Shown: positions 1-64,000 of the stretch, one piece after another
How positions within the stretch are numbered: the first letter of the stretch is position 1
Layout of the letters: each line of letters starts with the position of its first letter
Assembly: GCA_022772305.1 (NCBI GenBank)
Contig: JALFAQ010000058.1
Location: 1 to 64,000, forward strand
Direction: 5' to 3'
DNA from: Corynebacterium glucuronolyticum
GTDB lineage: Bacteria; Actinomycetota; Actinomycetes; Mycobacteriales; Mycobacteriaceae
Length of the DNA: 64,000 bases
Notes under the pieces: generated by a model
Told to the model about the DNA's origin: nothing
Databases searched by the model: none
What the model saw: only the letters and a program-made list of their open reading frames with translations
Translations under genes and position numbers: made by a program

Positions 1-49
1 GTGTGGGTGATGAGGATCACCCTTGACACGTAGGCCTGGGGTTTTGGTT

Positions 50-1660
50 GATATTGGGTTAAAAAGGGTGCACTAAGAGGGTATTTTGTGGGGGTGGTCG
101 GTAGGATGATTTTGTGAGTCCGTATATCCGCACGGTAAAAACCGGGTCCGGGGCGCGTGCCGTGCAGGTGGTTCATTCTAAAAAGCACGGGTCTAAGAAG
201 ATTACCCATGTTGGTTCTGCCCACACTGACCGCGAATATGCCCTTTTGAAGGCGCAGGCGCAGCGGATTATCGATGGGGACCAAATGTCCCTAGACCTAG
301 GGGTAGTCGCATCTGAGGATGCGGGTGTGGGAAGCGAGAATAATCCTGTTCCTGTCACAGCGGAACGGGCAGCAATCCTGTTGGACTGCATTGATACCTG
401 TTTCGATCGGATCGGTCTTGATGTGGCCTGTGGTGGGGATACTGTCTTTCGGGATTTGGTGCGCGCCCGGATTATCCATCCAGGATCCAAACTGGAATCA
501 ATTGAAACACTGGCAGACGTCGGGGTGGCATCAGCAGGATATGCAACAATCAAAAGAAAACTTCCGGAGTATGCCACCGATGGTTTCCGGGAGATCATCA
601 CCCAAGCTCTTGCAACTCATGCGGGTATCGGGCCGGGATCGTTTCTCCTCTACGATGTCACCACCTTGTACTTCGAAACTGACACACCTGATGATCTCCG
701 CAAACCAGGATTTTCCAAAGAACGCCGTGTGGAGCCACAAATCCTTGTAGGTCTTTTAACCGACTCCACGGGTTTCCCACTGTCGGTGGGTGCGTTTGAG
801 GGAAACAAAGCTTAAAACGCATACGATGTTGCCGATGATCCGGCGGATGCAGGAGGCCTACCGACTTTCTGATGTCACTGTTGTTGCTGATGCGGGCATG
901 TTTTCTGCAGCGAATAAGAAAGCCATTGTGGATAGTGGGTTGCACTACATCTTGTCGGTGAAAACCCCGAACCTTCCCGAAGTGATCGCCGAATGGAAGA
1001 AGGATAATCCCGGTGAAGAGTATGAGCACGGGCAAGTGTGGCGCCAACCATCGTTTACCGATGGGCGCAAAAGTGGTGCCCCGGATTCAGTGACGTTCTA
1101 CCACTACTCACGTGATCGAGCCAGACGAACACTAAGGGGTATTAACGAGCAACTGGGCAAAGCTAAACGGGCAGTCGCCGGCGAAACAAGTATTAAGCGT
1201 AATAAGTATGTGGATCTGAAAGCCCCGAACAAGAAAGTCAACTACACCCTTGCTAAAAAACACCAGGATCTTGCCGGTATCAAAGGGTATGAAACAGACC
1301 TGGTGACGATGCCTGCCGAGGATGTGATTACGTATTATCGTAGGTTGATTAATGTAGAGCGGTCGTTTCGGATGAAGAAATCGGATCTGAAAGCCCGCCC
1401 CATATTTCATCGCACCGAGGACTCCATCAACGCCCACATCACCATCGTCACCGCAGCACTCGCTGTCGCCCACGAGATGGTCGAGCACTCCGGCATGTCA
1501 CTAAAGAAACTGGTAAGAACGCTACGCCGCTACCGAAGCTTCGAACTAGAAGTCAACGGACAAACAATCCACGCCACCGTCCCACTACCCGACAACATCA
1601 AAACCCTCGTCAACACCATCCTCCACCCACCAAGGGGGCACTAAAATGAGCCAACTCAGG
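50..1660 (+). mobile_element. Insertion sequence, IS1634-like; approximate boundaries
   Basis: Transposase plus abrupt truncation of an ABC ATPase reading frame at ~1655-1665 on its right side. Terminal inverted repeats not convincingly identified by eye. Confidence 0.6.
114..1644 (+). pseudogene. IS1634-family-like (IS4 superfamily) transposase, split into two ORFs (114..815 and 790..1644) by a frameshift near nt 800
   Basis: ORF1 (MSPYIRTVKTGSGARAVQVVHSKKHGSKKITHVGSAHTDREY...) and ORF2 (...VADAGMFSAANKKAI...YYRRLINVERSFRMKKSDLKARPIFHRTEDSINAHI...) together read as one IS1634-type transposase; GNKA-stop at ~815 and continuation in the +1 frame at aaaacgcatacg. Confidence 0.85.
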
Positions 1661-1824
1661 TTTGAAGGGATGTACACCTGCGAGAGAGGTGAGGAGCGTG
1701 GACTTCCCAGATCCATTGGGGCCAACCAATCCGATGATGGTTGGTGCCTCGGCGGTGAAAGACACATCCGTGAGTACGGTGTGGTGCCCGAAACCGGTTG
1801 TCACATTCTTTACGTCCAGCATTA
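1655..1824 (-). pseudogene. FecE/BtuD-type ABC transporter ATP-binding protein, N-terminal fragment truncated by the IS
   Basis: MLDVKNVTTGFGHHTVLTDVSFTAEAPTIIGLVGPNGSGKSTLLTSLAGVHPF (Walker A), then non-homologous sequence at the IS edge. Confidence 0.8.
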
Positions 1825-2839
1825 GCGCTTCCTCTGCAGAATGATAAAGAAAGCAGGTACACCGATGAGCACCGTAATCACACCCACAGGTAACTCTTGT
1901 GGGGCAAACAGGGCACGGGCGATCACATCGGCAACCACCAGCGAAAATGGCACTGAGGAGAGCAGAGAGAGGAATGAGAGTGGCATGTCGAGGTCCATTG
2001 AGGATCCGGATCGCGTGCGGGACGATGAGACCGACGAAGCCGATGGCACCAACGGAGGCGACAGTAGTGGCGGTCATAAGGGACACGGCTATGAGAACCG
2101 TACATCGAAGCGCAACGACTGGAATACCCATGGTCTGCGCGGTGGCATCGCCAAGCGACAGGGCATCGAGGTAACGCGACAATGCCCGCAAAACAGTGAA
2201 TCCGAGTATTCCAATGATCGCAACGGCCCCTAAAGTGTGCCAGCGTGCGGCGCTGAGCACACCGAGGAGCCAGAACATAATCCCGCGGGTAGACTCCGCG
2301 TTCCCGCTTGCCGTAACAATAAGGGATGTCAGGGACTGAAAGAGGAAGCCGATGAGCACACCTGTAAGCACTACCCGAGTGGCATCTGCAGCGCTCTTTT
2401 GGAGCAAAAGGATGAGCATGAAGAAGGAAATCAGTGCGCCGACTGCGGCACCAATAATAATCCCATACTGCCAAGTAGAGAAAAGGATTGCTACGACGGC
2501 ACCTGTAGAGGCGCATGAAGAAATGCCGAGTAAGTAAGGTTCGGCGAGGTCGTTATGTGTAATTGCCTGCATGACAACACCGCACACGGCGAGAATCGCG
2601 CCGACGAAAGCAGCCATAAGAATTCGTGGAATGCGAAGCTCAGTGAGAATGGAAGCACGCAGGGGTGATGGGGTGGGTAGTGCTGGGTCGATAAAACCAC
2701 GCAACTCGCCAAAGCTCATCGAACTCGATCCGACGGTGAGCGATGCAACCATTGCAACAGCGAGGATAGCGATGCCCGCTACTGCCACGGCGATTGTCCT
2801 TCGGGGCGAGACGGTGCGATGGTCTATAGTTATAACCAC
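1825..2839 (-). pseudogene. FecCD/BtuC-family ABC transporter permease, frameshifted near nt 1940
   Basis: MVITIDHRTVSPRR...LRIPRILMAAFVGAILAVCGVVMQAITHNDLAEPYLLGIS... typical FecCD; true C-terminus VADVIARALFAPQELPVGVITVLIGVPAFFIILQRKR is in another frame (ORF 1822..2052). Confidence 0.85.
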
Positions 2840-2844
2840 TGGCG

Positions 2845-3738
2845 TTACCTAGCAAGTTTTACGCCAAGGTCGCCGTCGAGTGCAGCAGAGATGGCCTCAA
2901 CCACCTCGTGGGAGCGCGCGGATGCGGAGGTTGCGACACCAGGGACGATGACGTAGGAGCCGTTCTTTACTGCTTTCATCTCCTTTGTGCCAGGAGTATT
3001 TTCAAGACCTTGAGCTTTTTCTTCCCATTTGTCTCCGGGCTTACCGCGCTTGGGGAGGTCTGCCAAAATGATGACATCTGGGTCTGCTTCCGCGACGGCT
3101 TCCCGGGAAACTTGTGGCCACTCCTCAGTGAGACTGCCAAAGACATTTGTCATCCCGGAGCTCTCGCCCATTTCCGTTACGATAGACGGCCCACCGGCGA
3201 CGTAGGGGGAACCGCCAATGGAGGAGTACAGGAGCATGAAAGTTGTCCCTTGCGGAGCTTTCACTGCCTTTCCCAAGGCCTTGTTTTGCGTGTCAATGAG
3301 TTTTTGGGCCTCTTTCTCGCGCCCGAAGATCTCACCGAGTTCCGTGAGATCCTTTTAAATCAGTTGGAAACGAGTTTTGCCGATGTTGTCGCCGTAGTCC
3401 GGGCACTCTGTGTTGGAATTGTGGGTGCCTACGCCCAGGCGCTGCCACTCCTCTCGGGAGCCTGCGGCATTTGGGGTCCAGCTGTCTTTGAAGGGGCTCA
3501 CGATCATGTCTGTGTCAACGTCTCGGAGTTGTTCTGAATTTGACACAGTAGATGAAAGCTCAGTGAGCTCATCTAGGGTGAAACCCTCAGGTGGGGAGTC
3601 TTTCTGGTGGCTATAGCCGGCGATCGGGTCTTTGGCACCGAGGAGCAGAAGGGTTTCGGTGGAGCCTTGCTCCATTGTGGTAGCTCGCTGAACAGGTGCG
3701 GAAACCGTAGTTGTGAAGCCACAGTTGTCGATAGTCAC
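2845..3738 (-). pseudogene. Periplasmic-binding (FecB/BtuF-type) lipoprotein of the same transporter, interrupted by an in-frame TAA at 3355-3357
   Basis: ORFs 3355..3738 and 2845..3276 are in the same frame; translation across the stop reads RFQLI*KDLTELGEIFGREKEAQKLIDTQNKALGKAVK. An upstream LAAC lipobox-like stretch (~3800) is readable in the same frame. Confidence 0.8.
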
Positions 3739-4141
3739 GGTGTGTGTTGTGACTGTGTCATTCTGTGTTAAAGGTGTCTCTGACTGATAGGATGGGTCGC
3801 TACCACATGCGGCGAGTGAAAGGCTTACAGTAACGGCGACTAGAGCTGCTGGGAAATGGTGGTGCTCGGGGGGTTCCCGCGGTGCCGATATAAAATCAAT
3901 GAACTATTTGATTAAAAGATAGTCAATCTTGCTAAATATATCAAATAAAGGTGGTAAGCAGCCTTTCTGACGCTATATGTCCGAACAGAAGGCCAAAAGG
4001 TTCCATTGCTATCGGTGTGTGTTTTGCAGCTAGTTTCGCCGAAGTTAGCATGTGTTGGGGGTGGCGAACGTGGCGGGAAGATCGCTAGTCAATGCGGGCA
4101 GCCACGGGCGGGGTAACATATGACGGTGTTATTTAAAGTCA

Positions 4142-4810
4142 TTGGAAGCTATTGAAGAAGGGGTGCGGCCCGTGTCGCGTACGTTTAACTGTTTGGATGA
4201 AAAGACTAGGGAAGTGGGCCTCAGCTCGGCAACAGACGCGGTGGAGGCCGGTCGCCTCGTTGTTATTCCGACTGACACGGTGTACGGGGTCGGCTGTAAC
4301 GCTTTCAACCCGGAGGCTGTAAACAGGCTTCTACAGGCTAAGCACCGCGGCCCGGACATGCCGGTGCCTGTGCTAGTGGGAAGCTGGGATACTGTCCGGG
4401 GCCTGTCGCGGGACTATACGCGCCAGATGAATGTCCTCATCGAAGCTTTCTGGCCGGGTGGTTTGTCCATCGTTGTCCCGCAAGCACCGAGCTTAACGTG
4501 GAATTTAGGCGACGCAAATGGTTCCGTTATGCTACGCATGCCACTGCAAAAGCTGGCGATCGAGCTGCTTCAGAAGACCGGCCCGATGGCCGTCTCCTCA
4601 GCAAATATCTCCGGCCAGCCACCGGCACTTAACGCGAAGGAAGCAGAAGAGCAGCTCGGCAATTCCGTCAGCGTCTACCTCGAGGGCGGGCAGGCAGAGA
4701 TCGGTACTCCCTCTACCATTATCGACCTTACTCAGGCGACACCGACGATCCTGCGCGAGGGTGCAATCCCCAGCGAGAAGATCTTCGAGGTGCTCAAAGC
4801 CCAGACCTAG
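4142..4810 (+). CDS. L-threonylcarbamoyladenylate synthase (Sua5/YciO/YrdC family)
   Basis: AGRLVVIPTDTVYGVGCNAFNPEAVNRLLQAKHRG...SSANISGQPP motif set. Confidence 0.93.
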   Translation: MEAIEEGVRPVSRTFNCLDEKTREVGLSSATDAVEAGRLVVIPTDTVYGVGCNAFNPEAVNRLLQAKHRGPDMPVPVLVGSWDTVRGLSRDYTRQMNVLIEAFWPGGLSIVVPQAPSLTWNLGDANGSVMLRMPLQKLAIELLQKTGPMAVSSANISGQPPALNAKEAEEQLGNSVSVYLEGGQAEIGTPSTIIDLTQATPTILREGAIPSEKIFEVLKAQT

Positions 4811-4959
4811 GAAGACAACTCGCTTATCCCCGGTGCGTAAATATGTACGGGGACGGTGAGAACGTGCGTCGAAAAGCACACACCCGTTCTGACATGCGCG
4901 GTGACCAGACCGAAGAGGGCTAGGATAATGCCCACAACAACAGCGACGACAGGAGACGC

Positions 4960-6090
4960 GTGGGAACAGCAGGCGTAGGCGTACCGCTTCGAGAACTCGG
5001 AGTGGTCCTCCTTACTGCGCTTGTTTTTACATACCTCACCACGGGCATCGTGCGATCCCTGGTCATCCGCTCCGGGCACCTGTCTGAGATTCGTGAGCGC
5101 GATGTCCACACGATACGCAAGCCACAACTTGGTGGCCTGGCGATGTTCACTAGCTTCCTCATAGCGGTCTACCTTGCCCAACAACTACCGGCGCTGACGC
5201 GTGGGTTTCGTCCCATCACACCGGAAATGGATGCGTTACTGTTAGCTTCCGCCATTATTGTGCTCGTCGGTGTGATCGATGACTTATATGAACTCGATGC
5301 GTTGAGCAAACTCGTTGGACAGGTTGCGGCGGCACTCGTTATGAGCCTAATGGGGCTGCGGTGGTCCATTTTGTACCTCCCCATCGGCGACGGAACAACA
5401 CTCGTTCTCGACAGCGCCCAGTCGACCATTCTCACCACCCTGTTCGCCGTCGCACTCATGAACGCGATCAACTTCATCGACGGCATTGACGGGCTGGCCT
5501 CCGGGGTCGGGATGATTTCCGGTCTGGCCACACTCGCCTTTGCGCTGTCCATCCTCCATGACCAAGGTGGCGCTGTTGCCGCCTATCCGCCGGCCATCAT
5601 TGCTGCGGGACTTGTGGGCATGTGCGCGGGGTTTCTCCCACACAACTTCGCCCCCTCCAGAATCTTCATGGGGGACACCGGGGCGATGTTCATCGGCCTG
5701 CTGTTGGCAGCGGCCTCGACCTCGGCATCGGGAAAGATTAACATGAGCCTCTACGGCACGGCGGATTTCATCGCCTCAATGAGTCCACTTTTTGTTGTCC
5801 TCGCCAGCGTTTTCATTCCGATGCTCGACCTCATCATGGCGGTCACCCGCCGGTTGGCGCGGGGGCAGTCACCTTTTACTGCTGACCGCAAACATCTCCA
5901 TCACCGGCTTCTGCGCATGGGGCACAGCCAGAAGCAGGTTGTCCTCGTGCTGTACACCTGGGTGGGGGTTGTGGCCTTTGGCGCTGTGGGATTTACCATC
6001 TTCCCACCTCTGTGGGCCCTCATCATGCTGGCAATCGCAGTTGCCTTCGCTATCTGGTACACCGTGCGTCCGGCTGGGTTACACTTTTGA
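4960..6090 (+). CDS. wecA: MraY/WecA-like UDP-GlcNAc:undecaprenyl/decaprenyl-phosphate GlcNAc-1-phosphate transferase
   Basis: RKPQLGGLAMF, GVIDDLYELDALSK, NAINFIDGIDGLASG, FMGDTGAMFIGLLLA, DRKHLHHRLLRMGHS; multi-TM. Confidence 0.9.
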   Translation: MGTAGVGVPLRELGVVLLTALVFTYLTTGIVRSLVIRSGHLSEIRERDVHTIRKPQLGGLAMFTSFLIAVYLAQQLPALTRGFRPITPEMDALLLASAIIVLVGVIDDLYELDALSKLVGQVAAALVMSLMGLRWSILYLPIGDGTTLVLDSAQSTILTTLFAVALMNAINFIDGIDGLASGVGMISGLATLAFALSILHDQGGAVAAYPPAIIAAGLVGMCAGFLPHNFAPSRIFMGDTGAMFIGLLLAAASTSASGKINMSLYGTADFIASMSPLFVVLASVFIPMLDLIMAVTRRLARGQSPFTADRKHLHHRLLRMGHSQKQVVLVLYTWVGVVAFGAVGFTIFPPLWALIMLAIAVAFAIWYTVRPAGLHF

Positions 6091-6093
6091 CCT

Positions 6094-6597
6094 GTGACCG
6101 ATTACACGCATAAAACACCAGAAGATGTAACCAACAACACCTCCGCCGGGTGGAACGCGACGGATGCGGCCACGGATCCCAACAACAAGAAGAGTCCGTA
6201 CACAGACCAGGCGCGTCCGCTCCAGCGTGCACTTCGCTACGGGGCACTTGGTCTCTGCGTCGTAGCCGTGGCCTCTCTTGCTGGCTGGTGGTTCGCCGCT
6301 GGTGAACCCGGACTGTACGGGGCAGGAATCGGGGTGGCCATCGGTGGCGGATTCATCCTCATTACCGTGGCACTAGCCCTAGCCACAGCGAACTCCACAC
6401 CTACGATGACGGCCGCAGTTGTGCTCGGAGGGTGGCTTGTGAAACTTGTGGCTCTTATTGTGATTATGGCCCTTATTAAGGATCTCACGTTCTACAGTCA
6501 CAGTGCGCTATTTCTCACAGTTGTACTGGCGTTAATTGTGGTTTTGGCCGCTGAAACTTGGGGAATTATTAGTTCAAAGACCACTTATGTTTCGTGA
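6094..6597 (+). CDS. AtpI-like membrane protein upstream of ATP synthase operon
   Basis: Four hydrophobic segments, GTG start, position between wecA and atpB. Confidence 0.65.
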   Translation: MTDYTHKTPEDVTNNTSAGWNATDAATDPNNKKSPYTDQARPLQRALRYGALGLCVVAVASLAGWWFAAGEPGLYGAGIGVAIGGGFILITVALALATANSTPTMTAAVVLGGWLVKLVALIVIMALIKDLTFYSHSALFLTVVLALIVVLAAETWGIISSKTTYVS

Positions 6598-6813
6598 CCT
6601 AAAACCGAACGGGGTCAATATGGGGGTAGGCACGTTAAATCTAAATCTCCGCACTGATAAAGTACAGACAAGGTAGCAATACCTTTCAGTTGCTGTGCCG
6701 ATGTGCGTTGGAATCCGCAGTAGCTGAAGTAATAATTCAGACGTCCATCGCGCCGCTCGCCTCACAGCGGTATATGAACACGGGAGAGAACGCTGAGCGT
6801 TACATATTTGTCC

Positions 6814-7626
6814 ATGAAGGGCGAGTTTCACGCCCCGGACTTGTTTCATGAATTTTTCCCGGGTTTCGTAGATGGCAACGGTGAAGCTCACAACCTCTGG
6901 TTGTCCGATTTCGCCGGAGGCCTATTCGCACTAGACCGTCTGATGTTTGTCCGACTGCTTTGTGTGGTCGCGATCATCGTTTTCTTTGTCCTTGCTATGC
7001 GGAACCCCAAAAAGGTTCCGGGCAAGTTCCAGTCAATGGCAGAAATGCTTCTTGACTTCGTCAGAATTCACATCGCTGAAGATATCCTCGGCAAGAAGGA
7101 AGGTCGGCGGTTCCTGCCGCTCATCACGACCATCTTCATGCTGGCCCTCTTCATGAACCTTCCATCGGTGATCCCGTTCCTCAACATTTCACCTAACGCG
7201 CGCATTGGTATGCCGCTGGTGATGGCGTTGATGGGCTACATCGCCATGATCTATGCGGGTGCTAAGCGCTATGGCTTCTTCAAATTCCTGAAGAGCTCCG
7301 TCGTGGTGCCGAACATCCCATGGTTCCTCCACATCCTCGTGGTGCCGATCGAATTCTTCTCCACCTTCATCCTCCGCCCCGCGACGCTGGCCGTTCGTCT
7401 TATGGCCAACATGCTGTCCGGCCACTTGATCTTGGTTCTGCTGTTCAGCGCAACCAACTTCTTCTTCTGGCAGTTCAACGGGTGGATGGCTGTTTCTGGA
7501 CTGACGCTGATTGCCGCGGTCGCATTCACGCTGTTCGAGCTCCTGGTCATCTTCCTGCAGGCATACATTTTTGCTCTGCTGACGGCCGTGTACATCGAAC
7601 TGTCGCTGCATGCGGACGAACACTAA
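6814..7626 (+). CDS. atpB: ATP synthase F0 subunit a
   Basis: FSTFILRPATLAVRLMANMLSGHLILVLL...LQAYIFALLTAVYIELSLH. Confidence 0.97.
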   Translation: MKGEFHAPDLFHEFFPGFVDGNGEAHNLWLSDFAGGLFALDRLMFVRLLCVVAIIVFFVLAMRNPKKVPGKFQSMAEMLLDFVRIHIAEDILGKKEGRRFLPLITTIFMLALFMNLPSVIPFLNISPNARIGMPLVMALMGYIAMIYAGAKRYGFFKFLKSSVVVPNIPWFLHILVVPIEFFSTFILRPATLAVRLMANMLSGHLILVLLFSATNFFFWQFNGWMAVSGLTLIAAVAFTLFELLVIFLQAYIFALLTAVYIELSLHADEH

Positions 7627-7709
7627 ACGGTTCTTAACTGAATACGACACCCTGTAAATTACACAATTTCCGCTGGGCGTAGGGAACGAAAATACGCCTG
7701 GCACATTAA

Positions 7710-7970
<261 letters not shown>

Positions 7971-7994
7971 TAGAACAGAAGGTTACGCAACACC

Positions 7995-8582
7995 ATGAAG
8001 AACGTTTTATATCTCGCAGCGGAGGCACCGTCCGCAGGGGATCCAGGTTCGCACCTGCCCCTGACGGATCAGATTAGTGTCCTCCTGCCGGCGCCGTATG
8101 ACATCTTCTGGTCTCTTATCGCGTTTCTGGTAATCCTCTTCGTATTCTGGAAGTTTGTACTCCCGAAGTTCCAGGAAGTCCTATCGGAGCGCGAGGATTT
8201 GATCAAGGGTGGCATCCAACGCGCAGAGGCTGCACAGGCCGAAGCTAAGCAGGCGCTGGAGAAGTACAACAGTCAACTGGCTGAGGCCCGTGCCGAGGCA
8301 CAGCAGATCCGCGAAGAGGCTCGCGAACGCGGCGAGCAGATCAAGGCGGAAATGCGTGCGCAGGCAGCCGAAGAGTCCAACCGCATCATCGAAGCAGGGG
8401 AGAAGCAGCTTGCCGCACAGCGCGAGCAGGTTGTCTCCGAGCTGCGCCGCGACATGGGGCGCAACTCCGTCGACCTCGCCGAGCGCCTACTCGGACACCA
8501 ACTGTCCGACGATCTGACTCGCTCCGGTACGATCGACAAGTTCCTTGCAGACCTCGATGACGTATCCACAGTAAGGAAGTGA
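7995..8582 (+). CDS. atpF: ATP synthase F0 subunit b
   Basis: N-terminal TM then long charged helix; operon position. Confidence 0.95.
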
Positions 8583-8587
8583 GCGGT

Positions 8588-9406
8588 ATGCACGCAGCTA
8601 GCCGCGAGGCGCTGACTACGGTCACCGAGTCGCTCAGGGGCCACCTTGAGCAGGGCGGTCAGCTGGTCGCGCGCGCCGCACAAACCGGTACTGAACTCTT
8701 CAATGTCGTAGAGATTTTGGACGATAACCGCACGCTCCGCGTCGCGCTGGCCAACTCCGCCACCTCGGCGGAAGCTCGCCAGGGTCTCGCACGGAACCTG
8801 CTTGCGGACAAGATCTCTAAATCCACGCTCAATGTCCTGCTCGACGCAGTGGCACAGACGTGGTCGACAGCCGGAGAGTTCCGTAAAGGACTCATCCTTC
8901 TCGGCCGTCGCGCCCTGTTTATAGGGGCAGAGGCAGAAGGCAACCTGGTCCAGGTGGAAGACGAGCTGTCTAGGCTAAGTCGCATCCTCCGTGACAATCC
9001 TGAGCTGACCCGCCTGGTCGGCGATAAGAAGACCGAACCGGCACGTCGTCGCGAGCTCCTCGCGAATGTGCTTTACGGCAAGGTCACGCACACAACCGAA
9101 GCACTCGTGCTGCAGGTTGTTGGGCGGATCGAGAAGGATCCCATCACGGATTGCAGTGCACTTGCGGAGCAGGCAGCCGCTATGCGTGGGCAGCATATTG
9201 CTCGCGTTCAGACGGCCCGCGAACTTTCTCCGGAGCAGCGCAATGCTCTGGCAGAAAAGCTTGCCCGCATTTACGGTCACGAGATGTCCATTCACACCGA
9301 GGTTGACACCAGCCTCCTCGGTGGCATGGTCATTCGCGTTGGTGACGAAGTCATCGACGGCAGCACAGCAGGTAAACTGCGTCGTCTGCGCGTGAACCTC
9401 GGCTAA
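8588..9406 (+). CDS. atpH: ATP synthase F1 subunit delta
   Basis: C-terminal [30 protein letters not shown]; operon position. Confidence 0.95.
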
Positions 9407-9459
9407 TTAGAGAATTGATAAACAAATTTGCTGGAAGCTACTACGAGAGCAGGAAGAAC

Positions 9460-11109
9460 ATGGCGGAGCTGACGATCTCCTCCGATGAGATCCGTAGCGC
9501 GATTGAGAACTACACCTCGAGCTACTCGCCGGGTGCGACCCGCGAGGAGGTCGGGCAGGTTATTTCGGCTGCAGACGGCATTGCCCAGGTTTCTGGACTA
9601 CCTTCTGTTATGTCGAACGAGCTGCTTGAGTTCCCGAATGGCGTTATCGGCGTGGCCCAGAACCTCGACACCGATTCCATCGGCGTTGTGATCTTGGGCG
9701 ACTTCGAGATCTTGAAGGAAGGCGACGAAGTTAAAAGGACCGGAGAGGTTCTCTCCATCCCGGTCGGGGATAATTTCCTCGGTCGCGTTATTAACCCCCT
9801 GGGGCAGCCGATTGATGCCCTGGGCGATATCGAGGCGGAAGAAAACCGCGCACTCGAGCTGCAGGCACCGTCCGTGCTGCAGCGCCAGCCAGTGGAAGAA
9901 CCACTGCAGACTGGTATGAAAGCAATCGATGCAATGACCCCGATTGGCCGTGGCCAGCGCCAGCTGATCATTGGCGACCGCAAGACCGGTAAGACCGCGA
10001 TCTGCATCGACACTATCTTGAACCAGAAGGCCAACTGGGAATCCGGCGACGAGACCAAGCAGGTCCGCTGCATTTACGTTGCCATTGGCCAGAAGGGATC
10101 CACCATCGCCGGTGTGCGTCGCACGCTGGAAGAGCACGGTGCCCTGGAGTACACCACGATCGTGGCTGCTCCAGCATCGGATTCCGCAGGTTTCAAGTGG
10201 CTCGCCCCCTTCTCTGGTGCCGCCCTGGGTCAGCACTGGATGTACAAGGGTAACCACGTCCTCATCATTTACGATGATCTGACCAAGCAGGCTGAGGCCT
10301 ACCGCGCCATTTCCCTGCTGTTGCGTCGCCCGCCGGGCCGTGAGGCTTACCCCGGCGACGTGTTCTACCTCCATTCTCGTCTGCTGGAGCGCGCTGCAAA
10401 GCTCTCCGACGACATGGGTGCCGGCTCGATGACGGCTCTGCCGATCATTGAGACGAAGGCCAACGATGTCTCCGCCTTCATTCCGACCAACGTCATTTCC
10501 ATTACGGATGGCCAGGTCTTCCTTGAGTCTGACCTGTTCAACCAGGGCGTTCGCCCGGCCGTCAACGTCGGTGTGTCCGTCTCCCGTGTGGGTGGCGCTG
10601 CACAGACCAAGGGTATGAAGAAGGTTTCCGGTAACCTCCGTCTTGACCTCGCTGCCTACCGCGATCTGGAAGCATTCGCCGCATTCGCTTCCGACCTGGA
10701 CGCTGCTTCCAAGAAGCAGCTGGCCCGTGGTGAGCGTCTGGTTGAGCTGCTGAAGCAGAAGGAGAACAACCCGATGGCGGTTGAGGATCAGATGGTCTCC
10801 ATCTGGCTCGCCTCCAACGGTCACCTCGACGACGTTCCCGTTGAGGACATTCGTCGCTTCGAAGCTGAGATGCTCGAGTACATGCACCAGAACGCTGCAG
10901 ATGTCTACGAGCAGATCGACGGTGGCGTTCCGCTGTCCGACGATTCTCAGCAGGCACTCGTTGCTAAGACGACGGACTTCAAGCTCCAGTTCCAGACCAC
11001 CGACGGCACGCCGGTGATCAACGAGCCTCCGGTCGACCCTTTGAAGGAAGAGGACCTGAAGAAGAACACCATCACTGTTTCTCGCAAGACGGCGAAGCAG
11101 GACAAGTAA
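9460..11109 (+). CDS. atpA: ATP synthase F1 subunit alpha
   Basis: [25 protein letters not shown]...[22 protein letters not shown] at 9460 preferred over the ORF-track start. Confidence 0.97.
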
Positions 11110-11155
11110 TTCTTCACACAAGGTTCTTTAAGACAGAAAGGAGGCGACTGGACAC

Positions 11156-12136
11156 ATGGCTAATATGCGCGAACTAAAAAGCCGTATTAAGTCGGTGAAC
11201 TCTACCAAGAAGATCACCAAGGCCCAGGAACTGATCGCCACCTCGCGAATCACGAAGGCACAGCAGCGCACGGACGCAGCGAGCCCGTATGCAGAGGAAA
11301 TCACCCGCGTGATTTCCGAGCTTGCATCGGCTTCCTCGCTCGACCACCCGCTGCTGAGCAAGAAGGAACACCCCAAGCGGGCTGCCCTTCTCGTGATTTC
11401 CAGCGACCGTGGCATGGCTGGTGGCTACAACCACAACGTGTTTAAAAAAGCAACCGAGCTGCGCAACCTTCTGGAAGAACGCGGACTAGAGGTCGTCCTC
11501 TACGTCACGGGTAACAAGGGTGTGGGTTACTACTCCTTCCGTGGCGAGGAGATCGCAGGTAAGTGGTCGGGTTTCTCTCAGGAGCCCACCTACAAGATCA
11601 CACACGACGTACGTCGTCACCTAATTGACGGTTTCATGGCTGGATCGGAAGGCACCGCCAAGTGGCGCGATGGCCTCACTGGTCCGGAGGGTGAACCGGT
11701 TCAGGGCTTTGACGAAGTCCACGTGGTCTACACCGAATTCAAGTCCATGCTCAGCCAGACTGCTTCTGCACTGCAGTTGCTGCCGGTGGAGACTGAAGTC
11801 AGGGAAGAGGAAATGGAACTGGGAGATGACATTGTGTCTGATTCCCAATCCAGCTTCGTCGCTGACTACGAGTTTGAGCCAGATGCAGACACCCTGCTGG
11901 GTGCTCTTCTCCCGAAGTACGTGTCGAGGACACTGTTCTCCATGTATCTGGAGTCCGCTGCATCGGAGTCCGCGTCCCGTCGTACCGCTATGAAGGCGGC
12001 TTCTGACAACGCGACAGACCTGGTCAAGACGCTGTCCCGCGAAGCTAACCAGGCCCGCCAGGCGCAGATTACACAGGAAATTACAGAGATCGTCGGTGGC
12101 GCAGGCGCGCTCGCCGATAGCGGAGAAAGTGACTAG
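11156..12136 (+). CDS. atpG: ATP synthase F1 subunit gamma
   Basis: MANMRELKSRIKSVNSTKKITKAQELIATSRITKAQ... Confidence 0.97.
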   Translation: MANMRELKSRIKSVNSTKKITKAQELIATSRITKAQQRTDAASPYAEEITRVISELASASSLDHPLLSKKEHPKRAALLVISSDRGMAGGYNHNVFKKATELRNLLEERGLEVVLYVTGNKGVGYYSFRGEEIAGKWSGFSQEPTYKITHDVRRHLIDGFMAGSEGTAKWRDGLTGPEGEPVQGFDEVHVVYTEFKSMLSQTASALQLLPVETEVREEEMELGDDIVSDSQSSFVADYEFEPDADTLLGALLPKYVSRTLFSMYLESAASESASRRTAMKAASDNATDLVKTLSREANQARQAQITQEITEIVGGAGALADSGESD

Positions 12137-13952
<1,816 letters not shown>

Positions 13953-13964
13953 CCCTTCATCCCC

Positions 13965-13993
13965 AAAGGCTCCGCATTATGCGGAGCCTTTTT
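13965..13993 (+). terminator. Rho-independent terminator after atp operon
   Basis: AAAGGCTCCGC-attat-GCGGAGCCTTTTT. Confidence 0.95.
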
Positions 13994-14339
13994 GCGTATC
14001 TACTAAAGAATGGCCACGCGAAAACACACGGAACAACTATCCGTGCCGAGCCACTCAATGGCCCCAGAGGCGTTCAACGTGAGACTTAAGCGATTCGTTG
14101 CAGTCTCAGGAATAGAGCTCCTTCGGGGGAGTTTTGGGGGCGGGCGAAGCTCACAATGAACAAATGCTCAGCGAAAAAGTCATTCGTTTCCTAAAACTTT
14201 GGAGGTGCGCTACAGTGACTAGAAAGGGCAAAAGGTTTTAATCAAGACCAATTTATGTTTACTAGTGTCTAGCGCTAGCTAACGCTGGTAGATAGCTGTC
14301 CGTAGCTTATTCCGACGTCTAAGCGAAAGAGAGAGTCAG

Positions 14340-14738
14340 ATGATAGCAGCAGTCATGTGTGCGATCGTAATCGTGGTTCTCTTTTTGTTGTGGCTTCGTC
14401 ACAATCGCATTGGACAGCAGATCGGATTCCGGCGGGTTGGAACAGACACGAACTTTCGCACAGGGCGGATACGTTACGTGGATGACACCGCCGGAATTTT
14501 TGTTTTCCCTTCTTTTACAGCAGAGCCGTACATCTCGCTGAACCGCGTCACCATCGACATCTTGGATAAGAAAGACGATGTCTACGTTATCCAGAGTGAA
14601 CGCATGGAGCTGGAAATTCAGCTGAACCGCAGCGAAGAAATGGCTTTTACCTCTTGGCTTGAGTCGGCACCTTCTCGTCGACAGCAGAGTGTAGATAAGG
14701 CCGGCTTCAGGCGATTCATTTCCCGCCGCGCCCAATAG
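14340..14738 (+). CDS. DUF2550-like membrane protein
   Basis: N-terminal [38 protein letters not shown]; actinobacterial position between atpC and nucS. Confidence 0.7.
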
Positions 14739-14752
14739 GTACTGTTGTAAGA

Positions 14753-15445
14753 ATGCGACTCATTCTTGCTCACTGCACTGTCGATTACGTCGGCCGGCTA
14801 GAAAGCCATCTGGAGCCTGCCGATCGCCTCATCATCGTGAAGAACGATGGCTCGGTGTCCGTGCACGCCGATGACAGGGCATACAAGCCACTCAACTGGA
14901 TGAGTCCTCCCTGCACCCTTAAAGCGATGGAGATCGAGGCTGCAGACGGTGAGGACACGGGGGAGACGCTGTGGGTCGTGGAATCGAAGAAAGGGGAGCA
15001 GCTCCGGATAACTCTGCATGAGGTCTACGAAGACATTTCCCGGGACCTCGGTGTCGATCCTGGTTTGGAGAAGGACGGTGTGGAAGCGCATCTTCAGCAG
15101 CTTCTCGCAGAGCATGTAGAGACGCTTGGAACGGGGTACAGCCTCGTTCGCCGTGAGTACCCCACGCCGATTGGCCCGGTTGATCTGCTGTGCAGAAATG
15201 CTGATGGAGAGACCGTAGCAGTGGAAGTGAAGCGCCGCGGTGGCATCGACGGTGTGGAGCAGCTGACCCGATATGTGGAGCTGCTGAATAGGGATGAGCT
15301 GTTGAGCCCCGTCCACGGTGTGTTCGCAGCACAGCAGATCAAGCCCCAAGCACGCACCCTGGCAGAGGATCGTGGTTTCCGCTGCGTTGTGCTCGACTAC
15401 CAAGCGATGCGTGGTATCCCGTCAGACAAGCTGACGCTTTTCTAG
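14753..15445 (+). CDS. nucS: Endonuclease NucS (EndoMS, non-canonical mismatch repair)
   Basis: [50 protein letters not shown]...[37 protein letters not shown]-terminal DKLTLF resembles a sliding-clamp-binding tail. Confidence 0.95.
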
Positions 15446-15456
15446 AGGGACGGACC

Positions 15457-15732
15457 GTGGGAAGAAAGAATAGGCGCGCGTCACACATAAAGAGACCACT
15501 ACCTCCGGACGGTTCGAGTTTCGTTCCAACTTCGACGGTAAACGTTGGTGGCATTCAGTACCGCATCAGGCCGTTTGGATCTTCCAGGGCGACCAAGTTC
15601 TACATCTGCCCCGGGTGCAATCAAAATATCCCCCCAGGAGTCGCCCACGTTGTGGCCTGGTACGCAGACAGAGACGGGGACGACCGTCGCCATTGGCATC
15701 GCCACTGCTGGGACGTGTTTGCCGGTAGGTAG
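15457..15732 (+). CDS. Conserved hypothetical protein with Cys/His motif (CPGCNQ...H...HRHCW)
   Basis: Intact ORF directly downstream of nucS; CxxC and HxHC pattern suggests a metal-binding site. Confidence 0.75.
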   Translation: MGRKNRRASHIKRPLPPDGSSFVPTSTVNVGGIQYRIRPFGSSRATKFYICPGCNQNIPPGVAHVVAWYADRDGDDRRHWHRHCWDVFAGR

Positions 15733-15758
15733 GCGTCGCGGTGCTTAACCCAAAAAAG

Positions 15759-15786
15759 AAGCCTCGTTCAAAAATGAACGAGGCTT
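15759..15786. terminator. Bidirectional terminator hairpin
   Basis: AAGCCTCGTTCA-aaaa-TGAACGAGGCTT between convergent genes. Confidence 0.9.
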
Positions 15787-15806
15787 GTCCGCTTTAGCGG
15801 GGGTAG

Positions 15807-16265
15807 TTACTTAGCGGGCTCGGTGAGCTCGAGGAGAACTCCGCCTGCATCCTTCGGGTGAACGAAGTTGATGCGTGCTCCGCCGGTGCCGGTCTTAGCC
15901 TCGGGGTAGAGAACGCGCATGCCCTGAGCCTTGATGTGCTCGGTAAGAGCATCGAGGTTGTTGACACGCAGGCACATCTGCTGGATGCCGGGGCCCTTCT
16001 TTTCCAGGAACTTGCCGATGGTGGAGTCGGGGGACAGGGGAGCGAGAAGCTGAATCATGCCCTCCTTCTCGGTGATGTTCTTCGGGCCGATCATAGCCTC
16101 AGCTACGCCCTGCTCTTCGTTCTTCTCGACGTGGTGGCAAACCCAGCCGTAGACGCTGCGGTAGTGCTCGATGGCCTTGTCCAGGTCCGGCACAGCGATG
16201 CCGACGTGGTCGAGACAGGTTACATACTCGTGGGGGATTTCAATCCCAGAAACATCGTTACTCAT
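15807..16265 (-). CDS. mce: Methylmalonyl-CoA epimerase (VOC family)
   Basis: YVTCLDHVGIAVPDLDKAIEHYRSVYGW...GGARINFVHPKDAGGVLLELTEPAK. Confidence 0.93.
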   Translation of the reverse strand: MSNDVSGIEIPHEYVTCLDHVGIAVPDLDKAIEHYRSVYGWVCHHVEKNEEQGVAEAMIGPKNITEKEGMIQLLAPLSPDSTIGKFLEKKGPGIQQMCLRVNNLDALTEHIKAQGMRVLYPEAKTGTGGARINFVHPKDAGGVLLELTEPAK

Positions 16266-16289
16266 GCCTACTAGTCTACGCTGGAAAGC

Positions 16290-16583
16290 ATGATGATTGC
16301 TTTCTCAGTCGCGCCCGTTTCCGAGGAAATGTCCGAAGCGGTAGCGCGCGCCGTCAAAATTGTCCGAGAATCTGGTCTCCCCAACGAAACTAACGCCATG
16401 TTCACCCTCGTTGAGGGTGAGTGGGACGAACTTATGGACGTTGTGAAACGTGCCACAGATGCCGTTTTGGAGGTCAGCCCCCGCGCTTCGCTTGTCATCA
16501 AGGCCGATATCCGCCCCGGTTGGAATAATCGTTTGACCGGAAAGGTTGAGGATATGGAAACGGCTATGAAGGAGTTGAAGTAA
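16290..16583 (+). CDS. MTH1187/YkoF-type thiamine-binding family protein (DUF77)
   Basis: AFSVAPVSEEMSEAVARAVKIVRESGLPNETNAMFTLVEGEWDELMDVVKRA. Confidence 0.8.
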   Translation: MMIAFSVAPVSEEMSEAVARAVKIVRESGLPNETNAMFTLVEGEWDELMDVVKRATDAVLEVSPRASLVIKADIRPGWNNRLTGKVEDMETAMKELK

Positions 16584-17366
16584 GTGGCAGGTGTCTTTGA
16601 TCTAAGTTCGCTGAAAAAGGACGCACAGTCAGCAACTGGAGGGGGTGCACACGAGGTTCTCGTTACCGCCCAGAATGTGCAGGAAATCCTGACCTCCTCG
16701 CAGCAGAAGCCGGTGATCCTTCATATCGGTTCGAGCAGGTCTCCCGAATCTGATGAGATGCGGAAGAATTTCAACGAACTTCACAATGAAGCTTTCACCT
16801 ACGCATACGTCGATGCCGACTCCACCCCCGAGGTCGCAGGTGCTCTCGGTGTCCAGGCGATTCCAACTGTGGTCGCCTTCATCGGCGGACGGCCTGCGGG
16901 ATCCTTCCAAGGTGGCCAACCCCGACAGGTGCTGGAACAACTGGTCTCCCAGGTGGCGCCAGGCGAGCAGCCCCCCGCTGATCCGCGCATCGACGATGCC
17001 CAGGCTCTTTTGCAGTCGGGAAACCTTAGAGAGGCCGAGGCAGCGTTTGATGCCATCCTCAAGGAGGAGCCCGGGAATAAGGCAGCCAAGAGTGGCCTGA
17101 GCCGTACGCACCTCTTGCAGCGCGTGGCGGCGGGGCCGAGTGCTGAGCAGATGAATCCGCTCGACTCGGAACTCATCGCCGCGGATGAGGAGGCAGCACA
17201 GGGAAACCTTCCCGCTGCTTTCTCCCGCCTTTTGGCTCAACTTGTTCGCCTTGCCGGCGATGACAAGGAGACGGTGAAGAATCGTCTCATTGAGCTGTTC
17301 TCAGCCTTTGAGGGGGCTCCTGAGGTGGACGAGGCTCGTCGAAAGATGGCAAGCGCTCTGTTCTAA
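16584..17366 (+). CDS. Thioredoxin-domain/TPR co-chaperone YbbN-like protein
   Basis: Degenerate thioredoxin fold followed by DDAQALLQSGNLREAEAAFDAILKEEPGNKAAKSGLSR TPR-like region. Confidence 0.85.
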   Translation: MAGVFDLSSLKKDAQSATGGGAHEVLVTAQNVQEILTSSQQKPVILHIGSSRSPESDEMRKNFNELHNEAFTYAYVDADSTPEVAGALGVQAIPTVVAFIGGRPAGSFQGGQPRQVLEQLVSQVAPGEQPPADPRIDDAQALLQSGNLREAEAAFDAILKEEPGNKAAKSGLSRTHLLQRVAAGPSAEQMNPLDSELIAADEEAAQGNLPAAFSRLLAQLVRLAGDDKETVKNRLIELFSAFEGAPEVDEARRKMASALF

Positions 17367-17399
17367 CCGCACATAGCAATACAACGCTGAAAATAAAGT

Positions 17400-17429
17400 A
17401 CCGGGCGTGAGGTGATCCTCATGCCCGGT
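17400..17429. terminator. Bidirectional terminator hairpin
   Basis: ACCGGGCGTGAGG-tgat-CCTCATGCCCGGT between convergent genes. Confidence 0.85.
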
Positions 17430-17456
17430 TTGTTATTCAGTTTTCAATCGAGCGCG

Positions 17457-19838
17457 CTAGATCAGACCCTGCGAGTGTGCCCAGTTGTAACCACCGGCAC
17501 CGAGTCCGAGAAGGGCAAGGATTCCGATGATGATACCGGCGATAGCTCCAGGATTAAGCTCGCGATTCTCAGCAGAAGAGCTACTCGAGTTAGTATCGTC
17601 GGTATCCGTGTCCGGGTTGGAAGGGCTCTTTGCTTGGGCTACAAGCTTCACCGTGAGCTTGTCGGTCGATTGATCCGGGTACTGAACCGTTACTGTCGCG
17701 GTTTCGCTCACGTTACTCTTCAGGTTCTTCCCCGGTGTCACAGTCAATTTCCCGGAAGTACTGTCGATGGTGTACGACAACTTCTCCGGGTCCTTAGGCG
17801 TAGAAACGAAGAACTGAGTACCTGCCGGAAGGTTGGCACCTTCACCCACCGTTACTGTGCCGATCTTTCCGCTGGGAACAGAAATATCTGCAGGAAGGCT
17901 CGGCGAGTAAACTTCTGCATCCTTCTGAGCTGGCTTGGGCTCGGTTGTTTTCTGCGTGCTCGTCGGTTCCTCGGAGGGCTTGGGCTCCGACGACTTCGGC
18001 GGGGTGGTCGGTTCCTCAGAGGGCTTCGGCTCGGTTGTTTTCTGCGTGCTCGTCGGTTCCTCGGAGGGCTTGGGCTCCGACGACTTCGGCGGGGTGGTCG
18101 GCTCTTCGGAGGGCTTGGGCTCCGACGACTTCGGCGGGGTGGTCGGCTTCCGCTTTGCGACGAACTTCACGTTGATGATGTCCGTTGATTTATCTGGGTA
18201 CGTGACGATGACAGATGACGTCGCCCACGACTCCTGGTTGAGGCTGGATGCGGGGGAAACCGTAACGAGGCCAGTCGTCGAGTTCACGCTGTAGTTCCAC
18301 TTCTCCGGGGTCTTGGGGGAGCCCATTGCGAAAGTGGTACCCTCCGGAAGCTTGGTGTCACCCCGGAGCGAGACGGTGTTGTTCTCACCGATGTACACCG
18401 GAATCTCAGCGGGGTACGCCGGAGCGTAGGAATCAGCCATTCTCTTTGCAGGCTTGGGATCTGGAGTGGGTTCAGAAGAATCAACCGGGGCAATGGGTTT
18501 ACTCAGATCCTTCTGGGCAACAATCTTGATCGGAATATAATCTACTGAATTGTCTTCGTAGCGGACAGTAACGCTTCGCTGAGTCCATGAACCTGCAGGA
18601 AGAGAAGCATCAGGAGAAACGGTGATGGCACCGGAATTCTTGTCAATACTGTAGTTAAACGGATTCTTCTTGTCAGACTGCGAAATCTCGAAGGTAGTCT
18701 GCTCAGGGATGGCGGTCTTGAGCTTAATCGTGGTCGTTTTCCCTACAAGAACATTTACTATATTGCCGTAGGATGGGTCGTACTTGGCTGCAATAGTTCC
18801 CGTCTCCGGCTGTTTGACATTGACTACAACGGTTGCATAATTAGTCGACCCATCGGTGTAGACTACCTGAGTCTTTAACGTATACTCGAAATTCGGTTTC
18901 TGCTCTTTAGGGACCGTGAGCGTGAATGCGCCGTCGTTGCTCTTTTCAGGGGTAACTGTCCAGCCCTCCGGGACAGTCGGCGCAATGAATTCCTTGACAT
19001 TCTTAGCTGGCTCATTCGGCTGGATGCGGACGCTTGTACCCGGCAGAACTACGTAATCAGAGTAGCTCGGTGGTTTTGCGTCAGACTGCGGGTTTTCCGG
19101 TGCAGCAACCTTGACGTTGATCTTTCCGTACTCGTAGGTCCCGTCGGTGTATAGGACTTGGTACAAAAGCGTTTTGGAAGTACCGACGATAGACCCGTCC
19201 GGAGCTTTAATGGTCGCTGTGCCGTCCTCAGTCATCTCGGAGATCCACCCCTGCAGATTTCCGGTTACGGGAGCAAACTTTGTCCCTTTGGGGAGACCAT
19301 CTGCCACAGAGAAGGAGAGCTCTTGACCGACGATAACCTCCTTGGTCAGTTCCTGAGGCTCGTAGTGATCAGACAATGCGTTGTCCGGTTTAGCCACATA
19401 GAGGGTCACCGGGATCGTCCCTACGATTTGATGGGCGGCATTGCGAACAGAGAACTCGACTGAGCGTCTAGTTCCAGCACGAATTCCTGCGGGGACGGTA
19501 ACGGAGACTACATTGTCCTTGGTAGTTGAAGTCCACCCCTGCTTATCCACACCCTCTGCGATATTCCAGGTGACATAGTGTCCTTCAGGTAGGGGTTTTT
19601 CAATTCGCGGTGGCAGCTTGGTTGTTTCGCCTGCCTTCACAACCGCAACGGGCTTATCTTTGTCGCCGTCTTTGACGTTCCCGTTGGTGTAAGAGATGCC
19701 TTCCCAAACCTCGGCTGCTTCCGCCGTAGTAGGAGAGGTGAAGGGGATAGGAGCAGAGACGACTCCGGTGAAAGCAAGTGATGTAGCTGTTAGCAGACCG
19801 ATGAAGCGGCGCTTTCTTAGCGTATTCTTAGGTTCCAT
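17457..19838 (-). CDS. Secreted cell-surface protein with repeated Rib/YPDG-like domains, Pro/Ser/Thr/Lys/Glu stalk and C-terminal TM anchor
   Basis: Signal peptide MEPKNTLRKRRFIGLLTATSLAFTGVVSA...; repeated ~80-aa modules ending YPD(K/Q)STDxxxVKxVA; C-terminal PGAIAGIIIGILALLGLGAGGYNWAHSQGLI. Confidence 0.88.
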   Translation of the reverse strand: MEPKNTLRKRRFIGLLTATSLAFTGVVSAPIPFTSPTTAEAAEVWEGISYTNGNVKDGDKDKPVAVVKAGETTKLPPRIEKPLPEGHYVTWNIAEGVDKQGWTSTTKDNVVSVTVPAGIRAGTRRSVEFSVRNAAHQIVGTIPVTLYVAKPDNALSDHYEPQELTKEVIVGQELSFSVADGLPKGTKFAPVTGNLQGWISEMTEDGTATIKAPDGSIVGTSKTLLYQVLYTDGTYEYGKINVKVAAPENPQSDAKPPSYSDYVVLPGTSVRIQPNEPAKNVKEFIAPTVPEGWTVTPEKSNDGAFTLTVPKEQKPNFEYTLKTQVVYTDGSTNYATVVVNVKQPETGTIAAKYDPSYGNIVNVLVGKTTTIKLKTAIPEQTTFEISQSDKKNPFNYSIDKNSGAITVSPDASLPAGSWTQRSVTVRYEDNSVDYIPIKIVAQKDLSKPIAPVDSSEPTPDPKPAKRMADSYAPAYPAEIPVYIGENNTVSLRGDTKLPEGTTFAMGSPKTPEKWNYSVNSTTGLVTVSPASSLNQESWATSSVIVTYPDKSTDIINVKFVAKRKPTTPPKSSEPKPSEEPTTPPKSSEPKPSEEPTSTQKTTEPKPSEEPTTPPKSSEPKPSEEPTSTQKTTEPKPAQKDAEVYSPSLPADISVPSGKIGTVTVGEGANLPAGTQFFVSTPKDPEKLSYTIDSTSGKLTVTPGKNLKSNVSETATVTVQYPDQSTDKLTVKLVAQAKSPSNPDTDTDDTNSSSSSAENRELNPGAIAGIIIGILALLGLGAGGYNWAHSQGLI
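17925..18150 (-). repeat. 45-bp coding tandem repeat, two alternating variants, ~5 units
   Basis: Encodes PTTPPKSSEPKPSEE / PTSTQKTTEPKPSEE; nucleotide copies nearly identical. Confidence 0.92.
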
Positions 19839-20064
19839 AAAATTGAGTATAAACGAACAACGGTTTGCTGTGAACGGAATATAATTTTGCTGCCCCGGTT
19901 CGTCATACGTTTAGTGTTTAAATCTGCAAAATCGCAGCTTGCGTCGTTGGTTTTCGGACTAGGTCTGCGGTCACGGGGGTAGGAAAACCTCTGGTTCCTG
20001 TAGCTGCTGTGTGGGTTAGCTATAACGGGGAGTAGGTCGTGCCGAATCGTCATTTGGAGGAAAA

Positions 20065-20973
20065 ATGAGCCTATTTAAAAAAGCCATCTTTGGAGCTGTT
20101 TTTTCAGTGGTTTTGGTTTTTTCTGGAACATCGTCGTTTGCGGATGAATTATCTTTTGCGGGTGAAGACGTAGTGCTCGAAGCAGACTTTGAAAATCACC
20201 CTGATTTGTATTGGACTGCCGAGAGAATGGAGGGAGCGGAACTCAATTCCGATGAAGACTCTCTAGATAGCTTTGTCACCTATGCGGCCAGCGAGCCAGA
20301 GAAACAAGACTACGTTCCCAAAACCATCGGTCGCCTGTATTTTACAAATGCACACGGAGAAGATCGGGCTTGTTCTGCCTCCGTTGTGAATTCGAGTACG
20401 CAGAACATCATTATTACGGCAGCACATTGTGTTTACACGCGTAATACTGGGTGGAATAAGAACATCGTCTTTATTCCCGCCTACGAAAATGGTGCGGCCC
20501 CGTTCGGTCGGTGGCGCTCGGTAGGGAAGGTAGCTTCGAGTGCTTTTACCAAGAATAATGTGAACAAATATGATTACGCATTTGTAAAACTTGCCAATGA
20601 GAATGGCAAGACTGTGCAAGAAACTGTAGGCGGAAATGGGATAGAGGTAGATCAAGGATTCGAACATTCTGGGGTCGTTTTTTGGGGTTATCCTTCGATT
20701 ATGAATGGGAAAACCAATAGAAGCATATGGAAATGCATAGGTGACACCGCACGGCGCGCTCCTAAATCAGACGATGCGGTGATGGAATGTGGTTTAGCCG
20801 GTGGAGCAAGTGGTGGTCCGTGGTTTATAAGGATGGATTCTGCTGATTCAGGTCAGATTTTCGCTGTTTATTCTCGAACTTCCACAGGTAATGGCAACGT
20901 AGCCTATGCAGCCCCGCTTACTAACGAGACACTAAGCTTGCTTAAAACCACTGAGGAGAGCTTTATTCAGTAA
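20065..20973 (+). CDS. Secreted trypsin-/V8-like serine protease (S1 family)
   Basis: Signal peptide; triad motifs TAAHCVY, NKYDYAFVKL, GGASGGPW; RBS GGAGG upstream of ATG. Confidence 0.9.
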   Translation: MSLFKKAIFGAVFSVVLVFSGTSSFADELSFAGEDVVLEADFENHPDLYWTAERMEGAELNSDEDSLDSFVTYAASEPEKQDYVPKTIGRLYFTNAHGEDRACSASVVNSSTQNIIITAAHCVYTRNTGWNKNIVFIPAYENGAAPFGRWRSVGKVASSAFTKNNVNKYDYAFVKLANENGKTVQETVGGNGIEVDQGFEHSGVVFWGYPSIMNGKTNRSIWKCIGDTARRAPKSDDAVMECGLAGGASGGPWFIRMDSADSGQIFAVYSRTSTGNGNVAYAAPLTNETLSLLKTTEESFIQ

Positions 20974-21044
20974 ATCCGCTAAGTCTTCTGCTAAAACAAG
21001 CATTTACCTTACACAGTTGCCTCTGGGTAGCTTCTAAAGGGATA

Positions 21045-21076
21045 TGGCCTCCAGCCATTCGAATGACTGGAGGCCA
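21045..21076. terminator. Bidirectional terminator hairpin
   Basis: TGGCCTCCAGCCATTC/GAATGACTGGAGGCCA. Confidence 0.85.
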
Positions 21077-21122
21077 CATTCTTGTTTACTCTAGTTCAGA
21101 GTGTAGCATTTCTCAGGATGCT

Positions 21123-23306
21123 CTAGAATTCCTGCCACGCGTAGAACTGTGCGCTCATCGCGGGGATATGGACGGAAATGGATTGATCGCAGCCATCCCA
21201 CGGACGATCCTCAGTGTGGGCTTCAAACTCGAGGAAGTTGCCGGCTCCTTCGTACACGTCCTCATCGGTGTTAAGGATTCGCTTCCACGTGCCCGCCTCC
21301 GGGACACCGACGGTGTAGTTCGGCTGGGAGTAGCCACCAAAGTTGTATACACACAGCACCTTCGAGCCGTCGTCGCCCGTGCGGACAAAGGCAAGGATGT
21401 TGTTGTCTGCATCGTCTGCCTTGATCCACCGGAAGCCCTCGGGCTTGAAGTCGAGGGAGTACAGGGCGGGGCTCTCCGTGTACACAGAGTTCAGGTCGTG
21501 GGTAAGCTTTTGAATACCGCGGTGATACTCGCCTTCCCATCCATCCATGTCCGCCCAGTACAGCGATTCGGCCTCGTTCCATTCGCCAACTTGACCGAAA
21601 TCTTGTCCCTGGAAGAGAAGCTGCTTACCTGGGTGGCCCCACATGAATGCGAGGAGAGTACGCAGACCAGCGGCCTTGTTCCATGCATCGCCAGGCATCT
21701 TCTGCCACAGCGTGCCCTTGCCATGTACCACCTCATCGTGGGAAATGGGAAGAACGAAGCGCTCACTGTAGTGGTACACCATGGCGAAGGTGACTTCGTT
21801 GTGGTGGTAGGAGCGGTGAATGGGATCGTGGCTGAAGTACTCGAGCGTGTCGTGCATCCAGCCCATATTCCACTTGAAGGTGAACCCGAGTCCACCATTA
21901 GAAGTGAAGTCGGTGACTCCCGGCCAGCTCGTGGATTCCTCAGCAATAGTGACAATACCCGGATGGTTCTTGTGAACGGTCGCGTTCATTTCCTGGAGGA
22001 ACTGAACGGCCTCGAGGTTTTCGCGACCACCGTACTGGTTCGGTGTCCACTCGCCGTCCTCGCGGGAGTAGTCCAGGTACAGCATGCTGGCCACGGCATC
22101 TACGCGCAGACCATCGATGTGGAATTCATCGACCCAGTACAGGGCGTTGGCGACGAGGAAATTGCGCACCTCATTGCGGCCGAAGTTAAAAACGTACGTG
22201 CCCCAATCCTTTTGCTCACCACGACGCCAGTCGGGGTGCTCGTATAGTGGGGAACCGTCGAACCGGGCGAGAGCCCACTCGTCCTTGGGGAAGTGCGCGG
22301 GAACCCAATCCAAGATGACGCCGATGCCACGGGCGTGGAAGGCATCAATAAGCGCACGGAGATCATCGGGAGAGCCGAACCTAGATGTGGGGGCGTAGTA
22401 GCCGGTGACCTGGTAACCCCAGGATCCGCCAAAGGGGTGCTCCGATACGGGAAGGAATTCAACGTGCGTGTACCCCATGCCGTCGACGTAATCGACGAGT
22501 TCATCGGCGAGTTGCTGGTAGCTCAAGCCCTGTTTCCAACTGCCTAGGTGCACTTCGTACACGCTCATCGGTTCCGTCGTGGGGAACGTTTCCGCACGGG
22601 CGCTGATCCACTCGTCGTCTTGCCACTCGTAGGAGGAGCTGGTGACAACGGAGCCGGTCGCCGGCGGGGTTTCCGCGAGGCGAGCCATCGGGTCGGCCTT
22701 CTCAAGGCGCTGGCCCGATTCAGTGTGGATGGCGTACTTGTATACGGTGCCCTCCGTGAGACCGGGGATGAAGATTTCCCACACGCCGGAGCTGCCCATG
22801 GCACGCATCGGGTACTGGGAGGGGTTCCAACTACAGAAGTCACCGACCACGGCGACACCCTTGGCGGCAGGTGCCCACACCGCAAAGGAGGTACCGGTGA
22901 CTTCTCCGAGCTCGGTCTCGTAGGTGTGGACGTGCGAACCCAGCACCTCCCAGAGGCGCTCGTGGCGGCCCTCGCCAATGAGGTAAATGTCTTGATCACC
23001 GAGGGTGGGCAGGAAGAAATAGGGGTCGGCTTTTTCCACGGCATCGACAAGCGGGTACTTGACGCTGAAACGGTAGTCGCGCGGGGTTCCGTCATCTAGG
23101 TGGATTGCCCAGATGTCATCGCCGAGTGATTCCATCGGCACGCTATCGCCGTCGATAAGCAAAAAGACACCCTCCGCGCCTACCTGTCGCGTACGAACGA
23201 TGGCCCCATAATCGGTGGCGTGAAAACCGTAGTGATCGTGGGGGCAATAGTGCTGGCACCGGCGCAGAAGATCGAGGTCGGTTTGGGGGATTGCAAGAGA
23301 CTGCAT
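21123..23306 (-). CDS. glgB: 1,4-alpha-glucan branching enzyme
   Basis: GSWGYQVTGYYAPTSRFGSPDDLRALIDAFHARGIGVILDWVPAHFPKD; IDGLRVDAVASMLYLDYSR. Confidence 0.97.
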   Translation of the reverse strand: MQSLAIPQTDLDLLRRCQHYCPHDHYGFHATDYGAIVRTRQVGAEGVFLLIDGDSVPMESLGDDIWAIHLDDGTPRDYRFSVKYPLVDAVEKADPYFFLPTLGDQDIYLIGEGRHERLWEVLGSHVHTYETELGEVTGTSFAVWAPAAKGVAVVGDFCSWNPSQYPMRAMGSSGVWEIFIPGLTEGTVYKYAIHTESGQRLEKADPMARLAETPPATGSVVTSSSYEWQDDEWISARAETFPTTEPMSVYEVHLGSWKQGLSYQQLADELVDYVDGMGYTHVEFLPVSEHPFGGSWGYQVTGYYAPTSRFGSPDDLRALIDAFHARGIGVILDWVPAHFPKDEWALARFDGSPLYEHPDWRRGEQKDWGTYVFNFGRNEVRNFLVANALYWVDEFHIDGLRVDAVASMLYLDYSREDGEWTPNQYGGRENLEAVQFLQEMNATVHKNHPGIVTIAEESTSWPGVTDFTSNGGLGFTFKWNMGWMHDTLEYFSHDPIHRSYHHNEVTFAMVYHYSERFVLPISHDEVVHGKGTLWQKMPGDAWNKAAGLRTLLAFMWGHPGKQLLFQGQDFGQVGEWNEAESLYWADMDGWEGEYHRGIQKLTHDLNSVYTESPALYSLDFKPEGFRWIKADDADNNILAFVRTGDDGSKVLCVYNFGGYSQPNYTVGVPEAGTWKRILNTDEDVYEGAGNFLEFEAHTEDRPWDGCDQSISVHIPAMSAQFYAWQEF

Positions 23307-23327
23307 TGTAATTAAATTCCTCTCAAT

Positions 23328-25265
23328 CTATCTCCACGCAAGGTGTGCGCGGTGCTCGGGGGCGACAGGTGGTAATTCGAAAATGTGGGCCACGTTCTTG
23401 TACGGCTCAAGCCGGATGTAGTTGACCTTGGAGAAGTCGTATTCCTCGCCTGAGATCAGGTCATGGACGGCGAATGTATCGCTGTCGCTGAGGCCCAAAG
23501 CATCCATGTCGAGGGTGAGCATGCCGGACTGTGCGTAGTGGGAATCGAGGTTCACCACGATGAGAAGCGTGTTCCCACTTTCCGGATCCACCTTGGAGTA
23601 TACAAGCATCTGGTCGTTTGTGAGTTCGTGGAAGTGAATGTTGCGCAGTTGCTGTAGCGCGGGGTTCTTCCTCCGGATGAGGTTCAACAGTCCAAGGTAT
23701 CCGGACAAGTTCTCCTGCGTGTAATCGCGCGGGCGGAGCTCGTACTTCTCCGAGTGCTTGTATTCCTCGGAGCCCGGTTCCACCGCCTCATGCTCATACA
23801 GTTCAAATCCGGAGTAGATGCCCCACACCGGACTCATCGTGGCGGCGAGGGTAGCGCGGATGGCGAACATCGCACGGCCACCGTATTGCAGGCTGGCGTG
23901 GAGGATATCCGGGGTGTTGGTGAACAGGTTGGCGCGAGAGATATCTGCCATCTGGGAGATCTCTGTGGCGAACTGCGTGAGCTCCTTCTTGGTGGTCTTC
24001 CATGTGAAGTAGTTGTAGCTCTGGCTGAAACCGACCTTGGACAGGCCGTACAGGCGTGGGGGACGCGTGAAGGCTTCGGCGAGGAAGATGACTTCTGGGT
24101 GCTTCGAGTGAACCTCGGAAATGAGCCAGTGCCAGAAGTTCGCCGGCTTGGTGTGGGGGTTATCCACGCGGAAGGTCTTCACGCCTCGGTTAATCCACAG
24201 GAGCACGATCTCGAGGATCTTGGGGTAGATCGTCTTTCGGGCGTTGTCGAAGTTCAGGGGGTAAATGTCCTGGTATTTCTTCGGTGGGTTCTCGGCAAAG
24301 GCGATGGTGTTATCCGGGAGGATGGTGAAGAACTCCGGGTGTTCCTTGGCCCATGGGTGGTCGGGCGCGCACTGCAGTGCGAGGTCGATGGCGATTTCCA
24401 TGTCGAGTTCCTCGGCGCGTGCGACCAGGGCTTCGAAATCCTCAACAGTGCCAAGAGCGGGGTGGACAGCCTCATGTCCGCCTTCGTCGGAGCCGATAGC
24501 CCACGGGGAGCCCACATCGCCCAGCTCTGCAATGAGGGTGTTGTCCTTGCCCTTGCGGTTTACCTTGCCAATGGGGTGGATAGGGGGCAGGTAGACGGTG
24601 TCGAACCCCATCTCCTTGATGCGGGGCAATTCGTCAGCGGTGGTGGCGAATGTGCCATGGATCGGGTTGCCATTGTCATCGACGCCGCCCGTGGAGCGGG
24701 GGAAGATTTCGTACCAGGAAGCAACCAGCGCCTTGCGGCGCTCCACAAAAATGCGGTATTCGGTTGTGCGGGTGAGGAAGTGGCGCAGTGGTGCGGCTTC
24801 CTCCGTAGCCTGCATTGTACGGTGAATCTTGTCTGCGAGCGGTGCGTCGGAGTGCAGCAGATCGACGATCTCGGTGAGTCCTGCTTCTTTGCAGAGCTGA
24901 GCACCGATCTCAATGTCGTTGGCCATTTCGGCTTCTGACTGGCCGGCATCGAGCTTGGCCTCTACCGCGTGGCGCCACGTCTTGAACGGATGATCCCAGC
25001 CCTCAATGCGGAAGCTCCACATGCCCATCTCATTGGGTACAAAAAGGGCATTGAACTTATCGGGTTCTTCCTCACGGGGGATCATCGGGATGGCGGTTTC
25101 TCGCCCGTGCGGGTCGGTAATGACGCAGGTAGCTCCTACCGCGTCATGTCCCTCCCTCCAGACGACGGCGAAGATGGGAATGACCTCACCTACGGCGCCT
25201 TTTGCTGGATAGGAACCACAGTTAATTACGGGTCGGATGTCATCAATGGCAATGCGTCCAGTCAT
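23328..25265 (-). CDS. glgE: Alpha-1,4-glucan:maltose-1-phosphate maltosyltransferase
   Basis: GFDTVYLPPIHPIGKVNRKGKDNTL..., KTFRVDNPHTKP, EDFEALVARAEELDMEIAIDLALQCAPDHPW. Confidence 0.97.
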   Translation of the reverse strand: MTGRIAIDDIRPVINCGSYPAKGAVGEVIPIFAVVWREGHDAVGATCVITDPHGRETAIPMIPREEEPDKFNALFVPNEMGMWSFRIEGWDHPFKTWRHAVEAKLDAGQSEAEMANDIEIGAQLCKEAGLTEIVDLLHSDAPLADKIHRTMQATEEAAPLRHFLTRTTEYRIFVERRKALVASWYEIFPRSTGGVDDNGNPIHGTFATTADELPRIKEMGFDTVYLPPIHPIGKVNRKGKDNTLIAELGDVGSPWAIGSDEGGHEAVHPALGTVEDFEALVARAEELDMEIAIDLALQCAPDHPWAKEHPEFFTILPDNTIAFAENPPKKYQDIYPLNFDNARKTIYPKILEIVLLWINRGVKTFRVDNPHTKPANFWHWLISEVHSKHPEVIFLAEAFTRPPRLYGLSKVGFSQSYNYFTWKTTKKELTQFATEISQMADISRANLFTNTPDILHASLQYGGRAMFAIRATLAATMSPVWGIYSGFELYEHEAVEPGSEEYKHSEKYELRPRDYTQENLSGYLGLLNLIRRKNPALQQLRNIHFHELTNDQMLVYSKVDPESGNTLLIVVNLDSHYAQSGMLTLDMDALGLSDSDTFAVHDLISGEEYDFSKVNYIRLEPYKNVAHIFELPPVAPEHRAHLAWR

Positions 25266-25468
25266 GCTTATTAGCCTAGTTAAAATTGTGTTCCCGCACG
25301 GTGGTTATAGGAATATTTATGTATTCACCTGCCTGTTTGTGCTCAACTCGGGGGGAATGGTGAGGGGTAGCTGGTCATAACCACGAAGGAGTGAAGGGGT
25401 GGTAACAGAACGGGGAGGGCATCGTGGTGGGATGAAAGGGGTAGCTACGGGAAAGCCAAGGAGTAGCG

Positions 25469-25645
25469 ATGGGAATTCCAGGGGTGCCAGCTGTGTCAGG
25501 TGCGTCAAGTGCACCAGGTGTACGAGGGGTAAAGGAGCGTGAGATGCTGTCGATTCGACGTGTGGGCGGTGGGCTGAGTGGCAGAGTACGGGAGGTAGTG
25601 CTCGAGCATGCCGGGCGGTGCACCCACATTTTCCCGCCGGCTTAG
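25469..25645 (+). CDS. Possible 58-aa small ORF upstream of ABC ATPase
   Basis: ATG preceded by AAGGAG; MGIPGVPAVSGASSAPGVRGVKEREMLSIRRVGGGLSGRVREVVLEHAGRCTHIFPPA*; stops 15 nt before the ATPase start. Confidence 0.35.
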   Translation: MGIPGVPAVSGASSAPGVRGVKEREMLSIRRVGGGLSGRVREVVLEHAGRCTHIFPPA

Positions 25646-25659
25646 GTAAAGATAGAGGT

Positions 25660-26502
25660 GTGATAGATGGTGCAAACGAGTACAACCCGGACTTAGTCGT
25701 TGACTTTTCTGATGTGACCTTCGCCCGCGATGGTCGGACGCTGCTGGGCCCCATTGACTGGCAGGTCGAGCTCGACGAGCGCTGGGTGGTCATCGGTCCC
25801 AACGGTGCCGGAAAGACCACGCTCATGAAGCTTGCTGGGGCATCCGAGTATCCGTCCTCAGGCACGGCATACCTGATGGGGGAGCAAGTGGGGAAGACAG
25901 ATATGCGGGATCTGCGAGCCCAGATCGGCATTAGCTCCACCGCTGTTGCACAGCGTATCCCCCCGAAGGAAAAGGTGGCGGACCTCGTCATCTCCGCGGG
26001 CTATGCCATCCTCGGTCGCTGGCGCGAGGAGTACGAGGAGATGGACTACGACCAGGCCATCGCAATTCTCGAACAGGTGGGGGCACTTCACTTGCGCGAT
26101 CGCACGTGGGGCACTCTCAGTGAGGGTGAGAAAAAGCGTGTCATGATCGCTCGCGCTCTCATGATTAATCCGGAGCTTTTGCTTCTCGACGAGCCGGGGG
26201 CAGGCTTGGATCTCGGTGGTAGGGAGGATCTCGTTCAGTTCCTGGCGGATCTCGCCGCCGATCCTGACGCTCCCGCCGTTGTGATGGTCACCCACCACGT
26301 CGAGGAGATCCCCGCCGGCTTCACCAATGCTTTGCTTCTCGACGAAGGGGAGATCATTGCCAATGGCCCCATAGACGAGGTGATGACGGACAAGAACTTG
26401 ACGGCCTGCTTCCACCAGCCCATCACCATCGACAAGATTGATGGTCGCTACTTCGCTCGTCGCCTGCGTCGTGGCGGTGCGCACCGCTCTCCAGCACAGT
26501 AA
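25660..26502 (+). CDS. ABC transporter ATP-binding protein (YlmA-like)
   Basis: GPNGAGKTTLMKLAG, LSEGEKKRVMIARALMINPELLLLDEPGAGLD. Confidence 0.9.
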   Translation: MIDGANEYNPDLVVDFSDVTFARDGRTLLGPIDWQVELDERWVVIGPNGAGKTTLMKLAGASEYPSSGTAYLMGEQVGKTDMRDLRAQIGISSTAVAQRIPPKEKVADLVISAGYAILGRWREEYEEMDYDQAIAILEQVGALHLRDRTWGTLSEGEKKRVMIARALMINPELLLLDEPGAGLDLGGREDLVQFLADLAADPDAPAVVMVTHHVEEIPAGFTNALLLDEGEIIANGPIDEVMTDKNLTACFHQPITIDKIDGRYFARRLRRGGAHRSPAQ

Positions 26503-26527
26503 ATCCAGGAAGCTTAACTGTGTGAGA

Positions 26528-26547
26528 AGACGGCACGCGTGCCGTCT
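26528..26547. repeat. 20-bp perfect palindrome
   Basis: AGACGGCACGCGTGCCGTCT in the 83-nt ABC-ATPase/methyltransferase gap. Confidence 0.95.
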
Positions 26548-26585
26548 AACAGCGAAGCCCGAATAAGAGAAGTAGAAAGATAGCA

Positions 26586-27773
26586 ATGGCTTTTACCCGC
26601 GCCGAGGTCTCTTTTCTCGCACGTCACCAAGCGGAGATCGGCGAAGCCGAAAACCACGTTGGGCTCACGAGTGCGACGGTGATCGCCGATACCGACTATC
26701 TGGGTAAGCGCTTTGGTGACTTTGGTCGAAGCGTCAGCGAATTGCTTCGCGCGCGCCGGGTTGGCGCACGCAAGGGGCTGCCCACTCACTGGATCTACCC
26801 GCTGGAAGCAGCAGAACAAGCAACGCCGCCGGCCGTCGTGGGAGAGCGTCAGCGTCGTATTCGCACCTTTTTCCCTGGCGCTCTCGTCCATGACGTGACC
26901 TGCTCCATCGGTACAGAAATAGCTACTAGTGCAAGCGATGGAGAAGAGACGAACCGCAGCCCGTTTCTCCATACTCCGGTGGTGGGGAGCGATCTGGACA
27001 TTGCCCGCGTCGCCTGCGCGCAGTACAACTCCGGCCAGCCGGTCTTCGTGGCCGATGCGCTGGCAACCACGACTAACGCCCGCGTCATCATCGCCGATCC
27101 GGCGCGTAGGTCCGGAGGGCGCCGCATCCCGCGCCCGGAGGATCTCCTTCCACCGTTGCCGGATCTCGTCGCAGCACACAGTAATGCGGAACTGGCCATC
27201 AAGTGCGCGCCGGGGATCGATTACTCCGACTGGGATGGCCTGGTGAGTGTGACAAGCGTCGACAGCGGGGTGAAGGAAGCATGCCTGTACACGCCCGGAT
27301 TGGCGGGAGGGGAGCGTCGAGAAGCAATCATCATCCGCGACGGTGTCGTCGCGGACCGGGTGACTAGCGCGGAGGTTGCTCCTGCGAGCGACAACGACAT
27401 GGTGGGTGAACCGGGTGAGTTTATCCTGGATCCCGACGGTGCCATCGTCCGCGCGGGTCTTGTGCGCGACTTTGCGGCCCGTGAGGGCTTATGGATGCTC
27501 GACCCCCGCATTGCCCACCTCACAGGGAACGCCATCCCTGCTGGGTATTCAGGCTTCCGCATCCTTGACGACGTGCTGCTGAAGAAGCTGAAAAAAGCTC
27601 TCGTTCCATATCACGCCGGAAGCGCAGAAATTCTCGTGCGGGGCGTGGACATTAATCCGGACAGCATGCGCAAGAAGCTGAAACTTAAAGGTGATACTCC
27701 CGTCTCCATCGTCATCACCCGCATCGGTAAGACGGCTCATGCGTTCATTTGTGAACCACGGCAGTGGGGTTGA
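26586..27773 (+). CDS. SAM-dependent methyltransferase, THUMP-like C-terminal domain
   Basis: HDVTCSIGTEIA...GSDLDIARVACAQYN...VIIADPARRSGGRR; typical actinobacterial family. Confidence 0.8.
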   Translation: MAFTRAEVSFLARHQAEIGEAENHVGLTSATVIADTDYLGKRFGDFGRSVSELLRARRVGARKGLPTHWIYPLEAAEQATPPAVVGERQRRIRTFFPGALVHDVTCSIGTEIATSASDGEETNRSPFLHTPVVGSDLDIARVACAQYNSGQPVFVADALATTTNARVIIADPARRSGGRRIPRPEDLLPPLPDLVAAHSNAELAIKCAPGIDYSDWDGLVSVTSVDSGVKEACLYTPGLAGGERREAIIIRDGVVADRVTSAEVAPASDNDMVGEPGEFILDPDGAIVRAGLVRDFAAREGLWMLDPRIAHLTGNAIPAGYSGFRILDDVLLKKLKKALVPYHAGSAEILVRGVDINPDSMRKKLKLKGDTPVSIVITRIGKTAHAFICEPRQWG

Positions 27774-27897
27774 AAACGCACATCGGGTTGAGTGCTTTCT
27801 CAATTGTGAAAAAATCTGTGGCCAACATTCGGGTGAAGAGCTTCATACACGCAGCGTAAGTAGGCAGCGACGGTAGCTTCAGCTGCTGTGTGCTAAT

Positions 27898-27950
27898 ACC
27901 ATAGTAGACAACTCGGACTATAAAAAAGTAACAGATTAGTCTACTATGGT
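27898..27950. repeat. 12-bp perfect inverted repeat with 29-nt spacer upstream of etfBA
   Basis: ACCATAGTAGAC (27898-27909) ... GTCTACTATGGT (27939-27950). Confidence 0.95.
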
Positions 27951-28072
27951 TTGTGTTCCTACGCTTGTGGCTCTTTGGTGAGTGCATAATAGGAGTCGTA
28001 TGTGGACGCGTTACACTCACATAGGCAACAAGCTTTCATAATATTCGAGTACAACGGACGAAAGGTGTGAAG

Positions 28073-28858
28073 ATGCCCGCGATTGCAGTGCTTGTCAAGC
28101 ACGTGCCGGACACGTGGTCCGAAAAATCATTGGAATCTGACTTCACCCTCCAGCGTGAGGGTGTAGATGAGGTTCTTGATGAGGTTAACGAGTTTGCCGT
28201 CGAGCAAGCTTTACGTTTAAAGGATCAGCTTGAGGGTGCAGAGGTTGTAGCAGTATCGGTGGGGCCAGACCGCTCCACCGAGGCGCTGCGCAAGGCAATT
28301 GCCATGGGCTGCGACCGTGCCATCCTCGTTTCCGACGAAGCTATCGCTGGCGCAGATGCGCTGGGAACCACGTGGGTTTTGACCAACGCGCTGAACACCA
28401 TCGATGATCTCAAGCTCATCGTGTGCGGTTCGGGTTCGTCCGATGGTGCCATGGGTGTGATCCCCGGGCTGCTGTCGGAGTATCGCCAAATTCCCGCCCT
28501 GACATACTGTGTGGAATCCTCCATCGAGGGAGACAAGTTGACTGCTAAGCGCGTGACCAACGCCGGGGAAACGGTCCTTTCTTCCTCTCTGCCGGCCATC
28601 TTGTCCATCACGGATAAAGCGGCGTCGCCGAGGTTCCCCAACTTCAAGTCGCTGGCTGCAGCGAAGAAAGCAGAAATCCCCACACTCACACTCACAGACC
28701 TTGGTGTCGAGCCGACACAGGTGGGACTCAATTACTCCGCTACCGTCGTCCAGAGCGCAGAGGTGCACCCGCCACGGGAGCAAGGTGAGATGATTTACGA
28801 CCACGGCCAGGGCGCAGCGGCCATCGCCGATTACCTCGAAAAAGAAAACCTGATCTAG
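28073..28858 (+). CDS. etfB: Electron transfer flavoprotein beta subunit
   Basis: IAVLVKHVPDTWSEKSLE...; adjacent etfA. Confidence 0.93.
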   Translation: MPAIAVLVKHVPDTWSEKSLESDFTLQREGVDEVLDEVNEFAVEQALRLKDQLEGAEVVAVSVGPDRSTEALRKAIAMGCDRAILVSDEAIAGADALGTTWVLTNALNTIDDLKLIVCGSGSSDGAMGVIPGLLSEYRQIPALTYCVESSIEGDKLTAKRVTNAGETVLSSSLPAILSITDKAASPRFPNFKSLAAAKKAEIPTLTLTDLGVEPTQVGLNYSATVVQSAEVHPPREQGEMIYDHGQGAAAIADYLEKENLI

Positions 28859-28873
28859 GAAGGGAGTTCGAAA

Positions 28874-29818
28874 ATGGTATACGTTCTAGCAACAGACTCC
28901 TCGCGGATCAATGGGGAACTCATCACCGCAGCTCGTGCACTGGGAGAGGTCACCGCCGTCGTCGTCGGCTCCTTGCCGGCCGATGCTACGGACGCACTTG
29001 CATCACAAGGTGCTACGACGATTATCCGTGCGCCGTTTACGGGCCAACGCGTCATCATTCCTGCCGTAGATGCGCTCAGCATTCTCGCTTCGCAAACTCC
29101 GGGGCCGATTGTTATTTCCAAGTCGGAGGAGGGCAACGAAATTGCAGGGCGCCTTGCTGCTCGACTGAGCTCCGGTGTACTTACCGATGTCGTAGGGATT
29201 AATCCTGACGGTACGGCTCGGGGTTCCATTTTCGGTGACAGGATTGGCACCACCCTCGCTGTCGGTGGTACAAGCCCGATCTACACCCTGCGTGCGGGGG
29301 TGGTCGAACCTCAGAATCAGCCCGCAGCTGGCACACTCATGGATCTTGCTCTGCCCGAGGCAGGAGCTCTTGATCCGACGGTGGAAAGCTACACGCCCCA
29401 TACGCCGGGTGCACGTCCCGCACTTCCGCAAGCGGATGTCGTAGTCTCCGGCGGTCGAGGTGTGGGCTCGGCAGAAGGCTTCACGGAGCTTGTCGAGCCA
29501 CTCGCAGACCTCTTCGGTGGCGCTGTTGGTGCCACCCGTGATGCCGTGGACGACGATTTCTACCCGGCCGAGTACCAGGTGGGGCAAACAGGTGCCACTG
29601 TGTCGCCTGAGCTTTACATCGCTCTTGGCCTTTCTGGTGCAATCCAGCACTCATCTGGTATGCAAACATCCAAGCGCATTGTGGTCATTAACCAGGATGA
29701 AGATGCGCCGATCTTCCAGATCGCCGATGTGGGTGTGGTCGGTGACGTCAACGACATCGTTCCTGCTCTCATTAAGGAAATCTCTGATCGCCGTGAAGCT
29801 AAAGGACTGAATTCCTAA
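28874..29818 (+). CDS. etfA: Electron transfer flavoprotein alpha subunit
   Basis: VVSGGRGVGSAEGF..., YIALGLSGAIQHSSGMQTSKRIVVINQDEDAPIFQIADVGVVGD. Confidence 0.97.
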   Translation: MVYVLATDSSRINGELITAARALGEVTAVVVGSLPADATDALASQGATTIIRAPFTGQRVIIPAVDALSILASQTPGPIVISKSEEGNEIAGRLAARLSSGVLTDVVGINPDGTARGSIFGDRIGTTLAVGGTSPIYTLRAGVVEPQNQPAAGTLMDLALPEAGALDPTVESYTPHTPGARPALPQADVVVSGGRGVGSAEGFTELVEPLADLFGGAVGATRDAVDDDFYPAEYQVGQTGATVSPELYIALGLSGAIQHSSGMQTSKRIVVINQDEDAPIFQIADVGVVGDVNDIVPALIKEISDRREAKGLNS

Positions 29819-29848
29819 GGGGTTCACGCAATCGTTGCACTAGAAATT

Positions 29849-29880
29849 CGCCAGCTCGTGGTCTACACGTGCTGGCGTTT
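29849..29880 (+). terminator. Rho-independent terminator after etfBA
   Basis: CGCCAGCTCGTG-gtcta-CACGTGCTGGCGTTTT. Confidence 0.85.
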
Positions 29881-30009
29881 TCACGTCGCCTGAAAACTAA
29901 AAACGAGGAGGGAGCGAGGGGCGGGAGGCTCGCTACGGCGCGTGTGATATGAGATAAGTCCTATGGTTATGGGTATAGCGTGTCACATTCACGGTAGAAT
30001 GCAGTAATC

Positions 30010-30594
30010 ATGGGAAAGCGAGAGGAAAACAAGGCAAAGCGAGAGCAGGCTGTGCTGCAGGCTGCCCGTGATGTCTTTCTCGAGCATGATTACGAGTCAG
30101 TGACAACAGCGCAGCTCGCGCGAGCTGCAGGGCTTACCACGGGGACGTTCTTTCGGCATGCCGGTTCAAAGGCGGAACTACTCATTTCTGTGTACACAGA
30201 GGTGCTGGAGGCAGGGCTCGCCGCTGAGAGTTCCTTACCGGAATCCGCGGGTTTGTTGGAACGCGCACATGCCCTCATCGATCCGATTGTGGAGGCGACG
30301 GAAGAATCACGGGGAAATATTCTTGCCTTCCAGCGTGAGGTGCTTTTCGGCACATCTACAGGACCGCGGAGAGAAAATGCTATCCAGCTTATCCGGGATT
30401 TTGAACGGCGCATCTATCGGTACGTGAGAAACCGTAATCTTGGCCGGGATGCTGCACGTCAGGTGGCGGCTAGCGTCTACGCCATTATGTACATGGAACT
30501 TGTTCGCGTAACCATCGACAGCAGTGAGGTTACGAACATGCGTCAGCGTCTGCATGAGCAAATCAAGTTTATCGCTGACGGCATGCAGCTGTAG
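30010..30594 (+). CDS. TetR-family transcriptional regulator
   Basis: N-terminal HTH: REQAVLQAARDVFLEHDYESVTTAQLARAAGLTTGTFFRHAGSKAELL. Confidence 0.93.
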   Translation: MGKREENKAKREQAVLQAARDVFLEHDYESVTTAQLARAAGLTTGTFFRHAGSKAELLISVYTEVLEAGLAAESSLPESAGLLERAHALIDPIVEATEESRGNILAFQREVLFGTSTGPRRENAIQLIRDFERRIYRYVRNRNLGRDAARQVAASVYAIMYMELVRVTIDSSEVTNMRQRLHEQIKFIADGMQL

Positions 30595-31001
30595 CTTCTT
30601 TGACCCGCGGATCGTGCTGGTGTTTCCAGTGCGTCAGCATTGTGTTTCTGCGATGAGGGGGTCGGATGGAGCGCGTCACATGGGGGAGATATTGCCTTTA
30701 AGAGGTTGTGTGGCACCCAGGCGTGTCGTCTGGAGAAAACTCCCGGGAAACTTTTATAAAGCCTGGTAAAACAGGCTAATTTGGGCTGGCTTCGACAGAA
30801 AAGTGGACACGCCAAAAAGATTTGCGTACGAAAACACTTCGGCCGGTGCTACACTCACATCTAGCAAAAACGGAGTGCGCTCCATTTTGTGAACTTTTAG
30901 CAATAAAGATTGCGTGTCCGTATGTAGTTTCCCTAACGATACATCATTCGGGTTACTAAACGCACGCATTACACGCAAGAAAGATTGGCGAAAAGAGGAA
31001 C

Positions 31002-32543
31002 ATGACAGCGACTATCGATAGCAGTACGACGAATGAACTCATTCGTCGTACTGAGGAGAAGGCGAAACGACTTCAACACGGGCGCGGAAAACTTACGGCC
31101 CGTGAGCGGATTAAGTCCCTTTTTGATGAAGGAACATTCCTAGAAATAGGAGCACCTCGTAAGCCATACGGGGCGGCACGGGATTCTGAAGACCTAACCG
31201 CAGTAGTCACAGGGATCGGCGAAATTGATGGGCGCCCAGTAGCGTGTTACTCGCAGGATTTTTCTATCCGTGGGGGAACCCTTGGCAGCGTCGAGGGCGA
31301 GAAGATTTGCGATCTAATGGATCGCGCCATCGCATTACGCATTCCCATTATTGCGATCGTTGACTCTGGCGGAGCCCGCATCCAAGAAGGGGTACGTGGT
31401 CTCAACCAATACGGACGAATCTTTAAGCGCACCGTTGCGGCGAGTGGAGTTGTGCCGCAGATTTCCATCATCATCGGGCCATGCGCCGGTGGTGCGGTTT
31501 ACTGCCCGGCGTTGACCGATGTTGTCATCATGGTTGCGGAAAAGTCGCATATGTTCGTCACTGGTCCAAGCGTTGTCAAGGCCGTCACGGGGGAGGATGT
31601 CACTGCAGAAGAGCTTGGTGGAAGCAGGCTTCACTCCACGGTTTCCGGTGTCGCACACTACGAGGCAAACGATGAAGAGGACGCTTTTGACTACGCACGC
31701 GTTGTGCTGAGCTACTTGCCCACGCGGTGTGAGGATAAGGCTCCGACCTTTATTCCGGCACAGCCAGCCCCAGAATACGTCGACCAAAAGGTCACAGACA
31801 TCGTGTTGGCCGATCCGCGAGCCCCCTACGACATCGTCGACCTCATCCATTTACTCGTTGACGATTCTGAGTTTGTACAGCTCAGTGAACACTACGCGGA
31901 GAACATCGTGACGGGTCTTGCCTGTATCGATGGCACCCCAGTAGGAATCGTTGCGAATCAACCGGGTGTGGATGCCGGCACCATCGACGTAAACGCCTCA
32001 GAAAAGGCCGCCAGATTCATCCGCTTATGCGACGCATTCGGACTGCCGATTGTGACGCTCGTCGACGTTCCAGGCTACCTGCCTGGTACGGAGCAAGAGG
32101 AGCAAGGGATTATCCGTCGTGGAGCAAAACTCATTGTTGCCTACGCGATGGCAACAGTCCCCCTCATCACCGTTATTGTGCGGAAAGCTTTTGGTGGGGC
32201 ATTCATCGTTATGAGCTCGAAGGCACTCGGTGCAGACATCGTGTGCTCCTGGCCAGACACAGAAATCGCTGTCATGGGTGACGATGCTGCAGTGGGAATC
32301 ATCCACCGTAAGACACTCGCTGCCATCGATGATGAAGCACAACGCCAATGCGTGCGCGAAGAACTTCGAAACGAATATCGGGCTACCGTCATGGGACCCG
32401 CAGATGCCGTTCAGATCGGTGCAGTCGATGCGATCATCCAGCCAGAAGAAACACGATCCACCATCAGCGCAGCTATTAGAACGCTGAAGGACAAACCGTA
32501 TCAGCCCACTGCCTACCGCAAGCACGATAACGGTCCGCAGTAA
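31002..32543 (+). CDS. Acyl-CoA carboxylase beta (carboxyltransferase) subunit
   Basis: RTEEKAKRLQHGRGKLTARERIKSLFDEGTFLEIG..., DSGGARIQEGVRGLNQYG, VIVRKAFGGAFIVMSSKALGAD. Confidence 0.95.
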   Translation: MTATIDSSTTNELIRRTEEKAKRLQHGRGKLTARERIKSLFDEGTFLEIGAPRKPYGAARDSEDLTAVVTGIGEIDGRPVACYSQDFSIRGGTLGSVEGEKICDLMDRAIALRIPIIAIVDSGGARIQEGVRGLNQYGRIFKRTVAASGVVPQISIIIGPCAGGAVYCPALTDVVIMVAEKSHMFVTGPSVVKAVTGEDVTAEELGGSRLHSTVSGVAHYEANDEEDAFDYARVVLSYLPTRCEDKAPTFIPAQPAPEYVDQKVTDIVLADPRAPYDIVDLIHLLVDDSEFVQLSEHYAENIVTGLACIDGTPVGIVANQPGVDAGTIDVNASEKAARFIRLCDAFGLPIVTLVDVPGYLPGTEQEEQGIIRRGAKLIVAYAMATVPLITVIVRKAFGGAFIVMSSKALGADIVCSWPDTEIAVMGDDAAVGIIHRKTLAAIDDEAQRQCVREELRNEYRATVMGPADAVQIGAVDAIIQPEETRSTISAAIRTLKDKPYQPTAYRKHDNGPQ

Positions 32544-32834
32544 GCGCATTACCGCATCGCAATCATTTCACAGCCTCGAATTATGAGTGCTGAGCTTCAT
32601 CGGTTTCGCAACCTACATGAAGTGAGCATTCCACAATTTCGTGGATAAACCACGGTGGTAGTTCGCACCTCGATCTCACAGGCCTTACGCAACCTGCGTG
32701 ACTCGTATGGCTTGCGTGGCCACTTCCTACTCAATGACTTCACCGGTGGCTTCTTCCACTGACTAGCCACTATTTTTCCGCCGTCCGTGCCTGCATATGG
32801 CCAACAGATCGGCACCGCAATAAAGGAGACAATC

Positions 32835-35800
32835 ATGACCGCCACAATCCGTAATTACGCCCTGAGCTTTGACGGGCAGTCCACGCCCTGGCACAAAGCC
32901 TTGATGGAGGTACTTGGGGACCCCGTAGCAGCGGAGCAATTGCACCGACTGGTATCGCGCGCAGACAAGCTTCTCGATCCTCTGGGACCCGAACTCGCAG
33001 CTCTCGGATCTGGTCGCTACACGCTCGAAGAGGTGCCTAATGACCCCTCGCCGGTCCACTCTGTTCCCGGAATTACTGCAGCACAGTTTGGTCTATTCCA
33101 TGTGTTGCTAGGTTCGGGATTCGATATTGTTTCGCATCCGCCAATAGACTTCATCGGACACTCGCAGGGAATCCTGGGGGCATCCATCGTTGAGCGTTGG
33201 GTGGCAGGAGAAACTGAGCAAGCAGCACAGATTTTCGCGCTGGCTCGACTGATCGGTGCGGCGACAACGAAGCACCGTCCTGGGGTATCCACTACTTGCA
33301 TGCTGTCCGTGCGCGGTGTGGACAAGCCAGCTATCCGCAGAATTATTCGGGGTACGAACATCTCCATTGCGCTGGTTAATGGATTCCGGCGTTTTGTTCT
33401 ATCGGGATGCCCCGAAGAGCTGGAAGCAGCAAAGGCAGCCTTGGAGAAACTTGCTGCTGATAACAAAAAGAAGCAGGAAAAGTCGGGGGCCTGCGGTGAG
33501 ACCATTGCGCCAGTGATGGAGTACCTCGAGGTGTCTGCACCATTCCATGATTCGCTGCTGCAGCCGGCACTGGACCAGGTCGACAGGTGGAGGGGCGTTA
33601 TCGGCCTGCCTGAGAATATCGCTCATTACAACATTCACGACCTGGCAGCACACGTGTTGGTGGAGCCGTTGAATTGGCAAGAAACAGTGCTCAACTCCAT
33701 CTCTAAGGGAGCAACATCGATTGTCTGCTTGGGTCCCGGAGATGTCATCGCCACCGTGACCCGCGATGCCTGCCGAGGTAGGGGAGTATCCGTTGTTCCT
33801 GCAGGCAGCGTTGACAAGATCGATGAGCTGACTTCCCCCGGATATACACCGGCAGATCCTGCAGACTACTCGGAGTATGCGCCACGCCTTATCACTCTTC
33901 CCGGCGAAAACACACCGAAACTGGATACCAAGTTCAGCCGCTTGACTGGCCTGTCACCCATCATGCTGGCAGGCATGACACCGACCACCGTTAACCCGGA
34001 AATCGTGGCCGCCGCAGCCAACGCCGGCTATTGGGCGGAGCTCGCAGGCGGTGGCCAAGTCACCGCAGAGGTCCTCAACAGCAACGTCGATAAGCTCAAG
34101 AACCTCCTGAATCCGGGGCGAACCGCACAGTTCAATGCCATGTTCATGGACCGATACCTGTGGAATCTACACTTCGGGAATTCGCACCTGGTCACCTCAG
34201 CACGGCGCTCCGGTGCGCCGATAGATGGTGTGGTGATTACCGCCGGGATTCCAGAAATCGATGAAGCAGAGGCACTTTTCTCCGAGCTGCGCTCTGCTGG
34301 TTTCAGCTACATTGCAGTGAAGCCTGGCACCGTCGCCCAAATCCGCCAGTGCTTGGCCATCGCAAAGTACACCGATAACCTCATCATCCAGGTCGAGGAT
34401 GGGCGTGCAGGTGGCCACCACTCGTGGGAATCCCTCGACGAACTTCTCATCAATACGTACTTCCAGGTACGCAACACTCGTGGTGTTGTGTTGACAGTTG
34501 GTGGCGGACTCGGCGATCCTGCGCTTGCTGCCACGTATCTGACGGGTACCTGGTCGGAGAAGTATGGTCTGCCCGCAATGCCTGTCGACGCTGTATTCAT
34601 CGGTACCCCAGCCATGACGGCAAAGGAAGCAAAGACCACCGATGCCGTTAAGGAACTACTCGTCAACACTCCTGGCACAGACATCAACGACAACTGTGGG
34701 TGGGTTCCTCGTGGCGAGGTCATCGGGGGGATGACTTCCGGAATGAGCCACCTCCACGCGGATATGCACGAGGTGGACAACGCAGCGGCTGAATGCGCCC
34801 GGATCATTGCTTCTGTGCACGGGGATACGAAGAAGATTACCGCTCACAAAGATGAACTCATTGCGGCTATGAACAAAACGTCACGCCCGTACTTCGGTGA
34901 CCTGTCTTCGATGACCTATGCCGATGTCGTCCGCCGTTACGTAGAGCTGGATTACCCCTACGTTGATCCCTCGTGGCAACAGCGGATGCAGGATCTCCTC
35001 CAGCGCTTTGAAGCCCGTCTAGCAAAGGAAGAGCGGGGTGATGTGTACACCCTGTTCGCTGACCTTTCTTCCGTGGACGATGCCCCGGCTGCTGCTCAGA
35101 AATTCCTCGATGCCTACCCACAGGCCGAAGACACCACGATTACACCGGTCGATGAGGCGTGGTTTGTTAACCTCTCCCGCAAATACCCGAAGCCGACCGG
35201 CTATGTCCCGGCTCTCGATGAGGACCTTCTGCGCTGGTGGGGACAAGACTGCCTGTGGCAATCCCAGGACGATCGCTACGCGGCTGATAGCGTGCGTGTC
35301 ATCCCCGGTCCGGTCTCTGTCGGCTTTGTCACCACGATGAACGAGCCCATTGCTACCATTCTTGCCCGTTACGAGGACACCGCTGCACACGTTTTGGAAG
35401 ACGAGGGTTGTACGCCTACTGCGCGTGTCAGCAGGCGCGCCAACAGTGAGATTGAGCAGGGGACTGGCGGTCATTCTCATGGCGCTGCCTCGGCAACTTC
35501 ACTTCCTGCTGAACGTCTCCGGGCGCAGCCACTCAGCATGGATTCGGTTTCCGATGAGGGTGGGCGCCACCGAATGAACCAGGAAAACTCCGATGTCCTC
35601 TCGCATGCGGAAACAGAATCGGAGTTTTCTCAATCCGAGATAACTGTCAATCAACCGTGCGCGACTATCACAGAAGCGATCATCGCAAGCCCCGTTATCA
35701 GTTGGATGGGCGCGCTGATGACCAATCCTACCCGTGTCGTAGATGAAGCCGGCTGGGTGCTTACCCATGAAGGCGAAGAGTCGTGGACACTACGTATCAC

Positions 35801-38800
35801 CTTGGACACAGCGTGGGACAACACCAAGGTGGACACGCACGCCGTCCGCAAGCTCGACATTCCCTTGACCGTCGACGCATCCATTAACACTGGTGGTTGC
35901 CCTGTTGTCGATGCAACACGCCTTTCCACGACGATGTTTGACCTGCTAGAAGGAATTGCTGGTGTCGGTGGTGTCTCCGCACAGGGGGATACGATCGCTG
36001 AGCTGCCCGCCATTGTGAGTTCTACACGCTCCGAATTCGGCGAGGCGCACTACACCTTCACGTGCGCACGCCAGATCGGAGTCACGCACGGGTCTACGAC
36101 GGGTGCAGCTTTGGGGGATGACCAGCAAGCAATCGTCACCGATGCGATCCTCGGGCCCTGCTGGCCAGCAATTTATGCTGCACTCGGTTCTGGCCGTGTC
36201 GACGGTATGCCGGTAATTGAAGGACTACTCCAAGCAGTTCACCTCGACCATTCGGCACTCGTGCACGTACCCCTAGAAAGTCTGCTCGGTCAGACGATTT
36301 CTGTTATCTCCTGGGCAGATTCCATCGAAGAATCGCGCAGTGGCCGTGTAGTCACCGTCAAGCTGCAGCTATTCGCAGATGAACGAGATGCCGGTACCGA
36401 GAACGGGGTGGACTCGCCAGTCATCGAATTCGTTGAGCGCTTCGCCATTCGCGGACGTGCGTTCGGAACACAGGCACCGAAGGAACCCGCCGTGGCCGGT
36501 GGAACCACGGCAGAATTCACCGATACGCCACGCTCGCACCTGGGTAGCTACACGGTCACCGCACCGTCTGAGATGACACCGTTCGCCTGGGCATCCGGTG
36601 ATTTCAACCCGATCCACACCTCGCACCGCGCCGCACGCGTAGCAGGCCTCACCGCACCACTCGTCCACGGCATGTGGCTCTCTGCGACAGCCCAGCACGC
36701 TGCGGAAGCAGCTGTGGGCTCAACTCTGACAGGCTGGACCTACCGGATGTTCTCCATGGTCGCCTTGAACGACACCGTGGACATCAGCGTCGATCGCATT
36801 GGTGCCGTCACCGGCGGAGGACTCCTTATCGAGGTGACCTGCACAATTGACGGAACACTCGTGTCGCAGGCAACCGCTGTCACGGCTGCCCCGCGCACCG
36901 CGTACGTCTATCCGGGCCAGGGCATCCAGTCCAAGGGCATGGGCATGCAGGAGCGGACGTCGTCTCGCGCTGCGGCTGCTGTTTGGGAGCGCGCCGATGC
37001 CGTCACGCGCGAGCGCCTGGGCTTCTCCGTTATTTCCATCGTCCGCGATAACCCGACCGAGGTTGTCGCCGGTGGAGTGACCTATCGCCACCCGAAGGGC
37101 GTCCTCAACCTCACCCAGTTCACCCAGGTCTGCCTCGCCACGCTGGCCCTTGCCCAAACTGCGCAGCTGAAGGAAACTGGCGTCTATGTACCGGGAGCTT
37201 ACTTCGCCGGCCACTCTCTTGGCGAATACACCGCTCTCGCAGCATATGCCGGGGTCATCGATCCGGATATCGTCCTCGAGCTCGTGTTCCAACGCGGGCT
37301 GACGATGCACCATCTCGTGCCTCGTGATGCGGAGGGGAACTCCAACTACCTGCTCGGTGCTCTTCGTCCGAACCAGTTCGGTGTGGGCGATGCCGATGTT
37401 GCTGACTACGTCGCACGTGCTGCCGAAGAATCCGGTGAAATGTTGGAGATCGTAAACTACAACCTCCGCGATCAGCAGTATGCCGTGGCTGGCACCATTG
37501 CTGGTATCGAGGCGTTGAAGGAGGATTCTTCGTGCCGTGCTCGTGAAGCCGGTGGTAAGAGCCCGTTCATGCTCGTTCCCGGAATCGACGTGCCCTTCCA
37601 CTCCCGCGTGCTCCGCAACGGCGTTGATGATTTCCGCGAGAAGCTGGATGCGCTACTGCCTCACGATATCGACCCCGATATCCTCATCGGTCACTACATT
37701 CCGAACCTTGTGGCCAAGCCCTTTGCTTTGACGGAGGACTTCCGTCGCAGCGTGCTGGATGTGGCCCCCTCGACCATCGTGGAAAAACTCGATCTCGAAA
37801 ACGGTGACCGTGAAGAGGTGACCCGCAGCCTGCTCATCGAACTGCTGGCATGGCAATTCGCTTCTCCCGTGCGCTGGATCGAAACGCAGGAGTTCCTGCT
37901 GTCCCGCCAGGCAGGCCTTGACCAGTATGTTGAGGTCGGTCTCGGCGCTGCGCCGACGCTCACGAATTTGGCGACCAAGACGCTGCGTCTACCGGGCTTC
38001 CCCGCTTCGGACGTGGTGCTGCGCAACGTGCAGCGAGATGCAGCCTACGTCTTCTTCACGGATGTCACCGAGCGTGAACGTCCTGCTGAGCAGCACGCTG
38101 TATCGAACGACTCCGCCCAGCACGCTGGAGCTGGCGCATCGTCGGCACCGGCAAGCGGAAAGCTAGCTTCGGCAGAGGCCGCACCTGCTGCAGAGGCGAC
38201 ACAACCAGAAGCACCTGCCAAGTCCGCTAAGCCGGCTACACCTGCAGGAAATCCCGCAGCTACCGCGAACACCCAGCCACTTCCCTTTACCGCTGGCCAC
38301 GCCATCCGCGCTCTGCTTGCGCAGGCCAACAAGATGCGTCTTGACCAGGTCGGTGACGCAGACACCATCGGCACCTTGACTAGCGGCGTGTCCTCTCGCT
38401 TGAACCAGCAGCTCATGGACATGTCTGCGGAACTGTCGTTGCCTGCCGTTGAGGGTGCGTCGGAGGCTGACATTAAGACGCTGACCGGTACGGTCAACGC
38501 AGCAGCGAAGAACTACCAGCCGTTCGGCGAGGTCCTGGGCAAGTTTGTTAAGGATCAGGTGCGTAGTGTCTTTGGGCCGGCCGGTGCAAAGTTGGACGAC
38601 ATTGCCCAGCGTGTCACCACCGTGTGGGCTCTTCCCGCAGGCTGGGATGCGCATGTCACCATCGCTTTGGCTCTTGGTACTCGTTCCGGCACGTCCGCTC
38701 GTGGTGGCGATCTCGCTACTGTGGGTACCGTTGCTACCAGTACAGACGAGGTCAACGAGCTTATCGACGCTGCCATCGCTCAGGTTGCTTCTGACAATGG

Positions 38801-41800
38801 TGTCACCGTCGCTCCGCCTGCGAGCGGTGAAACAGGTGGCCAGGTAGTTGATTCCGGAGCGCTCAACGATCTTGCAGAGAAGATCCTTGGTGCTCAGGGA
38901 ATTCTGGCTGAGTCTGCCCACCACGTCCTCAAGGCTCTCGGTCACGAGGTAGCAACTGCTCCAGCAGATGCTGATGATTCCGCTGAACTCGTAGCTACCG
39001 TCGCCGCGGAGGCAGGCTCGGACTGGGCTCGTCGCGTCATTCCGGCCTTCGACGAAGACAAGGTTGTGCTTTTCGACGACCGGTGGGCCTCTGCCCGTGA
39101 GGACATCGCAAGGATCGCCGTCGGTGAACCAATTCCTGAAACCGCATCCTTCATCGGTACCGGCGAAGATGTGGCCGCCATTGCTGATTGGCATGGCTTG
39201 AGTGATGTGGCAAAGGCTGCGCGTACAGAAGACTCCGGTGAATTCGTCGGTTCTGTTGCCGTCGTGACGGGTGTATCTCCGCATTCCATCGCCTCCGGGG
39301 TTGCCGCTGAATTGCTATCGCGCGGCGCCACCGTGATCGCAACCTCTTCTCGCGTCACTCCGGAACGCACCGAATGGGCACGTAACCTCTACCGCGATTA
39401 CGCCTCCGGTGCGGCAGCGCTGTGGCTTGTCCCGGCAAACCTGGCTTCCTACCGTGACATCGATGCGCTGTCCGAATGGATCGGAAACGAGCGCTTCGTC
39501 ACCGTCGGGTCCACCAAGAAGAAAGTGAAGGATGCGTGGATCCCGGATCTGCTCTTCCCGTTTGCTGCACCTCCTGTACGTGGATACCTCACGGATGCCG
39601 GCACCGGCAGCGAGTTTGAATCCCGTGTTTTGCTGTGGGGTGTCGAGCGACTCATCGGCGGGCTCAGCGCGCTGGGGGAGACGATAGATGTCAACCACCG
39701 CTTGCACGTGGTTCTTCCAGGTTCTCCCAACCGCGGTACCTTTGGCGGCGACGGCTCGTACGGTGAAGTAAAGGCTGCCTTCGATGCCATCGCTAACAAG
39801 TGGGCAGTCGAGCCCTTCGGCAAGCGCACCACTCTCGCCCATCCACGCATCGGTTGGGTGAAATCAACCAACCTGATGGGGCATAATGACCGCCTCGTTG
39901 ACGTTGCCGAACGTCACGGCGTGCACGTCTGGACTCCAGAGACAATCGCCAAGGAACTCGTGGGGTTGTGCAGCGAAAAGTCCCGCGAGGAAGCACACAA
40001 TCATCCGCTCGAGGCTGATCTGACCGGTGGCCTCGCAGGTGTGTCCCTTCCGGAGATTGCTGCGGAGGCAGAAGCAGAAGTCGCGCGCCGGGACGCGGAA
40101 AAGAGCGAAAGTGAAGTCCACAGCCCATCCGCTGCCACCGGCAACGTCCACGATGATGAGCAGCGCGTTGCGGCGATCCCTGCGCTTCCCACTCCGCATA
40201 CACGTCACCAGCCAACCAACCGCGATGTGCCCTGGACCGGAGAAGTCACGACACCGCTGGAGGACATGGTGGTCATCGTGGGGCTCGGAGAGGTGTCTCC
40301 GTGGGGCTCGGGGCGCACGCGCTTCGAAGCGGAATACGGCATCAACCATCTCGGCGATGTCGACCTCACCCCGGCTGGTGTCACGGAACTTGCCTGGATG
40401 ATGGGTCTCATTACGTGGGGCGACAACCCCACTCCTGGGTGGTACGACGAGGAAGGTGCCGCCGTCGCGGAAGCAGATATCTATGATCGCTTCCACGATG
40501 AAGTGGTTGCCCGCTGTGGTGTTCGCCCGTTTGCCGATGACGGCCCCATCGCCGATGGTGCCTCGGGCAAGGAAGTTCAGTTCTTCCTGGAAAAGGACAT
40601 CACCTTCACCGTGGATGACTTGGAAACGGCTCAAACCTACCTCGCTGCGGACCCGACCTTTACCAGCATCAGCGTGGATGCAGACGGATCCATCCGCGTT
40701 ACCCGACGCGCCGGTGCTACCTCACGCGTTCCCAAGAAGGCCACCCTTGCGCGCGCAGTCGGTGGACAGATTCCGGATGGCTTCGACCCGCAGAAGTGGG
40801 GCATCCCCACGAGTCTCACGGAGTCAATCGACCGAATCGCCGTATGGAATCTCGTCGCTACCGTTGACGCGTTCCTTTCTGCCGGCTTTGAGCCTGCAGA
40901 GCTCCTCCAGGCCGTACACCCGGCCGATGTAGCAACTACGCAGGGCACAGGCTTTGGCGGGATGAGCTCCATGCGGAAGCTCTTCCTTGACCGCTTCTTG
41001 GACGCAGACATCCCCTCGGATATCCTCCAAGAGACGCTGCCCAACGTGGTCGCTGCCCACACCATGCAGACCTACGTCGGCGGCTACGGATCAATGATTC
41101 ACCCCATCGGCGCATGTGCAACAGCCGCCGTATCGGTAGAAGAGGGGTTGGACAAGATTGCTCTGGGTAAAGCGGATGTGGTTATTGCAGGTGGTATTGA
41201 CGATATTTCCGTCGAATCCATTCAGGGCTTTGCCATGATGAATGCCACTGCGGATTCCGAGGTCATGGCTGCGAAGGGAATCGATCCCCGTTTCTACTCT
41301 CGTGCCAACGATCGGCGTCGCGGAGGGTTCGTGGAGAGCGCTGGTGGCGGAACGGTCATCCTCGCTCGTGGCACCATCGCTCGTGACCTGGGCCTACCGG
41401 TTCAGGCTGTGGTGGCTTTCGCGCAGTCCAACGGCGATGGCGCGCACACGTCCATCCCGGCTCCCGGTTTGGGTGCATTGGCTACGGCTCGTGGTGGCAA
41501 GCGTTCCCGCCTGGCGCGCGCACTAGCCGGCCTCGGCGTTGGGGCAGATGACGTGTCGGTGATCTCCAAGCACGACACGTCTACCAACGCCAACGATCCG
41601 AATGAGACGTGCCTGCACACCTACATTGCAGAGGCGTTGGGCCGAAGCGAGGGCAACCCGCAATACGTGATCAGCCAAAAGACTTTGACTGGCCACGCTA
41701 AGGGTGGTGCAGCAGTCTTCCAGATTGGTGGCATCGTCGACGTATTCGCAACCGGACGTATTCCCGGCAACGCCGCACTGACGTGTGTGGATCCGGAGAT

Positions 41801-42146
41801 GAAGGATGGTACGTGGCTCACGTGGCTGACCAAGCCATTACAGCTCGCTGAGGCTCCGAAGGCGGCTCTGCTCACCTCCCTTGGATTCGGTCACGTGTCT
41901 GGCCTTGTCGCTCTCGTACACCCGGCAGCTTTCGCTGCAGCTGTCGATGACCCGGCGTGGGAGAAGCGTGCGAATGCCCGTCTTGCTGCAGGTGAACGCA
42001 GATTGGTGAAGGGAATGCTGGGCAAACAGCAGCTCTTCCAGGGCGTGGAGAACCGCAGGTTCCAGGAGGGTGATGTCATCTCCGAAAAGGAGAAGACCAT
42101 GCTTCTCGATCCGGACGCTCGCCTGGGCGCCGAGGGGTGGTTCTAG
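32835..42146 (+). CDS. fas: Type I multifunctional fatty acid synthase
   Basis: ~3100-aa ORF; AT (FIGHSQG), ER, dehydratase/MPT (GHSLGEYTALAAY), ACP region (DADTIGTLTSGVSSRLNQ), KR, KS (GACATAAVSVEEGLDKI). Confidence 0.97.
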   Translation: MTATIRNYALSFDGQSTPWHKALMEVLGDPVAAEQLHRLVSRADKLLDPLGPELAALGSGRYTLEEVPNDPSPVHSVPGITAAQFGLFHVLLGSGFDIVSHPPIDFIGHSQGILGASIVERWVAGETEQAAQIFALARLIGAATTKHRPGVSTTCMLSVRGVDKPAIRRIIRGTNISIALVNGFRRFVLSGCPEELEAAKAALEKLAADNKKKQEKSGACGETIAPVMEYLEVSAPFHDSLLQPALDQVDRWRGVIGLPENIAHYNIHDLAAHVLVEPLNWQETVLNSISKGATSIVCLGPGDVIATVTRDACRGRGVSVVPAGSVDKIDELTSPGYTPADPADYSEYAPRLITLPGENTPKLDTKFSRLTGLSPIMLAGMTPTTVNPEIVAAAANAGYWAELAGGGQVTAEVLNSNVDKLKNLLNPGRTAQFNAMFMDRYLWNLHFGNSHLVTSARRSGAPIDGVVITAGIPEIDEAEALFSELRSAGFSYIAVKPGTVAQIRQCLAIAKYTDNLIIQVEDGRAGGHHSWESLDELLINTYFQVRNTRGVVLTVGGGLGDPALAATYLTGTWSEKYGLPAMPVDAVFIGTPAMTAKEAKTTDAVKELLVNTPGTDINDNCGWVPRGEVIGGMTSGMSHLHADMHEVDNAAAECARIIASVHGDTKKITAHKDELIAAMNKTSRPYFGDLSSMTYADVVRRYVELDYPYVDPSWQQRMQDLLQRFEARLAKEERGDVYTLFADLSSVDDAPAAAQKFLDAYPQAEDTTITPVDEAWFVNLSRKYPKPTGYVPALDEDLLRWWGQDCLWQSQDDRYAADSVRVIPGPVSVGFVTTMNEPIATILARYEDTAAHVLEDEGCTPTARVSRRANSEIEQGTGGHSHGAASATSLPAERLRAQPLSMDSVSDEGGRHRMNQENSDVLSHAETESEFSQSEITVNQPCATITEAIIASPVISWMGALMTNPTRVVDEAGWVLTHEGEESWTLRITLDTAWDNTKVDTHAVRKLDIPLTVDASINTGGCPVVDATRLSTTMFDLLEGIAGVGGVSAQGDTIAELPAIVSSTRSEFGEAHYTFTCARQIGVTHGSTTGAALGDDQQAIVTDAILGPCWPAIYAALGSGRVDGMPVIEGLLQAVHLDHSALVHVPLESLLGQTISVISWADSIEESRSGRVVTVKLQLFADERDAGTENGVDSPVIEFVERFAIRGRAFGTQAPKEPAVAGGTTAEFTDTPRSHLGSYTVTAPSEMTPFAWASGDFNPIHTSHRAARVAGLTAPLVHGMWLSATAQHAAEAAVGSTLTGWTYRMFSMVALNDTVDISVDRIGAVTGGGLLIEVTCTIDGTLVSQATAVTAAPRTAYVYPGQGIQSKGMGMQERTSSRAAAAVWERADAVTRERLGFSVISIVRDNPTEVVAGGVTYRHPKGVLNLTQFTQVCLATLALAQTAQLKETGVYVPGAYFAGHSLGEYTALAAYAGVIDPDIVLELVFQRGLTMHHLVPRDAEGNSNYLLGALRPNQFGVGDADVADYVARAAEESGEMLEIVNYNLRDQQYAVAGTIAGIEALKEDSSCRAREAGGKSPFMLVPGIDVPFHSRVLRNGVDDFREKLDALLPHDIDPDILIGHYIPNLVAKPFALTEDFRRSVLDVAPSTIVEKLDLENGDREEVTRSLLIELLAWQFASPVRWIETQEFLLSRQAGLDQYVEVGLGAAPTLTNLATKTLRLPGFPASDVVLRNVQRDAAYVFFTDVTERERPAEQHAVSNDSAQHAGAGASSAPASGKLASAEAAPAAEATQPEAPAKSAKPATPAGNPAATANTQPLPFTAGHAIRALLAQANKMRLDQVGDADTIGTLTSGVSSRLNQQLMDMSAELSLPAVEGASEADIKTLTGTVNAAAKNYQPFGEVLGKFVKDQVRSVFGPAGAKLDDIAQRVTTVWALPAGWDAHVTIALALGTRSGTSARGGDLATVGTVATSTDEVNELIDAAIAQVASDNGVTVAPPASGETGGQVVDSGALNDLAEKILGAQGILAESAHHVLKALGHEVATAPADADDSAELVATVAAEAGSDWARRVIPAFDEDKVVLFDDRWASAREDIARIAVGEPIPETASFIGTGEDVAAIADWHGLSDVAKAARTEDSGEFVGSVAVVTGVSPHSIASGVAAELLSRGATVIATSSRVTPERTEWARNLYRDYASGAAALWLVPANLASYRDIDALSEWIGNERFVTVGSTKKKVKDAWIPDLLFPFAAPPVRGYLTDAGTGSEFESRVLLWGVERLIGGLSALGETIDVNHRLHVVLPGSPNRGTFGGDGSYGEVKAAFDAIANKWAVEPFGKRTTLAHPRIGWVKSTNLMGHNDRLVDVAERHGVHVWTPETIAKELVGLCSEKSREEAHNHPLEADLTGGLAGVSLPEIAAEAEAEVARRDAEKSESEVHSPSAATGNVHDDEQRVAAIPALPTPHTRHQPTNRDVPWTGEVTTPLEDMVVIVGLGEVSPWGSGRTRFEAEYGINHLGDVDLTPAGVTELAWMMGLITWGDNPTPGWYDEEGAAVAEADIYDRFHDEVVARCGVRPFADDGPIADGASGKEVQFFLEKDITFTVDDLETAQTYLAADPTFTSISVDADGSIRVTRRAGATSRVPKKATLARAVGGQIPDGFDPQKWGIPTSLTESIDRIAVWNLVATVDAFLSAGFEPAELLQAVHPADVATTQGTGFGGMSSMRKLFLDRFLDADIPSDILQETLPNVVAAHTMQTYVGGYGSMIHPIGACATAAVSVEEGLDKIALGKADVVIAGGIDDISVESIQGFAMMNATADSEVMAAKGIDPRFYSRANDRRRGGFVESAGGGTVILARGTIARDLGLPVQAVVAFAQSNGDGAHTSIPAPGLGALATARGGKRSRLARALAGLGVGADDVSVISKHDTSTNANDPNETCLHTYIAEALGRSEGNPQYVISQKTLTGHAKGGAAVFQIGGIVDVFATGRIPGNAALTCVDPEMKDGTWLTWLTKPLQLAEAPKAALLTSLGFGHVSGLVALVHPAAFAAAVDDPAWEKRANARLAAGERRLVKGMLGKQQLFQGVENRRFQEGDVISEKEKTMLLDPDARLGAEGWF

Positions 42147-42334
42147 GAAGTAGGAATTCCAGCAAGCTAGAGCCTAGCGGTGGTGTACTGCTCTTTACCG
42201 GGGTGGTTCTTGCTAGCTCTAGGCTTGCAGAGCCTGAAGGTTAGCAACGGCAACTGCAACCAATCGTCAGCGTCGTGGCAAACAAAATGTGGCCGGCACA
42301 AGAACGAGAAAAATGTGAACGGAGGATTTCGTAG

Positions 42335-42808
42335 ATGAGCGAGCGTGTGCCCACTCAGGTTCCTGAGTCTGCTGCGGGAGATATACCTGCGGTAGGGGTG
42401 GACCTCGTTTATCTTCCCAGTTTCCGTGAGCAATGGAACACTCCGGGGACGACGATGGCGACGTTCTTTACTACCTACGAAAAGCGGCAAGCTCGCAAGC
42501 GGGCAGCGATTAGTGGCGATGTGATCCAGCATCTGGCTGCGCGCTGGGCAGCCAAAGAGGCGTTCATCAAGGCGTGGGGTGCAATCATCTCACCTGCGCC
42601 GCCACTGATTGCGCCGGAGCTCGTGGTTTGGTCGGACATCGAAGTTCGCTGCGATAACTTTGGTCGCCCGACGCTGCATCTACATGGAGACATTGAGCGC
42701 CTTGCAGGTACAGGCATGACATCGTCCGTGTCACTGTCCCATGATGGGGACTATGCCATCGCTATGGTGTCCCTTGCCCAACCCGACCCACCGCACCATG
42801 GGGTATGA
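42335..42808 (+). CDS. acpS: Holo-[acyl-carrier-protein] synthase
   Basis: VGVDLVYLPSFREQW...RWAAKEAFIKAWG; immediately downstream of fas. Confidence 0.93.
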   Translation: MSERVPTQVPESAAGDIPAVGVDLVYLPSFREQWNTPGTTMATFFTTYEKRQARKRAAISGDVIQHLAARWAAKEAFIKAWGAIISPAPPLIAPELVVWSDIEVRCDNFGRPTLHLHGDIERLAGTGMTSSVSLSHDGDYAIAMVSLAQPDPPHHGV

Positions 42809-42854
42809 GAAAAAAGACCGGTAAAACGGGACCGATAGTGGAAGCCGAACCGAT

Positions 42855-42910
42855 AGTGCAAATGTAGTGGGTAGCCAGGCTGTACGGCAGCCTGGCTACA
42901 TTTCTGCACT
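42855..42910 (+). terminator. Large hairpin after fas-acpS (probable terminator/processing structure)
   Basis: AGTGCaAAT[gtagtgg]GTAGCCAGGCTG-tacgg-CAGCCTGGCTACATTTctGCACT: 12-bp perfect inner stem with outer pairing. Confidence 0.7.
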
Positions 42911-42944
42911 GTCGCCTTGACCCCAGGTTAGAAGGGGTGCAAAC

Positions 42945-42976
42945 AAAAACCGCGTCAGGTGAAAATCTGACGCGGT
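42945..42976 (-). terminator. Rho-independent terminator for the minus-strand small gene
   Basis: Minus strand reads ACCGCGTCAG-attttcac-CTGACGCGGTTTTTGTTTG: 10-bp stem plus U-run. Confidence 0.85.
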
Positions 42977-43069
42977 GTGTTCTTCACTTCGGCTGGGGTA
43001 GAGCTTGTTGCTCAATCTCAGCTTTGTCGTCAGCCTTACTAGCCGAGGCTGACATATTGAGTGTATGTG

Positions 43070-43156
43070 TTAAGCGGGAACAGCCATGATGAGTACGGAC
43101 TGGAACAGTACGCCAGCTGCCATCAGGCCACCGAGAATGTACGACAGACGAGACAT
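43070..43156 (-). CDS. 28-aa hydrophobic small membrane peptide
   Basis: MSRLSYILGGLMAAGVLFQSVLIMAVPA*; RBS ACTGGAGG 5 nt upstream of ATG; downstream terminator on the same strand. Below the length cutoff of the ORF track. Confidence 0.65.
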   Translation of the reverse strand: MSRLSYILGGLMAAGVLFQSVLIMAVPA

Positions 43157-43419
43157 TTTTCCTCCAGTAAAAGTTTCAAACCAACATAGTCGGGTAAGGG
43201 TTCAAAATGGTTGAACAATTTCCCGAGCCGAGAGGTAACCATACACGTTTTTTCGTGCTTGTCTAGTCCTACTTTCTTGAGTCTTACCCGTAAGACGAAA
43301 TAAAAATAAGCAAAGTACAACCATGAATTAAAATGCTTAAGTTCGCTCGTAAATTAGCATTGTTTCGTGTTGAATAGTTGTCAGTTGCCAAAAATGTCAA
43401 TTTAAACCTGTGAGTAAGG

Positions 43420-43477
43420 AACTAGTGATTTCCGGGCAAATCAGGATGAACGATTGTCTTGTCTAAGATCACTGGTT
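43420..43477 (+). promoter_or_regulatory. Possible structured leader/inverted repeat upstream of purL
   Basis: AACTAGTGATTT (43420-43431) can pair with AGATCACTGGTT (43466-43477): 12 pairs, two of them G-U. Confidence 0.35.
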
Positions 43478-43582
43478 GGGCAACTCTGTTATCTGGCACG
43501 GAACTACCGAGTGAGGTGCAGCTGGACTAGACTTACTGCGGAAGAATAGCCAAATTTAATGCAAGGAAGGCCCCTCCATCTC

Positions 43583-46500
43583 ATGGATGCACGTCTCGCA
43601 GTTCGCCGCAAGCCTCAGTTCCGCGACGAGGAGCGCGCGCTGCTTGCAACACTCAATAATCTTTCAGGTGTTCAGCTCGATGCCGTTCAAATCATCAACC
43701 TTTATGATGTCTTCTCCGCAACGGAAACAGATATTGCTGCGCTGAGCACGTCCATCGTGTGTGACGACCGCGTTGATACGCAGCTTTCCGCGGAGGATCT
43801 CACCCAGGTCCTTAACGATGCATCCGGGTTCCTCGCAGTAGAGCCGCTACCGGGCCAATACGATCAGCGTGCAGATGCAGCCAACCAGGCCCTTCGCTTG
43901 GTACAGCCCGAAACTGATGCGTCGATTTACTCGGCGGTGCTCTACGTTTTCGAGCCTGCCCAGTCCGATGAGGCACGAAACGCCATTCGGTCCTTCCTCA
44001 TCAACCCGGTTGAAGCGGGGGAGAAGGACATAAAGGTCCTTCAGGCACCGGCTACGGGGGCGGTTGAGCCGCTGCGCCAGTACCCGGGATTCAATGAGCT
44101 GGATGAGGCTGGCCTCGAAGCACTCATCGCTGAACGTGGCATGGCTATGAACCTTGCAGATCTTGCCACCATTCAGGAGTACTTCCGTGAGGAGGGGCGG
44201 ACTCCAACGGATGTTGAGCTTTCGGTTCTCGATACGTACTGGTCGGATCACTGCCGTCACACCACCTTCAACACGGAGCTCACGGAGATCGTCAACGAGG
44301 GCAGCAAGTTTAAGGATCAGCTCGCCCGCGCATTGAAGCGTTACGACGAACTGCGCGAGGCCAACGGCCGGACCCACAAGCCCCGCACTCTCATGGATAT
44401 GGGCACGATCATGGGGCGCGAACTTCGTCGCACCGGTGTGATGGATGATCAGGAAGTCTCCGAGGAGATTAACGCCTGCTCCGTGTACGTTGACGTTGCA
44501 CCAGGCGACTCCGCATCTCACGCTGCTGAGCGTAGCGAAGCAGCGCGTAGCGAAGCAGCGCGTAGCGAAGCATCACCATGGCTTCTCATGTTCAAGAACG
44601 AGACGCATAATCACCCGACGGAGATTGAGCCGTTCGGTGGCGCTTCCACGTGTTTGGGTGGCGCGATCCGCGATCCTCTTTCCGGTCGCTCGTGGGTGTA
44701 CCAGGCGCTGCGCCTGTCGGGTGCAGGAGACATCAACACGCCACGTGAGGACACCCTCGAGGGTAAGCTGCCGCAGTCCGATATTTCTGCGCGCGCTACG
44801 TCGGGTTACTCCAGCTACGGTAACCAGATTGGGCTGGCAACCACGAACGTGCGGGAGTTCGTCCACCCGGGGTACGTGGCCAAGCGCATGGAGCTCGGCG
44901 CCGTCGTCGCCGCCGCGCCTGTGGAGAATGTGAAGCGCCTGGATCCGGCAGCGGGTGACGTGGTTATCATTCTCGGCGGTCGGACCGGGCGCGACGGGAT
45001 CGGCGGTGCCACTGGCTCGTCCAAGGCGCACACCGACACGTCCCTTGCCACCTCCGGTGCCGAGGTGCAAAAAGGCAACCCGGTCAATGAGCGCAAGATT
45101 CAGCGGCTGTTCCGCAATCCTGAGGTTGCCCAGATGATCGTTCGGTGCAACGACTTCGGTGCCGGTGGCGTGGCCGTCGCCGTTGGTGAGCTTGCCGATA
45201 GCCTCGATATCCACCTTGACCGCGTGCCACTAAAGTACGCAGGTCTCAACGCCCGCGAGATCGCGATTTCTGAGTCGCAGGAGCGCATGGCTGTTGTCGT
45301 GCGCGCGAACAATGCACCTCGCTTCATTGAACTGGCGGAGACGGAAAACCTCGAGGCGACGCAGCTCGCAGAGGTGACAGACTCAGGTCGCCTGCGGATG
45401 TTCAACGGCGAGGATCTGGTCCTCGATCTGTCGCGCGCTTTCATCGATACGAACGGCGCTGCACGGTCCCAGTCTGTGTCGCTTGTCGACGCCCCCATGG
45501 CAGCCCCGCACGCAGCTCCGGCGAGCGTTGCTGAGGCTCTCGCCACGCCTGCCGGCGGGTCGCAGGAGGGCATGGTCGAGCAGTTCGACTCTACCGTCGG
45601 CCGCTCCACCGTTCTTATGCCCTTCGGCGGAAAGAACCAGAAGACCTACGAGATGGCTTCCATTCAGGCACTGCCTGTCGAGGGTGGCACCCCGACCTCC
45701 TCCGTCATGACGTACGGCTTCAGCCCGGAGCTGGCGAGCGAGTCGCCGTTCCTCATGGGTGCCTACTCCGTGGTAGAGGCTCTTGCGCGCCTCACCGCAG
45801 CCGGTGCCGATGCCACCACCGCATGGCTGACCGTGCAGGAGTACTTCCAGCGCCTCGACCAGGAGCCGGAGCGCTGGGGTGAGGTTACCCAGGCGATCCT
45901 TGGCCTGTTGGAAGCCCAGGATGCGTTCCAGGTCGCGGCCATCGGCGGTAAGGACTCAATGAGTGGCACGTACGGCGAAGAACTACACGTCCCGCCGACG
46001 CTCGTCACCTTCGCCGTCGCCGTGATGGACAAGGTCGACGCAATCAGCGCTGCCGTCCCCGAGGCAGATCTTGATCTGTACCTCCTGCCGCATACTCCAC
46101 TGGAAACCGGTGAACCGGATTACGCAGCACTGCGAAAGAATTACGCTGCTTTCACCGAGCTTGCCGCCACCGGAAAGGTGCCCGCCGCATCCGCGGTCAC
46201 CCAGGCCGGTATCGGTGCCACTATTGTCAACATGGTTGCAGGCAACGCCCTCGGCTTCACCGGCACCGCCGATGTGTCGTGGGTGGATAACACCCTCGGC
46301 TCCCTCGTCTTCGCCGTAGCAGAAGGAGCCAGTGTTCCCGAGGGGGCAGTGCTCCTTGGACAGACCACCGGCGACGGTGAGCTGAGCTTCGGCGAGGAAC
46401 ACCTGAACGTCGACAAGGCTGTGGAAACGGCGGAGGAGCGGTACCGTACCGTCTTCCCGCTCAACGATGCGTCGTGTGACGCGTTGCCCTCCTTCGCAAC

Positions 46501-47362
46501 CGATCTGCCTGATCCGACACCTAGTTCTGCAGACGCGTCAGCTACGTCGGACGGCCCGGCACCGCACGTCCTCCTGCCGGTATTCCCCGGTACCAACTCG
46601 GAGTACGACATGGCGGAGGCCTTCCGCGCTGCCGGAGCCACTACGGAGTTCCTTGTGATCCGCAACCTCTCCCCGCAGATGCTGGAAGAGGACACGCAGA
46701 TTTTCGTCGACAAGCTCTCCCAGGCTGAGATCCTGGCCTTCTCCGGTGGCTTCTCGCTCGGTGACGAGCCGGATGGTTCCGCCAAGTTCATCGCGGCCTT
46801 CCTCCGCACCCCGAAGGTTGCCGATGCGGTGAGCGACTTCGTTGCCGGCGACGGCCTCGTTCTGGGTATCTGCAACGGCTTCCAGGCGCTGGTCAAGAGT
46901 GGCTTCCTGCCCTACGGCGACCCCGCACAGCTGACGGAGACCTCGCCTACGCTGACGCACAACCGCCAGCTTCGCCACGTCTCCCGCATCGCCACCACTC
47001 GTGTCGCCTCCGTGGATTCCCCGTGGCTTGCCACCTTCACCCCGGGGCAGAAGCACCTCATTCCTGTGTCACACGGCGAGGGGCGGTTCGTTGTCAGCGA
47101 AGAGGATGCGAAGCAGCTCTTTGCCAACCACCAGGTTGCCTTCCAATACGTGGATGAAGAGGGGACCCCGACCATGCAGGCACCGGCGAACCCCAACGGC
47201 TCCAGCTACGCCATCGAAGGCATCGTCTCCCCAGACGGCCGGATCCTAGGCAAGATGGGCCACCCGGAGCGCTTCCGCGACGGCTTGATGAAGAACATCC
47301 CCGGCATCTACTCGCAGGACATTTTCCTCAACGCGGTGAACTACTGCAAGAACAAGAAATAA
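43583..47362 (+). CDS. purL: Phosphoribosylformylglycinamidine synthase, single-chain fused PurL/PurQ type
   Basis: KFLVLDTYWSDHCRHTTF-like motif (LSVLDTYWSDHCRHTTFNTELTEI), WLLMFKNETHNHPTEIEPFGGASTCLGGAIRDPLSGRSWVYQA, C-terminal amidotransferase VLLPVFPGTNSEYDMAEAF...LGICNGFQALVKSGFLPYG. ATG 43583 (MDARLAV) follows AAGGAAGG and is preferred to 43559. Confidence 0.96.
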   Translation: MDARLAVRRKPQFRDEERALLATLNNLSGVQLDAVQIINLYDVFSATETDIAALSTSIVCDDRVDTQLSAEDLTQVLNDASGFLAVEPLPGQYDQRADAANQALRLVQPETDASIYSAVLYVFEPAQSDEARNAIRSFLINPVEAGEKDIKVLQAPATGAVEPLRQYPGFNELDEAGLEALIAERGMAMNLADLATIQEYFREEGRTPTDVELSVLDTYWSDHCRHTTFNTELTEIVNEGSKFKDQLARALKRYDELREANGRTHKPRTLMDMGTIMGRELRRTGVMDDQEVSEEINACSVYVDVAPGDSASHAAERSEAARSEAARSEASPWLLMFKNETHNHPTEIEPFGGASTCLGGAIRDPLSGRSWVYQALRLSGAGDINTPREDTLEGKLPQSDISARATSGYSSYGNQIGLATTNVREFVHPGYVAKRMELGAVVAAAPVENVKRLDPAAGDVVIILGGRTGRDGIGGATGSSKAHTDTSLATSGAEVQKGNPVNERKIQRLFRNPEVAQMIVRCNDFGAGGVAVAVGELADSLDIHLDRVPLKYAGLNAREIAISESQERMAVVVRANNAPRFIELAETENLEATQLAEVTDSGRLRMFNGEDLVLDLSRAFIDTNGAARSQSVSLVDAPMAAPHAAPASVAEALATPAGGSQEGMVEQFDSTVGRSTVLMPFGGKNQKTYEMASIQALPVEGGTPTSSVMTYGFSPELASESPFLMGAYSVVEALARLTAAGADATTAWLTVQEYFQRLDQEPERWGEVTQAILGLLEAQDAFQVAAIGGKDSMSGTYGEELHVPPTLVTFAVAVMDKVDAISAAVPEADLDLYLLPHTPLETGEPDYAALRKNYAAFTELAATGKVPAASAVTQAGIGATIVNMVAGNALGFTGTADVSWVDNTLGSLVFAVAEGASVPEGAVLLGQTTGDGELSFGEEHLNVDKAVETAEERYRTVFPLNDASCDALPSFATDLPDPTPSSADASATSDGPAPHVLLPVFPGTNSEYDMAEAFRAAGATTEFLVIRNLSPQMLEEDTQIFVDKLSQAEILAFSGGFSLGDEPDGSAKFIAAFLRTPKVADAVSDFVAGDGLVLGICNGFQALVKSGFLPYGDPAQLTETSPTLTHNRQLRHVSRIATTRVASVDSPWLATFTPGQKHLIPVSHGEGRFVVSEEDAKQLFANHQVAFQYVDEEGTPTMQAPANPNGSSYAIEGIVSPDGRILGKMGHPERFRDGLMKNIPGIYSQDIFLNAVNYCKNKK
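44530..44574 (+). repeat. 15-bp in-frame tandem repeat x3 inside purL
   Basis: gcgtagcgaagcagc gcgtagcgaagcagc gcgtagcgaagcatc encoding (A)ARSE-type repeats (ERSEAARSEAARSEAS). Confidence 0.95.
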
Positions 47363-47472
47363 AAAGGCAAAAAATCGGTACGGACGTACAGAAGTACTGA
47401 TGTGCGGAGGTAGGTTCTAGCCGATCGCGGGCTGGTAAAGCAGCATGATTGGTGCAGTGCAAACCTGCACAG

Positions 47473-47502
47473 CGGCCTGGGAGGAAATCCCCCAGGCCGT
47501 TT
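47473..47502 (+). terminator. Probable terminator after purL
   Basis: CGGCCTGGGaGG-aaat-CCCCCAGGCCG followed by TTT. Confidence 0.7.
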
Positions 47503-47553
47503 CGCATTCTGGCGGGTTTTCGCCGTCTTGCGCTCGCCAGTATTCTTTTCAGC

Positions 47554-48711
47554 ATGAGCACTCGGACCAATCGGCACTATTTCGATCACGCAGCAACAAC
47601 TCCCATCCGGCAGTCGGCGGTGGATGCCTGGGTGGAACACGCTGATGTGCTCAACCCTGGTGGCACCTACACCTCCGGCAGGCGTGCACAGTCAGTGCTG
47701 GCTGAGGCGCGGGAAATGATTGCCGATGCCCTCGGCTGTGAACCGATCGAGGTCGTGTTCACAGGCTCGGGAACCGAAGCCGACAACATCGCGGTACGTG
47801 GCTTTGCCCAGGCTGCAGCACACAGGGGAGAAACCCCGCGCATTGTTACCACCCCGATTGAGCACCCCGCGGTGAAGGAGACCGTCTCAGCGTTAAGCGC
47901 GGGAGCTACCCACGCTGACGTGGACTATCTCCCCGTCACCTCAACGGGTCATATCGAGGATCTTTCGTTTTTGCAGTCACCGGCATCCGTTGCGGCCGTT
48001 ATGTGGGCAAATAACGAAACCGGTGCTATCCAACCTGTTGCCGAGGCGGCAAGAGCATGTCAGGAAACCGGAACCCCACTTCACGTCGATGCCGTTCAAG
48101 TAGTTGGGCATTTGCCAGTGGATTTTTCCTCCCTCGGCGCCACGACGTTGGCCGCAAGTGCACACAAGTTCGGTGGTCCGCGTGGCGTGGGCATCCTTCT
48201 TGCCAAGCGCTCGCCGGTGCCGAGTCCCATCATCACTGGTGGTGGACAGCAGCGCGGGATTCGTCCCGGCACACCCGACGCGGCGGGAGCGATCGCTACA
48301 GCAGTGGCTCTCAAAGAGGCCGTCGACGAGATGGACGCCGAGCGCACACGGCTGACACAACTGACCGCACGGTTGCGCAGTGGCCTGGAGGAAAGCGTCG
48401 ACAAGCTTGTTGTACATACCTGCGAGCCGAACCTTTCCGGTCACCTCTTTGTCAGCTTCCCTGGTGCGGAAGCCGATTCCCTCATCATGTTGTTCGATTC
48501 CCTCGGCATCGAGGTCGCAGCCGGCTCTGCCTGCTCGTCAGGAGTGAACCGCGCGTCTCATGTGCTGTTGGCCATGGGCGTGGATGAGAAGGTCTCCCGC
48601 GGCGCTATCCGCTTCACCCTGGGTCGCACGACCACCGACGACGATGTCGACGCAGTGCTTGGCCATGCCACAGATGTCGTGAGCAGGGCTCGGCTAGCGG
48701 GCATGGCCTAA
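47554..48711 (+). CDS. Cysteine desulfurase (NifS/IscS family)
   Basis: HYFDHAATTPIRQSAVDAW, HVDAVQVVGHLPVDFSSLGATTLAASAHKFGGPRGVGILL, GSACSSGVNRASHVL. Confidence 0.95.
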   Translation: MSTRTNRHYFDHAATTPIRQSAVDAWVEHADVLNPGGTYTSGRRAQSVLAEAREMIADALGCEPIEVVFTGSGTEADNIAVRGFAQAAAHRGETPRIVTTPIEHPAVKETVSALSAGATHADVDYLPVTSTGHIEDLSFLQSPASVAAVMWANNETGAIQPVAEAARACQETGTPLHVDAVQVVGHLPVDFSSLGATTLAASAHKFGGPRGVGILLAKRSPVPSPIITGGGQQRGIRPGTPDAAGAIATAVALKEAVDEMDAERTRLTQLTARLRSGLEESVDKLVVHTCEPNLSGHLFVSFPGAEADSLIMLFDSLGIEVAAGSACSSGVNRASHVLLAMGVDEKVSRGAIRFTLGRTTTDDDVDAVLGHATDVVSRARLAGMA

Positions 48712-48875
48712 GGAAGACAACAAAGAGAAAGCAAACAAAGGAAAGAAAAGGAAAGAAATAGCGCTGGGGAAGCATTTCTGTGGGGAAGGACATCCTGCCG
48801 GATCTGCATAGCTACGCGCCTGGTACCCGGTGCTCGTCATTTTTACCCCCTGCACTCACGCCCTATACTGACAAG

Positions 48876-48906
48876 CCGATCGTTTCATAGCCGCCGATCG
48901 GTTCAT
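48876..48906. repeat. Direct repeat CCGATCGTTTCAT / CCGATCGGTTCAT upstream of mnmA
   Basis: 12 of 13 identical, start-to-start spacing 18 bp. Confidence 0.85.
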
Positions 48907-48956
48907 CCCGATTTCGGCGGGGAATAAGACGTACATGGGAAGTGTTGAGGATAGCC

Positions 48957-50033
48957 GTGAGAGTTTTAGCAGCAATGAGTGGAGGAGTAGACAGTGCCGT
49001 CGCTGCTGCACGGGCGGTAGAGGCAGGTCACGATGTCGTCGGCGTACACCTCGCGCTGTCCCGCGATCCCCAGTCCGTCCGTGAATCCTCGCGTGGCTGC
49101 TGCTCGCTTGAAGATTCCGCCGATGCTCGCCGTGTGTGCGACAAGCTCGGGATTCCCTTCTACGTGTGGGATTTTTCCGATAGGTTCAAGGAAGACGTCA
49201 TCGACGATTTCGTCGAATCGTACGCCATGGGGGAGACCCCCAATCCTTGTCTGCGCTGCAACGAGAAAATTAAGTTCCGTGCGCTGCTGGAGCGGGGCAT
49301 CGCACTCGGCTTTGACGCTGTCGCCACAGGTCACTACGCGACCATCGATGACAACGGTTACCTGCGCCGCTCAGTGGATCCCAAAAAGGATCAGTCTTAC
49401 GTGCTCGGCGTGCTGACCGCAGATGAGCTCGCCCATTGCTACTTCCCCCTAGGTAATACTGAGAAGCCTCAGATCCGTGAAGAAGCAGCCCGGCACGGTT
49501 TTTCCGTGGCTAAGAAGCCGGATAGTTACGATATTTGCTTCATTCCTGATGGCAACACGAAGGCCTTCCTTGGAAAGCACATCGGCATGCGACCTGGAGC
49601 CATCGTGGACGAGGAGGGGCATAAGCTGCAGGAGCATGACGGTGTCTACGGCTACACCATTGGCCAACGCAAGGGCTTGAACATCCGCGTTCCTGCAGCC
49701 GATGGTCGCCCGCGCTATGTGACCGATATCGATGCCTCCACAGGCACGGTGACCGTTGGTCCGCGTGAGCACCTCGCCGTCCACACAATCATCGCCGACC
49801 GTCTCAAGCAGCTCCATCCCGCCTTTACTGGCGATATTGAGTGCCAGGTGCAGGTACGTGCGCACGGTGAAGTGGTGCCTTGTTCTGCGCATATCGAGGG
49901 TGACACGATGACGTTGACGCTCACGCAGCCACTGTCTGGCGTTGCACGTGGCCAGGCTGCGGTTATCTATCTTCCGGATGCGGATGGCGATATCGTGCTT
50001 GGCTCTGGCACCATCTGCGGGACGGTGCACTAA
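48957..50033 (+). CDS. mnmA: tRNA-specific 2-thiouridylase
   Basis: [52 protein letters not shown]. Confidence 0.97.
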
Positions 50034-50951
50034 ATGGTTGCCTTCGGTGTCGGTGAAGTCACGGCTGCGAGGTTTGCCGAAGCCTGCGACATCGTCATCA
50101 GTGAAACCGGCGATCTGCCACACATCCCTCAGTTGTCCGGTCGTGGCCCCTGGTACGACTCGGTCGGTAGGACGACGGCGCTTGTCGACGGGCTCCACAC
50201 CGACATCCGTTCACGTGGCTGGGTTGTCACTCCGCGAGGAAGCAGGGCTGCTACTCGCGCCAAGGATGCCCTCGACCGCGACCTTGATCAGTTGGAAGAA
50301 CTATGGCCGTCGCATGTGGATGCCATCAAAGTGCATGCACTTGGACCCTGGTCGCTGGCCGTGAAGCTGGAACTGGCTAATGGGCATCGAGTATTAAGCG
50401 ATCGCTCGGCAGTCACCGATATTTCCGAAGCGCTCACTTCCGGTCTCATCGCGCATGCTGGCGATGTTGCGAGGCGTTTTTCCCCCGAGAACATCATCGT
50501 GCAACTAGACGAGCCTTTCCTCGGTGCCGTTCGTGGGGGAGACATACCGGGTACGTCCGAGTTCGACACACTTCGCCCCGTCTCCGTGGACGAGTTGCAA
50601 CGCATTCTCTTTCCTGCCTACGAGGCCATTCGCGGCACAGGTGACGAGGAAGTGCACTATATTCCATTCATCAACCAGATCGGCTATACGCCCCAGTGGG
50701 ATGTCATGCCTGAAGATGGCGCGCTGATAGATCTGGCCCGCATCCGCACCTCCGCTGAGCTCGATGCGGCCGGAACAGCTCTTGAACAATTGGCCGATGA
50801 GGGACACCACTGTGCCGTCTCCACCGACTGCAAAGAGATGGACCGCGTCTGCAGCGAGCTCGGACAGGATCGTGGCATCTTCCACGTCTGGGCTCGTGGT
50901 GGGGCGGAGGAGTACCGCACAGCATACGAGCTCGACCGCTTTATTCATTAA
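50034..50951 (+). CDS. MetE-like (vitamin-B12-independent methionine synthase C-terminal/UROD fold) protein
   Basis: IPQLSGRGPWYDSVGRTTALVDGLHTDI..., IIVQLDEPFLGAVRGGDIPGTSEF; position directly after mnmA. Confidence 0.75.
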   Translation: MVAFGVGEVTAARFAEACDIVISETGDLPHIPQLSGRGPWYDSVGRTTALVDGLHTDIRSRGWVVTPRGSRAATRAKDALDRDLDQLEELWPSHVDAIKVHALGPWSLAVKLELANGHRVLSDRSAVTDISEALTSGLIAHAGDVARRFSPENIIVQLDEPFLGAVRGGDIPGTSEFDTLRPVSVDELQRILFPAYEAIRGTGDEEVHYIPFINQIGYTPQWDVMPEDGALIDLARIRTSAELDAAGTALEQLADEGHHCAVSTDCKEMDRVCSELGQDRGIFHVWARGGAEEYRTAYELDRFIH

Positions 50952-51641
50952 CACGGGGGCACAGTACCGCGAAGAGTATGCGGAGATGCCTTCGAAGAGG
51001 AGTGCCAGCTGCAAAACCCGCTCTCAGCGCATTCCTACCTTCTGACTTAGATCTGATCTAGACAGTTAATCCAGGGCATTGTCAGTACCCTTCACCGCCA
51101 CAGGGCTAAATGTGTTTGGGGCAATAATAAGAATGTGCTTAGTTAAACCTTAACGCTTTAATTTTGATCAAAAATGATTTTAACGGCGTTGAATACGTAA
51201 CATGCAAAACTGCTCTTGGGTCAAGTCTGAGTGTCATTCTGACTGGAGGCTGAGTAAAGCTTAGTATGCTGTTAGTGTGGCCGATGTGACAAAACTGCAA
51301 AATGGGGGGTAGTAGGAGGTAGCGGTTCTTCTGGGGGGAGTATTTTGAAACAAAACTAGAAAGCATGTTTTTGGGGCAATACTTACCAAAGAGTAAGAAA
51401 AGTAAGGCGAGCAGGTGCTCACGCTATTCAGCCTCTCCATAGCCCGTTAATTGGGGGTCGCCATTCGTATAGCGGTTTGACCAGTACAACATGCAGTTTG
51501 AATTCTTCGTGAACATCGAGTTGCGCGCCTTGCGCAATGCTTGAGTATGTGATTTTATTAAGTATGAAATTTAAGAAACCTTAATACTGGCTTAATTACA
51601 GGCTTGAAACTAGTTATTGCCGGTGTCTCATGGGAGGTATA

Positions 51642-54600
51642 ATGAGTTCTTCATCCCGCGGAACCCAGAGAGCGCTACGGCGCACTGGGTTCCGTCTCGT
51701 TGTGGCTACGGCCACGTCTTTATCTGTCGTTGCGGGGGTGACGGTTGCACCACATGCTCCCATCGTTCCTGTGGCCAATGCTGCGCAGCCAGCATTGGCT
51801 GACAACAGGCCAGACTCTTTCAAGGACGCAGATACGTGGAGATTCTATGCAACTGCGCTTGGTAGAAGCGGAACAGTAGTTGCCATTCCTCGCGGCCGCT
51901 ATGCGGTGCAAATGGACCACAACTTTGAGGGACCTGAGGTCTACAACGGCTTCAACGGTATGTCGCTTTTCACCAAGAATTGGGAAAAGTGGGATAAGGC
52001 TTCAGAACCTCTGACGGAGACCTTTGGCCCGCGTACCGAGTATGGGGAATCCGGAGCGCCGCAGTGGGGGACCATTGAGCCGGCGCGAAAGAATGCGGCA
52101 AGAAATCTGCTTAAGCTGTACCTCGACGATTACGTCAACAAGAAATTCCCGGCAGCTAACCGCAAGCTCGTCGCGCTTCAGATCCTCCTTGGTTCAGGAG
52201 ACGGTGGAAAGAAGAAGCTTGCTGATTGGGCTTTCGGGACTGAGGACGAGAGGAAGGAATTCCTCAAGTGGACAGGGTACACGCTGTATACCGAGGATAG
52301 CCTCGGTCGCGACGCGGTCGGTTTCACATTTGACCACAATGTAGACGTTCCTGCCAATGCGCCGGAACTTCGCGTTGTCGTGCCGGAAGGATTCAAGAAG
52401 GACGGGAAGGGACACGCTCAGGACACGCCTGCACGTGTCCTCGTTGTTGACCTTGAGGGAGCCCTCAAGCACAAGGACGATCAGCCTACGCCTAACCCCG
52501 GCAGCCAGGATGATGACAACGATGGCCTGACAAACGATCAGGAAAAGGAAATCGGTACCGATCCGAATAACCCCGACACCGACGGCGATGGCATCAATGA
52601 TGGTGACGAAGTCAACGGAACGAAGAACCGCTTCCCGAACAGCAAGTACGATCCGAATGGCAAGCCCGGCAACACGAATCCGCTAGACAAAGACTCTGAC
52701 GGTGATGGTATCACTGATGGTGACGAGCTTGACCCGAATAAGGCCGGCCATGTTGTCACTGATCCGAATAACAAGGACACCGACGGCGATGGTCTGACTG
52801 ATGGTGACGAAGTCAACGGCACGAAGAACTCCCAACCTGGGAAGTCTGATCCGACTGGCCCTGAAGGCAACACGAGCCCTGTAGACCAAGACTCTGACGA
52901 TGACGGTATCTCCGACGGTGATGAGCTGAACCCGAACGAAGGCAGCCGCATTGTCACCAACCCGAACGACAATGACACCGACAACGACGGCCTCACCGAT
53001 GGTGAGGAAGTCAACGGCACACGCAACCCGTTCAGGAACGACAAGGCTGACCCGCAGGGGAAGCCGGGCAACACCGATCCGACGAACAGGGATTCCGATG
53101 GTGACGGGCTCACTGATCTCGATGAGGTCGACCCGACCACCGGCACCACAGTCGTTACCAACCCGAACAAGGCTGATACCGACGGCGGCGGTGTCGACGA
53201 CAAGACGGAAACCGACAACAAGACGAATCCGAACGATCCGTCTGATGATCATGGCAAAGATAACCCGAAGCCGGGCGATGACGGCTCTGCTGATCCTGAT
53301 AAGGATGGCCTGACCAACGACGAAGAGAAGGAACACGGCACCGACCCGTATAACCCGGACACCGACGGCGATGGCATCAATGACGGCGACGAGGTCAACG
53401 GTTCGAAGAACCCGTTCAAGGACAACAAGTCCGATCCGAATGGAAAGCCCGGCAACACGGATCCGAGGAACCCGGATACCGATGGTGACGGCATCATCGA
53501 TGGCGACGAGGTAGATCCCGATAAGGCGGGTCATGTCGTCACAGATCCTAACGATAAGGACTCCGACGATGATGGCTTGACCGACGGTGACGAGGTATAC
53601 GGTAACCGCAACCCGTTCCCCAGCAAGGCTGATCAGCAAGGTCCTGCGGGAAACACGAACCCCATGAATGATGACACCGATGGTGATGGCATCAACGATG
53701 GTGATGAGCTCAACCCGAATAAGGCCGGACACGTTATTACCGATCCAAACAACAAGGACACCGATGGCGACGGTCTGACTGACGGAGACGAGGTCAACGG
53801 CACGAAGAATGATCAGCCAGGGAAGGCTGATTCGAATGGTCCTGAGGGCAACACGAACCCCAAGAACCGCGACACCGACGGTGACGGTATCGAGGATGGC
53901 GAAGAGCTCGACCCGAACAAGGCTGGGCATGTTGTTACCAACCCGAACAAGAAGGACACCGACGATGACGGTCTCACTGATGGTGAGGAAGTCAACGGCT
54001 ACCGAAACCCGTTCAAGAACGATAAGTCTGATCCGCAGGGGGAACCGGGCAACACCGATCCCACCAAGAAGGATTCCGACGGCGATACGCTCACTGATGG
54101 TGACGAGCTCGACCCGCACACCGGCAGCCCGATTATTACCAACCCGAACAAGCGCGACACCGACAATGGTGGAGTCGACGACAATAAGGAAATCGACGAC
54201 GGCACCAGCCCGAACGATCCTTCTGATGACGGCAAGAAGCCGGGCGACAAGCCTGGCGATGAGCCGGGCAAGGATGATGGCTCTGCTGATCCTGATAAGG
54301 ATGGCCTGACCAACGACGAGGAGAAGGAACACAGTACTGATCCGTATAACCCGGATACCGACGGCGATGGCATCAATGATGGTGACGAGGTTAACGGTTC
54401 GAAGAACCCGTTCAAGGACAACAAGTTTGATCCGAACGGCAAGCCCGGTAACACCAACCCGCTGTCCAAGGACACCGACCGTGATGGCCTGCACGATGGT
54501 GACGAGCTTGATCCGACGATCGGTTCTGACAAGGTCACTGACCCGAACGATCCGGACACGGATGATGGTGGTGTCAACGACGGCACCGAGGTAAACAACA

Positions 54601-55877
54601 ACGGAACTGATCCGACTGATCCTTCTGACGACGGCAAGAACCCTGGTGATAAGCCTGGTAAGGATGATGGTTCTGCTGATCCTGATAAGGATGGCCTGAC
54701 CAACGACGAGGAGAAGGAACACGGCACCGACCCGCAGAATCCGGACACCGATGGTGACGGCCTGAAGGACGGTGACGAAGTCCACAAGCACGGCACGGAT
54801 CCGAAGAACCCGGACACCGATGGTGACGGCCTGAAGGACGGCGACGAAGTTTCGGGTGACAAGAACCCGTGGGGTGATCCCACCAACCCGAAGAAGTCCG
54901 ACTCCGACGGAGACGGCATCGAAGATGGCGACGAGCTCGATCCGGGTAAGGGCGGCAACCGAATCACCAACCCGGCGGACCCGGATACGGATGATGGTGG
55001 TGTCAACGACGGCGACGAGGTCAACAATGGCACCGATCCGACCAACGGCTCTGATGACCACAAGAACCCCGCTGATCTGCCGAAGTACGACGGCAACGCT
55101 GATCCGGATAACGATGGCCTGACCAACGACGAAGAGAAGGCAATCGGTACCGATCCGTCCAACCCGGATACTGATGGCGATGGCATCAGCGACGGTGACG
55201 AGGTCAACGGCACCCGCAACCCGTTCAAGGACAACAAGTTCAACCAGAACGGCAAGCCGGGTAACACCAACCCGCTGAACAAGGACACCGACGGTGACGG
55301 CTTCACCGATGGCCGTGAGATCAGCCCTGCAAACGGTGAAAAGCAGACGGACCCGAATGCTTTCAACACCAACCCGGGCACGATCGGCAAGGACGATGCC
55401 CCTGCGACCGACGCAGGCAGCGCAGAAGGCTCCAGTGCCGGCAAGTGCTTCCAGCTCGCCACGAACTCCTGGACCAACCCGCTGCTATGGGGCTTCCCGC
55501 TCGCTGCGCTGGGTCTGCTGTCCCAGGTAGAGATTCCTGCACTCCCGGCATCTGTCCAGGATGAGCTCCGTCGTCTGAACCCGTTCGGCGACAATGGTTT
55601 CCAGCAGCCGCAGTGGATGCGGGACGGCAACGCCTGGCTTGCTTCCATCGGTGCACAGATCAACATTCCTGGCATCCTGACCCTGCTTGGTGCAGCCGCT
55701 TTCATCGCGGTAACCGGTGCTTACTACGCATCTAAGTGCACCTCCGGCGTGGGCTGGGACTTCTCGGAAGTCTCCGATGGTGAAAACGCCAACCTTTCGT
55801 CCAACGACAAGATGATTCCGGTCGAGGGCTCCTCTGTTGAGCCGTCCAAGGAAGAAAACGCTGACACCAACAAGTAG
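51642..55877 (+). CDS. Large secreted surface protein: unassigned N-terminal domain, long Asp-rich thrombospondin type-3-like Ca-binding repeat region, C-terminal membrane segments
   Basis: Signal peptide [47 protein letters not shown]; many DxDxDGxxDGDEV/L repeats; C-terminal hydrophobic segments [12 protein letters not shown] and [25 protein letters not shown]. Confidence 0.9.
52510..55350 (+). repeat. TSP3-like coding repeats including near-identical larger modules
   Basis: Module [23 protein letters not shown](Y/Q)NPDTDGDG... recurs at ~53281, ~54277, ~54667 with near-identical nucleotides (aaggatggcctgaccaacgacgagaaggaacac); divergent copy at ~55098. Confidence 0.9.
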
Positions 55878-55954
55878 GGGAAAACACCGTGAGGTGGGAG
55901 CCCACGTGCTCCCACTGAACGTCTCCTAGCTGGAAGAGTTCAGCAAAAGGAGAT

Positions 55955-55991
55955 AAGCGCCTCATGCAACCTGTGTTGCATGAGGCGCTTT
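55955..55991. terminator. Rho-independent terminator hairpin after the TSP3 surface protein gene
   Basis: AAGCGCCTCATGCAAC-ctgt-GTTGCATGAGGCGCTT. Confidence 0.88.
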
Positions 55992-56143
55992 GCCGTTTCG
56001 TTGTTTGGGGAAGAATGCGCTAGGTGCGATTCTTTGGGCACGGAACGTGCGTGAGCGAAATGAGTGTTTTGCTCATCTGTGGCAACGCGCTTATCTCTGT
56101 GGTTGAAGGAGGCAGCTAGTTCCTTGAGCCGGAGTGCTTTTCA

Positions 56144-56815
56144 CTAGGGGAGCTGGAGAGGCCAAGAAAGATTGACATCTACATCCTTGCCCTTACCTGC
56201 GAAGTACTTGGCCAAGTCAGTTTGCATCTCGTAGTACCACACCGTCTGGTTTTCCATCAGCTCATCACCATCCATCATCGTGATCTCCGGCCATCGGCGA
56301 GCCTGTTTCCACGCGATGCGGGCCGCCGCGAGTGAATCGGCGCTGGAGTTGTGGGCGTTGTCTAGCTTGACCTCGTAGTACTCCGACATGGCGGTCAGGT
56401 TACGTTTCCCGGCTCGGTAATGATCCATCTTCTTGTCAATGACGTACGGGTCGACAACGAGCCCATCGATGGTGAAATCCGGAGAACACTGGTGCAAAAT
56501 CGTCAGGTCAAAGCAGCCATTGAAAACAATGAGGGTGAAGCCTTCCTGCCACCCCTGACGGATAAGCTCCACCGTCTTGGCAACGACCTCGTCGTGGGGC
56601 TCACCGTTTGCCTTCGCGTGCTCGTTGGAAATGCCGTGTACTTTCTCTGCCTCTGGGGTGATGGGGACACCAGGATCAGCAAGGAGGTACGTTTCATCGA
56701 CGTTGGATCCGTTGATGCGAATAATCGACGAGGTAACCACGCGAGCCTTCAAAGGATCATTAGTGGTGGTTTCCAAATCAAAGGCCACCATCTTGGATGG
56801 GTCAAAGGAGTACAC
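56144..56815 (-). CDS. DnaQ-like 3'-5' exonuclease
   Basis: MVAFDLETTTNDPLKARVVT..., LADPGVPITPEAEKVHGISNEHAKANG, DNAHNSSADSLAAARIAW. Confidence 0.9.
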   Translation of the reverse strand: MYSFDPSKMVAFDLETTTNDPLKARVVTSSIIRINGSNVDETYLLADPGVPITPEAEKVHGISNEHAKANGEPHDEVVAKTVELIRQGWQEGFTLIVFNGCFDLTILHQCSPDFTIDGLVVDPYVIDKKMDHYRAGKRNLTAMSEYYEVKLDNAHNSSADSLAAARIAWKQARRWPEITMMDGDELMENQTVWYYEMQTDLAKYFAGKGKDVDVNLSWPLQLP

Positions 56816-56944
56816 GGTTAAATCCTCCGAAGCTCACTGTGTGCGGTTTTTTAACTATGCACGTTAGGCTACCACCGCCTACACACACCACGGTTAGACA
56901 AGCGATGAGCAGTGTGAATACGGGTTTTCCTCCTTGCTGCTTGA

Positions 56945-59050
<2,106 letters not shown>

Positions 59051-59095
59051 CTCTCTACCCTTGCTTGCCTCCCTGCCTAAGGGTAGGGAGGCAAG
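59051..59095. terminator. Overlapping alternative hairpins between convergent genes
   Basis: CTCTCTACCCTT/AAGGGTAGGGAG and CTTGCCTCCCT/AGGGAGGCAAG share the 3' arm region. Confidence 0.6.
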
Positions 59096-59149
59096 AACTT
59101 CAGAGCGAGAAGACTGAGCGATTGAGAAGTTTGAGGGTCGGGGCTACGC

Positions 59150-59839
59150 CTAGGCCTGGTGCTTCCCGAGCATCGTCCCGATTATGACACCGAGATCGCC
59201 GAGGTGGGCGATTTCGGAGCCGAGGAAGTCCGGTCCACCCGGGCGACCGATAACCACGATGAGATCGGTGCCGGTGAGGGGAGCAGCGGCCAGGGAAGCG
59301 TCGAGAAGCGTCCAAGACTCGGGGATCCAGTCTTCTGTCTCCGGATCGAGCATCCGGCACGATTCCATGACCACCCCGGATGGGCTCGCACCGTTATCCG
59401 ACGGTGCAGCGGTGGATGCTGCCACACGCGTCAGTTTGGGGGTATTACTCAAAATGATGCACCACCCGGCCGTCATCGTCTTCGGCATGACATTGGCCAG
59501 TTCATCGAGAGCGTTGCGGGTGCTGGTGACGTGCTCTGCGAAGCGGGCCAGCATTTGCACCTGCCCGCGACGATCCACCCTGCCAGAAAACGGGCGGATC
59601 GAATCAATAACCGCATTCTCATCTTTCTGTGCAGCCGTGACCAACGTATCGGGCAGCGCACCCTGGGGGAGAGTGATGACAATGTCGTCCATGACCGTGC
59701 CATCCGGGAATTGCTCGACCACATCCACGGATTGAATATTGCCCTCTGTTAGCCCCACGGAGCTGGCAAGACGGCCCAGCGCGCCGGGCTCGTCGGGGAG
59801 CAGCACACGGATGAGATAAGAGGTCACCATCACGATCAC
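59150..59839 (-). CDS. ACT-domain amino-acid-binding-like protein
   Basis: SYLIRVLLPDEPGALGRLASSVGLTEGNIQSVDVVE: ACT-type N-terminus. Confidence 0.8.
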   Translation of the reverse strand: MIVMVTSYLIRVLLPDEPGALGRLASSVGLTEGNIQSVDVVEQFPDGTVMDDIVITLPQGALPDTLVTAAQKDENAVIDSIRPFSGRVDRRGQVQMLARFAEHVTSTRNALDELANVMPKTMTAGWCIILSNTPKLTRVAASTAAPSDNGASPSGVVMESCRMLDPETEDWIPESWTLLDASLAAAPLTGTDLIVVIGRPGGPDFLGSEIAHLGDLGVIIGTMLGKHQA

Positions 59840-60072
59840 AGCCTTTATATCGTTTTTGTATAGCGTTCTTGATTACGGTTTAACGTAGGCATTGTAACCA
59901 AGAATCGGTACGGAATGGAAGATCTAGACAGCTTTGTACATATTTGGGGGTTGTCCCACGCTGCCTGACGCCGCACCCGGGTACGGTAGAGTCAAAGGAA
60001 TAAGACTGTAGCGCATTACTACACTGAAGTCTCGTAACAGAACACTTAGAGAAAAGAAAAGGGGAAGCTCGC

Positions 60073-60366
60073 GTGCCTCACATTTCCCGCGATGAGGTGG
60101 CCCATCTAGCCACGCTCGCCAGGTTGGCGCTGAGCGAAGAGGAAATCACCACCTTCGCCAGCCAGATCGACGGCATTATCGGCCACGTATCAGCAGTCCA
60201 GAACGTGGACACCGAGGGAGTGGAGCCCATGAGCCACCCCCACGCCACGCATACCGCGATGCGGAAGGACACCGTGGCCCCGTCCCTGCTGCAGGAAGCT
60301 GCGCTGGACCAGGCTCCGGAAAAGGAAGATGATAAGTTCGTCGTACCGCAGATTCTGGGGGAATAA
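60073..60366 (+). CDS. gatC: Asp-tRNA(Asn)/Glu-tRNA(Gln) amidotransferase subunit C
   Basis: [24 protein letters not shown]; adjacent gatA. Confidence 0.95.
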
Positions 60367-60370
60367 CGTC

Positions 60371-61867
60371 ATGAGCACAGATAACACTTTTCTTGCAGAA
60401 TCCACCACGGGCCTGACCGCTCTCAGCGCGTCTGAGCTCGCCGAGAAGATTCACTCTCGCGAGGTCAGCTCCGTTGAGGCCACACAGGCTCACCTCGACC
60501 GCATCTCCGAGGTCGACTCGGAGCTTGGTGCCTTCCTCCACGTTGGTGCCGAGGAGGCTCTTTCTGCTGCACGTGCAGTGGATGAATCCCTGGATAAGGG
60601 CGACGGGCCCGCGTCCCCGCTCGCGGGTGTCCCGCTGGCACTCAAGGATGTCTTCGTCACCACGGATGCTCCGACGACGTGTGCATCCAAGATTCTTGAA
60701 GGTTACATGAGCCCCTACGATGCCACCGTAGTGAAGAAGATCCGTGGCGCTGGTATCCCGATCTTGGGCAAGACTAACATGGATGAGTTCGCCATGGGTT
60801 CGTCCACGGAGAACTCTGCCTACCACGTGACCAAGAACCCGTGGGATCGCACGCGTACCCCCGGTGGTTCCGGTGGCGGCACCGCAGCCGCGTTGGCCTC
60901 TGGTGAGGCTCCTATCGGTATCGGCACCGATACCGGTGGCTCCATCCGCCAGCCTGCGGCTCTGACCGGCACCGTGGGTGTCAAGCCCACCTACGGTGGC
61001 GTGTCCCGGTACGGCCTCGTCGCCTGCGCCTCCTCCCTCGACCAGGGCGGTCCCTGCGCCCGCACGGTGCTGGATACGGCACTGCTTCACGAGGTCATTG
61101 CCGGTGTCGACCCGCACGATGCAACGAGCGTTGATGTCGCTGTTCCCGATGTCGTCGCAGCTGCCCGTGAAGGGGCCAAGGGCGACCTCAGTGGTGTGAA
61201 GGTCGGCATCGTTAAGCAGTTCGTCCGCGATGGCTACCAGCCCGGTGTGCTGGAGAGTTTCCAGAAGTCCATCGAAACACTGCGTGGCCTCGGTGCCGAG
61301 ATTGTTGAGGTTGATTGCCCGCACTTCGATGATGCGATCGGCACCTACTACCTCATTCAGTTCTCGGAGATTTCCTCCAACCTCGCCCGCTTCGACGGCA
61401 TGCGCTACGGACTGCGCGAGGGCGACGACGGAAAGCACTCGGCAGCTGAGGTCATGAGTATGTCCCGTGCCGCAGGGTTCGGCCCGGAGGTCAAGCGGCG
61501 TATCCTCGCTGGCACATACACGCTGTCGGTCGGCTACTACGATGCCTACTATCTGAAGGCACAGCGCGTCCGCGCGCTCATCGCGCAGGACTTCGCAAAC
61601 GCCTACGAGAAGGCCGATGTCCTTGTTGCGCCGGTGACCCCCACCACGGCGTTCGCACTGGGCGAGAAGGTCAATGACCCGCTGGCCATGTACAACTTTG
61701 ACCTGTTTACGCTGCCGCTAAACCTTGCTGGCCTTGGTGGCATGAGCGTTCCTGCAGGCCTGGCAAGCGACACCAACCTGCCCGTTGGTCTCCAGATCAT
61801 GGCTCCTGCGTTCAAGGATGACCGCCTGTACAAGGTCGGCGCTGCCTTCGAGGCTGCGCGTAGCTAA
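60371..61867 (+). CDS. gatA: Asp-tRNA(Asn)/Glu-tRNA(Gln) amidotransferase subunit A
   Basis: Amidase signature [45 protein letters not shown]. Confidence 0.97.
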
Positions 61868-61898
61868 GCCTTGTAGCGTCGAAAGTACAGGTTTTACG

Positions 61899-61938
61899 AG
61901 CGGATCCCACCGTGAAGGTGGGGGCCGCTTTTGTTTTT
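61899..61938 (+). terminator. Rho-independent terminator after gatA
   Basis: AGCGGatCCCACC-gtgaa-GGTGGGggCCGCTTTTGTTTTT. Confidence 0.88.
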
Positions 61939-62042
61939 CCTCCTGCTGGGAGGGATGCTGCATCCGTGCTTGTTCCCGCGTGATAGGAATTCCGGAAAGC
62001 TTAACGAGCACTACAGGGTTATGGCCTACTAAACTTAAGCCA

Positions 62043-63269
62043 ATGACACGAGGAAACCCCGCGGGCACGACCGTCCCGGCAGCAACCCCCTATATCTACC
62101 TTGCTTCGGCTGCGACATCCATCCTGGGCAACGCGGTAGCGACCATCGTGTGGCCGTGGATGGTGCTGGACAAGACGGGTGATCCGGCGGCTGCAGGCCT
62201 TGTCGCGACGGCGATTACTATTCCCTCGTTGTTTTTTGCCTTCATCGGCGGTCACCTGGTGGACACGATGGGAAGAAAGCCCATGTCCATCATTTCCGAC
62301 GTGGTTTCGGCACTCTCCATCGTCCTGCTCATCGTGGTGGACCACCTTTTTGGCCTCACATTAGGATGGTTCATCGCGTTGGGAATCCTCGGCGCGGTCG
62401 GTGACGTTCCGGGCATGAGTGCACGGTCAGCGCTCGTCGGAGACGTGGTGACGAAGAATATGACGCTCGACCGGTTGTCGGGAATCAACCAGACGATCGC
62501 CAGCTTCGGATTCCTCGTCGGCCCGGCGCTCGCCGGAGTGCTGCTCAGCGCCCTCAACATGTCCGATGTGCTGTGGATTACCGCCATCTGCTCTCTTACT
62601 GCCGCAGGGCTGACGACGCTCCTGCCGGTGGGCTCCTCAGCCGCCGCGGAGGAAGGAGAGACGCTGCGGGGCTCCCTCGATTCGTGGAAACGCGTGTTGA
62701 AACTTCCTGCGATACGACTTATCGCCATCGTCAGCCTTGTCTCCACTATCTGCGTGGCACCGCTACTCGCAGTGTTGCTTCCCGCCCACTTCCAGTCGAT
62801 TGACCGGCCGGGGCTCCTGGGTATCACCATGAGTGCCTACGCTGTGGGGGAAATTGTTGGTGGTGCCTACGTCGCCTGGAGGGGGACGACACACAGGCGA
62901 CTGATATGGGCGATCGCCTCCGGTTTGGAGATCATCGGCATGCTCTTCTTCATAGTCATCCAGCTGAACTGGACTGCCGTGGCGGGAATGATCATCGCCG
63001 GCATTGGTGGCGGGCTGTTCGCACCGATGATTATGGTCATCGTCACCGAGGGGGTGGCCGACGAGATCCGCGGGCGTGCCTTCTCATTATTCAACGCCAT
63101 CGGAATGTTTGCTGCACCCATCGGTCTTGTGATTGTCACTGTCCTACTCCAGTGGCTGACCATCTACCAGGTGTGCATTGTGCTCAGTATCGCCTTCCTC
63201 GGCGTGGGGTCGTGGGCCATTGCCCGGGGCTGGGTGGTGCTCCCGCGTATCGCAAACAAAAGCAAATAG
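62043..63269 (+). CDS. MFS transporter
   Basis: 12-TM-like; GGHLVDTMGRKPMSIISDVVSAL motif A. Confidence 0.9.
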   Translation: MTRGNPAGTTVPAATPYIYLASAATSILGNAVATIVWPWMVLDKTGDPAAAGLVATAITIPSLFFAFIGGHLVDTMGRKPMSIISDVVSALSIVLLIVVDHLFGLTLGWFIALGILGAVGDVPGMSARSALVGDVVTKNMTLDRLSGINQTIASFGFLVGPALAGVLLSALNMSDVLWITAICSLTAAGLTTLLPVGSSAAAEEGETLRGSLDSWKRVLKLPAIRLIAIVSLVSTICVAPLLAVLLPAHFQSIDRPGLLGITMSAYAVGEIVGGAYVAWRGTTHRRLIWAIASGLEIIGMLFFIVIQLNWTAVAGMIIAGIGGGLFAPMIMVIVTEGVADEIRGRAFSLFNAIGMFAAPIGLVIVTVLLQWLTIYQVCIVLSIAFLGVGSWAIARGWVVLPRIANKSK

Positions 63270-63371
63270 CGACTCCCCGTTTTTGGTTATGCACGGCCGG
63301 GCGCAATTTGCTGACCTGCGGTGGGCGATCTCAACTCTCCAAATCGCGTGCGGTTCGCTAATATCGGGTCT

Positions 63372-64000
63372 ATGCGTATTGCGACTTTGACTTCCGGTGG
63401 TGACTGTCCCGGCCTGAACGCCGTGATCCGAGGTATTGTACGGACGGCGAGCTCTGAATTTGGTTCGACCGTTGTCGGCTACCAGGACGGCTGGGTCGGG
63501 CTGATGGAAGATCACCGTGTTCAGCTTTACGACGATGACAGCATCGACAAGATCCTCCTCCGTGGTGGCACCATCCTCGGTACGGGCCGTCTCCACCCTG
63601 ACAAGTTCAAGGCGGGGATTGATCGGGTCAAGGAGAACCTCCGTGAGGCAGAGGTGGATGCCCTCATCCCGATTGGCGGTGAAGGCACCCTCAAGGGCGC
63701 ACAGTTCCTCGCCGATAATGGCATCCCCGTCATCGGCGTGCCGAAGACCATCGATAACGACGTGAACGGCACGGACTACACCTTCGGTTTCGACACGGCT
63801 GTGTCCGTGGCTACGGAGGCTATTGACCGCCTGCACACGACGGCTGAGTCTCACAACCGTGTGATGATCATGGAAGTGATGGGTCGCCACGTGGGCTGGA
63901 TTGCCCTGCACGCTGGCATGGCCGGTGGCGCGCACTACACCGTTATCCCCGAGTTCCCCTTCGACATCAACGACATCTGCAAGGCGATGGAGCGTCGCTT
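63372..64000 (+). CDS. pfkA: ATP-dependent 6-phosphofructokinase (truncated by window end)
   Basis: [26 protein letters not shown]..., [47 protein letters not shown]. Confidence 0.96.

Follow-up and report, generated by a model that had tools for sequence, protein, structure and literature searches.

We found that Corynebacterium glucuronolyticum carries a gene for a 28-residue hydrophobic peptide on the minus strand between acpS and purL, and we consider it very likely that this gene is genuine, translated, and restricted to a narrow lineage. The gene lies in a stretch of 64,000 nucleotides that we analyzed as a whole and call the window. In the window, acpS (42335-42808, plus strand) matches the NCBIfam holo-ACP synthase model and is preceded by a 3119-residue frame that we take to encode a type I fatty acid synthase (fas), and purL (43559-47362, plus strand) encodes PurL in its long form, as one piece (TIGR01857). 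Annotation usually overlooks genes of such small size, and little has been charted of the small membrane peptides that Corynebacterium makes. What is new here is an orphan small membrane protein gene, and a candidate operator upstream of its start codon is an added finding. In our overall reading, to which we give about even chances, this is an independently transcribed gene for a single-span peptide that is controlled by a PxpR-type repressor and has an accessory role in the membrane.

The coding sequence (MSRLSYILGGLMAAGVLFQSVLIMAVPA) spans positions 43070-43156 of the minus strand, with the ATG at 43156 and a TAA stop codon ending at 43070. A Shine-Dalgarno sequence, GGAGG (43161-43165), is located 4 nt before the start codon in the arrangement GGAGG-AAAA-ATG. 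Farther upstream on the same strand there is a predicted -10 element, TATGGT (43238-43243, within TGTATGGT), which is separated by a 16-nt spacer from a predicted -35 element, TAGACA (43260-43265). The stop codon is followed, 93 nt later, by a predicted intrinsic terminator, a 10-pair hairpin (42949-42976, minus strand) with a T-rich tail; directly after the hairpin the sequence reads TTTTTGTTTG. The frame, the ribosome-binding site, and the hairpin with its distance from the stop codon are all located where an earlier sequence-only reading of this DNA had placed them. The entire 288-nt transcript, terminator included, is predicted to fold more stably than shuffled sequences (z -3.06). We rejected the idea that the gene encodes a leader peptide or attenuator, since no gene on the same strand lies downstream and the next gene past the terminator, acpS, is encoded by the other strand.

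The encoded peptide is predicted to form one transmembrane helix (KD 2.06 over 19 residues). It has a single positive residue, an Arg close to the N-terminus, and it contains a GGLMAAG stretch that may be suited to helix packing. We infer that the peptide is translated and inserted into the membrane. Given how short the frame is, and that homologues occur in only one other species, it could be an open reading frame that arose by chance and has no function. Open reading frames that are 20-50 aa long, have GGAGG 3-9 nt upstream of the ATG, and contain an 18-residue window above KD 1.8 occur once in the window, as the peptide gene itself, and at a mean of 0.03 per 64 kb in Markov-1 random 64-kb sequences of equal composition. 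A stronger argument comes from the other species, in which the frame, Shine-Dalgarno sequence, promoter, and terminator are conserved while adjacent non-coding sequence drifts, and we regard a chance origin as extremely improbable.

A protein search with the peptide in 242 genomes of the genus, including the window genome, found matches only in the window genome and in G063, the genome of another, related species. A search of the tBLASTn type had been suggested in the sequence-only reading, and its outcome is one genome among the 241 others. The G063 peptide is identical at 28 of 28 residues (100%) and is encoded at the same site between acpS and purL in the same gene order. Conservation of the gene is judged from this one pair of related species, in which the surrounding DNA is 81% identical in purL and ~78% identical in the fas segments. 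The coding sequences differ by four substitutions, in codons 21, 25, 26, and 28, and all four are synonymous. The start codon, the stop codon, and the Shine-Dalgarno sequence are kept in G063. Both promoter hexamers are invariant and the spacer between them varies; the terminator stem differs and still pairs. The stretch between the stop codon and the terminator is not conserved in the pairwise comparison. A candidate stem sequestering the Shine-Dalgarno sequence (ACTGGA with TCCAGT, in one fold) was discarded because G063 loses a pair.

The frame, the Shine-Dalgarno sequence, the predicted promoter hexamers, a palindrome described below, and the predicted terminator are thus conserved, as judged from DNA sequence, between the two species. 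Because the changes are only synonymous, the Shine-Dalgarno sequence and the start and stop codons are kept, and the promoter hexamers and terminator are conserved while spacers drift, the locus fits the pattern of a translated gene, and we have high confidence that it is real and translated. This agrees with the original proposal that a single-span hydrophobic peptide is encoded monocistronically, by a gene that has a promoter, ribosome-binding site, and terminator of its own, all of which are retained in G063. Frame-breaking indels in relatives, which would speak against such a gene, were looked for and none occur in G063, the sole relative found.

A 71-nt block (43095-43165, minus strand) comprising the Shine-Dalgarno sequence and codons 1-20 is identical in DNA in the two species. 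No other identical run in the ~19 kb compared is as long, which hints at an extra constraint at the level of the mRNA. Among 4,330 windows of 20 codons in purL and fas, none is fully identical, and codons 21-28 of the peptide gene, unlike codons 1-20, have changed roughly as often as is usual. A general nucleotide constraint can act where well-translated genes begin. The second-longest identical run, of 70 nt, covers the start and leader of purL (43545-43614), and since the purL start has such a similar run, part of the 71-nt identity may reflect this general constraint. The same region of purL contains two possible ATG start codons, at 43559 and 43583. Pairing of the peptide mRNA with the purL leader was no better than in controls.

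The invariant block also allows a reading in which the product of the locus is an RNA, either a small regulatory one or one with a dual function, with the block as the working part and the peptide secondary or absent. The lack of synonymous change in the first 20 codons, compared with differences at 54-63% of the fourfold sites in the neighboring purL and fas genes, is consistent with this, as is a short monocistronic transcript that ends at a terminator. However, every change in the coding sequence is synonymous, with the translation signals kept, and the 3' part of the transcript is not conserved in G063. The leader and coding part of the mRNA fold no more stably than shuffles (z 0.67), and there is no Rfam match near threshold. 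We consider an RNA-based function of this kind unlikely and prefer the reading as a peptide-coding gene.

The searches for relatives of the peptide covered a wide range of sequences. In the 242 genus genomes together with 301 genomes of the family, the protein search found G063 only; other matches had E values of 0.09-1 and were mostly pieces of longer frames. The degenerate pattern M-x-R-L-x-Y-x-x-G-G identified the same two genomes among the 242 of the genus. When this pattern was combined with a ribosome-binding site in a wider species collection there were 12 matches, all of which were set aside, being either longer proteins without relation to the peptide or frames of only 12-15 aa. A DNA search of the genus gave, beyond G063, only short matches of the chance type, such as one of 26 nt inside a longer gene. 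No positional orthologue was present outside G063, either downstream of acpS, for which 29 loci from other genomes were compared, or upstream of purL in its long form. Plasmids, phages, viral contigs, and the PDB contained no match to the peptide, and neither did Pfam or NCBIfam even at E 10, a search whose sensitivity is limited for short queries.

The small size of the peptide invites comparison with the porins of the genus, and an envelope or porin role had been raised in the sequence-only reading. PorA and PorH are helical proteins of 45 and 57 aa that are encoded as an operon pair, are O-mycoloylated, and have a hydrophilic pore face (PMC12632848). Like the peptide, they are helical, very small, and without a recognizable signal sequence, and they come from the same genus (PMC12632848). 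By contrast, the peptide has 28 aa, is almost uniformly hydrophobic, is unpaired, and is encoded by a monocistronic gene with its own terminator. A porin role is therefore not supported, nor is a place among PorA/PorH, from which the peptide differs in size and in lacking an operon partner, with no family match in Pfam or NCBIfam. A type I toxin, that is, a small hydrophobic peptide under the control of an antisense RNA, is alike in size and hydrophobicity and would also be made from a short mRNA with a terminator. Over the peptide gene, a consensus scan, which is a weak test, detected no plus-strand promoter-like site, and G063 has no conserved antisense or 3' element. Each genome has one copy, and the visible control element is a palindrome of the operator type, so that a toxin seems very improbable to us.

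The palindrome in question, AAATTGTTCAACCATTT (43205-43221, minus strand), is 17 bp long, is symmetrical at 7 of 8 base pairs, and is fully invariant in G063. It overlaps a dyad, GTTCAA-aatgg-TTGAAC (GTTCAAAATGGTTGAAC, 43200-43216), that had been singled out in the sequence-only reading. The dyad is indeed present and perfect in the window; as an operator it fares less well, its right arm being lost in G063, where the overlapping palindrome is conserved instead. In C. glutamicum, PxpR is a GntR-family repressor that binds 5-oxoproline, and mutation and deletion showed that its site agattgttcaacaatct represses pxpTABC (PMC13274462). AAATTGTTCAACCATTT equals agattgttcaacaatct at 14 of 17 positions. 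Its center is 57 bp before the ATG and ~27 bp after the predicted -10 element, compared with 65 bp before the start codon and ~30 bp after the -10 element for the pxpT site (PMC13274462). The two loci thus share a 17-bp inverted repeat downstream of the -10 element and ~60 bp before the start codon; they differ in that the C. glutamicum genes encode a 5-oxoproline transporter and 5-oxoprolinase, whereas here a candidate site precedes a lone 28-codon gene (PMC13274462). Based on the match to agattgttcaacaatct and the similar placement relative to the -10 element and start codon, AAATTGTTCAACCATTT is a probable GntR-family (PxpR-type) operator, and the odds that a PxpR-type repressor controls the peptide gene appear to us evenly balanced.

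Similar sites occur elsewhere in the two genomes. G063 has a second copy of AAATTGTTCAACCATTT, with one base different, upstream of aspA and adjoining a Dcu-type C4-dicarboxylate carrier, and the aligned position at aspA in the window genome reads GATTGTTCGACAATTTT, a sequence that belongs to the same type and departs from it at two bases of the 13-bp core. Sites before aspA in two other species, GTTGTTCAACAAT and ATTGTTCAACACC, fit better than ATTGTTCAAACAG and constitute weak evidence; in three other species aspA is preceded by ATTGTTCAAACAG sites, which were left uncounted because their spacing differs. Sites with two mismatches lie upstream of two further genes of the window genome, one for a serine/threonine-type transporter and one for an AgcS-type amino-acid carrier, and at the same threshold no sites were seen at these two genes in G063. 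The sites before the serine/threonine-type transporter gene are in tandem, TGTTGAACAAAT and ATTGTTCAACCGTT (locus L138, ~1480-1515). A perfect palindrome, ATTGTTTAACAAT, precedes in both genomes (loci L142 and L139, ~position 1507 in each) a gene that we presume from its sequence to be whiB-like and that has no NCBIfam match. This palindrome lies near a CRP/GlxR-like TGTGAtttc..TCAC element. A further site of the palindrome type, ATTGTTCATCAATTC (locus L153, ~1507), lies between two frames facing apart, which by eye we take to be serC and gltA.

Compared with a reversed-pattern control, sites numbered 15 vs 6 in the window genome and 13 vs 10 in G063, a modest excess. The palindrome could serve another regulator that has no tie to amino-acid catabolism, with the peptide still a real membrane micropeptide that acts in another process, such as the cell envelope or a response to stress. 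Many dimeric repressors recognize AT-rich palindromes built around a GT-N3-AC core, the window genome and G063 have just three conserved site pairs in common, and no GntR gene was obvious by eye among the listed frames of the 64-kb window. Against this stand the 14 of 17 bases shared with the PxpR site, the similar placement, and the several intergenic sites that precede amino-acid genes. We consider control by another regulator a serious possibility, somewhat short of even. Under the reading as a PxpR-type operator, the peptide gene is probably linked to amino-acid catabolism, to judge from the sites.

We propose the following mechanism. The gene would be restricted to a small Corynebacterium lineage, and a housekeeping-type promoter would drive transcription of a ~75-nt leader. 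A dimeric GntR-family repressor of the PxpR type would bind the 17-bp palindrome, which comes shortly after the -10 element, and block transcription until released by an amino-acid-derived ligand. The short mRNA would then be translated from the strong Shine-Dalgarno sequence and end at its own terminator. The peptide would insert into the membrane, probably N-in given the one Arg near its N-terminus, and act on another membrane protein as its small accessory or regulatory helix. As a speculative guess, this partner would most plausibly be a carrier with which the cell takes up or catabolizes amino acids.

KdpF (30 aa) and MgtR are small membrane peptides that act on partner membrane proteins (PMC3618439, PMC6813294). 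The peptide is likened to them by kind and not by sequence, with ~30 residues, a single hydrophobic helix, and a likely membrane partner (PMC3618439, PMC6813294). KdpF differs in being co-transcribed with its partner genes, while the peptide gene stands alone. Because peptides of this size known from other bacteria act on membrane partners, and given the candidate operator, the most plausible role is, speculatively, that of a helix that assists or regulates a carrier or enzyme at work when amino acids are catabolized. That the peptide serves amino-acid catabolism at the membrane is a tentative suggestion that we hold at less than even. A fuller version, in which a lineage-specific membrane micropeptide is part of a GntR/PxpR-type regulon that responds to amino acids and modulates a carrier or enzyme of their catabolism, with an additional role as RNA for the 71-nt region, seems to us rather doubtful. 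The promoter, the candidate operator, and the candidate class of inducer make expression and function of the gene directly testable. If the operator link is true, a membrane micropeptide would be added to the control of amino-acid catabolism in corynebacteria.

Several other features were observed. Among the 242 genus genomes, only 23 contain relatives of the PurL described above (TIGR01857), in varying neighborhoods, which suggests a patchy or transferred gene. The purL coding sequence contains an in-frame run of short repeats (AERSEAARSEAARSEA, ~44500-44580 of the window) that looks like a small repeat expansion. The 15-mer CTCGTTCGACCATTT is present without change at loci L146, L152, and L154 of the window genome and may belong to a repeated element. 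Two overlapping frames at the window's left end (114-1641) look, by eye, like a transposase gene split by a frameshift.
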